IMG/VR virus record: IMGVR_UViG_3300005253_000575
Span: 1-34,174 of that record
Strand: one strand, 5' to 3'
Length of the DNA: 34,174 nt
Origin: a virus
Each line of letters opens with the position of its first letter. Position 1 is the first letter of the stretch. Positions 1-34,174 of this stretch are shown here, in pieces. Both the position numbers and the translations under genes were made by a program. A model generated the notes under the pieces. That model had not been told where the DNA came from. It was given only the letters and a program-made list of their open reading frames with translations, and did no database searches.

Positions 1-115
1 AAAAGAAGCCGCCGAGGCCGCCCCACAAAATCCGGGGGGATTGGCCCGGGGGGGGGGTGCCCCTGGCCCGGCCCCCCCGGGGCCACTTTTTCGCCGCCCC
101 CCACAGGGCGCGGAC
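1..115. other. Corrupted contig end
   Basis: The first 72 bases align without gaps to 34103-34174, with 17 mismatches; 10 of these replace an A or T in the right-end copy by G or C. The stretch to about 115 continues as long runs of C and G unlike the rest of the window. This looks like a low-quality read or assembly end, not true sequence. Residues read from here should not be trusted. Confidence 0.8.
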
Positions 116-481
116 CAAGCGCTGACGCGTTCGCTCACGCTGCGCGGACAACTTGCCCAGCAGCTCAGTCGCCTCGACGACGACATCAAAGCCGCTGAAG
201 ACATCGCTGGAGCAGCTTTCACGGCAGAAGGAGAGGCGCGCAGACAACGGCTCATTCAGGAGCGCGCAGAACTGAAGACGAGCCTTGATTCGTTCGACCG
301 CCTCATCAACGGGCTGTTTGGCATCGGTGGACAGCGTGCAGCACCGCCTGCGGCGAGAAGTACGCAGGTGCAACAGCCTGCCCGGCGTGACACGGCGCAA
401 GCTGCTCGGCCTGCGGGGGGTGAACCGCCTGCGCCTACCGACGTAAGAGCTGCCGAGGAAGAGTTCCTGCGCGGGTTGTAG
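2..481 (+). CDS. Junction-spanning virion-region protein, 3' part
   Basis: This frame is open from base 2 to the TAG at 479-481 and is the continuation of the gene that starts at 33816. The aligned ends are in the same frame: EEAAETAQQ at the right end matches KEAAEAAPQ here, and TRGGGAT matches ARGGGAP. Joined across the overlap, the gene is 768 bases and encodes 255 residues. The reliable part after about base 115 is helical and charged (QLSRLDDDIKAAED, then a second helix), followed by a Pro/Ala/Gln-rich linker and an acidic end. It sits directly upstream of the 991-residue ejection-type protein and belongs to the late block. I do not recognise a family; a minor virion or ejection component is an inference from position. 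The codons around 41-110 are unreliable, and no start codon in this half should be used. Confidence 0.75.
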   Translation, partial: KEAAEAAPQNPGGLARGGGAPGPAPPGPLFRRPPQGADQALTRSLTLRGQLAQQLSRLDDDIKAAEDIAGAAFTAEGEARRQRLIQERAELKTSLDSFDRLINGLFGIGGQRAAPPAARSTQVQQPARRDTAQAARPAGGEPPAPTDVRAAEEEFLRGL

Positions 482-487
482 GGTGCC

Positions 488-3463
488 GTGGGTAAACTTG
501 GCGAGATTCTCACCGACGAGTCAAAGCGACAGGAGTTCGTGAAGTCACCGTTTCCTGAACAGGTTACGTTTCTTCGCCGCGACAACCCCGACTTCGCACG
601 ACTTCCCCTCGACAAGCAGATCAAGGCGCTGCGAGAGATCAACCGCATTGAGGAGCGTGTTCGCCCCGCGCGTGAACTGATTGCACCTGCCGCTGCACGC
701 ACTGCCGAACGCTTGCAGGCAATCAAGCTGGAGGAGCGGCGTGGACCACTTCCCATCGAACGCCAGGAAGCCAAGAGGCAGCTTGAGCAGTTCCAGCGTA
801 TCGTCACCATTCCGGCTCCAATCGTCGGTGGCTTCCTAGAGTTTCTTGCGAAACCGCTAGCGGCAACCGCCGCACTAAAACGGCGAGCCGATGCAGTCCG
901 CCAGGCGTTCGATACGATATTCCCTGGCGATCCGAAGTCCAGGTCAGTCTTTAAGAATATGCTGAGTTTCATGGCAAAAGAAGTTCCGAAAGAATACTTG
1001 GCACTGAACATCGAAACCATAACATCCATCGCGGGCCTCATGTCGATGGCGGTTCCGGGCGCGGCGAAACCTGCTATCGCAGCGTTTGCAAAGGCAGCCA
1101 AACTCGTAAAAGTCGGCAAGCGAAAGTCAGCGACCCGTGCGTTGCGGGTAGGCGTAGCGCAAGGCGTAAAGGCGTTGGGGCAGCTTGCTGCTGGCGTGGG
1201 AGAAGTAGCGACAGGCATACAGCCGTTTCGAGCGGTACGTGCGTTGCCCACCGTGGCTGAAGTGGCGGTGCTTCCTGCCGTGCGTGCGGGTGCGCGCGCT
1301 GTTGCTGTGGGTGTTACCAGAGGCGTAGCCGCTGCCAGAGAGGTTGCGACGGGCGTTCCAGCCGCGCGGACAGTTGCCGCCGTAGAACGCGGGCTAGTAC
1401 CTCGCGGCGCTGAGCTACCAGAAGAAGTGATTGCTGCCGGGTTCCGGGGCAGGGAAATCGCAGAAGGCGGCGTGCGTCAAGCGGCGCAGTTCGTCAAGGA
1501 CGTCGAGGCGCGGCAAGTCAACATATTCGAGCGGGTGAGCGCTGGCGAGTTGATTGACAATGGCATAGTAAAGCAGCAGCCAGTCATTAGCAGGCTGGTT
1601 GCCGGTGGCGACGAGGGAGCGAAACTGGCAGTCGAGATCGCAAAGACTAACAACAAACTCGCGTCAGAGCTGATGCGCAAGGGTTTCCCACGGCAGATAT
1701 TCGAGCGTTTCCGTGGGCGGTATGTGGGAGCCCCTTACCTGGCGGATTCGGTGCCTACGGCAAACTTGCGTGAGCTTACGCTGGGCGTGGACGAAATGCT
1801 TCAGGAGGGCGTGCAAAGCCTCAAGCGTTCCCGTCCGTTCGTCACGCGTCCGCAAGCTGCACAGCGTTTCCTGCGGCGCAAGAACGCAGTGCCGAAAGGC
1901 ACTGATGTCGTTCCGCGTCAAGTGCGCACGATCATCCAGGAGAACAACCTGAAAGGCTTCGCTGAGTTGCAGAACGGTATCCTTGCCCAGCCGGGACTCG
2001 TATCAAACGTTGCAGGGCCTGGATTGAGACGCATCTCTCCTGAAGCCGCTGTTGTTTCTCGCCTCAGGGGCAAGTTCGTTCCTGAGCGGGTAGCTGACGA
2101 ACTGCTATCGTTTCAGCGCGACGTTAATTTCATGTCGAGCCCTGGCGCGATAAAAAAGGTGATCTCGCTCTACAAGGAAACGCTGACGGTTGATAATCCG
2201 TTGACGTGGATGGGCAACATCCTGGGCAACACCATGATCGCCAGTGTCAACCGCGTTGGTTCTCCCCTGACGCGTCCAGCGTTCTTTGCAGAGACTGCGC
2301 GGCAGTTCGTTAAGGGATCGCCAGACTTTGACCGGGCCACAGTTGCGGGCGTGTTCGCTTCCGGGCAGACGGCGAGAACGGTGGAAGGTGAACTGGTGCG
2401 CGACATCATGAAGACAGCGGCGGCAGAAGCGAAAGGCAGCGATCTAGGCTTGCTGTTCAACCTGGGCGCGTCCTACCGCAAGCTGCGTCCTTTCGCGCCA
2501 CAACAACTACTGCGCAGGTTCTATCAGTCACAAGACGATTTTTTCCGCTTCCTTGGCTTCCGTGAGCTGACAAAGCGAGGCATACCCGATCCACAGGCTG
2601 CTGTTCAGGCGCGCACGATGTTCGGGGATTTGAACCGTACGCCGCGAGTGGTGCGCAGTGTATCGTCCAGCCCCTTTCTCATCATGCCGTTCGTGTCCTG
2701 GCAGTACGCTATTCTGCCGCAGTTGGCGCAGTCGTTCATCAAGAATCCTATGGCAGCGGTGCGGTGGAAGCATGGACTGAACTCGTGGAACAAGGTTACT
2801 GCCTTGGCTATGGGTGAAGACCCGTCAGTGGTGGATAGGTACAACGAGTTCCGTGCGCTGGCGCAGACGCCAGGAGCAGAGCGGCAGTTCACGCTGAACC
2901 ATCCGATGATGCTGCTGCCGATGCGAGATGCGCACGGGCAACAGCTTGGTATTGACCTGACGAGTTTCAACCCATACGGCAGCGCGTTGACCGGTGGGCA
3001 GCTTGCGCTTGGTCCAGTTCTTTCCACGCTGTTCTCTGCCGTCACCGGGCGGGAGATCATACAGGAGAAGGTGGGCGGTACGATTGGGAAGGATCAGCTC
3101 GCCATTGAGATCGCGCGGCGTGCCAACATCCCACCGCGAACGGTGCGGCAGATATTCAAGGCTGGTTTACTCAAGTCTGCAAAGTGGGAGAATGGCAGAC
3201 CGGCGAACCGTGCGGCGGAGATACTGACGAAGACGTTCAGGACGTTTGAGATTGCGCCGTCTCCGATATCTGGTCCAGCGTTGAGCGCAGAGGAAGAACT
3301 GAGCAGAGCGTTTGGGCCAAGATTGGTGCGGCTTGATGTTCCCCGTGCTGCCCAGCGTGCAGCGTTTGAGACACGGCGCAGGAAACTGGAGATAGAAGAA
3401 GCGGCCAAAAAAGCGCCTGAACGCTTGGTAATACGGGAGCTTGAACAGGGGGTTGAACAGTAA
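488..3463 (+). CDS. Large internal virion / ejection-type protein (991 aa)
   Basis: This is the largest gene in the window. It probably encodes a virion-internal protein released with the DNA into the host at infection. It begins at a GTG six bases after the upstream stop, with only a weak ribosome-binding site, which suggests translational coupling. The N-terminal ~110 residues are charged and helical, residues ~170-300 are Ala/Val-rich with amphipathic or membrane-like stretches, and the C-terminal half holds hydrophobic segments such as NPLTWMGNILGNT and SPFLIMPFVSWQYAILPQL. That hydrophobic second half resembles the poorly described large proteins often placed after the tail genes in podoviruses. 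No lysozyme or transglycosylase motif was seen. The role is inferred from size, position and composition. It lies between the junction gene and a set of small beta-rich virion proteins. Confidence 0.7.
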   Translation: MGKLGEILTDESKRQEFVKSPFPEQVTFLRRDNPDFARLPLDKQIKALREINRIEERVRPARELIAPAAARTAERLQAIKLEERRGPLPIERQEAKRQLEQFQRIVTIPAPIVGGFLEFLAKPLAATAALKRRADAVRQAFDTIFPGDPKSRSVFKNMLSFMAKEVPKEYLALNIETITSIAGLMSMAVPGAAKPAIAAFAKAAKLVKVGKRKSATRALRVGVAQGVKALGQLAAGVGEVATGIQPFRAVRALPTVAEVAVLPAVRAGARAVAVGVTRGVAAAREVATGVPAARTVAAVERGLVPRGAELPEEVIAAGFRGREIAEGGVRQAAQFVKDVEARQVNIFERVSAGELIDNGIVKQQPVISRLVAGGDEGAKLAVEIAKTNNKLASELMRKGFPRQIFERFRGRYVGAPYLADSVPTANLRELTLGVDEMLQEGVQSLKRSRPFVTRPQAAQRFLRRKNAVPKGTDVVPRQVRTIIQENNLKGFAELQNGILAQPGLVSNVAGPGLRRISPEAAVVSRLRGKFVPERVADELLSFQRDVNFMSSPGAIKKVISLYKETLTVDNPLTWMGNILGNTMIASVNRVGSPLTRPAFFAETARQFVKGSPDFDRATVAGVFASGQTARTVEGELVRDIMKTAAAEAKGSDLGLLFNLGASYRKLRPFAPQQLLRRFYQSQDDFFRFLGFRELTKRGIPDPQAAVQARTMFGDLNRTPRVVRSVSSSPFLIMPFVSWQYAILPQLAQSFIKNPMAAVRWKHGLNSWNKVTALAMGEDPSVVDRYNEFRALAQTPGAERQFTLNHPMMLLPMRDAHGQQLGIDLTSFNPYGSALTGGQLALGPVLSTLFSAVTGREIIQEKVGGTIGKDQLAIEIARRANIPPRTVRQIFKAGLLKSAKWENGRPANRAAEILTKTFRTFEIAPSPISGPALSAEEELSRAFGPRLVRLDVPRAAQRAAFETRRRKLEIEEAAKKAPERLVIRELEQGVEQ

Positions 3464-3490
3464 TGATACAATCACAAGGGAGGAATTGAA

Positions 3491-3814
3491 ATGCCACAAT
3501 CGCAGGCACCACAGAACGTCGTACTACTGGACGCGGTTACTGCCGCAGTTGCCAGTCGGGCAGTCAACCCGGATGGCAGGATTTACCTGACCTGGCAGTA
3601 CAAGACGACCGGCAGTCCCACAGGCGTTAACATTCGCCTTGAGGGATCGCTGGACGGAACCAACTGGGAAGTTGTCGGCACGGCGCAGACCGACACGTCG
3701 GGCATGCTCGTCTACTCCACCACTGCCATACCGCTCTCTTTCACGCGCATTCAACTCATCACGCTGACCGGCGGAACCAATCCGACTGTGACAGCGCGAC
3801 TGCTTACGAGTTAG
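3491..3814 (+). CDS. Small beta-rich virion protein
   Basis: The 107-residue product starts at an ATG preceded by a strong ribosome-binding site (AAGGGAGGAATTGAA). It is rich in Thr, Val and Gly, with a motif LEGSLDGTNWEVVGT in the middle. This 'GS.DGTNW..VG' pattern is typical of small all-beta phage proteins found near tail fibres or on capsid surfaces. No signal peptide or membrane segment is visible. It is followed after 12 bases by another beta-rich gene, and both lie downstream of the ejection-type protein. A decoration, fibre-associated or baseplate-like role is inferred, and the exact function is unknown. Confidence 0.65.
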   Translation: MPQSQAPQNVVLLDAVTAAVASRAVNPDGRIYLTWQYKTTGSPTGVNIRLEGSLDGTNWEVVGTAQTDTSGMLVYSTTAIPLSFTRIQLITLTGGTNPTVTARLLTS

Positions 3815-3826
3815 GAGGTAAGTCAC

Positions 3827-4675
3827 ATGGGAACAGCCACTGTCGGCGGCGGGACGGACATCAGCAAAGATGTTGCTATAACTTCTGCGCTACCCGCAGG
3901 TACAAATAACATAGGCGATATGGACGTGCTGAGTGTAATTCCTGGAACGGGAGTGACCAATCTCGGAAAGGCGGGGAATTCCCTTCCGAACGCGGGCGAC
4001 ACGGCAATCCCGGCGCTCGCGGTGCGCAAGGATACCGCCGCTCCAACGGCTTTGGTCAATCAATTGTATGGGCCGCTCACCACGGACGCCGTGGGCAGAC
4101 TGTGGATACATCCAAACGTAGATATCGCTTCTGCACTTCCTGCTGGCACCAACAACATAGGTGACGTTGATGTGGCTACGTTGCCCGCCACGCCTGCTGG
4201 GACTAACTACATCGGTCGCACTGGCAAGAGGCGTGTGCGGATTGCGGTGAAGCCTACGATCACAGCGGGAGCATACGGCGCAAACGATGCAGTGGGTGGA
4301 CTGCTGGAGTTCGCAAACGCTGTAGCCGAGTCGGGAAAGGGCGGGACGATTACCAATGCTTATATCGTAGATGATTCTGGACAAACAAAAACGATAGTCA
4401 TGGTCCTCTTCGACCGCACGTTCACTCCCACGGCTGACAACGCCCCGCTAGCCATTAGTGAAGCTGACGGCGAAAATAGCCTTGGCTTTTTCAGTTTTGC
4501 GACGGGGGGGGCTTCTCTTAACTTCGCCCAGCCCATTACGCTACAGAAAACCAATCCCGAGCACGGCTTCGTTCTCAATGGAACCAGCCTATTCGCGCAG
4601 CTCTACACCACGGAAGCGCCTACTTATAATGCTACGGATGATCTAACTGTCGTTCTGGTCATCGAACAGGACTAG
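3827..4675 (+). CDS. Virion protein with ALPAGTNNIGD repeats
   Basis: The 282-residue product starts at an ATG with ribosome-binding site TTAGGAGGTAAGTCAC. The N-terminal half carries two copies of SALPAGTNNIGD (residues about 24 and 104), each followed by a DV pair, and a third degenerate copy (TPAGTNYIG). From about residue 130 the protein has a different beta-rich domain with AYGANDAVGGLLEFANAV, a GGTI turn, a VMVLFDR strand and a final ATDDLTVVLVIEQD. Such repeat-plus-sandwich proteins are common among phage fibre and surface proteins. I infer a fibre, spike-base or decoration role. The C-terminal domain has the same order of motifs as the secreted-looking protein at 4961, suggesting a shared fold. 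Confidence 0.65.
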   Translation: MGTATVGGGTDISKDVAITSALPAGTNNIGDMDVLSVIPGTGVTNLGKAGNSLPNAGDTAIPALAVRKDTAAPTALVNQLYGPLTTDAVGRLWIHPNVDIASALPAGTNNIGDVDVATLPATPAGTNYIGRTGKRRVRIAVKPTITAGAYGANDAVGGLLEFANAVAESGKGGTITNAYIVDDSGQTKTIVMVLFDRTFTPTADNAPLAISEADGENSLGFFSFATGGASLNFAQPITLQKTNPEHGFVLNGTSLFAQLYTTEAPTYNATDDLTVVLVIEQD

Positions 4676-4683
4676 GAGGAACA

Positions 4684-4911
4684 ATGTCACTAGAGAAAAT
4701 TACCAGCGGCGGTTTGGCGGGGGCGAAAGCGGCAGACAAGACGGCGGCGATAGCCGAGCTTGACGCGATCATTGCGGGACTTGACCGCGACGAGGGAAAA
4801 GAGCTTGCAGTGGAGATTGCCCGTCTGCGCGCGATTGAGAAGATGACGCCAGGCGAAAAGAACCTGCTCATCGGCCATGCCCAACGGCTCAAGGTGCTAC
4901 TGACTGCATGA
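4684..4911 (+). CDS. Hypothetical 75-aa helical protein
   Basis: The gene has a strong ribosome-binding site (TAGGAGGAACA before the ATG) and lies eight bases after the previous stop. The product is Ala/Glu/Lys-rich and almost entirely helical, with heptad-like spacing through AIAELDAIIAGLDRDEGK. It has no cysteines, no signal peptide and no membrane segment. It sits between two beta-rich genes in the late block, so it may be a small virion or assembly factor, but no family was recognised. Confidence 0.6.
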   Translation: MSLEKITSGGLAGAKAADKTAAIAELDAIIAGLDRDEGKELAVEIARLRAIEKMTPGEKNLLIGHAQRLKVLLTA

Positions 4912-4960
4912 ATGTCTTGATCTTACATTTGGTCAAGAAAACCAGATAGGAGGACGCAAA

Positions 4961-5512
4961 ATGAAAAAGTTGTTTCTGATGCTTCCCGTTCTATTCCTGG
5001 CTGCGTCCGTTGCCAGGGGAGCGGTTAGCTTTCCAATAACGGTTATCGAGAGGGTCGTACTTACGGTTACTCCAGTGGGGGCGGATGCAACGGTGTTCAG
5101 TGTGGCCGATGCGCTGACTCAGACGGTTACGTTGACGGGTGCTGCCCGTAGGGCCGGAGAGTCGATTATCATCGAACACATGCTGGCTACGGCCACGATT
5201 GGTGGGACCATAGGGTTCGACATCATGCTGTTCACCCGGTCCTTTGCAGGGACTGCGTTGAATGCTGCATGGTCGCCGGTTGCCGGGGACGTTAACAACA
5301 GTTACGCGGGTAAAATCACGGTCGAGGGGTCCGACTGGGTAGCACTCGGGAGTGCCTCCCAGGCTGCACATCTCATTTCGGAGGATTTGCGAATCAACAT
5401 GCCGCCGGATAGCAAGAACCTCTACTTTCAGGTAGTGCTGCGCAAGGGTGATGCCTCTCTTACTACCAATGCGCTGGTGTTTAGATTCGACATCGCGTGG
5501 ATAAAACCGTAA
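4961..5512 (+). CDS. Signal-peptide-bearing beta-rich protein
   Basis: The 183-residue product starts at an ATG with ribosome-binding site ATAGGAGGACGCAAA. It opens with a textbook signal peptide: MKK, a hydrophobic core (LFLMLPVLFLAASV), then an ARG-AV site near residue 20. The mature part is beta-rich with no membrane span. Its motif order (an xTLTGAARRAGES segment, IGFDIMLFTRSF, a DW turn, then NLYFQVVLRKG) parallels the C-terminal domain of the 282-residue protein at 3827, so a common fold is inferred. A signal peptide is unusual among virion genes. The protein could be exported during infection, for example to the periplasm or host surface, or be a modified virion protein. It is the last gene before a strong hairpin that separates it from the lysis genes. 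Confidence 0.65.
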   Translation: MKKLFLMLPVLFLAASVARGAVSFPITVIERVVLTVTPVGADATVFSVADALTQTVTLTGAARRAGESIIIEHMLATATIGGTIGFDIMLFTRSFAGTALNAAWSPVAGDVNNSYAGKITVEGSDWVALGSASQAAHLISEDLRINMPPDSKNLYFQVVLRKGDASLTTNALVFRFDIAWIKP

Positions 5513-5518
5513 CTGACA

Positions 5519-5557
5519 GTCAGGTGTGCCGGGGGTTAACAGCCCCCGGTGCTCTGA
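5519..5557 (+). terminator. Strong nested hairpin between virion and lysis genes
   Basis: Two nested inverted repeats are present. The inner stem CCGGGGG (5529-5535) pairs with CCCCCGG (5543-5549) around a seven-base loop. The outer stem GTCAG (5519-5523) pairs with CTGAC (5553-5557). There is no clear T-run on the plus strand, so it may act as an attenuator, a messenger end-protector or an imperfect intrinsic terminator. It lies seven bases after the stop of the secreted-looking gene and 16 bases before the next start. Confidence 0.65.
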
Positions 5558-5573
5558 CGTGCGTGGTGCAGCG

Positions 5574-5762
5574 ATGAACGGAGACACCGAGCACACCCTC
5601 GCGGCTGCAATGCTGGGCTGGATAGGCTGGGTATCTCTGGCATCGGTGAGAACGTTCACCAACAAGACAAAGCTCGACGACATCAAGGATAGGCTGGTGC
5701 GGATTGAGAAGAAACTGGACGGACGTCCAACAAAGGAGAGCGAGGATGGCAATAACGTTTAG
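5574..5762 (+). CDS. Small membrane protein of the lysis region (62 aa)
   Basis: I chose the ATG at 5574 because the upstream part of the frame would lie in the hairpin. The product has a short N-terminal head, one hydrophobic segment (LAAAMLGWIGWVSLASV) and a charged helical tail with TKLDDIKDRLVRIEKKLDG. This 'one span plus coiled tail' shape fits a holin, holin partner or membrane anchor. It is the first of three consecutive small membrane proteins before the endolysin and overlaps the next gene by 17 bases. Its ribosome-binding site is weak. The lysis role is inferred from position and topology. Confidence 0.6.
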   Translation: MNGDTEHTLAAAMLGWIGWVSLASVRTFTNKTKLDDIKDRLVRIEKKLDGRPTKESEDGNNV

Positions 5763-6027
5763 GTCGGTGCTGGCAATAGGTAAGGGCGCAGCTCCGCTCA
5801 TTGGCGGCGCAATACGGTTGATCTGGAAGAAGTCGCCTACGGCCAAGAAGGCGGCTACGGCGATAGAGAATACGCTGAACCGCAACCCAAAGAAGACTAC
5901 GGCGGGTGTGGTGAGTGCCGTTACTGCGGCAGTTCTTTCGATTCTCGCGGCGTTCTGGCCGGAACATGCAGCGACTGTTCTCCAGTGGATCAAAACCATC
6001 TACGAGGCCAGTGAGGCCGCAAGCTGA
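5746..6027 (+). CDS. Small basic membrane protein of the lysis region (93 aa)
   Basis: The ATG at 5746 is chosen because it follows AAGGAGAGCGAGG at ideal spacing. The product has a basic N-terminal half with many Lys and Arg residues, then a membrane segment (VVSAVTAAVLSILAAFW) and a short amphipathic end. A weaker hydrophobic stretch (VLAIGKGAAPLIGGAI) lies near the N-terminus. It overlaps both neighbours and shares the TGATG junction with the next gene. It is a holin candidate or a holin modulator, and this sequence alone cannot say which of the three small membrane proteins is the holin. Confidence 0.6.
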   Translation: MAITFRSVLAIGKGAAPLIGGAIRLIWKKSPTAKKAATAIENTLNRNPKKTTAGVVSAVTAAVLSILAAFWPEHAATVLQWIKTIYEASEAAS

Positions 6028-6260
6028 TGTGGAAACTAGGGGAAAAGCTGTTGGCAATGTTCGATACGCAGAAGGAGTGGATCGGCTGGATATTCGCGTG
6101 GCTCTCGTCCTACATGGGGGTTAAGATCATCAACATGCCCGAGCCGAACGTGCTGCATGTGCAGGTATTCATGTTCTGCGCAGCCACGACCGTGGGGCTG
6201 GTTGCGGCGAAGCTCCTGCCCGAACTCACCGCTTTGGTTAGGGGCGTACCGAAGCAGTAA
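6027..6260 (+). CDS. Holin-like membrane protein (77 aa)
   Basis: The start overlaps the preceding stop (TGATG), so translation is probably coupled. Two hydrophobic stretches are visible, WIGWIFAWLSSYMGV near residues 18-32 and VFMFCAATTVGLVAAKLL near residues 47-64, with a short loop between and a charged end. Size and topology fit a small two-span holin, and the endolysin follows after only three bases. This is the best holin candidate of the three, by inference. Confidence 0.6.
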   Translation: MWKLGEKLLAMFDTQKEWIGWIFAWLSSYMGVKIINMPEPNVLHVQVFMFCAATTVGLVAAKLLPELTALVRGVPKQ

Positions 6261-6263
6261 CCC

Positions 6264-6833
6264 ATGGCTGATTTAAGCCCCGCGCTCCGCCGAACGCTTG
6301 CGAATGAAGGTGTTCGATTTGACGAACAAGACCAGCCGATTCCTGGCAAGACGGGATACGTGAACCATCCTGCCGATCCTGGTGACGAAACGAATTACGG
6401 CATTACGAAAGCGGTAGCCATCGAGAACGGGTATGACGGACCTCTGCCTGAGATACCGTACACCACCGTGCTTGACATCTACCGCAAGCAGTATTGGGAC
6501 AAGATGTGGGGCGATAGGATTCCAAGTCAGCGGATTGCCGAGAAACTTTTCGACGTCGGCGTCAATTGCGGGATGGGAACGGCAGTACGTTTTCTCCAGG
6601 TAACCCTGACGGTGCTCAACAAAGACGACCGCCTCTATCCCGATCTTCACATCGATGGAGGTATGGGACCGATGACGTTGGCTGCTTTGAAGGTGCTCCT
6701 CGCAGCATCGTGCTACGAGGAAGCCATTCTCAAGAACGTTAACGGGCTTCAGGTTCATCGGTATACAGACCTATGTCTGCGAAAGCCTTCACTGCGAGCC
6801 TTTCAACTGGGCTGGCTCAATCGGACTGACTGA
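6264..6833 (+). CDS. GH108-type endolysin with C-terminal peptidoglycan-binding domain
   Basis: The enzyme is expected to cut the glycan strands of the host wall to release progeny. The glycosyl hydrolase 108 core is recognised from GYVNHPADPGDETNYGIT (residues 31-48), followed by a YWDKMWGD segment and FDVGVNCGMGTAVRFLQ. The C-terminal part (LHIDGGMGPMTLAAL) matches the peptidoglycan-binding domain usually fused to this family. The family's catalytic Glu normally sits right before GYV. Here Glu15 (NEG) is separated from GYV by about 14 extra residues, and the residues directly before GYV are GKT. There is no signal peptide, so export needs the upstream holin candidates. The 189-residue length is usual for the family. 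Its stop lies inside the terminator stem shared with the convergent block. Confidence 0.85.
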   Translation: MADLSPALRRTLANEGVRFDEQDQPIPGKTGYVNHPADPGDETNYGITKAVAIENGYDGPLPEIPYTTVLDIYRKQYWDKMWGDRIPSQRIAEKLFDVGVNCGMGTAVRFLQVTLTVLNKDDRLYPDLHIDGGMGPMTLAALKVLLAASCYEEAILKNVNGLQVHRYTDLCLRKPSLRAFQLGWLNRTD

Positions 6834-6857
6834 CGCTCAACTGATCTGTCAGTAGTC
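6824..6857. terminator. Bidirectional terminator-like hairpin at convergent junction
   Basis: GACT plus ACTGAC (6824-6834, one bulged G) pairs with GTCAGT plus AGTC (6848-6857) around a 13-base loop, giving ten base pairs. The stops of the endolysin (plus) and the 41-residue membrane gene (minus) lie inside it, as expected for a shared terminator of converging transcripts. Confidence 0.6.
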
Positions 6858-6974
6858 TTGTCCAAAGAGAGACTGCCACCATAGCGTAATGCTCAAGAGG
6901 ACGATAACGATGACGAGACACACGGTAGCTATTAACATGGCCCAGCACGCCACGAGAACCAGCCCGCCTGCCAT
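6849..6974 (-). CDS. 41-aa single-span membrane peptide
   Basis: This short minus-strand frame starts at the ATG 6974-6972, next to the stop of the upstream nuclease-like gene, and ends at TGA 6851-6849. The product is almost entirely one hydrophobic helix (LVLVACWAMLIATVCLVIVIVLL) followed by a short polar tail (WWQSLFGQDY). It closes the leftward operon and abuts the terminator. The tight spacing and the coherent membrane segment support a real gene. Its function is unknown; a host-membrane or superinfection-exclusion role is only a possibility. Confidence 0.55.
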   Translation of the reverse strand: MAGGLVLVACWAMLIATVCLVIVIVLLSITLWWQSLFGQDY

Positions 6975-6975
6975 G

Positions 6976-7320
6976 TCAGTGAACTTCCTCTGGTTTCTGC
7001 GGGGCACCGATCCAACGCGTCTCTAACGTCCACTTAGGTATTTTCTTTCGCGGGCGGTGCCATACGTGGTGACAGAACTGCCCACCTGATGCTAGCCAGT
7101 CTTTGATGATGGGATGCTCAGCGTTTAGGTGATCGTGTACCTTGCGGGCGTAGTAGTCGTAGGACTGTATCCACAGTATGCCGTGTCCGGGGCGAAAGGC
7201 TTCGAGATCGGCAACGCCGAAGTGGTCGTACCGCCACTGACCGCCGCGCTTACCTTCTACGGTGTTGGCCCACCAACCCTGCTTGCGCATGTGCAAAACC
7301 GAACGGTACGCGGTGGTCAT
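6976..7320 (-). CDS. PD-(D/E)XK-like small nuclease (resolvase-like)
   Basis: The 114-residue product begins with a helix (YRSVLHMRKQGW), then an HFGVADLEAF strand containing Asp38, then GILWIQSYDYYARKVHDHL, a WLASGG turn and a closing basic strand (HHVWHRPRKKIPKW). This order matches small phage and prokaryotic VRR-NUC/Holliday-resolvase-like proteins in which the E-x-K motif is reduced to a Q-containing strand (IQS here). It would act on branched or replicating DNA. The start overlaps the upstream terminase-like gene by four bases, so the two are co-translated. The family call rests on pattern only, and activity is uncertain because the second acidic residue is absent. Confidence 0.55.
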   Translation of the reverse strand: MTTAYRSVLHMRKQGWWANTVEGKRGGQWRYDHFGVADLEAFRPGHGILWIQSYDYYARKVHDHLNAEHPIIKDWLASGGQFCHHVWHRPRKKIPKWTLETRWIGAPQKPEEVH

Positions 7321-7850
7321 ACGACCGCCTCGAATTCCTGTTTTCGCAGGTCGGGAGGTAGCGTTTCACACAATCCAAGTATCTCCTCTCTCGACACCAA
7401 GCCCGCATTCCAAGTGCTTACCCGTTCCGAATACCAGTTGCCGCTCATGTGGCCGTGCGTCCAGCGGCTCCAGAAGTGATCCCGTCCGCGAGGTGTTCCG
7501 GCCATCCTCACAAAGCGGGCACGTTTCATCAGGATGCGCATAAGCACGGGATCGCAGTAGGCGGGTTCGTAGATTGCCAGGGCGTACAACGCCCCCACAT
7601 GCCGCCAGTCTGCTGTCTTTATCCCCGTGCCCAAATTAGTGCGGTATGCGTCGGTGGCGATCTTGCTCTGGAACTGGGTAGGTGCGAGGTATGCGCGGCC
7701 CAAACCGTCACAGTTAAAAGCTTGGTTTTCGAGCCAACGCCAGAGCCATGACTTCTTACCTATGCGCCGCCCAGCCGCCACGCACACGACTCGCTCAGTC
7801 CTCTCGTTCAGTCGTTTCTGCCAGGGTAGCCAATCCCATGCGGCGTTCAT
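7317..7850 (-). CDS. Short terminase-like ATPase with degenerate motifs
   Basis: The 177-residue product has the layout of a large-terminase ATPase domain: LPWQKRL at the N-terminus, a P-loop-like AAGRRIGKKS (residues 26-34), YLAPTQFQSK (54-63), a GTPRGRDHFWSRW coupling motif (118-130) and the end signature LPPDLRKQEF (164-173). The usual GK(S/T) is GKKS, and the Walker B strand reads LALAIYEP, keeping Glu but replacing the Asp. No nuclease domain follows. A normal terminase is encoded at 22603, so this is a second, reduced relative in the early/accessory operon. It overlaps both neighbours by four bases. Loss of ATP hydrolysis, or a role unlike packaging, is inferred. It could also be a decaying remnant, although the frame is intact and coupled. 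Confidence 0.65.
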   Translation of the reverse strand: MNAAWDWLPWQKRLNERTERVVCVAAGRRIGKKSWLWRWLENQAFNCDGLGRAYLAPTQFQSKIATDAYRTNLGTGIKTADWRHVGALYALAIYEPAYCDPVLMRILMKRARFVRMAGTPRGRDHFWSRWTHGHMSGNWYSERVSTWNAGLVSREEILGLCETLPPDLRKQEFEAVV

Positions 7851-8116
7851 ACGCGCCCCAGAAGGGTTGTGTATCGGACGATGATGTGGACACCGTAAAT
7901 CTCGCCCGCCATAATACCAAACGGTGAGTCGATAGGCGACGGCAAGCAGTGATCTGGCGGTGGCCCAAAGATGTCGCCCGCCTCTTCAAAGCTGGCCAGC
8001 ATATATCGTCCCTTCACTGGCGCGTCGCTTTCGTCCCACTTTCTGAGTTGCGCCAAGACTCGTACCGCAAGTGCTTTCACGTCGGGACGGTTCCACCATT
8101 CAATGGCGCTATTCAT
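7847..8116 (-). CDS. Hypothetical 89-aa protein
   Basis: The gene is joined to its neighbours by four-base ATGA overlaps on both sides. The product starts with a helical part (WWNRPDVKALAVRVLAQLRK), then a loop with GDIFGPPPDHCLPSP and a beta-rich end (GEIYGVHIIVRYTTL). No motif, signal peptide or membrane span is recognised. It is always co-expressed with the HNH nuclease upstream and the terminase-like gene downstream, so a role with nucleic acid is plausible but unproven. Confidence 0.55.
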   Translation of the reverse strand: MNSAIEWWNRPDVKALAVRVLAQLRKWDESDAPVKGRYMLASFEEAGDIFGPPPDHCLPSPIDSPFGIMAGEIYGVHIIVRYTTLLGRV

Positions 8117-8517
8117 CGTCTGTGTATCCTCTCATGGCACTCGGTTGCGTACGGTTTGCAGTTGGCGAGGACGAAGATTTCACTAGGCTCACTACTCCGT
8201 TTCGTGTCGTGGTGGATGTGGAGGTTTTCCACTTCCCACATGTGTCCGTCTGCGTCGGGTTTGTCGCGGAGTCGAAGCCAGCCCGAATGTGGCTCCTGTC
8301 CCACTGCTTGTAGGGCGACACAGTGCGGGCATGCACACTGAATCTTCACGGCCATGTTGGTTTGCTCAAGATACATCACCGTCTTTATCCACAGCCACGG
8401 GTAGACCAGTTGGAGCTTAAAAGCTTCCCAGTCGAAACCCTTGTTGCCCACCTTTCTCAACCAGCTACGACGTTTTGTGCGGGGCGGGGGTTTGGGATTC
8501 GGACCGTTGAACTGCAT
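8113..8517 (-). CDS. HNH-type endonuclease
   Basis: I chose the ATG at 8517, which follows an AGGAGG five bases upstream; a GTG at 8520 is an alternative. The product has a zinc-binding pair (CACPHC, residues 61-66), the HNH core VENLHIHHDT (residues 97-105), a linker of about 20 residues with LANCKPY, and the closing CHERIHRR. This matches phage HNH nucleases with a Cys-bound zinc. It may be a packaging-associated nicking enzyme, a free-standing homing enzyme or a host-DNA nuclease. It sits away from the terminase at 22603 but two genes upstream of the terminase-like ATPase, in the order of transcription. Confidence 0.75.
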   Translation of the reverse strand: MQFNGPNPKPPPRTKRRSWLRKVGNKGFDWEAFKLQLVYPWLWIKTVMYLEQTNMAVKIQCACPHCVALQAVGQEPHSGWLRLRDKPDADGHMWEVENLHIHHDTKRSSEPSEIFVLANCKPYATECHERIHRR

Positions 8518-8840
8518 CACATCCTCCTGTTGGGCTTGTTCGCCCAGCGTATGTCGTTTCTACGTTCCGTGCGGTCGTGTGCCTTTCTCAGTAGACGTGC
8601 AGCCCGCTGTAGAGACAGGTGCGCTTGAGACAGGCCCGTATCAAGTTCGCCACGCAGCTTCCACATCCGGCATTTCAATAGCGTGGGTGTAGCGGTGGGC
8701 CATCGTTCCACCAAGCGGTCGTACTCGCACCCCCACACATAGTCGTAGTGCGCTTGAGCTTTGGCGTGGATGTCCACGATCTTGGTTTCAAGCTGCTCGG
8801 CTTTGGTGTGGGCGTAGTCCCAAGCATCCAGCCTATCCAC
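8517..8840 (-). CDS. Hypothetical 107-aa helical protein
   Basis: It starts at a GTG at 8840 and overlaps the end of the preceding DUF7666-like gene by eight bases. Its stop overlaps the HNH start. The product is mostly alpha-helical and rich in Arg, Trp and Leu, with DAWDYAHTKAEQLETKI and LQRAARLLRKAHDRTERR. No cysteine motif or membrane span is present. Position inside a coupled nuclease operon suggests a nucleic-acid or assembly partner role, with no family match. Confidence 0.55.
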   Translation of the reverse strand: MDRLDAWDYAHTKAEQLETKIVDIHAKAQAHYDYVWGCEYDRLVERWPTATPTLLKCRMWKLRGELDTGLSQAHLSLQRAARLLRKAHDRTERRNDIRWANKPNRRM

Positions 8841-9489
8841 GCTGCGTTTTCCTAGCGCGGCTTACCAGACGCAACAGGTGCTTCTGCTGCCACTTTCTTT
8901 CCGCATCCCACGCCGCAGCCCTCGCCGCAGCCCACGCCGCATCCCTCGCCGCATCCCACGCCGCAGCCCTCGCCGCAGCCCTCGCCGCATCCCTCGCCGC
9001 AGCCCTCGCCGCATCCCTCGCCGCATCCCACGCCGCAGCCCTCGCCGCAGCCCTCGCCGCATCCCTCGCCGCATCCCACGCCGCAGCCAATTCCTCGTCC
9101 GTCGCCTTTCCGTTTATCCATTTCCGTTTCACTTCGATAGCTTTCCAGCAACGTGCATCGGGTTCGCGGCCCGCCTTGCGCTCGCGTTTCAGCGCTCGCT
9201 CGGCGCAATCACAAGCAAACGTATGCAGTTGCTTCTCGATGTCTACAGCCCACAGCACTTTACGCTTACGTCCAATCATCTTGTCGTCCTGGTGTTGCAG
9301 ATCGCCTGATATCTCAACGCGGCAAAGCACACTTCCAGGCGCGTACTCTAGGGCATCTAGAAGCTCTTTGCTTGCGTGGAGTCCAGACGCACATATCTTC
9401 AGTTCTCCGGTATGCTCGTATGTCTTTCCGACTACGAGGTCTCGGCAGTCTCGAAGTTTCCAGCCTTTGCAGAAGTGCCACGCTTTCAT
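8833..9489 (-). CDS. DUF7666-like protein with alanine-rich repeat tail
   Basis: The first ~85 residues ([45 protein letters not shown], then [16 protein letters not shown]) match the small domain named DUF7666, common in phages and of unknown function. A charged linker follows. From about residue 134 to 200 the protein is a run of four-residue units such as AARD, AARA and AAWD, encoded by 12-base DNA repeats. The tail predicts a very long alanine/arginine helix. It ends in a basic [12 protein letters not shown]. The length of such tails varies between phages by repeat slippage, which I infer applies here. Start and stop are coupled to both neighbours. Confidence 0.7.
8901..9088. repeat. 12-base tandem repeats encoding the alanine-rich tail
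   Basis: About fifteen 12-base units alternate between GCCGCAGCCCTC-like and GCCGCATCCCAC-like forms on the plus strand, with only a few variable positions. All units are a multiple of three bases, so the reading frame of the minus-strand gene is kept. Long open frames in the other frames here are by-products of the repeat. Confidence 0.85.
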
Positions 9490-10052
9490 GACGCCTTCTC
9501 AGGGAACTTCTCACGCTCTGCGATGTCTGCCAGTGCGAGTATCACTTCTCTGTCGGGTCCGGTGGCGGGCATACCCAACCCCATACGTGCAGCGCCAACT
9601 TTCTGGTTGCAGACGAGTTCAATCCAGCACTTCACTGCCAAGCCCATTGCGATGTTACGGTTTCTGTCGCCGCTGATGGGTGCTGAACCGTTGCCGGACT
9701 TCGTTGCTGCTGGTTGTTCCGTGGGTTGCGGCGGAATCTCGGGGAATACCGGATCACCAGCAATCTTGATGGCATTTACGATGTTGGTGAACTTCTTTCC
9801 CGCCTCCCGCCCCGGTGAAACGGTGACTTGGAACGCATACGTCGCTCCTGCACCGAGTTTCACTGTACTCATGCGCCCAAAACAGGTGAACAGCTTGCCA
9901 AAGTCGGCTTCTTTCTCACAACTGGACAGATATACCTTGCGTTTCAGTTTCCACGGCGAGGTGGCGTCGGCAAACTTGTTCTCTTCCCACTCCGGTACGA
10001 CTTTCTCTACGGTTCCCTGAACGTCAAACGTTTCTTTCTGGCTCTCAGCCAT
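9486..10052 (-). CDS. OB-fold-like candidate single-strand DNA-binding protein
   Basis: The 188-residue product starts at an ATG with ribosome-binding site AAAGGAGACACAAA. The first ~95 residues are beta-rich (VQGTVEKVVPEW, KRKVYLSS, ATYAFQVTVSPG, KFTNIVNAI), as in phage OB-fold single-strand-binding proteins. A Pro-rich linker follows, then a helical end with RNRNIAMGLAVKCWIELVC. It is downstream of and overlaps the RecB/Cas4-like nuclease, a pairing typical of phage replication-recombination modules. The family call is by fold impression and context, not by a signature. It would protect or present single-stranded phage DNA. Confidence 0.55.
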   Translation of the reverse strand: MAESQKETFDVQGTVEKVVPEWEENKFADATSPWKLKRKVYLSSCEKEADFGKLFTCFGRMSTVKLGAGATYAFQVTVSPGREAGKKFTNIVNAIKIAGDPVFPEIPPQPTEQPAATKSGNGSAPISGDRNRNIAMGLAVKCWIELVCNQKVGAARMGLGMPATGPDREVILALADIAEREKFPEKAS

Positions 10053-10941
10053 TTTGTGTCTCCTTTGCTGCCGCTTTCGGCAATGTGAGATTGAACTTCC
10101 CGTGAGTCTTCCACCACGCAGCGATACGAGGACACGCGTGAATCACTCCACAGTAGGCTGGGCTACAAAGTCCAGCCGGTGCCATCTCTCCTGCGGCGCA
10201 ACGCCTTGCCTTGACGTGCTTGTTGTCACTGCGCGCTGCGATCATCGGTGTTTCCGGTGGTAGTGTGCCGTTGTCCTGGTATTGCGCCCAATGCTTGTCA
10301 GCTTCACGCAGATCGGTGATCGCTTTCTTGATGTACAGTTCTTTGTCGTACTCGTCGGTGTGTGGGTTGCCATATTCTTTGTCGATGACGAATATCGCTA
10401 CCTTGTCCACCTTCACCGGTTCGCGCTGGGTAACACACTCGTCTGTTTTGTCGTCGCCCACTGAACCCGGTGCGGTGAGTGTGTAGCCGTTCGTTTCGAT
10501 GCCGTGTGCGTACAGAGCGTTCTGCATACGGTAGCCCTCGCTTCCCCTGCGGGTGAGGAAGCCGAACGACTGACCGTTCGCTGACTTCGCATCTACGCAT
10601 ATCACCGTTTCGTCGTCGCGGAAGATGAGAAAGTCGAAATGCCCACGTAGCTTGAACTCTGGCAGGTAGATTTCCCCTTGCCTGACGACATCGTGCGCCT
10701 GGAACGCTTTGCCAACGATCTTCTCGATCATCTTGCCATGCTCCCGCGTCATCATGGAGTTGAGCGGTACGGGCAGTTGTGGTGTGCCAGCGCGGCGCAA
10801 GACACGCTTACGGAAGCAGTAGTCGGACTCGGAAGCCCACCACTCGTCTTTGTTCGGGCGCGGTGCCTGAACGACTGACAGATATTTGCTCAGTGTCTCG
10901 GTAAAGAACTGGTGAAGATCGCTCCCTTCCGGCGTACTCAT
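10045..10941 (-). CDS. RecB/Cas4-like PD-(D/E)XK exonuclease
   Basis: I chose the ATG at 10941, which overlaps the upstream stop (ATGA) and follows an AGGTGA; upstream in-frame codons would overrun the previous gene. The 298-residue product has SESDYCFRKRVLRR (Cys42), a REHGKMIEKIVG helix, the nuclease core GHFDFLIF (Asp103) and TVICVDAKS (Asp117, Lys119), a RMQNALYAHG helix, and C-terminal cysteines at about 248, 259, 264 and 270. The Cys set suggests an iron-sulfur cluster as in Cas4/AddB relatives. The expected role is 5' or 3' resection of phage or host DNA, with the next gene supplying a single-strand-binding partner. Asp instead of Glu in the ExK position is a tolerated variant. Confidence 0.8.
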   Translation of the reverse strand: MSTPEGSDLHQFFTETLSKYLSVVQAPRPNKDEWWASESDYCFRKRVLRRAGTPQLPVPLNSMMTREHGKMIEKIVGKAFQAHDVVRQGEIYLPEFKLRGHFDFLIFRDDETVICVDAKSANGQSFGFLTRRGSEGYRMQNALYAHGIETNGYTLTAPGSVGDDKTDECVTQREPVKVDKVAIFVIDKEYGNPHTDEYDKELYIKKAITDLREADKHWAQYQDNGTLPPETPMIAARSDNKHVKARRCAAGEMAPAGLCSPAYCGVIHACPRIAAWWKTHGKFNLTLPKAAAKETQNG

Positions 10942-11138
10942 GCCTTCACCTCTAGGCGCTCCAGCTTCAAGCGCCACACTTTCTTGTCGTGCGCTCTGCT
11001 CTCGTCCCATGTCGCTATTACGTCGTGCCGCAGGTGATCGTCCAGCATTTCAAGCGCTGAAGCATGGACTACCTCGGATGTACCCGTAACGTGGACCTCG
11101 GTGATCCACTTGCCGCGTGTGCACTTGCGCTTCTTCAT
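10938..11138 (-). CDS. Hypothetical 66-aa basic protein
   Basis: The gene is bounded by ATGA overlaps on both sides, the usual join in this operon. The product begins MKKRKCTRGKW and has VTEVHV-like beta strands, then a helix and a VWRLKLERLEVKA strand. It is small and basic at its N-terminus with no recognised family. Co-translation with the RecB-like nuclease suggests a link to DNA processing. Confidence 0.55.
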   Translation of the reverse strand: MKKRKCTRGKWITEVHVTGTSEVVHASALEMLDDHLRHDVIATWDESRAHDKKVWRLKLERLEVKA

Positions 11139-11437
11139 GTCTTCAGCACCTTCTCACCACCAGCTTCTACTTCCCGTTTGGCGGCGATGATGGGCACCAA
11201 GGCATCGTACTGAGCTATGGCGTCTTGGCTTTGGTGGGCGAGTTCTACCAGTTGTTCGCGGGTGAATTGCAGCGACACCACACGCACGTAGTCAAACGCC
11301 CCTGCTGGCCCTTCCCCGATTGGCTGGTCAGCGCGTAGTTCGATGACGGGTTTTCTGTCCCACGTATTTTCCCTTGCGGCCACCGCAACACGGTCAAAGG
11401 GTGCCAACTGATAGTGGAAGTTCAAGTAGCTTTGCAT
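11135..11437 (-). CDS. Hypothetical 100-aa protein
   Basis: It has a strong ribosome-binding site (AAAGGAGAAAACCG before the ATG). The product has an N-terminal part with LNFHYQLAPFDRVAV and KPVIELRAD, a VRVVSLQFTREQLVELAHQ segment and a helical end. No cysteines, membrane span or signal peptide are present. No family was recognised. Confidence 0.55.
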   Translation of the reverse strand: MQSYLNFHYQLAPFDRVAVAARENTWDRKPVIELRADQPIGEGPAGAFDYVRVVSLQFTREQLVELAHQSQDAIAQYDALVPIIAAKREVEAGGEKVLKT

Positions 11438-11455
11438 CGGTTTTCTCCTTTACGT

Positions 11456-11731
11456 TCAGGGTTGTGTCTGATGTTCCTTGTCGTAACGTTCTTTCAAAGC
11501 CATGACGATTGCCTGTAGACCTACAAGGTTCTCCGCTAATCTACCGTGCGCAGCTTCCATCTGCGCCAAGTGCAGCACCAGTCCGTCGGTTCTCTTTACC
11601 GTTTCTACCGTGCGCGCGTCCAGTGCGATAATACGACTGCTGAACAGCGCCATCGCTTCTCTACGGAGGCGTTGAATGAACCATGTCTCCTTGGGCAGCT
11701 TCCTGACGAGTTTCTTCTTGCGCTTCTTCAC
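11456..11731 (-). CDS. Hypothetical 91-aa coiled-coil-like protein
   Basis: It starts at a GTG at 11731, with GGGAGG eleven bases upstream. The N-terminus is strongly basic (KKRKKKLVRKL), and the rest is helical with heptad-like Leu, Val and Ala (TDGLVLHLAQMEAAHGRLAENLVGLQAIV). It could be a DNA-binding or structural accessory protein. No family was recognised. Downstream genes follow closely, while a 187-base non-coding stretch separates it from the helix-turn-helix gene. Confidence 0.55.
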   Translation of the reverse strand: MKKRKKKLVRKLPKETWFIQRLRREAMALFSSRIIALDARTVETVKRTDGLVLHLAQMEAAHGRLAENLVGLQAIVMALKERYDKEHQTQP

Positions 11732-11773
11732 TTGTCGTTTTCCTCCCTATGGGTTTATCTGACGTTCAACTTC

Positions 11774-11827
11774 TGCATCATGCCGTGTGCGTGGCCGGTC
11801 CTGCCCCGGCTACCTTTGAGCTATGCA
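11774..11827 (-). other. Structured intergenic leader or attenuator candidate
   Basis: The stretch 11732-11918 has no convincing gene. It contains a stem GTGGCCGG/CCGGCTAC (11791-11798 with 11806-11813, one mismatch, seven-base loop) enclosed by TGCAT (11774-11778) and ATGCA (11823-11827). Transcribed leftward it would lie between the helix-turn-helix gene and the rest of the operon, so it may act as an attenuator or processing site. Confidence 0.4.
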
Positions 11828-11918
11828 CCTCGACTACCAGAGAGGCGCAGCCCCCGGCGACGAACTATCAAAACGGGTATGTGCAACTCTGCCTTCCCCC
11901 GCGTAATCACCAGGCTCG

Positions 11919-12131
11919 TCACTTCAACGCTCCCTTCAACGTCTTGACGAGGCGTCCGTCGTATAGCGCCACGAGTCCGATACGCTTTCCTTTCGCGGTG
12001 GTGAAGGTGCGCTCAACCCGTTTCACCGGAACAATGTCCAGCTTCCATATCCACTTTCTAAGCAGCGCCACGGAGACGCCAACCTGTGATGCCAGAGACT
12101 TGATGTCTAGGTATGTCATTGCTTTCGCCAT
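11919..12131 (-). CDS. Small helix-turn-helix DNA-binding protein
   Basis: The 70-residue product carries a clear helix-turn-helix (YLDIKSLASQVGVSVALLRKWIWKL, residues about 7-31) like MerR- or excisionase-type winged helices, followed by a beta wing (VKRVERTFTTAKGKRIGLVALYDG). It is the first gene of the leftward nuclease operon, facing the GIY-YIG gene across a divergent region. A 17-base palindrome overlaps its start codon, so self-regulation is likely. No good ribosome-binding site precedes 12131; the in-frame ATG at 12119 is an alternative. It may be a repressor, an early-to-late switch or an excisionase-like factor. No integrase gene was found to support the last. Confidence 0.7.
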   Translation of the reverse strand: MAKAMTYLDIKSLASQVGVSVALLRKWIWKLDIVPVKRVERTFTTAKGKRIGLVALYDGRLVKTLKGALK

Positions 12132-12146
12132 GCTTCAGCAAAGCAT
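12130..12146. promoter_or_regulatory. Palindromic operator candidate
   Basis: ATGCTT (12130-12135) and AAGCAT (12141-12146) form a perfect inverted repeat around CAGCA. It covers the start codon of the leftward helix-turn-helix gene. A TTGACA is present on the minus strand at 12166-12161, but its spacing to a TATGCT hexamer is only 13 bases, so the promoter itself is unclear. Confidence 0.5.
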
Positions 12147-12199
12147 ACTCCGCTATCTCTTGTCAAGCCCTTCCCCCAAACCCCCCCACCACGACACAC

Positions 12200-12229
12200 T
12201 TGACGCACCGCTGTCGGGTATGCCATAGT
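12200..12229 (+). promoter_or_regulatory. Rightward sigma70-like promoter candidate
   Basis: TTGACG (12200-12205) and CATAGT (12224-12229) are separated by 18 bases. The element points toward the GIY-YIG operon, about 100 bases upstream of its start. Confidence 0.5.
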
Positions 12230-12337
12230 CACGGGTGACGGTAGGTGCTTGGGCCTGTCGTTGATCTGAATACTAGTTCAGGTCGGGGCGAGTGCCACAT
12301 TCACTCGTTCCACCTGAAGCCTAATGTGGAGGCTGAT

Positions 12338-12805
12338 ATGTGGTACGTCTATGAACTGTCCGATCCTCGTAACGACGAAATTAGGTATGTTGGCGCAACG
12401 AATAATCCGACCGGACGATTAAAGAAGCACGAACGGAGCCGCGTCAAAACGACAGGGGCTTGGTGCGCTAGGCTCAGGCTAGAATCAACAGTGCCCAAGA
12501 TGACGATTATTCAGACGGGCGAGAAGCTTGAGATGCTCAGGTATGAAGCCGCCCACAGAAGAAAACTCAAAGACGAGAGAAATACCATACTAGAGTGCGG
12601 CTACCCAGAGCAGAGCAAAGATAAACACTTCTGTGATGTCTCCCCAGCGGAACCGCTAGAAAAGCGGCTGATCGACGCGGCGATATACCTGGGGTGCAAT
12701 CCGAAAAACCTATCAGAGTGGGGCGTAAGGTTCGGGGGCTGCTACGCATGCGAAAAAGCGGTGGCCCATCTCCTCGTCGAAGTGGCGCGGCACCATGCAG
12801 AGTGA
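12338..12805 (+). CDS. GIY-YIG nuclease
   Basis: I chose the ATG at 12338, which follows GGAGG seven bases upstream and begins exactly at the domain (MWYVYELSDP); the frame is open further upstream but lacks a good start. The domain shows YVYEL (the GIY strand), IRYVGAT (the YIG strand) at residues 16-21, Arg27 with LKKH, and a candidate metal-binding Glu70 in LRYEAAHRRKL. The remaining ~80 residues are unlike known partners and contain GGCYACEKAVAHLL near the end. Such phage enzymes may be homing, host-degrading or repair nucleases. It leads the rightward operon and overlaps the next gene by 11 bases. Confidence 0.75.
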   Translation: MWYVYELSDPRNDEIRYVGATNNPTGRLKKHERSRVKTTGAWCARLRLESTVPKMTIIQTGEKLEMLRYEAAHRRKLKDERNTILECGYPEQSKDKHFCDVSPAEPLEKRLIDAAIYLGCNPKNLSEWGVRFGGCYACEKAVAHLLVEVARHHAE

Positions 12806-13292
12806 GGGGCGGATAGGGCGGTACGGGCGACTGCCCACGACAATCCTAGAGGCAGATCTCCCGCCAATGGCAAAGCTCATATACGCCATCCTTGATTGGC
12901 ATGCTCCGTTCGTCCGGCCAGGAATAAAACGGCTGATGTGGCTTACCCGTTTGTCACGCCGTCAAATCTTCTATCACCTGTCCGCTCTGAGGCAGTTTGA
13001 AAGCAGCCAAAAGCAGGTGGCAAACTGGCCGACGCCAGTACCGGACAAGCTGGGCCACCGTCCAAAGAAGGTGCAACTAACCCTTGAGAAAGGTGCAATG
13101 GATACCCCAGATAAGGTGCAACCATCCCCGCCTCTTGCCGCTGAGGATACGTCACTTATGGGAGTTACAGTCTTAAATCCGAACAGTCTTAACAGTGAAG
13201 AAGGGAGCGCTGTGCGCAAACACCCAGACCAGATACAGGCAGAGAGATGGCAACAACACATCGCCAGTAGTGGCGTGAGGGGGTACAAGTGA
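12795..13292 (+). CDS. Winged-helix replication-type protein
   Basis: Residues about 14-67 (LPTTILEADLPPMAKLIYAILDWH, then RPGIKRLMWLTRLSRRQIFYHL) form a winged helix of the type found in phage replication initiators and DnaD-like proteins, where this region binds DNA. The remaining part is polar and disordered, rich in Ser, Pro, Asn and Gln. No ATPase or primase motif follows. It may recruit host replication proteins to the phage origin, which would fit the lack of a phage polymerase. It overlaps the GIY-YIG gene and shares a GTGA overlap with the next gene. Confidence 0.6.
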   Translation: MQSEGRIGRYGRLPTTILEADLPPMAKLIYAILDWHAPFVRPGIKRLMWLTRLSRRQIFYHLSALRQFESSQKQVANWPTPVPDKLGHRPKKVQLTLEKGAMDTPDKVQPSPPLAAEDTSLMGVTVLNPNSLNSEEGSAVRKHPDQIQAERWQQHIASSGVRGYK

Positions 13293-13639
13293 GCGAGCCA
13301 GTAGTGACAGAGCAGGAGATCGACAAGCAGTTAAGTGACCCGTTGCTGCGTATGCTTTTGGTGGGTAGCTGGCACCGAATGATGCACGCGCAGAAGTGGT
13401 TGAGCGCGGGCTTGGATAAACCCTCGCCGCCAGGGGGGATGACGATAGCAATTCCAGAGATTGGCAAGTCAGCCTACTACGAGCGCCCGCCCACAGAAAC
13501 AGAGTTGAGAGAGTGGGTCCGCTCCGTTACGTTGAGACGCCGCCTAGAAGAAGCTGAGGAGCGGGAGGATGAACGCCGCGAGAGGGAGTGTGCCCAGAAA
13601 CTACGGGAGACGCGGGCGTTGCTTGGCCGCACGACTTGA
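13289..13639 (+). CDS. Hypothetical 116-aa protein
   Basis: It starts at a GTG overlapping the upstream stop (GTGA). The N-terminal half is helical (EQEIDKQLSDPLLRMLLVGSWHRMMHAQKW), a central Pro/Gly loop follows, and the C-terminus is a strongly charged Glu/Arg helix of ~35 residues. It could be a replication-accessory or loader protein because it is co-translated with the winged-helix gene, but no motif proves this. Confidence 0.55.
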   Translation: MSEPVVTEQEIDKQLSDPLLRMLLVGSWHRMMHAQKWLSAGLDKPSPPGGMTIAIPEIGKSAYYERPPTETELREWVRSVTLRRRLEEAEEREDERRERECAQKLRETRALLGRTT

Positions 13640-13664
13640 CAACGGGGGACTATCATGATAAGAG
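13636..13664 (+). promoter_or_regulatory. Internal promoter candidate before the small-gene array
   Basis: TTGACA (13636-13641), a perfect -35 hexamer, is followed after 17 bases by TAAGAG (13659-13664). A start of transcription about seven bases later would fall at the ATG 13672 itself, so the messenger could be leaderless. The gene there also lacks a good ribosome-binding site. Confidence 0.4.
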
Positions 13665-13671
13665 TAGAAGC

Positions 13672-13815
13672 ATGAAGAAACTGATAACGAACTTAGGCAA
13701 GCTGCTCAAGTGTTTACGCTGTGGTTTCACTTGGTTGCCGCGCACAGAAAGCCCAAAGCGTTGTCCCAAGTGCAAGTCCTATGACTGGGCACAGCGGAAG
13801 GAGAAGACGACATGA
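13672..13815 (+). CDS. 47-aa zinc-ribbon protein
   Basis: The ATG at 13672 is chosen because the frame upstream has no good start and overlaps the previous gene. The product is one zinc ribbon: LKCLRCGFTWLPR, then RCPKCKSYDW, with a basic N-terminal tail (MKKLITNLGKLLK) and a Lys-rich end. Such ribbons are common in phages and may bind RNA polymerase, nucleic acid or host factors. It is the first of a run of tiny genes joined by ATGA or GTGA overlaps. Confidence 0.65.
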   Translation: MKKLITNLGKLLKCLRCGFTWLPRTESPKRCPKCKSYDWAQRKEKTT

Positions 13816-14087
13816 AGAACGACGGTGGACCAGCGTTTCCCTGCCCCGTACCGCCAATGTGGAAAGTACACTGGGACGAGGAGGGCAATGAGCATACCGA
13901 CATCGTTGAGCCTACAGGTATGTCCCTACTCGACTACTTCGCGGGCTGTGAGGAGAAGCGCGACCCTTGCCAGTATTGCAATAAGCCAAAGACTTGCCGC
14001 GATGATCAGCGTGCCGGGTGTTTCTATGACCAGGCCGAAGCCATGCTAGCCGAGCGTGAGCGGCGGATGAAGGGGGAGACGAAATGA
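13812..14087 (+). CDS. Small phage protein with GGPAFP and GMSLLDYFAG motifs
   Basis: The gene has ATGA overlaps with both neighbours. The product has NDGGPAFPCP near the start and PTGMSLLDYFAG in the middle, a pair of motifs widespread in small phage proteins of unknown function. A cysteine-rich part follows (DPCQYCNKPKTCRDDQRAGC), which is additional to the common short form. The end is a charged helix. Its function is unknown. Confidence 0.65.
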   Translation: MKNDGGPAFPCPVPPMWKVHWDEEGNEHTDIVEPTGMSLLDYFAGCEEKRDPCQYCNKPKTCRDDQRAGCFYDQAEAMLAERERRMKGETK

Positions 14088-14278
14088 AGGTTCCCCAGTG
14101 CGACTTCTGCCTCTTACAGTTCCACCCCGCCGAAGCAGACTTGCACTTTGAACGTGTCACCGCAGACTGGTTGGGGGGACTTGAGATTTACGATGTTTGT
14201 CCCGCGTGTCGGACGAAGCTGGAGAACTTCGTGAAAGGAATGAAACCGCCGCCGCGCAAAACAGGGGGAGCAAAGTGA
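14084..14278 (+). CDS. 64-aa zinc-binding protein
   Basis: The start overlaps the previous stop (ATGA). Two CxxC pairs are visible, CDFC near residue 6 and CPAC near residue 39, so a single zinc site is likely. The C-terminal tail (KPPPRKTGGAK) is encoded by the sequence that also supplies the next gene's ribosome-binding site (AGGGGGAG). Its function is unknown. Confidence 0.6.
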   Translation: MKVPQCDFCLLQFHPAEADLHFERVTADWLGGLEIYDVCPACRTKLENFVKGMKPPPRKTGGAK

Positions 14279-14556
14279 TTGATCCTGAACCGCCCAATTA
14301 CACGCGGATACGCTACTACGCCCAAAAGCATGTGCAGAGATTCCGCCACCGCGTAGAACAGACTGATGATTCGCTCATGTGCCAGGCGTGCGGCGGTGAG
14401 GGGGGAGAAACGAATCGTGTAGTCGAACTCATGCCTGGGTATTTGGATGGTCCGTGGGAACACTGCGACTGGTGCCGTGGAACGGGATTGGTTACACGGT
14501 GGCTGCGCGGCGTCTGGCTACGATACAAAGCAGACTTGAAGAGAGGTGAGGCATGA
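14275..14556 (+). CDS. 93-aa protein with DnaJ-type zinc motif
   Basis: I chose the GTG at 14275, which overlaps the upstream stop (GTGA) and follows AGGGGGAG; an earlier start would overlap the previous gene heavily. The product has MCQACGGEGG and HCDWCRGTGL, the CxxCxGxG arrangement of DnaJ zinc-finger repeats, and a basic helical end with Trp-rich TRWLRGVWLRYKADL. It may bind zinc and nucleic acid or protein. No J domain is present. Confidence 0.6.
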   Translation: MIDPEPPNYTRIRYYAQKHVQRFRHRVEQTDDSLMCQACGGEGGETNRVVELMPGYLDGPWEHCDWCRGTGLVTRWLRGVWLRYKADLKRGEA

Positions 14557-14861
14557 GCTACGGCGATCCTGAACCGCCCATCAACCCGCCAGAGGGACAC
14601 CGAGACTGCGACCGCTGCGGACAACGAGAAGGGGAAATCGAATGCAACAACCAATTACTCTGTGTCCAGTGTGTGGCGGTGGAGACTGAGGTAAGGGACT
14701 GGAACCATGCACCGGTTGCTCGCTGGTATCTGTGGCTATGGCTGTGGGCTGTGCCAGGAGAGTGGTGGGGAACGATACGGGTAAAGCAGTGGCGTGGGAA
14801 GTATTACGTTGTTGGCGAGCGCACCGAGCAAGAAGCGAATGAAGCTGAAGGGAGGAGATAG
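14553..14861 (+). CDS. Zinc-ribbon protein with Trp-rich segment (102 aa)
   Basis: The start overlaps the upstream stop (ATGA). The N-terminal part holds CDRCGQ and LCVQC pairs, consistent with one zinc site. A hydrophobic Trp-rich stretch (ARWYLWLWLWAVPGEWWG) follows and may be a membrane-associated or buried helix, then WRGKYYVVGER and a charged end. The combination of a ribbon with a Trp-rich segment is unusual. Its function is unknown. Confidence 0.55.
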   Translation: MSYGDPEPPINPPEGHRDCDRCGQREGEIECNNQLLCVQCVAVETEVRDWNHAPVARWYLWLWLWAVPGEWWGTIRVKQWRGKYYVVGERTEQEANEAEGRR

Positions 14862-15261
14862 ATGGACCGACGAGCTACCGCCCGGCGGTGTGGAGCCAGT
14901 GGAGTGCGTGCGATGTGGATATATGATCCTGAGTGAGAGCGAGGGTGATCCGCTGAGGCGGCTAACGGAAACAACGGATTGGGAGAAGGCGAGGAAGTTG
15001 GTACCGTGCGGGCTGTGCAAGCACGTAGAAAGCTGCCTGAGCTATTCAGCGGTGATCGGTTGTCCCGTCTTTGCTGTGGCGCAGGGCCTTGCCGACGAGC
15101 GCGCCGCCGCGTGGAAGGCGGGACATGAAGAGGGATGGGTAGCCGCAAAGCATGACGCCACGCCGCTGATACGAGCCGTTCAACGGATGGCATATGAAAA
15201 AGGCAAGCGCGGGGAAGAGTGGGAAGAACCGCCGCCACCGCAAACCGTAGAGAGTGGTTGA
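14839..15261 (+). CDS. Cysteine-rich hypothetical protein (140 aa)
   Basis: I chose the ATG at 14839, which overlaps the previous gene by 23 bases; later in-frame starts are GTG codons near 14890. Cysteine pairs CVRCG and CGLCKHVESC lie in the first half, so a zinc-binding core is likely. The second half is helical (LADERAAAWKAGHEEGWVAAKHD, RMAYEKGKRGEEWEE) with a Pro-rich end. A good ribosome-binding site at about 14850 points to a start near 14862, but in that frame only 24 codons are open. Start uncertain, function unknown. Confidence 0.55.
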   Translation: MKLKGGDRWTDELPPGGVEPVECVRCGYMILSESEGDPLRRLTETTDWEKARKLVPCGLCKHVESCLSYSAVIGCPVFAVAQGLADERAAAWKAGHEEGWVAAKHDATPLIRAVQRMAYEKGKRGEEWEEPPPPQTVESG

Positions 15262-15270
15262 GGAGGAGTG

Positions 15271-15489
15271 ATGGCAAAGGAGATCAAAATGCGCTACGAG
15301 ATGGGGAGGGTAATTGAAGCTTTGGGAGAGGGGTGCCATGCGGCGGTTAAGGCGGCGGTGCACGACCTACTCTCGAAACTTGACAACAAGAGCATGGCCG
15401 AGATGTTTGAAGCGCAAATCGCGGTGGAGATCACGCTCCCCAAAGAACAGCCGCCGCAAACACAGGGGGAGAGCAGCCATGAACGCTGA
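15271..15489 (+). CDS. Hypothetical 72-aa helical protein
   Basis: The ATG at 15271 follows GAGGAGGAGTG closely; a GTG at 15268 is an alternative. The product is mostly helical (MGRVIEALGEGCHAAVKAAV, then LLSKLDNKSMAEMFEAQI) with a polar end encoded by the seam that includes the next gene's start. It has no motif. Overlap with the following gene is 11 bases. Confidence 0.5.
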   Translation: MAKEIKMRYEMGRVIEALGEGCHAAVKAAVHDLLSKLDNKSMAEMFEAQIAVEITLPKEQPPQTQGESSHER

Positions 15490-15940
15490 GAGAGCCAAGC
15501 TGGTGAAGGAAGTGAAGGAGGCGCTGCTACAGAAGTACGACGTATATACCGTATCGTGCAGCCGCGATATGGCGCACCACTTTGGCAGGTGGCTGGGAGA
15601 ATTGCGCGACGCCGTAGAGCAGCTTGATGCCGAGGCGAAGACGGCAGATGACGCCTTCGGAGACTACATCCACAAGTGCATGGACTGCACAGACAAGAGC
15701 ATCAAGCGAGACAAGCAGTTGATCGCCGAGCGGGACGGGCTACGCGAGACTGTGGAGAAGATGCGGGAGGCGCTGGTAGAAGTCCGCAAGTTTCTTGGCC
15801 ATGCGCAAGATGCGTGTGCCAACCATGTTGCAAGGGGCAATCATGATCTGGCTGCGATGGCGGTGTTCTCGAAAGCGTATGACTACGCAGCTAAGGTGGA
15901 CGCCGCCCTCAAGCCTGTCGATGGCGGAGGAGAGACATGA
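15479..15940 (+). CDS. Hypothetical coiled-coil protein (153 aa)
   Basis: I chose the ATG at 15479, preceded by AGGGGGAGAG. Upstream codons of this open frame read as Arg-rich sequence that shadows the preceding gene. The product is a long charged helix (AKLVKEVKEALLQKYDV, ELRDAVEQLDAEAK, KQLIAERDGLRETVEKMREAL) with a CMDC pair around the middle. Such coiled-coil proteins are common accessory phage products. It overlaps the next start by four bases. Confidence 0.6.
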   Translation: MNAERAKLVKEVKEALLQKYDVYTVSCSRDMAHHFGRWLGELRDAVEQLDAEAKTADDAFGDYIHKCMDCTDKSIKRDKQLIAERDGLRETVEKMREALVEVRKFLGHAQDACANHVARGNHDLAAMAVFSKAYDYAAKVDAALKPVDGGGET

Positions 15941-16212
15941 GAGACAGCAGCGTGCCGCGCTACCGCTACGTCGAGGCGTTGTATTTATCTCCACGCAAAG
16001 AAGCTAAGACGCGATGCGTCCAGGGCATGGAGATCACGTCGTGTCTTGACGGCCCGGCAAATATGAGGCTCACATATCTGGATGGGTGTTTCATGAAAAC
16101 GTTTGTCACCGCGTGTCCGCCCGAACTATTGGGAACCGTAAAGATGTTGGCTGAATGGGAGCCCGTAGGAGATGGATCAATGACTGATGAGCGAGGGAGG
16201 GACAACAGATGA
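15937..16212 (+). CDS. Hypothetical 91-aa protein
   Basis: It has an ATGA overlap with each neighbour. The product is mixed alpha/beta with RYVEALYLSPRKEAKTRCVQ, ITSCLDGPANMRLTYLDG and FVTACPPELLGTVKML. Three cysteines lie without a clear zinc pattern. No family, membrane span or signal peptide was seen. Confidence 0.55.
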   Translation: MRDSSVPRYRYVEALYLSPRKEAKTRCVQGMEITSCLDGPANMRLTYLDGCFMKTFVTACPPELLGTVKMLAEWEPVGDGSMTDERGRDNR

Positions 16213-16937
16213 CAGCGGAGGAAGCGCGACATATGTGGATAGGCATACAGACCGATGGGAAGCTGGTACGGGTGAAGGGAGACTGGAAGATGGCGGAATG
16301 GGCAAAGTGGGCCGGGAAGGAAGTGACCGTTGGCTGGACCGACCACTGCACGTTGCCGCATAACATTCCGGCACCGGACGCTTTCTTGAGCGGTGCGCGG
16401 CTGGTCCGTCCGTCACCCGGCGAAAGACCGAGCGATGTGGCGCGGAAGGCGGGATGGGAAGACTTGGCGCGGGCGCTTGAGGGGCCGATAACACCCGAGG
16501 AAATCAACGCCCTACCTGAGCGCATCCGGCGGCACATTCACGACCTGGCCACGATCAGCGATCCGGCTGGCATGGTACAGGAGATCGCGTCCCTCAAGGA
16601 TCAAGTGGCGGAGCTTGTGGAAACCAGAGCCACCGCCCTACGCGAACACGCCAACGAGAAGCTAAAGAAGATCGACAAGGAATTCACTCGACGCATTGGC
16701 ATGAGCGAGCGAATGTTTCCCATTCAGGACGGGCCGTGGATACCGTGGAGCGTGGCCGAGCAGGTGTATGAGGTCTATTCGTATCTGTACGGAACATCGC
16801 AGTCGCTAGAGGGATTGGCCGAAAGGCACGGGTTTGGAGTAGCTGAGGTTGAAGTGTGGCTGAGTGTACGGCAGCAACCACAAGCTCAGTGGAGGGATCT
16901 GGCCGCCGAGGCGTGGAAGAAAAGGAGCAACCGATGA
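16209..16937 (+). CDS. Hypothetical 242-aa protein with helical hairpin and HTH-like end
   Basis: It starts in an ATGA overlap. Residues 1-90 are Trp-rich and beta-like (MWIGIQTDGKLVRVKGDW). A middle part has DLATISDPAGMVQEIASLKDQVAEL, a motif often seen in small phage coiled-coil proteins. Near residues 180-225 the pattern WIPWSVAEQVYEVYSYLYG, then SLEGLAERHGFGVAEVEVWL, reads like a helix-turn-helix of the kind that scans for a 'start growing, choose response' site. Function unknown; a fusion of separate small domains is possible. Confidence 0.6.
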   Translation: MTAEEARHMWIGIQTDGKLVRVKGDWKMAEWAKWAGKEVTVGWTDHCTLPHNIPAPDAFLSGARLVRPSPGERPSDVARKAGWEDLARALEGPITPEEINALPERIRRHIHDLATISDPAGMVQEIASLKDQVAELVETRATALREHANEKLKKIDKEFTRRIGMSERMFPIQDGPWIPWSVAEQVYEVYSYLYGTSQSLEGLAERHGFGVAEVEVWLSVRQQPQAQWRDLAAEAWKKRSNR

Positions 16938-16960
16938 GAACACGTAAAAGGAGGACAAGC

Positions 16961-17170
16961 ATGAGAAGTGCAAGCTGGATCGTAACGATGATCTGTGCGA
17001 TGGGCCTGGGCTACTGGCGCGGTCATGTCAACGGATACGAGCGCGGAACGACCGTCGGCACCCGTGCGATGGCGAAGATGTGTCTCGTTGCAATGCACCA
17101 GATCAAGACGATGCCGGAGCCGCACAAGCGGTGGAACAGTTGGGTTGATTACTTGGACGCCCACCGATGA
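16961..17170 (+). CDS. Small membrane-anchored protein (69 aa)
   Basis: I chose the ATG at 16961, preceded by AAAAGGAGGACAAGC. An in-frame ATG at 16934 that overlaps the upstream stop (ATGA) would add nine basic residues. The product has an N-terminal hydrophobic segment (WIVTMICAMGLGYW), then a polar domain with GHVNGYERGTTVG and a Trp-containing end. A single membrane anchor or an export signal is possible. Its function is unknown. Confidence 0.55.
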   Translation: MRSASWIVTMICAMGLGYWRGHVNGYERGTTVGTRAMAKMCLVAMHQIKTMPEPHKRWNSWVDYLDAHR

Positions 17171-17367
17171 AAACACGGAAGGGGAAGGTGGAAGCGTGCG
17201 AGGGCTGTAAGTTCTGGGTGGGAATTGAGAGGGATCACTACGGCGTCAAATCTGTTACGCGTGGCGATTGTTGTCGGTATCCTCCGACGGATGACCAGCA
17301 AGAGACGAATCAGACTTTTTGGTGCGGTGAATGGCGTCCGGTGAAGGGGAGGCCCCGTGGCAAGTAA
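17167..17367 (+). CDS. 66-aa cysteine-rich protein
   Basis: The start overlaps the previous stop (ATGA). The product carries CEGCKFW near the start, GDCCRYPP in the middle and FWCGEWRP near the end, a spacing typical of small phage proteins that bind zinc (C-x2-C, then CRxPP and a final WCGE). The C-terminus (GRPRGK) is encoded by the sequence that also contains the next gene's GTG start. Its function is unknown. Confidence 0.6.
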   Translation: MKTRKGKVEACEGCKFWVGIERDHYGVKSVTRGDCCRYPPTDDQQETNQTFWCGEWRPVKGRPRGK

Positions 17368-17563
17368 GGAGAAGCGCAAGATGTTTCTCGTGGAGTTGGA
17401 GACGGGGGAACCGCTGGCGCTGTTCGTCAAGAGTCATGCCGCCATGAAGTACGGAGAGTTCATCGCCAAACAAGTCTTCGGCGGCGGGCTGGTGAGGCGT
17501 CGGCACGAGTGGTGTACGGTTACGATTGAACGGCCCGCCAAGGAGAAACCACGTGGCAAGTAA
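17357..17563 (+). CDS. Hypothetical 68-aa protein
   Basis: It starts at a GTG that overlaps the previous stop through GTGGCAAGTAA. The product has KMFLVELETGEPLALFVKSHAAMKYGEF, a beta hairpin followed by a helix, and a basic end with RRRHEWCTVTIERP. Its last codons and the next gene's start repeat the same GTGGCAAGTAA junction. No family was recognised. It begins a short array of look-alike genes. Confidence 0.55.
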   Translation: MASKEKRKMFLVELETGEPLALFVKSHAAMKYGEFIAKQVFGGGLVRRRHEWCTVTIERPAKEKPRGK

Positions 17564-17783
17564 CAAGGGGAGATGGGTGGTCCGGGTTGACATGGCGTGG
17601 CAGCCCAAGTCCAGTTTGGAAGCTGTGATGAGATGCGTCAGTCGCTTAATGCGGCTTGTGCGGACGCATTCCTGGAAACCCGGAGGGAAGAAAACTGTAT
17701 GGCGGAAGGGATTTATATACAAGCTCGAAGTGTACCAGTGGATACCCGCCAAATCGGCGAAGGGGAAGCGAAATGCCAAGTAA
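17553..17783 (+). CDS. Tandem paralogue 1: RGRW..QWIPAKS protein (76 aa)
   Basis: It starts at the GTG 17553 in the repeated junction GTGGCAAGTAA. The product begins VASNKGRWVVRVDM and ends YKLEVYQWIPAKSAKG, the same frame as the next gene (MPSNRGRWMRR to VTVEQWIPAKSVKG). In DNA the shared 3' part is 30 bases with a single difference. The central helices are also similar in length. The pair is a recent tandem duplication. The role is unknown; the basic, Trp-rich make-up could suit nucleic-acid binding. Confidence 0.6.
   Translation: MASNKGRWVVRVDMAWQPKSSLEAVMRCVSRLMRLVRTHSWKPGGKKTVWRKGFIYKLEVYQWIPAKSAKGKRNAK
17736..17765 (+). repeat. Direct repeat, copy 1 (30 bases)
   Basis: Bases 17736-17765 match 17929-17958 at 29 of 30 positions (core GATACCCGCCAAATCGG). 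They encode QWIPAKS in both tandem genes. Confidence 0.85.
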
Positions 17784-17982
17784 CCGGGGGAGATGGATGC
17801 GGAGATGCAGAGTGAAAGACGGGAATTGGGAACATGCTCTCAATAGGGCGTGGCGTGCCGTACTCGAAGCTTTGATGGGCGAGACCGAGTACGACGGTGC
17901 AAGTGAAAACTGGCGCGTGACAGTAGAGCAGTGGATACCCGCCAAATCGGTGAAGGGGGTGACAGATGGGACCAAAGAGTAA
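17773..17982 (+). CDS. Tandem paralogue 2: RGRW..QWIPAKS protein (69 aa)
   Basis: The ATG at 17773 lies in the junction ATGCCAAGTAA, a variant of the repeated start/stop overlap. The product shares SNRGRW at its start and ENWRVTVEQWIPAKSVKG at its end with the preceding gene, around a helix (EHALNRAWRAVLEALMG). It overlaps the next gene by 17 bases. Function unknown, as for its paralogue. It is slightly shorter because the central part lacks the GGKKTVWRKG segment of copy 1. Confidence 0.6.
   Translation: MPSNRGRWMRRCRVKDGNWEHALNRAWRAVLEALMGETEYDGASENWRVTVEQWIPAKSVKGVTDGTKE
17929..17958 (+). repeat. Direct repeat, copy 2 (30 bases)
   Basis: This is the second copy of the repeat at 17736-17765, with one substitution near its end (C to T). 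Confidence 0.85.
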
Positions 17983-18688
17983 GATTCCATGGACCGAGGC
18001 AAGCTGGAATCCTGTAACGGGCTGCACTCCAATCAGCGCGGGATGCCTGCATTGCTACGCTCAGGCGATATTGCATCGGTGGAAGCGATCACAGAAAATT
18101 GAGCTTCACCCATCTCGACTAGCCGAACCAATCAGGTGGAAGCGTCCGCGTAAGGTGTTCGTGTGCAGCATGAGCGACCTATTCCATGAGAAAGTGCCTC
18201 TGTCGTTTATTGTGGACGTATACAAAACCATAAGCGCAACACCGCGTCACACCTACCAGATATTAACCAAGCGTCCAGAGAGGATGTGCGACATCTGGAC
18301 ATATCCCTTCCCATTGTCGAATGTCTGGTATGGCGTAACGGTTGAAAACCAAGCAGAGCGGTGGCGCATTGCTCATTTGAGAAGCATTCCATGGGCACCC
18401 GGTGCGATTCGCTTTTTGTCATGTGAGCCGTTGCTGGGGCCGCTAGACCTGCACCTTGTCAAAGGTGGGATTCAATGGGTTATCGTCGGCGGGGAGAACG
18501 GTCCATGTGCGCGACCGATGGAGCAAGAGTGGGTGATCGACATTCGAGATCAATGCGTTAGCGCTGGCGTGCCGTTCTTCTTCAAGGGCTGGGGTCGAGG
18601 GAACCACCACCGAGAGATTGAGGGGCAGAGATGGGAGCAGATGCCAGCACAAACCCCAGCCATAGGCGCTGGGGTTGTGAGCGGTTGA
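17966..18688 (+). CDS. Gp37/Gp68 family protein (DUF5131)
   Basis: The 240-residue product is recognised from the family's ordered motifs: WTEASWNPVTGC and CLHCYA (Cys20, Cys27, Cys30) at the N-terminus, KVFVCSMSDLFHE, YQILTKRPERM, VWYGVTVENQ, IRFLSCEPLLGPL and WVIVGGENGPCARPM. The three N-terminal cysteines suggest an iron-sulfur or zinc centre, as in radical-SAM-like folds. The family is widespread in phages; its biochemical role is not established to my knowledge. It is the last gene of the rightward operon. Its final ~13 codons lie inside the terminator hairpin, and the C-terminal tail (AIGAGVVSG) may therefore be an addition shaped by the terminator. Confidence 0.85.
   Translation: MGPKSKIPWTEASWNPVTGCTPISAGCLHCYAQAILHRWKRSQKIELHPSRLAEPIRWKRPRKVFVCSMSDLFHEKVPLSFIVDVYKTISATPRHTYQILTKRPERMCDIWTYPFPLSNVWYGVTVENQAERWRIAHLRSIPWAPGAIRFLSCEPLLGPLDLHLVKGGIQWVIVGGENGPCARPMEQEWVIDIRDQCVSAGVPFFFKGWGRGNHHREIEGQRWEQMPAQTPAIGAGVVSG
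18648..18679. terminator. Bidirectional terminator hairpin at convergent junction
   Basis: CACAAACCCCAGC (18648-18660) pairs with GCTGGGGTTGTG (18668-18679) with one bulged A and a seven-base loop. It lies within the last codons of the plus-strand gene and just beyond the stop of the minus-strand gene at 18694, so it can end both transcripts. Confidence 0.75.
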
Positions 18689-18693
18689 CTGGG

Positions 18694-18858
18694 CTACTCT
18701 TTCAGCTTTCGGTAGAACTCGCCGGCCTCCTCGCATTCTGTGTGGTTGTTGGCGGCGTCACACGACCTACGCATTTTGCAGTCACGGCAGGCGTAGTCTT
18801 TCGCAATCCGATATATTTCTGCCTTAGTTACCGGCGGAGTGCGGGGGCTATGCGTCAT
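18694..18858 (-). CDS. 54-aa cysteine-rich protein
   Basis: This short minus-strand gene starts at ATG 18858, overlapping the previous gene's end, and stops at TAG 18696-18694. The product has a helical start (TKAEIYRIAKDYA), a zinc-like cluster CRDCKMRRSC (Cys24, 27, 33) with a fourth Cys at 42 (ECEEAGEF), and a basic end. The AGGAGG ribosome-binding site lies in the upstream gene's codons for NTGGQ. It closes this leftward operon just before the terminator. Its function is unknown; nucleic-acid binding is possible. Confidence 0.6.
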   Translation of the reverse strand: MTHSPRTPPVTKAEIYRIAKDYACRDCKMRRSCDAANNHTECEEAGEFYRKLKE

Positions 18859-19174
18859 CTGTCTGTCCTCCTGTGTTGGTGCCGAGCTTCAGTCCAGCCT
18901 GGAACGCCTCGTCTGATGTGGGACGGTTCCGCCCAAAGATAGGGTGTTCGACCGAGAACAGCTCGTACAGGCGTTGTGCCGTGTCCTGGCTGTAGTATCC
19001 AGCGGCATAGCCTATGTTCGCCGCCGCTACACCTGGCTTAGTGCAAGTGGCCTGGTACGCAGTTAGAAACTCCTGTGCTTCCTCTCGCGTGGTGATGGCG
19101 ACCGCCGCGTCCATGATCTGGCCCATCTTCTCCAGGTGTTTCCCGCGCCAGACAAACTGCATATCGTTCTCCAT
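18848..19174 (-). CDS. Hypothetical 108-aa protein
   Basis: I chose the ATG at 19174, which follows AGGAGG at eight bases; an in-frame ATG at 19207 is possible and lies right after the previous stop. The product is helical (HLEKMGQIMDAAVAITTREEAQEFLTAYQ), then AANIGYAAGYYSQDTAQRLYELF and HPIFGRNRPTSDEAFQAG. This order resembles small phage proteins of unknown function. The last codons (TNTGGQTDDA) come from the seam shared by several genes here and carry the next ribosome-binding site. Confidence 0.65.
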   Translation of the reverse strand: MENDMQFVWRGKHLEKMGQIMDAAVAITTREEAQEFLTAYQATCTKPGVAAANIGYAAGYYSQDTAQRLYELFSVEHPIFGRNRPTSDEAFQAGLKLGTNTGGQTDDA

Positions 19175-19211
19175 CCTCGTGTCCTCCTCTCTCGTCGTTA
19201 CGGTCATGGGG

Positions 19212-19433
19212 TTACTTGCTTCCGGTGTTGGGGCGGCTGCGGGAGAACTGAACTTCACGAAACGCACCGACTAACGACTTTCTAACCCAGCGCATTCCCT
19301 TCTCCCATTCTTCAGCGCCCCCGACACAAGTGTTCACCATCTCTTCCCACGACTTCATCTTGCGCCAGCACGTCCAACCCTCTTTCAAACGGGAGCCATA
19401 CTTGAGAGTCTTTCGATCAACTCGCCACTTCAT
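19212..19433 (-). CDS. Hypothetical 73-aa Trp-rich basic protein
   Basis: It starts at an ATG in an ATGA overlap with the previous gene. The product is rich in Trp, Lys and Arg (MKWRVDRKTLKYGSRLKEGW, EEWEKGMRWVRKSLVGAF) and ends in RPNTGSK, a degenerate form of the tail seen in other genes of this block. Its composition suggests binding to nucleic acid or a small-protein partner. No family was recognised. Confidence 0.55.
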   Translation of the reverse strand: MKWRVDRKTLKYGSRLKEGWTCWRKMKSWEEMVNTCVGGAEEWEKGMRWVRKSLVGAFREVQFSRSRPNTGSK

Positions 19434-19675
19434 ATCCCGTTACCCTCCTGTTGCGTTACGGTGATAATGCCGCCGGGGGGCTTGGGTAGCTTAAAGTCAC
19501 AAGAGCATCCAGCCAGAACTTGCGCCATCGTAGCGAAAGTGACAACGCTAGGCGCACCCTTTACCCCGGATATGTAGTCCAGCCACACCAACGCAGTTCT
19601 CACAGCCAAGCCACCGATGATACGTAATCCAAAGGCGTTCAGCCGGTACACTGTCTGCGTGGTGTGGAGTTTCAT
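19430..19675 (-). CDS. Hypothetical 81-aa protein
   Basis: The start shares a TAATG with the upstream stop. The product begins MKLHTTQTVYRLNAFGLRI, has a moderately hydrophobic middle (VRTALVWLDYISGV) and a VTFATMAQVLAGCSC segment, and ends in a Pro/Gly-rich tail (KPPGGIITVTQQEGNGI) whose DNA holds the next gene's ribosome-binding site. No motif identifies it. Confidence 0.55.
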   Translation of the reverse strand: MKLHTTQTVYRLNAFGLRIIGGLAVRTALVWLDYISGVKGAPSVVTFATMAQVLAGCSCDFKLPKPPGGIITVTQQEGNGI

Positions 19676-19872
19676 TACAGATCGACCGAGAAGCGCTCGG
19701 CTGGAAGCACTGCACTCTTGCGCGCAACCTTGCCATGGTGATCGTCAATGTGTATCTGTTCTGCGCCACCAATAAGCACGGAGAGGTTGATAATCTCCCC
19801 GTCATAGCTGGCGGCTTTCAGCGCTACGCCAAGGTGCTCTCTGAACTCACGTATCTGTTCATTGCGCGTCAT
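19675..19872 (-). CDS. Hypothetical 65-aa protein (possible longer form)
   Basis: I chose the ATG at 19872 because AGGGAGG precedes it at ideal spacing. The same frame is open upstream to an ATG at 20052, which would give 125 residues and fill an otherwise unexplained 191-base gap, but that start has only a distant GGAGT. The short form (MTRNEQIREFREHLGVALK, INLSVLIGGAEQIHIDD, VLPAERFSVDL) is alpha/beta and unrecognised. Both forms may be made. Confidence 0.5.
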   Translation of the reverse strand: MTRNEQIREFREHLGVALKAASYDGEIINLSVLIGGAEQIHIDDHHGKVARKSAVLPAERFSVDL

Positions 19873-20063
19873 GGTCATCCTCCCTATTGAGATTTGATAA
19901 TGCCATGCCGGATTCCCAGCTCCGGCGGCTGTCGTGCGTTTCAGTACATGGCGACCACCCCTTGCCTCGAATGAAGCCGAACACCACAGCCAACCGCAGG
20001 GCACGCCAACACTGGGCATGTGATCCTGATGGGTGGATGGTGTGGTGTTCATAATGATATGTG
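19873..20063 (-). other. Gap with in-frame extension of the downstream gene
   Basis: No separate gene with a start and stop is convincing here. On the minus strand the frame of the gene ending at 19675 stays open to ATG 20052, with a plausible segment CGWLWCSASFEARGGRHVL. All neighbours are packed with gaps of a few bases, which favours the longer form. Confidence 0.4.
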
Positions 20064-20315
20064 TTACTCCTTCTCCTGGTTGGTGGCCTTGGCTACTAGC
20101 CGCTCGTGATTCTCCACAATCTGTCCGATAGTCACACCACAACGCGAACATGCAGGGTGATAGGCGTTGTACACGTTGCGCGCATCAGTAGGTGGTGGTG
20201 TGGAATCGTTCACGGCGTCCCAGTCGAATAAATGCATGGCCTCGGTAGCGGAACGGTGGGTGCATCCCAACTGTTTTGGCGTAAGCCTAGGCCAGCCCGT
20301 GCTTTTGCTTGGCAT
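20064..20315 (-). CDS. Hypothetical 83-aa protein with CxxC
   Basis: The ATG at 20315 follows AAGGAGATAACA. The product has KQLGCTHRSATEAMHLFDWD, a Pro/Asp loop, then AYHPACSRCGVTIGQIVENH, with one CSRC pair and nearby His residues that could form a zinc site. It ends in LVAKATNQEKE, one version of the tail repeated in this block. Its function is unknown. Confidence 0.6.
   Translation of the reverse strand: MPSKSTGWPRLTPKQLGCTHRSATEAMHLFDWDAVNDSTPPPTDARNVYNAYHPACSRCGVTIGQIVENHERLVAKATNQEKE
20075..20093 (-). repeat. Gene-end seam repeat, copy 1
   Basis: CCTGGTTGGTGGCCTTGGC on the plus strand is identical to 20534-20552. On the minus strand it encodes the AKATNQ tail. Confidence 0.8.
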
Positions 20316-20317
20316 TG

Positions 20318-20518
20318 TTATCTCCTTCTGCTGTTGTATTCAGTCCTGGTGAGCAAGCGGCGTTTATCGAGTGGCGACAGCTTAGGAAAGAATAGCGACA
20401 GGGCACAGTCCATCTCCATCACTTCGTTGCCTCCCGGAAACTGAGACTGACACAAAGCGCCCAGTGCCCTGGCTTTCTCGCGGATATCTACTTCTGGTGC
20501 TTTCTTTTTGCGTGGCAT
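20318..20518 (-). CDS. Hypothetical 66-aa basic protein
   Basis: I chose the ATG at 20518 because GGGAGGGAAG precedes it; the upstream part of the open frame shadows another gene. The product begins MPRKKKAPEVDIREKARALG and ends RRLLTRTEYNSRRR, with a hydrophobic-polar middle (CQSQFPGGNEVMEMDCALSL). The terminal RRR codons overlap the AAGGAGA that serves the next gene. It has no family match. Confidence 0.6.
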   Translation of the reverse strand: MPRKKKAPEVDIREKARALGALCQSQFPGGNEVMEMDCALSLFFPKLSPLDKRRLLTRTEYNSRRR

Positions 20519-20522
20519 GGTG

Positions 20523-20711
20523 TCACTTCCCTCCCTGGTTGGTGGCCTTGGCAGCTTTTTTAACAATGGCAAGCGCTCTCTTATGGCACTCGCCGGGGCA
20601 AACACGGAACCCATGCTTGGAGCCAAACGAACAGCGCCCACACAGTTGCCTTCCGCAAACCGCGCATGTGTGAAGCGCCGCACGCCAGACCTTACAGTTA
20701 TCGCATGTCAT
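20523..20711 (-). CDS. 62-aa multi-CxxC zinc-finger-like protein
   Basis: I chose the ATG at 20711, which follows GGGAGGTAAG. The product holds CDNC (3-6), CAVC (16-19), CGRC (24-27) and a CPGECH (38-43) group: eight cysteines and a His in 43 residues, enough for two zinc sites arranged like B-box or HIT-type fingers. The last residues are KAAKATNQGGK, the repeated tail. It may bind nucleic acid or a host protein. No exact family was identified. Confidence 0.65.
   Translation of the reverse strand: MTCDNCKVWRAALHTCAVCGRQLCGRCSFGSKHGFRVCPGECHKRALAIVKKAAKATNQGGK
20534..20552 (-). repeat. Gene-end seam repeat, copy 2
   Basis: This matches copy 1 over 19 bases and is followed by the SD-bearing GGGAGGGAAG on the minus strand. 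Confidence 0.8.
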
Positions 20712-20715
20712 TTTG

Positions 20716-21051
20716 TTACTTACCTCCCGTGTTGGTGGCCTTGGCGATGGCGTCCTTGATAGCTGCTGCACGTTCCACGCGCACGGGCGGTAGGTACACT
20801 GTGTCTGCCCGTGTGCCGGGTTCAATCGTCACCAGCGTCATGTTCACTAGGCCCACGCGAGTAACCTGCGCACCCAACGGGGAAACAATCACGCGATATC
20901 CCCTCTTGCGTAGGTCCCTTGCACGGCGTCCGGCGTGACGTGATTCAGATTCGTAGTGCTCCTGACACCCGTTCCCGCGATTGAACTGGCCGTAGCAGAT
21001 GATCTCGCCAGGCTTCGGCCCGTTGGTGTAGTGCTGATCTATTGTGCCCAT
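20716..21051 (-). CDS. Hypothetical 111-aa protein
   Basis: The ATG at 21051 follows GGAAGAAG. The product has an N-terminal beta-rich part with GEIICYGQFNRGNGCQEHYESE, a basic helix (RHAGRRARDLRKRGYRVIVS) and a beta part (VGLVNMTLVTIEPGTRADTV). It ends in AIAKATNTGGK, the repeated tail. No motif assigns a function; basic, mixed alpha/beta make-up is compatible with nucleic-acid binding. Confidence 0.6.
   Translation of the reverse strand: MGTIDQHYTNGPKPGEIICYGQFNRGNGCQEHYESESRHAGRRARDLRKRGYRVIVSPLGAQVTRVGLVNMTLVTIEPGTRADTVYLPPVRVERAAAIKDAIAKATNTGGK
20724..20745 (-). repeat. Gene-end seam repeat, copy 3
   Basis: It shares 15 identical bases (GTTGGTGGCCTTGGC) with copies 1 and 2. It encodes AKATNTGG and the AGG of the next ribosome-binding site. 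Weaker copies are near 18868, 19215 and 21066. Confidence 0.8.
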
Positions 21052-21054
21052 GAT

Positions 21055-21339
21055 TCAGCTTCTTCCCTGTTTGGTGGGCATGAAACTACGATCAGCCCAC
21101 ATGAGATTCATCATGGCTATATCCGCGTCACGTCGGCCAAGGATACGCAGCAAGTTGTCCCACACGCTGCCGTTGCACAAGTCTCGCTGTTTGCGCGCTT
21201 CCGTGATGGCCGCGATAACGCGGCGCTTATGTTCGCCCTTGATGCGTGTCATGTTTGACCCACATACGTTGCTAGGCGCACAAATGCAAAAGCGCAATGC
21301 TCGGTTGCAGGTAACGCATGCGTCAAGCTCGTTATCCAC
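21055..21339 (-). CDS. 94-aa zinc-binding-like protein
   Basis: It starts at a GTG (21339), eight bases after GGAGGAG. Cysteines CVTC and CIC lie in the first 20 residues, with CGSN following, so a zinc-ribbon-like head is likely. The remainder is helical and basic (HKRRVIAAITEARKQRDLC, LLRILGRRDADIAMMNLMW). It ends in MPTKQGRS, a degenerate form of the repeated tail. Its function is unknown. Confidence 0.6.
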   Translation of the reverse strand: MDNELDACVTCNRALRFCICAPSNVCGSNMTRIKGEHKRRVIAAITEARKQRDLCNGSVWDNLLRILGRRDADIAMMNLMWADRSFMPTKQGRS

Positions 21340-21341
21340 GG

Positions 21342-21569
21342 TTACATCTCCTCCCCGAGTTCCACCAATGGGCGCAACCCATAAGCGTTGTCAATCCATA
21401 CGCGGCGCATGCGTCCTTCGTCACGGGCAACCTTCACCCACAGCCACGCTAGCTCGTAGTCGTTAAAGAACCGTTCAGCCCCGATGCCAATAGCCAGCCA
21501 CCGATTGCCAGAGGCGGAAAGCACTATGTCATCAGCGTTGGGCCGCTGTGTGATTTTTTGTGTGTTCAT
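21342..21569 (-). CDS. Hypothetical 75-aa protein, first gene of the leftward block
   Basis: I chose the ATG at 21569, preceded by GGTGAGG; an ATG at 21587 in the same frame has no ribosome-binding site. The product is mixed (RPNADDIVLSASGNRWLAIG, AERFFNDYELAWLWVKVARD, RRVWIDNAYGLRPLVEL) and resembles small phage proteins of unknown role. It is nearest to the divergent control region, so it is expected to be the first transcribed. Confidence 0.6.
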   Translation of the reverse strand: MNTQKITQRPNADDIVLSASGNRWLAIGIGAERFFNDYELAWLWVKVARDEGRMRRVWIDNAYGLRPLVELGEEM

Positions 21570-21811
21570 ACCCTCACCATAGTGCAACGAGCGTGCCAGT
21601 CTACCCGTAGTGGTTCACCGCCCCGCGACCACAACAGCTAGTGGAAGGGGTGTCAGTTCAGAGTGTTAGATTCAAAAACCCTTTAGAAATGCAGACGAGT
21701 TCTGACACGCTACCGCTGGTAGTTTCCCGCCACCAAAGCACAACGGAGAGTGCAGGTGTCAAACTTGTGTGTTCAGGGGTGTTGACGCACAACCTATGGT
21801 AGAGTTCAGGT
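21570..21811. promoter_or_regulatory. Divergent control region
   Basis: This 242-base non-coding stretch separates leftward and rightward blocks. It contains an inverted pair GTGTCAG (21650-21656) and CTGACAC (21702-21708), a small hairpin CTACC/GGTAG (21710-21722), three GTTCAG copies (21656, 21771 and 21803) and a TTGACG at 21782. Which elements are promoters is not clear. It is a candidate operator region and possibly an origin. Confidence 0.5.
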
Positions 21812-22018
21812 ATGGAGCTTGCGATGGACCACACAGCGCCGATACTCATCAAGATGCTCGCGGATGTCGAACAGCGTCAAGCCGAGATCGGGCGCGCAAT
21901 CACCACGATACGTAATGCGGTACGCTTTGGCGCTCCGCCCCGCACACAAACACACGAGCAAGATTTTACAGCGTCCTGGCTCCTGAAGCTCTACGGTATG
22001 AGCCAGGAAGCTGACTGA
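21812..22018 (+). CDS. Hypothetical 68-aa protein
   Basis: The ATG at 21812 begins the frame; an internal ATG at 21824 follows GGAG at better spacing. The product is helical (ILIKMLADVEQRQAEIGRAITTIRNAV) with a polar second half and a closing helix (ASWLLKLYGMS). It could be a small regulator or an early protein because it is the first frame downstream of the control region. It has no recognised domain. Confidence 0.5.
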   Translation: MELAMDHTAPILIKMLADVEQRQAEIGRAITTIRNAVRFGAPPRTQTHEQDFTASWLLKLYGMSQEAD

Positions 22019-22602
22019 TCGTGGCCTGGCGCTCTACTCCGGCGCTCATCCCACACACAGCCAGACGCCAGAACTTCCTACCCGCCCCCGCGCCAAACTG
22101 CATATTAATCCTCACCTCAATGCAGTGGAGCAGGAGTGTGCGTAAGAGCGTAGCGGTCCTCAACCGATTGCACTTACGCGGCTCTGTCTGCTGGTGTATT
22201 TTCCCATCCCCGTTTCCCACATGTGGATAGAGACAGTAAGCAGAGCAGGCAAGCCTTACCGGTATTGGCGCAAGGTTGTAGGCGAATCCCCTCAGCCGCC
22301 CGCGAGTACACACGGGCCTGAGAGCTTGATCGGTGCGCAGGGGCATACCCCCCCTGGGACCCTAGAACCCGCTTTGGCGACACAGGCGGATATAAGAGAA
22401 TCTACCCAATTACTCTCAGAGAGGATGACCAGAACGGCCCCACGGGATGGCTCATCGGAGGAGGGGGGTATGCGGCGGGAAAAGGGAGAGCTGTTGAAGC
22501 TGGTGAAAAAGGGGAGGCTGGAGGGGGAGGCAGTGATCGCCGCTGCACCGGGGAAAAAAGAGGGGGTTGGGAGCAACGTGCATTTGAAGGGGGTGGGAAG
22601 AC
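22019..22602 (+). other. Poorly explained stretch before the terminase gene
   Basis: No gene can be called with confidence. A plus-strand frame is open from about 22194, with starts at 22221 (MWIETVSRAGKPYRYW) and at 22470 after a GAGGAGGGGGG site (MRREKGELLKLVKKG). It then runs 320 bases into the terminase gene in another frame, where it is only a shadow. This is where a small terminase would be expected, but none is recognisable. A short real gene with a sequencing shift, or a leader, is possible. Confidence 0.4.
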
Positions 22603-23988
22603 GTGCCGGAGAAAGGACATGCCGAGTTATTGATATCGCTCCTGTGGTGGCAGCAGGAAGTGCTGGCGAGCCCAGCGCGGTTCAAGGCGGTGGTGGGCGG
22701 ACGCCGAGCGGGGAAGACGCGCTTGGGGCTGATATTCGACATCACGGAACTGCTGGACCGGGAGGAGGGATCGGAAGCGTGGTTTCTGGGTCCGACCTAC
22801 CGGCAGGTGAAGATGATCGGGTGGAGGGATGTCTTGGAGCTGATCCGGCTAGCCCCCTGGCTGCTGGAGGGGAAACCGAACGTCAACGAACTGACGATCC
22901 CGATAGTGGGGAGGAGACAGCTTAGTTTCAAGGGCTGCGATCAGCCCGACTCTCTCCGTGGTCCCGGTCTGGTAGCGTTCAACTTCGACGAGTACGCATT
23001 CGTCAGGAACCGGCTGATCTGGGAGAAGATCGTGCGCCCCATGATCGCGGACAAAAAGGGGAAAGGGATGTTCCAGACAACCCCCTCCGGGCGTGAGCAC
23101 TTCTGCGAACTCTTCGAGCTGGGGAAATCCGGGGATAACCCTGATTGGGAGTCGTTTGAAATCTGGACGAAAGACGCCGGTACGGTGGATGACGATGAGC
23201 TTGCCGACATCAAGGCCACCACTCCCGCTGACTTCTACGCGCAGGAACACGAGTGCAAGTTCTTGAGTTACGAGGGTTTGGCTGTGCCCGAGTTCTCTCC
23301 CAAGAACTGGCCGGAAGGGAACATCCTGCCTATGGAGATGTTCGAGAAGATGCGCAAGCACTGCACGGTTTGGGGCGCGATTGACTGGGCAAAATCGACC
23401 GGGAAAACTGCATACCTGGAAGCGTTCATTGACCCGGAGGGAAGGGTGATTTTCACCGATGAGCTGTCCATGCCCGGTGGTGCCCCCTCGCTGGTGTGGG
23501 AAAAGATCAGCGCGCTCAACCCTGCGGAGATGGTCGTAATCGGCCACGATGCGTACGCGAAAGAATCCGAAGGCTTTTCCGTCGCGGAGCAGTTGCAGCG
23601 CGCCAGCCGGGATGATCGGGGCAGCATTCGCCTCCGCCTCGTCAAACACTACGCCAGGAAAGCGGACGCCGTATCCTTCCTCAAGCAGCAATGCCTTCCC
23701 GGTTTCGACAGCGAGGGCAACGCAAGACTGCCCAAAGTCATGGTGCTGGAGGGTCGGTGCAGAGTCTATGTGAGCCAGATGTGCAAGCTCTCGCACGCCG
23801 ATCTTGAGAAACAGGGCCATGCCAGCCAGGGCATTCGGGACTCGTTTGACGCGGGGCTATACCTCGTCATGCGGCATGTAAAAGCTCCCGCAGTCGTTTC
23901 CCAAGAAAGCGATGTAGGCAGAACGATCAAACCCCGTGACACCAGCGACGAATTCGAGTCCGTCAGCGGTTTGCCGATGGACGAGTAG
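22603..23988 (+). CDS. terL: Terminase large subunit
   Basis: The 461-residue packaging motor cuts concatemeric DNA and pumps it into the capsid. It starts at a GTG with GGGGGTGGGAAG upstream. The ATPase domain has the P-loop GGRRAGKT (32-39), FLGPTY (61-66), Walker B AFNFDE (125-130) and the coupling motif TTPSG (159-163). The RNase-H-like nuclease has acidic residues at 261 (WGAIDW), 316 (IGHDAY) and 416 (DSFDAGLY). Both domains are complete and the length is normal. It begins the late block and is followed by the portal after 19 bases. No small subunit gene is recognised next to it. A shortened, degenerate relative of its ATPase is at 7317. Confidence 0.93.
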   Translation: MPEKGHAELLISLLWWQQEVLASPARFKAVVGGRRAGKTRLGLIFDITELLDREEGSEAWFLGPTYRQVKMIGWRDVLELIRLAPWLLEGKPNVNELTIPIVGRRQLSFKGCDQPDSLRGPGLVAFNFDEYAFVRNRLIWEKIVRPMIADKKGKGMFQTTPSGREHFCELFELGKSGDNPDWESFEIWTKDAGTVDDDELADIKATTPADFYAQEHECKFLSYEGLAVPEFSPKNWPEGNILPMEMFEKMRKHCTVWGAIDWAKSTGKTAYLEAFIDPEGRVIFTDELSMPGGAPSLVWEKISALNPAEMVVIGHDAYAKESEGFSVAEQLQRASRDDRGSIRLRLVKHYARKADAVSFLKQQCLPGFDSEGNARLPKVMVLEGRCRVYVSQMCKLSHADLEKQGHASQGIRDSFDAGLYLVMRHVKAPAVVSQESDVGRTIKPRDTSDEFESVSGLPMDE

Positions 23989-24007
23989 CTATGGTAGAAA
24001 TGGACTG

Positions 24008-25756
24008 ATGGCTGAGACACCGGGACCGGATATGCTCGCGGCGGAAATCGCCAGACGAGTCTCACAGCACCAGACTGAATCGCACAAGATCATTCAGGAA
24101 CTGCTGACGTTCGACCGTCACTACCGCTCAGAACCGCGCAGACGGCGGGCGGAAATATTCGCCAACACGTTCGTGATGGAAACTTTTCGTGACGTCGAGA
24201 GTGTTGTCTCAGCGCTCATGGCAATCATGTTCGCCGATGCACCGTTCTTTGAGATCGAAGCTCGCTCCCTCGATCCAGAAGCCCAAGAGAAAGCGGTACT
24301 TACCCAAGCGCTGCTGGAGCATCAGCTTAACGTCATGCAGTTTCACACCAAGTTCACCCGCATCGTCAGATACCTTGTCTTGAACGGCACTGCCGTGGTG
24401 GGAACACCATGGGCGTTTACCACGCGGTTTATTTCCGATGGAGACTCGTTCAAGGAAGTCCCACTCATCGACCAGCCCGACATTGAACTGGTCGCCCTGC
24501 CCAACTGGAGATTTGATACTTTTGCGCAGGACGTTCCGCAAGCTGAGTGGGTGGCTGTCGAAATGGAGGCAAGCAAGTCTGTGCTCCGGCAGGTTATCTC
24601 GGCGGCGAACAAGTTGAGCGATGGGGAGGCGAAAAAGCCCGACGCGCTTCCCGCTGGCGGCAATCAGCAGACCGACATCGGGTTGAGTGTCGCCCGGCAA
24701 ATCCGCTTCAACAAAGGATTCGCCAACCTGGACGTAAAGCGAAACGTCATCGTGGACTACTGGGGAAAACATCCGCTCAAAGATACGCCTGTGGATTGGA
24801 GGATCGTCACCGTCAACGGCAATCAGACTGTGGTGGAGATACCTAACCCGTACGATCACGGCATGAAACCCTACTTGCGCGGAACATACATCGACCGTGA
24901 CGGTTCGTTCTACGGACTTGGCGTAGGGGGAATTCTGCGCCGTCCGCAGGAAGAGATGAACGACTTCCGCAATCTGGGAAGGGACATCCTAAACTACGGC
25001 CTCAACAACATGCAGATGCGCGAAGGTGTGGGGAACACGAAAGCGAAACGTCTGCCGATCAAGCCGGGCAGAATCTTTGACGTCGAAGAGTGGGGAAAAC
25101 TGACGCCTCTGCCAGTGCCCCTCGAATCACTCAACGCCTTGATCCGCATGGAAGAGTTGACGAAAGAGGATATGCGTTTCGCCAGCGCCGCCACGACCAC
25201 CACGCAGGCATTGCCCACCGGTGTCACCGCTACCGAGGCGCGTATCATCGCGTCAGAGTCAGGGCGGCGGTTGAACGGGCAGGCTATCTCCATCGGTGAA
25301 ACGCTGCTCAAGCCGTTCCTACACCGGATGATCGAACTCAACAAGCAGTTTCTGGAGAACAAGGTGATCGTCAAGGTCGCTGGCGAGTCGAGAGAAGTTG
25401 GGAGAGATGACTTGCTTCTCGCTCCCGACATCGACATCAAGATCGCCACCGATCTGGACTTCCGCCAGGCAATGCAGCGCAGACTAACCAGCACGATTCA
25501 GACGCTGGTGCAGGCAAAGCAGGTTGACGAAACGCTAGAGATTAACATTAGGCCGCTCGTTGCCAAGCTGGTGAAGACGTTCCAGGTTGATCCGCGCGAA
25601 GTGATATCCGTGAAGAAACCTGAGCCGCCGCCTCCACCGCCCGAAGCTGTGCTGCCCGCACCTGCTGCCGTTGACAGCGGCCAAGCGATTATCGCGGAAG
25701 AACTCGCACGCAGAGGCATACCTCCTGAAGCTGCTGCGGAGGTGCTGCCCCAGTGA
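24008..25756 (+). CDS. Portal protein
   Basis: The 582-residue product starts at the ATG 24008, 19 bases after the terminase stop; an upstream extension of the frame overlaps the terminase. Its position, size and features such as RRRRAEIFANTFVMETFRDV, VPQAEWVAVEM, VDYWGKHP, YLRGTYIDRDGSFYGLGVGG and EATEARII-like helices (GVTATEARIIASESGRRL) fit a podovirus head-to-tail connector. The portal forms a ring at one capsid vertex, gates DNA and holds the tail. The Pro-rich tail (EPPPPPPEAVLPAP) is at the C-terminus. No internal frameshift was seen. Confidence 0.85.
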   Translation: MAETPGPDMLAAEIARRVSQHQTESHKIIQELLTFDRHYRSEPRRRRAEIFANTFVMETFRDVESVVSALMAIMFADAPFFEIEARSLDPEAQEKAVLTQALLEHQLNVMQFHTKFTRIVRYLVLNGTAVVGTPWAFTTRFISDGDSFKEVPLIDQPDIELVALPNWRFDTFAQDVPQAEWVAVEMEASKSVLRQVISAANKLSDGEAKKPDALPAGGNQQTDIGLSVARQIRFNKGFANLDVKRNVIVDYWGKHPLKDTPVDWRIVTVNGNQTVVEIPNPYDHGMKPYLRGTYIDRDGSFYGLGVGGILRRPQEEMNDFRNLGRDILNYGLNNMQMREGVGNTKAKRLPIKPGRIFDVEEWGKLTPLPVPLESLNALIRMEELTKEDMRFASAATTTTQALPTGVTATEARIIASESGRRLNGQAISIGETLLKPFLHRMIELNKQFLENKVIVKVAGESREVGRDDLLLAPDIDIKIATDLDFRQAMQRRLTSTIQTLVQAKQVDETLEINIRPLVAKLVKTFQVDPREVISVKKPEPPPPPPEAVLPAPAAVDSGQAIIAEELARRGIPPEAAAEVLPQ

Positions 25757-25983
25757 CAAAGCGCGATTCACAGCAGCTTTATGCTCTCACGCGCCTTCCG
25801 GGCTGGGAACTTCTCATGAAAGAGGTGAGGGAGAGGGCGTTGACAAAGGTCAGGCAACAGTGGGATAAAACAGGGGAGAAGCTTGCGCAGGCTACAGGCC
25901 GCGCCATTGAGGCGGCTGATCTGCACGAACTTCTTGTAGGCTACGAAAAACCGGGTAAAGACGAAGAGAAAGAGGAGGACTAG
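25753..25983 (+). CDS. Small conserved protein after the portal (76 aa)
   Basis: It starts at a GTG overlapping the portal stop (GTGA), so it is coupled to the portal. The product is helical: SQQLYALTRLPGWELLMKEV, then TKVRQQWDKTGEKLAQATGRAIEAADLHEL, with an acidic end. Small helical genes directly after the portal are common in podoviruses and may assist assembly. The function is not established, and I infer an assembly role from position. Confidence 0.6.
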   Translation: MTKRDSQQLYALTRLPGWELLMKEVRERALTKVRQQWDKTGEKLAQATGRAIEAADLHELLVGYEKPGKDEEKEED

Positions 25984-25985
25984 TT

Positions 25986-26495
25986 ATGGCTGGAGCGGTA
26001 GGCGCACTGACGGGAAGAGAGAAACGGATTCGGCAGATGGCGGCACGCATGCCCGGTGGTGTGATTCCCCGAGACGGAATTCCGCCACAGGAGCTAGCTG
26101 AAGCTCCAGCGGCAACGCCCGAACCCGGAACAGTCGAGCAGCGCACCGAGCAGCGTGGCGGAGTAGACGTCGGAGACATCATGCAGGCCGTTGCCGAGCA
26201 GGCTCAGTCCGGTGAACTCGCCGCGAAAGCCAAACCGCCAACGCAGCCGTTCAGCGTCAACATTTCAAAGGCCGATACGCCCGAACTCGTGGCCGATCAG
26301 CCGGGAGATCGTGTAGACTTCTTCGTCAGCGGAACTGTCAGTGGAGTTGACGAGCAGGGCAACGTGACGATCAACGGCGATACTATTTCAGTTGTTCATG
26401 GGCGGATGGACAAACCTGGGCAAGAGGAAGTCGGCAGTGAGCGTTTCCAAAAACTGTCGCTACGCGACAGGATGGGTGCAAGGAGGGCAGCGTAA
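25986..26495 (+). CDS. Hypothetical head-region protein (169 aa)
   Basis: It starts at an ATG preceded by AGGAGGACTAGTT. The N-terminal 80 residues are Ala/Pro/Glu-rich and probably disordered (EKRIRQMAARMPGGVIPRDG). A beta-rich part follows (VDFFVSGTVSGVDEQGNVTI, DTISVVHGRMD). It lies between the portal and the scaffold-like gene. It may be a minor head or assembly protein. No family was recognised. Confidence 0.6.
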   Translation: MAGAVGALTGREKRIRQMAARMPGGVIPRDGIPPQELAEAPAATPEPGTVEQRTEQRGGVDVGDIMQAVAEQAQSGELAAKAKPPTQPFSVNISKADTPELVADQPGDRVDFFVSGTVSGVDEQGNVTINGDTISVVHGRMDKPGQEEVGSERFQKLSLRDRMGARRAA

Positions 26496-27173
26496 ATGGC
26501 AGAACAAGTAGCCGATGCAGGTGTAGCGGGCGGTGAACAGAAGAACGACCAGTTGGTTCCGTGGAGTCGTTTCAATGGTGTCATGAACGAGAACAAGGAA
26601 CTCAAAGGCAGCATTGAAGCGATGCGCGGCGAAGTGGACACGCTCAAGGAAACTGTCGTTGGACTTCAGTCCGCTCCCGACAAGGGCGGCGCGGCGGATA
26701 TCTACGGTGATCCCGACAGGTACGTCAGTGATCGTGTCAAGGTGGGTGTAGACGAGGCGATGGCGGCGAAAGACGCCGAGAGCCGCGAAGCCCAGCGGAA
26801 GACGAACGAAGCCGCTGCTATTGATCTCCTACATGCAACGCCGGAGTGGAGAGCTGATTCACACGCTGCCGACAAGGACTACGGTGCAGTGCTCAAAGAG
26901 ATGCGCACGAATCCTGCCGAGTACGCACGGGCTGCGATCCTTCTCTTCAACGACATGAGGAAAGGCAAGGGTGACGCCGGAGAGAGCGTACGCGAGGACA
27001 ACAACGGCAATCGGCGCGTCAAGAAAGAAGCCGTGCTGTCGATGAAGGGCAAGGGCGCTGGCAACGGCGGCTATACCCGTGGGCAGATCGCCGCGATGTC
27101 CACCGAAGAGTTCCTGAAGAACAAAGATGCTATTATCAAGGCAGGTCAAGACGGTCTTATTTCGGACGACTGA
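26496..27173 (+). CDS. Scaffold-like protein
   Basis: The ATG follows AAGGAGGGCAGCGTAA and directly abuts the previous stop. The 225-residue product has WSRFNGVMNENKELKGSIEAM near its start, a charged coiled-coil section (DTLKETVVGLQS), a helical acidic middle and a C-terminal part with GGYTRGQIAAMSTEEFLKNK. This layout, just before the capsid gene, is that of phage scaffolding proteins, which shape the shell during assembly and are then removed. The basic C-terminal segment would be the coat-binding end in such proteins. The call is by composition and place. Confidence 0.7.
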   Translation: MAEQVADAGVAGGEQKNDQLVPWSRFNGVMNENKELKGSIEAMRGEVDTLKETVVGLQSAPDKGGAADIYGDPDRYVSDRVKVGVDEAMAAKDAESREAQRKTNEAAAIDLLHATPEWRADSHAADKDYGAVLKEMRTNPAEYARAAILLFNDMRKGKGDAGESVREDNNGNRRVKKEAVLSMKGKGAGNGGYTRGQIAAMSTEEFLKNKDAIIKAGQDGLISDD

Positions 27174-27371
27174 TCCGAACAGTCGCGGGGTTGGCACTAC
27201 CGAACAAAGTGCCGGAGCCGACATCCTCAAGGTCGCTGGTTGCAAGTTGACCAACTCACTTGCTGGAGCCGACATCCAGAACTAGGTCGCCGGAGCCGCC
27301 GTCCAGAACGGGCGCGTAGGACGCATATCGCCTCGTCAGCGAAATCTGAAGCACGAGCGAGGTGATTACGG
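27174..27371 (+). other. Non-coding stretch with three direct repeats
   Basis: No gene is visible between the scaffold-like gene and the next. Three related 16-base units occur at 27211 (GCCGGAGCCGACATCC), 27262 (GCTGGAGCCGACATCC) and 27289 (GCCGGAGCCGCCGTCC), the last two each followed by AGAAC. GCAAGT (27242) and ACTTGC (27258) form an inverted repeat. It could be a regulatory or recombination site, or a decayed repeat-bearing coding segment. No promoter was clear. Confidence 0.5.
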
Positions 27372-27878
27372 ATGGCTAATAGAGGGCTAAAGGGTAACGG
27401 GCAGATGCAGGTGCATAGCCAGGAAGTTAACTTTTCCCACGACAACTCGGTTGCCGTTAAGCTGATGACCGCGTATACATTGCCTAGCAAGTCTGTCAAC
27501 GTCGGCGATGTGTTCCACTTCAGCGCACACGGAGCGATTTCCAGCAAGAGTTCAGCAGCGGGAACGCTTACAATTGCAGTGTTGGTCGGTGGGGTAACTA
27601 TCGTTACCAAGACCACGGGCACGCTGACTTCGAGCTTGTCTGCCGAGGGATTGCTCATCACCGGGTTCATTACGATTCGGTCGGTGGGAGATACCGGCAC
27701 GGCGGTTGCGGGCTTTGGCGTGATATCCAACGACTCGACAGTTCTGACGGCGGCCAATCAGGGAACGGCGCAGACGGTGAACTTTGACACCGAGTCTGCC
27801 ATTACGCTCAGTCTCAAGTGGTCCGTTGCAGACGCGGCGAACATCCTGGATATCGAAGGCTTCGAGGTGAGGATCTGA
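27372..27878 (+). CDS. Decoration-like beta-rich protein
   Basis: It starts at an ATG preceded by GAGGTGATTACGG. The 168-residue product is mostly beta, rich in Thr, Val, Ser and Gly (VFHFSAHGAISSKSSAAG, TLTIAVLVGGVTIV, GTAVAGFGVISND) and ends in a strand. It lies directly before the major capsid gene. Small beta-sandwich proteins at this position are often capsid-stabilising or surface proteins. There is no signal peptide. The role is inferred. Confidence 0.6.
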   Translation: MANRGLKGNGQMQVHSQEVNFSHDNSVAVKLMTAYTLPSKSVNVGDVFHFSAHGAISSKSSAAGTLTIAVLVGGVTIVTKTTGTLTSSLSAEGLLITGFITIRSVGDTGTAVAGFGVISNDSTVLTAANQGTAQTVNFDTESAITLSLKWSVADAANILDIEGFEVRI

Positions 27879-27918
27879 TCAACTTGAAAATCAGTGACTT
27901 TGAGGAGGTGACTTAGTA

Positions 27919-28806
27919 ATGGCGGAAATGACAGTAGTAAACGGTGCAGTATTCATTCCGGAGATTTGGAGCAAGGTTGCGCTGATCGCGCGTGACTTCA
28001 ACCTTCACATGGCTCCGAGGGTGCTGCGCAAAGATAGTGACGTCAAGGCCATGGGGGATATCGTCCATATCCCTGAAGTGCAACTCTTCCAGGCTCGGCG
28101 TGTTGGCTCACGCGGGGGAATCAACCCGCAAGCTCCCACGGAGAAGGAGGCAACGCTCACGGTTGACCAGTGGTTCGAGTCCTCGGTTGAGATAACTGAC
28201 CGACTTAAGACGCAGTCGATGCATGATCTGTTCAGGATTTATTCAGAGCGGATCGGAAAGTCGCTGGGCGTTCAGGTTGAGCAGGCGCTTCTGGAACTGG
28301 CGCAGATTGCGGCAAACTTTACCACGTGTTCAATCGCTGGCGCAGACGTTACGGACGCTCGGATCGTCGAGGGGATTCGTACGATTGACGCCGACGGTGC
28401 ACCGCTGGAGAAGCGGCACGGGATCTTCACGACTGGGCAGAAGGCCAAGTTGCTGTTGATCGACAAGTTTGTTCGTGCGGACGCGATTCCTTTCGTGAAG
28501 GGCGATAGCCCTATCGTTAAGGGCGTGTTTGGCGACATCTACGGGCATGAAATCCTGATCAGCAGGCTCATCGCTCTGGATGTGAACGACCGAGATTCGG
28601 ACGCTTCCGTGAATCAGTTCTTGAACATCTTGTGGCAGGAAGAGGCCATGATTCTGGCGCTCCAGAAGAATGTGGAAATGGAGACGCTGGCGCGTGTCAA
28701 GCTTTCTACGCCGCTGGTGGGTCAGTCGCTGTACGGTGTGACGGTTGCGCGGGAAACCCGCAACGCACATGCCTCGGTGATCCCGACGGCGAATGCCTCT
28801 GGCTGA
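27919..28806 (+). CDS. Major capsid protein
   Basis: The 295-residue product follows a GAGGAGGT site. It has the make-up of an HK97-fold coat protein: an N-terminal arm (TVVNGAVFIPEIWSKVALIA), a helix and strand region (VHIPEVQLFQARRVGSRGG, TLTVDQWFESSVEITDR), a long helix (GKSLGVQVEQALLELAQIA) and a closing beta part (EMETLARVKLSTPLVGQS). It is in the usual place after the scaffold and before the tail-connector genes. It has no visible protease or inserted domain. The coat would form the icosahedral shell. Confidence comes from context plus the coat-like pattern. Confidence 0.8.
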   Translation: MAEMTVVNGAVFIPEIWSKVALIARDFNLHMAPRVLRKDSDVKAMGDIVHIPEVQLFQARRVGSRGGINPQAPTEKEATLTVDQWFESSVEITDRLKTQSMHDLFRIYSERIGKSLGVQVEQALLELAQIAANFTTCSIAGADVTDARIVEGIRTIDADGAPLEKRHGIFTTGQKAKLLLIDKFVRADAIPFVKGDSPIVKGVFGDIYGHEILISRLIALDVNDRDSDASVNQFLNILWQEEAMILALQKNVEMETLARVKLSTPLVGQSLYGVTVARETRNAHASVIPTANASG

Positions 28807-28839
28807 TCTTGGCTGGAGCTGTTAGTGCAGGTTTGGCGT

Positions 28840-28867
28840 GGGGGGTCGGGAGACAACCGACTCCCCC
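28840..28867 (+). terminator. Hairpin after the capsid gene
   Basis: GGGGGGTCGG (28840-28849) pairs with CCGACTCCCCC (28857-28867) with one bulged T and a seven-base loop. There is no U-run. It could end or thin transcription so that capsid messenger exceeds tail messenger, or protect the capsid messenger's 3' end. Confidence 0.65.
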
Positions 28868-28887
28868 GTCAACGAACTAATACTTAA

Positions 28888-29148
28888 ATGATTTGTGATG
28901 GATGCAAACGCGAAGTAAACAGAGCAACGTTCGTGAAAGACGGCGAGCGTGCGCTGTATCTCTGCGCGTCGTGCCGACCGCGACAGAAGACGTACGCCCT
29001 TGGCGTGGTCGTCAACAAGAACGGCTACACGGTAAGCCCCGCGTACTACGATGACATCACCGGCAGGCGCTCGGTCTACGAGAGCGATGGGCGGCACGTT
29101 GAAACCGGGCACAAGAAACGCACGCACTTCGTAATGAGCCATGTATAG
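28888..29148 (+). CDS. Zinc-ribbon protein after the capsid gene (86 aa)
   Basis: The ATG at 28888 lacks an obvious ribosome-binding site. The product has CDGC (3-6) and CASC (26-29), forming one zinc ribbon at the N-terminus, then a beta-rich domain (YALGVVVNKNGYTVSPAYYDD, RRSVYESDGRHVETG) and a basic end. It overlaps the tail adaptor gene by eight bases. Zinc-ribbon proteins are rare in this position; a role in connector assembly is only a guess. Confidence 0.6.
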   Translation: MICDGCKREVNRATFVKDGERALYLCASCRPRQKTYALGVVVNKNGYTVSPAYYDDITGRRSVYESDGRHVETGHKKRTHFVMSHV

Positions 29149-30172
29149 CTTTGGGCAGATGGTTAACATGGTGCTCGACGAAGGGCACCACCCCGGTGAT
29201 ACCGGCGATATGCGTGATCGAGTTCGCCGCTGGCTGAACGAGGAGATGATCCAGATTGCCGGTGAGTTTGACTTTCCGGGGCTGTTGACTAAAGCGATTC
29301 TTTTGCTTGACGAGCCATTCGGCGTTACAAGCGATGAGTTTGATACGGTTCACCGTGCGCCGGGGGATTTGCTGCGGATCATCAAAGCGGAAATGCTCGA
29401 TCCTGCGGATTCTCCTGTGCGGCTTCACGAAATGAAGATCGAATCCCACGCTGCGTTTAGACGGATGTTTCTACGTGATACATCTACGAGCACCACCAGA
29501 GCCGACAAAGGCAATCCAGCCAGGCCCACGACCATTGCATTCGAGCGCAAGGATGGTGTCGATATGGTCGGTGTCACGCGTCCGATCCAGTGGAGGGTAT
29601 CCAGCTCCGCCACAGAAGACGCCTCGCTACTCGTCAGTCTCTACGGCTACATTGATAGTCGCCATCGACAGATGGGAACGATAGGCACCGCAGTGCCGAT
29701 TACCGCCTCACCTCAGAACATCGGCACAAGCGGTGTGCTGTTCGAGGGCGTGACGTTTTCCAAGAACAACCAGTCAAGTGGGAGGATCGTACTCGACGAC
29801 GGCACAACTGAACGAGCGTTCATTGAACCGGCTGAGTTCAGTTCTCAAGTGACGCAGCTCCTGCTTCAGCCGTGGCGCGACAGAACAGACTACCAGCTCT
29901 ACCTGACCTACAAGCGGCGGCCACCGCTGATGAGCCTAGATTCTGAGGTGCCGTCCGGTATGCCATACGAAGCATGGGAGATCATCAGGTATTCCGCGCT
30001 GGGGAAAATTCTAGCGTTCATCGAGAACACCGGAGAGCAGGAGAAAGCGGAACGCAGGAGCAATCAGTTGAAAGCGGCGCTGAGAACCAAGCTGGGGGAG
30101 GAGCAGATTGAAGAGGCGGGGTTCTCTTGGGAGTCTCCACGCTCGGGCGAGTGGATCACGGAGATGGACTGA
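29141..30172 (+). CDS. Head-tail adaptor (tail tubular A-like)
   Basis: The 343-residue product begins in the end of the previous gene. Its N-terminus (FGQMVNMVLDEG, DMRDRVRRWLNEEMIQIAGEFDFPGL) matches the helical base of podovirus adaptors that sit under the portal, as in the T7 gp11 type. A beta-rich insert follows (FERKDGVDMVGVTRPIQWRV, LYGYIDSRHRQMGTIG) and a C-terminal helix pair (YEAWEIIRYSALGKILAFIEN). It would bind the portal and the nozzle. It is followed by a short gene and the nozzle-like gene, the standard order. Confidence 0.75.
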   Translation: MYSFGQMVNMVLDEGHHPGDTGDMRDRVRRWLNEEMIQIAGEFDFPGLLTKAILLLDEPFGVTSDEFDTVHRAPGDLLRIIKAEMLDPADSPVRLHEMKIESHAAFRRMFLRDTSTSTTRADKGNPARPTTIAFERKDGVDMVGVTRPIQWRVSSSATEDASLLVSLYGYIDSRHRQMGTIGTAVPITASPQNIGTSGVLFEGVTFSKNNQSSGRIVLDDGTTERAFIEPAEFSSQVTQLLLQPWRDRTDYQLYLTYKRRPPLMSLDSEVPSGMPYEAWEIIRYSALGKILAFIENTGEQEKAERRSNQLKAALRTKLGEEQIEEAGFSWESPRSGEWITEMD

Positions 30173-30495
30173 TGCCTGCAAACCCGCGCGCAGCACTGGC
30201 GGCTGAAGCCAACCTCACCCACAAGCAACTACCGGAGAGACAGCGCAGAGTTGCCAAGATAGCTAACGCAGTCCCTGACGGGACGCGGCTGACGCTGACG
30301 ATCAAGATACTTGAGGAACAGAACGGCAAGCTCGTTGAGGTGGATGAAGTAGAGAAGATCATTCCGTCCAACGAACTGAACGGCACAGCCGAGGAAGTGA
30401 TGGTGCGCATGAAGACGCGAAGGGAACACGTACTTACGGAATATCACGCCAAGCTTGCCGCGCAGAACCTTATCGGCGACGAGTACGCGTTCTAA
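30172..30495 (+). CDS. Hypothetical 107-aa protein between adaptor and nozzle
   Basis: The start shares TGATG with the adaptor stop, and the stop shares TAATG with the next start. The product has a basic N-terminal part (HKQLPERQRRVAKIANAV), a beta part (TRLTLTIKILEEQNGKLVEV) and a helical end (MVRMKTRREHVLTEYHAKLA). No family match. It is translated with the tail connector genes, so a tail-assembly role is likely. Confidence 0.6.
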   Translation: MPANPRAALAAEANLTHKQLPERQRRVAKIANAVPDGTRLTLTIKILEEQNGKLVEVDEVEKIIPSNELNGTAEEVMVRMKTRREHVLTEYHAKLAAQNLIGDEYAF

Positions 30496-32090
30496 TGGGG
30501 CAGAAAGTACAGGACATCATCATCGAGGAGTTTCTCGGGGTTGACTCCGAGAGCGATCCGACAAACCTGCCGCCAGGCATCTCCCCTGGTGCGTCGATAC
30601 GCAACATGTATCCTTCGCTCAACAAGACGCAGATTCGCAAGCGTCCGGGCATCAGCGGAAATCTAACGAACGTAGCGCGTTCAGGTCCGATCTATCACAT
30701 GGCTCGCGGTGCGCTCGTTCTGTCAGGCGCAGTCGCCGGGCCAGAGGTGTTATTCATGATCTACGGCGGCGGCGCAGGAGCGGTGAACGCTGCCACATAT
30801 GACATAGACAATGATACTCTCGTGAATCTGGGCGCGACAGCCTACACGTCAGACGCACGGTACATGGCCTCGTTGCTTCTGGCGAGTCGTAACTGTGCCC
30901 TGATTTCCGCACCTGTCTTTGTGCCAAACTGGAGCTTCATCGAGGCGTTCTCAAGCACCACCCCGTTCTACAGGCTAGCCACGTACGCAGCTCCTATTTT
31001 CTCGGAACTTCCTTTCCCGATAAGCGCATGGCAGCGTCAACATCACTGGGTGGGGGATGGTTTTGGGGCCAATGCAGCAAGACTGCACTTCTCTAATTTC
31101 GATGCTCCCCGCATTTTCGCAGCGGCAAATTTCGTGGACGTTGAGCCGCGCGGATACCGCGATGCAGCTCGCGGATTTTTCCGCATGGGCGATGCTCTCT
31201 ATGTAGGCAAAACAGATAGAACCTATGTACTGACGGGCGCAAACGATGAGACATTCGTTCTTGAACAGACACGCGTACCGTTTGGATTCGGCGGCATGCG
31301 CGGATGGGCCGCATTAAGTGGGGGACGAGGCATTGGTTTTGTTCACCGTCCGCAAGATACCGCTGTCGCCATCGGTAGAGAGGCGTCTCAGGTGGAGAAT
31401 ATAGGCTTCATTGAAGGACTTGACGGTGTGACAGTAGGTGATCGGGTGATCTCCCTCCTGAGAACGACATCGACAGGCGGTCCGACGAACGAGGCGTTTG
31501 CAGAATCTACTGCGCGGACCATCGACTGGCCGTTTCTGCTTGGCACGCTGTTCATGCCGCAGAACTTTCTTGGCTTCGATTCACCACAGCCCGATATTCC
31601 CATGCTGTTCAGGAACAAAGAGGACGGTTCATACTGGCCGTGGACGATAGACGACGACATAGAACCGATAGCGTTTGAGACATCGGACAATGATATCTTC
31701 ATCGGTTGCGGCGACGGACACATACGCAAGTTCGATGTCTCGCTCGCACAGGATGGCGGTGTCAACTTCCCAGAAGGCACGTTCTACCAGACTCCACCGC
31801 TCTGGCAAGGCCGCCCGCACGTCAAGTGGAGCGTGTCGTATATCCGCATTTACGGCTCCCAGACTTCCGGTGGCGTAGCGAGCGTTCAGATAGCCAATGA
31901 CTTTGGCGCGCTGAATACGGCACAGACATTCGCTCTTTCTGCTGGCGGCGCTGAGCTGCGCTTTAAGGGCGCGCCCGGTGGAACAGAAGCGTATTTCCAG
32001 GAAATCCGCATCACCTTGGCGGATAACTCAGTGGAAGGGACGATTACCAAGATCGTAATCGGCGCAATCGCAACGGGGAAAAGCGCCTGA
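30495..32090 (+). CDS. Tail nozzle-like protein (tail tubular B / gp10 type)
   Basis: The 531-residue product starts with IIIEEFLGVDSESDPTNLPPGISPGASIRNMYP and RKRPGISGNL, the entry seen in beta-propeller nozzle proteins of podoviruses. Alternating beta and loop segments follow, with RMGDALYVGKTDRTYVL, FGFGGMRGWAALSGGRGIG, IGRE and YWPWTIDDDIEPIAFETSD. It ends in a C-terminal sandwich (VSYIRIYGSQTSGGVASVQI). It would form the tube through which DNA leaves, joined to the adaptor. A 'gp10-like' fold is inferred from this pattern and position. Confidence 0.75.
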   Translation: MGQKVQDIIIEEFLGVDSESDPTNLPPGISPGASIRNMYPSLNKTQIRKRPGISGNLTNVARSGPIYHMARGALVLSGAVAGPEVLFMIYGGGAGAVNAATYDIDNDTLVNLGATAYTSDARYMASLLLASRNCALISAPVFVPNWSFIEAFSSTTPFYRLATYAAPIFSELPFPISAWQRQHHWVGDGFGANAARLHFSNFDAPRIFAAANFVDVEPRGYRDAARGFFRMGDALYVGKTDRTYVLTGANDETFVLEQTRVPFGFGGMRGWAALSGGRGIGFVHRPQDTAVAIGREASQVENIGFIEGLDGVTVGDRVISLLRTTSTGGPTNEAFAESTARTIDWPFLLGTLFMPQNFLGFDSPQPDIPMLFRNKEDGSYWPWTIDDDIEPIAFETSDNDIFIGCGDGHIRKFDVSLAQDGGVNFPEGTFYQTPPLWQGRPHVKWSVSYIRIYGSQTSGGVASVQIANDFGALNTAQTFALSAGGAELRFKGAPGGTEAYFQEIRITLADNSVEGTITKIVIGAIATGKSA

Positions 32091-32476
32091 TGGCACTATT
32101 CAAGTCTGCTGTATCGCTGCCAGGCAAAGATACCGAGTTTGGGCGTGCGTCTGAAGCATTCAGCCGCGATCTGGCGAAGCTCGGCTTGCGGATCATGGAT
32201 CAAACGACTAGCGTGATTGCTGGCACGCGGCGGAACAACATCGACGCGGAGTGGAAAGTGCTGGTCGGCTTTGAAACCGGGGTAACAATCGCGGCAGGCG
32301 TAGGTATCGTGGTGTTTCCGACAGCGTTTCCCCGTGCGCTCGTTACGGTTCAGGCATGGTCAACAACGATTATCAACCTTAGTCTGGCGAACACCGATCT
32401 AACGCAGTTTGAGTTTGCGCGCATCGGTGGTGGACCGCCAACCCTCGACGTAACGTATCTCGCGGTGGGCTACTGA
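32090..32476 (+). CDS. Tail tip or fibre-like protein (128 aa)
   Basis: The start shares TGATG with the nozzle stop. The N-terminal part is helical (FGRASEAFSRDLAKLGLRIM), a hinge follows, and the C-terminal ~75 residues form a beta-rich domain (WKVLVGFETGVTIAAGVGIVVFP, ALVTVQAWSTTIINLSL, PTLDVTYLAVGY). This small domain resembles the terminal knob of short tail fibres. Receptor contact is possible. The family was not identified. Confidence 0.6.
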   Translation: MALFKSAVSLPGKDTEFGRASEAFSRDLAKLGLRIMDQTTSVIAGTRRNNIDAEWKVLVGFETGVTIAAGVGIVVFPTAFPRALVTVQAWSTTIINLSLANTDLTQFEFARIGGGPPTLDVTYLAVGY

Positions 32477-32477
32477 T

Positions 32478-32909
32478 ATGGCGCGCGTCGATCTGGGCAA
32501 CGACTGGTGGGAACTGAGTACTGGAGACAGTGCAGAGATCGAGACACATGTGGCGCTCATCGCCGGACTTCAGCAGCAAGCCTCTTCAGCGCCGTGGGTG
32601 GAGCTGGCGAGAGTTAAGAATAGGTTTGCACTGACGGGCAGATTTGTGAAGCAGGAGCTTGCAGCGCTGTGTCTGGCATCGTTTGTCGGTGGCGCGGGAG
32701 CAACCTGGGAAGTCCGGCTTTACAACGTTACCGACGCCGCCGAACTGGTAAAGATAACCGTTACGGCTACCGCGATAACGTGTCAAAGAGCTACGTTCAG
32801 CTTGCCTTTCGCAGAGAAAGAGGTAAGTATCGAGGCGCGGCAGACTGTTGGTGGTGCGCAGCCCATCAACATCACACACGCACTGATCTGTTGGTCCTCT
32901 GTGCTATAA
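32478..32909 (+). CDS. Beta-rich virion protein (143 aa)
   Basis: The ATG at 32478 lies one base after the previous stop. The product is beta-rich (WWELSTGDSAEIETHVALIAG, PWVELARVKNRFALTGRF, GATWEVRLYNVTDAAELVKI, INITHALICWSSVL) without a signal peptide. It follows the fibre-like gene and may be a tail or tip component. It is similar in composition to the other small beta proteins of this block, but no motif is shared with them. Confidence 0.6.
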   Translation: MARVDLGNDWWELSTGDSAEIETHVALIAGLQQQASSAPWVELARVKNRFALTGRFVKQELAALCLASFVGGAGATWEVRLYNVTDAAELVKITVTATAITCQRATFSLPFAEKEVSIEARQTVGGAQPINITHALICWSSVL

Positions 32910-32926
32910 GGGATTAGGAGGAAAGG

Positions 32927-33367
32927 ATGGCACTGACATCGGATCAGGCGACACTGAAGCTGCGAAAAGAACAGCTCGCGGCCCGCATAGCCAGGGGCAA
33001 GGGAGGCCCGGACGATCCTATTGCCAATAACCTGCGAGCACTTATCGCTGAGCAGGAAGCTGCCGGGACAACGCTTCCTCTAACGGGTGTAGAGTTCGCG
33101 GCAGAAGAAAAGGGCAAGCCACTTCTTGCCGCTCTGGAAGAACTGCGGATTGCTGGCGAACCTGCCGCCAAACGTCAGGCATTCACTCCCTTTGCTCGTC
33201 GGGGCTTTGGCGCAAGCGGACTGGCAAGACGTGGTGTGAGAGAAGCGCTGGGCGTGCGTGAAGCTCGGTTTGCCCGTGAGAGAGAACGGATACGCGCTGA
33301 CGTCCTTGCCCGCCAGGTACAAGAAACGTTGGCGCAGGCAGAAATTCAGGCTTTGAGGGAGGCGTAA
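32927..33367 (+). CDS. Helical virion-region protein (146 aa)
   Basis: The ATG follows TTAGGAGGAAAGG. The product is helical and rich in Ala, Arg, Leu and Glu (LKLRKEQLAARIARG, NLRALIAEQEAAGTTL), with an LARRGVREALGVREARFARERERIRADVLARQ stretch toward the end. It is the first of three similar-looking genes (with those at 33370 and 33816) before the large ejection-type protein. A role as a small internal virion protein is inferred from place and composition. Confidence 0.6.
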   Translation: MALTSDQATLKLRKEQLAARIARGKGGPDDPIANNLRALIAEQEAAGTTLPLTGVEFAAEEKGKPLLAALEELRIAGEPAAKRQAFTPFARRGFGASGLARRGVREALGVREARFARERERIRADVLARQVQETLAQAEIQALREA

Positions 33368-33369
33368 GA

Positions 33370-33813
33370 ATGCCAAATGGAACAGCACTAGACATTACTC
33401 CCGGCCAGTTGAGCACGGCGGAACTTGCTGGTGTTGGACTGGCTGAAGCGCTCGGCGGTGAGGAGCGCGCGCGAACGGTACGCGGTTTGGCGATTGGGCG
33501 CACCCGCGCAACTGAGGAGCAGTCTGCAATCAAACGCCAGGAAGAACGCGAGAAGCAGCGGCGCAGGACTGCCGAATTGGGAACTCTCATCGGTGGTATT
33601 GCTGGTTTTCTCATTCCTGGTGGGGCGATATTTGGCGCGGCGCGGTTGACCGGCGCTGGCGTTGGCGCAAGGCTAGGCGGTGCTGCTGGACAACTGTTCG
33701 CTGGGCGTGCGCCCGGAGCAGCGGCACGAGCTGTACCGGCTCTGCTTGGCGATATTGGCGAGCGCAGACGGTTGACTGAAATCGAGACTGAGCTGTTTGG
33801 ACAGGGGAGATAG
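33370..33813 (+). CDS. Glycine-zipper membrane-active virion candidate (147 aa)
   Basis: The ATG follows GAGGGAGGCGTAAGA. After a charged helix (RARTVRGLAIGRTRATEEQSA) the product holds a glycine-rich hydrophobic segment (GTLIGGIAGFLIPGGAIFGAA, residues ~71-91) followed by LTGAGVGARLGGAAGQLFAG, a glycine-zipper type pattern that can insert in membranes. The C-terminus is basic and helical. Such proteins often act in genome ejection across the host envelope. The role is inferred from its composition and position. Confidence 0.6.
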   Translation: MPNGTALDITPGQLSTAELAGVGLAEALGGEERARTVRGLAIGRTRATEEQSAIKRQEEREKQRRRTAELGTLIGGIAGFLIPGGAIFGAARLTGAGVGARLGGAAGQLFAGRAPGAAARAVPALLGDIGERRRLTEIETELFGQGR

Positions 33814-33815
33814 CC

Positions 33816-34174
33816 ATGCCTGACGGAATACCTCGCGTTCGTGGACCGGCAATAGCCAGAGAGATCAGCCAGATACGTGCCCCCGAATCACCTGCTCGGC
33901 GTGGTGGTGCGGGTGTGCTTGAGGCGCTACGCGAGACGTTTGCGGTAGGTCCAACCGAACGGGCGATACGCGCACGGGACATCTCGGCAGAAAGAGGAAG
34001 GCGCGCTACCGAAGAAGAACGTCAGCTACCTGTCGGCGCTGGCGAATCCGCTGCTCTCGGCTTGCTGTTCCAGAGCGCGTTGACGGCGCAGAGAGTTCCG
34101 GCAGAAGAAGCTGCCGAGACTGCCCAACAGATCACGGCGGGATTGACGCGCGGGGGGGGTGCCACTGTCACGAC
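33816..34174 (+). CDS. Junction-spanning virion-region protein, 5' part
   Basis: The ATG at 33816 follows AGGGGAGATAGCC. The frame is open to the window end and continues at base 2 (last 72 bases equal the first 72 with errors), giving 255 residues in all. The N-terminal part is Arg/Ala/Glu-rich and helical (GVLEALRETFAVGPTERAIRA, ISAERGRRATEEERQL) with a short AALGLLFQSALTA stretch and a Gly-rich hinge (LTRGGGAT). It continues the ejection-type group upstream of the 991-residue protein. No family was recognised. Confidence 0.75.
   Translation, partial: MPDGIPRVRGPAIAREISQIRAPESPARRGGAGVLEALRETFAVGPTERAIRARDISAERGRRATEEERQLPVGAGESAALGLLFQSALTAQRVPAEEAAETAQQITAGLTRGGGATVT

Follow-up and report, generated by a model that had tools for sequence, protein, structure and literature searches.

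In P-loop ATPases, the Mg ion is held by the Ser or Thr that follows the P-loop Lys and by the Asp of Walker B. Alanine at the Walker A Lys or at the Walker B Glu of the HK97 terminase abolishes both ATPase activity and packaging (PMC9410871), and the same enzyme uses an additional P-loop lysine, situated before the classical Lys (PMC9410871). Many terminases also require a trans-acting arginine (PMC5727402; PMC9410871). We found no precedent for truncated, split or second terminases in the literature searched, from which subscription papers were mostly outside scope.

We analyzed a stretch of 34,174 nucleotides from a virus (IMG/VR record IMGVR_UViG_3300005253_000575, positions 1 to 34,174), referred to below as the window. 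On its minus strand, an open reading frame at 7317..7850 encodes a protein of 177 aa, which an earlier sequence-only reading had taken for a second, reduced terminase ATPase with broken nucleotide-binding motifs. The translation of this frame, a profile match and a structural model all point to homology with the ATPase domain of the large terminase (TerL), and no nuclease domain is present.

Homology and predicted fold

The product of 7317-7850 matches a profile of 90 terminase sequences with E=6.5e-24, while the best of 1000 shuffles reached E=1.4. The profile was built without the gene itself; since most of its members had been collected with the gene as bait, it is not wholly independent, and the margin is still large. 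Pfam and NCBIfam return no match, and PHROG a marginal terminase match (E=0.052), which reflects how short and divergent the protein is. In a direct search, the terminase of Methylophilales phage Venkman is 26% identical over 93% of the protein. The profile match falls into two blocks, residues 4-63 and 100-175, and the terminase order of motifs noted earlier holds: the APT motif is retained at residues 56-58 (7677..7685, minus strand; profile and alignments), as are the GTPRGR coupling motif (TPxG, or C-motif) at residues 118-123 (7482..7499, minus strand; profile and alignments) and the end of the ATPase domain, LPPDLRKQEFE, at residues 164-174 (7329..7361, minus strand; profile and model), with the stop three codons further on. 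Judged by its sequence, the protein is a homologue of the large-terminase ATPase domain.

Structure prediction supports a terminase ATPase fold. AlphaFold2, given 59 terminase ATPase domains as the alignment, produced a model with a pLDDT of 84.4 and a pTM of 0.80; a single-sequence model reached a pLDDT of 34. The best solved match of the alignment-guided model is the ATPase of the P74-26 terminase (4znl_A; Z 18.5, 2.2 A, all 177 residues), to which it aligns over residues 12-252, reaching the end of that ATPase-domain chain, and the HK97, D6E, Sf6 and T4 terminases are the other best solved matches. Chains of Gabija and of helicases such as RecD2, Hef and PriA come next (Z <=12). An unrelated fold, which would have spoken against the sequence-only reading, is not what this prediction gave. 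The input alignment consists of ordinary terminases and pulls the model toward their fold, so that the model shows the sequence to be compatible with the fold rather than proving that the protein adopts it.

Operon setting

The gene starts with ATG, contains no internal stop and overlaps each of its neighbors by ATGA (7847-7850 and 7317-7320), which agrees with the coupled start and stop read earlier. It is part of a minus-strand gene run that extends from 11010 to 6976, and in this run every start overlaps the stop of the preceding gene. Its composition is like that of the other genes of the operon (GC3 of 0.67 versus 0.61-0.68 in the neighbors), and codon usage sets its reading frame weakly apart from the other frames. 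The description of this run as a nuclease operon stands for the gene at its head, a PD-(D/E)XK / Cas4-like nuclease at 10045..11010 (minus strand) that has database matches (Pfam PF12705, E=6e-6; phrog_1706, E=1e-9; PADLOC Cas4, E=7e-4). The small HNH-like protein at 8113..8520 (minus strand; CPHC ... HIHH ... CHERIH) was recognized by eye and has no database match, and family searches gave no match for the coupled genes directly upstream (7847..8116, minus strand, 89 aa) and downstream (6976..7320, minus strand, 114 aa). Also in this run, 8833-9489 (minus strand) encodes a DUF7666 protein matched by several PHROG families of unknown function; its C-terminal part is encoded by a 12-base repeat present about 16 times (8901-9088), giving Ala-rich AARDAARA units.

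An operon shared with a Cas4-like nuclease and a by-eye HNH-like protein raises the idea of an accessory subunit, in which the 7317-7850 product would act outside packaging as a DNA- or junction-binding scaffold for these two proteins and would serve recombination or DNA degradation. The protein is basic (pI 9.7), and the helicases RecD2, Hef and PriA among its next-best structural matches would fit such a role. These helicase matches nevertheless lie well below the terminase scores, and membership of a phage operon is weak evidence. Searches with the operon neighbors for a shared gene order yielded nothing usable, leaving no operon relative in which conserved order could be compared. We regard an accessory role in the nuclease operon as unlikely.

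The run lies about 16 kb from the portal gene, and the position of a packaging gene is occupied by the phage's own complete large terminase at 22603..23988 (plus strand, 461 aa; PF03237, E=2.8e-15; phrog_2, E=1.3e-28). The motifs of this terminase, GRRAGKT and NFDE, are intact, in line with the complete terminase that had been read at this position.

Other genes of the window include 488-3463 (plus strand), encoding a 991-aa protein that has no match in Pfam, PHROGs or NCBIfam; 12245-12805 (plus strand), encoding a protein with a GIY-YIG nuclease domain (Pfam E=3.4e-7); and 17966-18688 (plus strand), encoding a DUF5131 (phrog_2045) protein of a kind common in Gordonia and Mycobacterium phages and in many uncultured viruses.

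Changes around the active site

The P-loop of the 7317-7850 product reads GRRIGKKS (residues 27-34; 7749..7772, minus strand), and the alignments place GKK where terminases carry GK[ST], as the earlier reading had it. A Lys after the P-loop GK is unique to this gene among 243 complete terminase-like ORFs (from 345 loci, 3.3 Mb; median length 423 aa). The Walker B region, LAIYE (residues 91-95; 7566..7580, minus strand), has two plausible registers in the alignments. In the one favored by the nearest relatives, Tyr94-Glu95, Tyr94 replaces the Asp and the Glu is kept; in the other, Tyr89-Ala90, the Glu is gone too. The proposed loss of the Walker B Asp thus holds in either register. The absence of a nuclease domain was likewise seen: the stop falls at the boundary of the ATPase domain, no C-terminal RNase H-like nuclease domain follows, and a search across the window for a separate nuclease half found none.

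To this description we add an internal shortening that lies after the APT motif and ahead of the coupling motif. Between the two match blocks, 36 poorly alignable residues stand for 65 positions of the profile, a net deficit of about 29 positions. The approximate site is residues 63-80 (7611..7664, minus strand), as placed by the profile, the alignment and a drop in pLDDT to 47, and the fall in the pLDDT of the model at residues 71-80 coincides with the shortening. A hidden frameshift was considered; in the middle of the gene, inspection by eye of the two alternative frames revealed no terminase-like sequence.

The losses are unevenly distributed. Aligned with the 40 terminases nearest to it, the protein retains 32 of the 55 columns conserved at >=85% in the flanks, whereas the middle retains 7 of 35 (Fisher p=4e-4), so that loss is concentrated around the catalytic center. 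Retained residues include Gln11, Arg28, Arg29, Gly31 and Lys32, together with APT, GTPRGR and the QEF end. Arg83 lies near the place expected for the trans-acting arginine (R139 of P74-26, before Walker B), in a region that is shortened and in which the alignment is uncertain.

Such a protein is unlikely to hydrolyse ATP by the terminase mechanism, because neither Mg-coordinating residue is retained and the stretch separating them is shorter; the HK97 alanine mutants support inactivity upon loss of active-site residues (PMC9410871). Could the product still be an ATPase, with Ser34, Lys33 or Glu95 making up for the lost ligands? The P-loop Lys32 is retained, as is Glu95 in the register of the nearest relatives, and HK97 terminase offers an example of reliance on an extra P-loop lysine (PMC9410871). 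That lysine, however, precedes the classical Lys instead of following it, Ser or Thr stands after GK in 217 of the 226 complete terminase-like ORFs that were scored, and here both metal-ligand positions are altered in a protein that is also shortened internally. We consider residual ATPase activity very improbable.

The assembly bears on whether part of the lesion could be an artefact or a strain-specific deletion. A contig of the same phage, L005, shares 11.4 kb with the window, outside the 7317-7850 gene. It carries about 108 bases (L005 1-140) that are absent from the window at 22574-22580, just upstream of the start of the complete terminase. This in-frame difference may reflect strain variation or an assembly error, and it shows that in-frame deletions occur in the assembly or in the population. 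Against such an origin of the lesion, a single base differs over the shared 11.4 kb, indicating high base accuracy there, the whole 6976-11010 run consists of clean coupled frames, and the lost nuclease half and altered metal ligands would require more than one deletion. An artefact or strain-specific deletion thus seems extremely improbable. The two ends of the window (1-65 and 34105-34167) resemble each other, with 79% identity across 63 bases that include long G runs; this may be an overlap, of low quality, in a genome that is circular or terminally redundant.

Relatives, possible roles and comparison with known terminases

We searched for relatives with the protein itself, with alignment-guided scans and with a scan for the pattern TPxGRxHFW. 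Among the matches listed in IMG/VR, GTDB (84,980 prokaryote genomes), INPHARED (isolate phages) and PLSDB (plasmids), none carries the same lesions; several of these scans list a limited set of matches or rely on short patterns, so a distant relative could have been missed. What the searches brought up as relatives were ordinary terminases, with identities of about 25-34%. The INPHARED matches (24-29% identity) were ordinary terminases apart from one ORF annotated as 'structural protein', the single match in PLSDB was judged to be due to chance, and the alignment-guided and pattern scans matched ordinary terminases. The sequence-only reading had looked to relatives for a conserved frame with the same lost residues: among the matches listed, there was no relative with these lesions, and none of the scattered, decayed copies that would have spoken for decay.

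Short terminase ORFs at four other loci (L222, L323, L307 and L143) were set aside, as the remainder lies in a second ORF nearby or the match continues in another frame; they are split genes or frameshifts and not equivalents of 7317-7850. In L222 (84-1348) and L323 (2883-4144), two ORFs divide the terminase between them close to the ATPase/nuclease boundary, through either a frameshift or a genuine split. A second, ATPase-only terminase copy was not seen in the whole records, many of which may be fragments, of 93 viral contigs chosen by a shared DUF5131 protein or by terminase similarity. In a tree of ATPase domains, 7317-7850 has the second-longest branch (2.3-2.8 substitutions per site) and does not pair with the phage's own terminase; its placement is unstable between two column sets.

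A decaying relic would explain much of this. A terminase copy that arrived by recombination or duplication would have shed the nuclease half together with an internal segment, and would be functionless with a frame that is as yet unbroken. The gene is an orphan among the matches listed in IMG/VR, GTDB, INPHARED and PLSDB, its branch is very long, and several unrelated lesions occur together: the shortening, two metal-ligand changes and the missing C-terminal half. Passenger genes can also persist in compact phage operons by way of coupling. A run of 177 stop-free codons with precise ATGA joints at both ends, and an uneven loss that leaves the flanking motifs well preserved, count against decay, and phages usually delete useless DNA quickly. 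We hold a relic to be a serious possibility, nearly as likely as a terminase-derived pseudo-ATPase and accounting equally well for the orphan status and the long branch.

Our preferred reading, held tentatively and at somewhat less than even odds, is that the product of 7317-7850 is made and is a pseudo-ATPase of terminase origin, which would work by binding and would not hydrolyse ATP. We infer that the gene is expressed, that its product does not hydrolyse ATP, and the functional steps that follow. The product would be a small, basic, folded protein that consists solely of a large terminase's ATPase core and its lid, from a lineage that is not demonstrably that of the phage's own terminase. 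The parts it keeps would be the nucleotide pocket (the P-loop Arg-Arg-x-Gly-Lys and the adenine-side Gln), the APT motif, the TPxG coupling motif and the lid; on a basic protein, a kept pocket, coupling motif and lid suit a binding role. Produced together with a Cas4-like nuclease from an operon with translational coupling, it would act by binding and not by catalysis, and this copy would be free of packaging duty because a complete terminase is encoded elsewhere in the genome. The most likely role for such a protein would be to cap or poison a terminase ATPase ring, either that of a competing phage or, before the late genes are switched on, that of the phage itself; alternatively, it may hold DNA or nucleotide, for example DNA for the nucleases of the operon. 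Bacterial sensors such as Avs recognise terminases. A more specific proposal, that a dedicated non-catalytic protein joins or mimics the terminase ATPase ring in order to block packaging by competitors, to delay the phage's own or to decoy sensors such as Avs, strikes us as doubtful. The intact frame, the coupling to both neighbors and the focus of loss in the catalytic middle make a new role plausible, whereas the known occurrence of the gene in a single genome and a very long branch, as expected under relaxed constraint, count against a pseudo-ATPase. Of the earlier proposal of a non-hydrolysing partner with a new role, the terminase-derived and probably non-hydrolysing part is supported by profile, alignment and model, and the new role is plausible.

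Should the protein be expressed and under selection, the phage would possess a pseudo-ATPase derived from a packaging motor and, with it, a means to control or sabotage DNA packaging; whether a terminase ring is poisoned by a catalytically dead subunit could then be tested directly. Should the gene be a relic, it would exemplify a terminase gene copy decaying within a phage genome.

Compared with known terminases, the 7317-7850 product shares with the ATPase of P74-26 (4zni/4znl) its predicted fold, the P-loop Gly-Lys, TPxG and the end point of the domain; unlike it, at 16% identity, it has no Ser or Thr after the P-loop Lys, has Tyr for the Walker B Asp and lacks residues before Walker B. Its nearest relatives in sequence come from contigs of uncultured phages (L070, L071 and L283-L288); they are full-length terminases that share about 26-34% identity with it across the ATPase region and differ from it in being ordinary, with intact motifs and a nuclease domain. 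The phage's own terminase at 22603 (PF03237, phrog_2) belongs to the same superfamily and is 36% identical over 58 residues in the C-terminal part of the ATPase; it differs in its intact motifs, its nuclease domain and its place ahead of the portal gene, and it is not the closest relative in the tree. The terminase-labelled family phrog_7579 (239 positions) is about as long as one ATPase domain; it is matched by the phage's own terminase, and the 7317-7850 product does not match it at E<=1.
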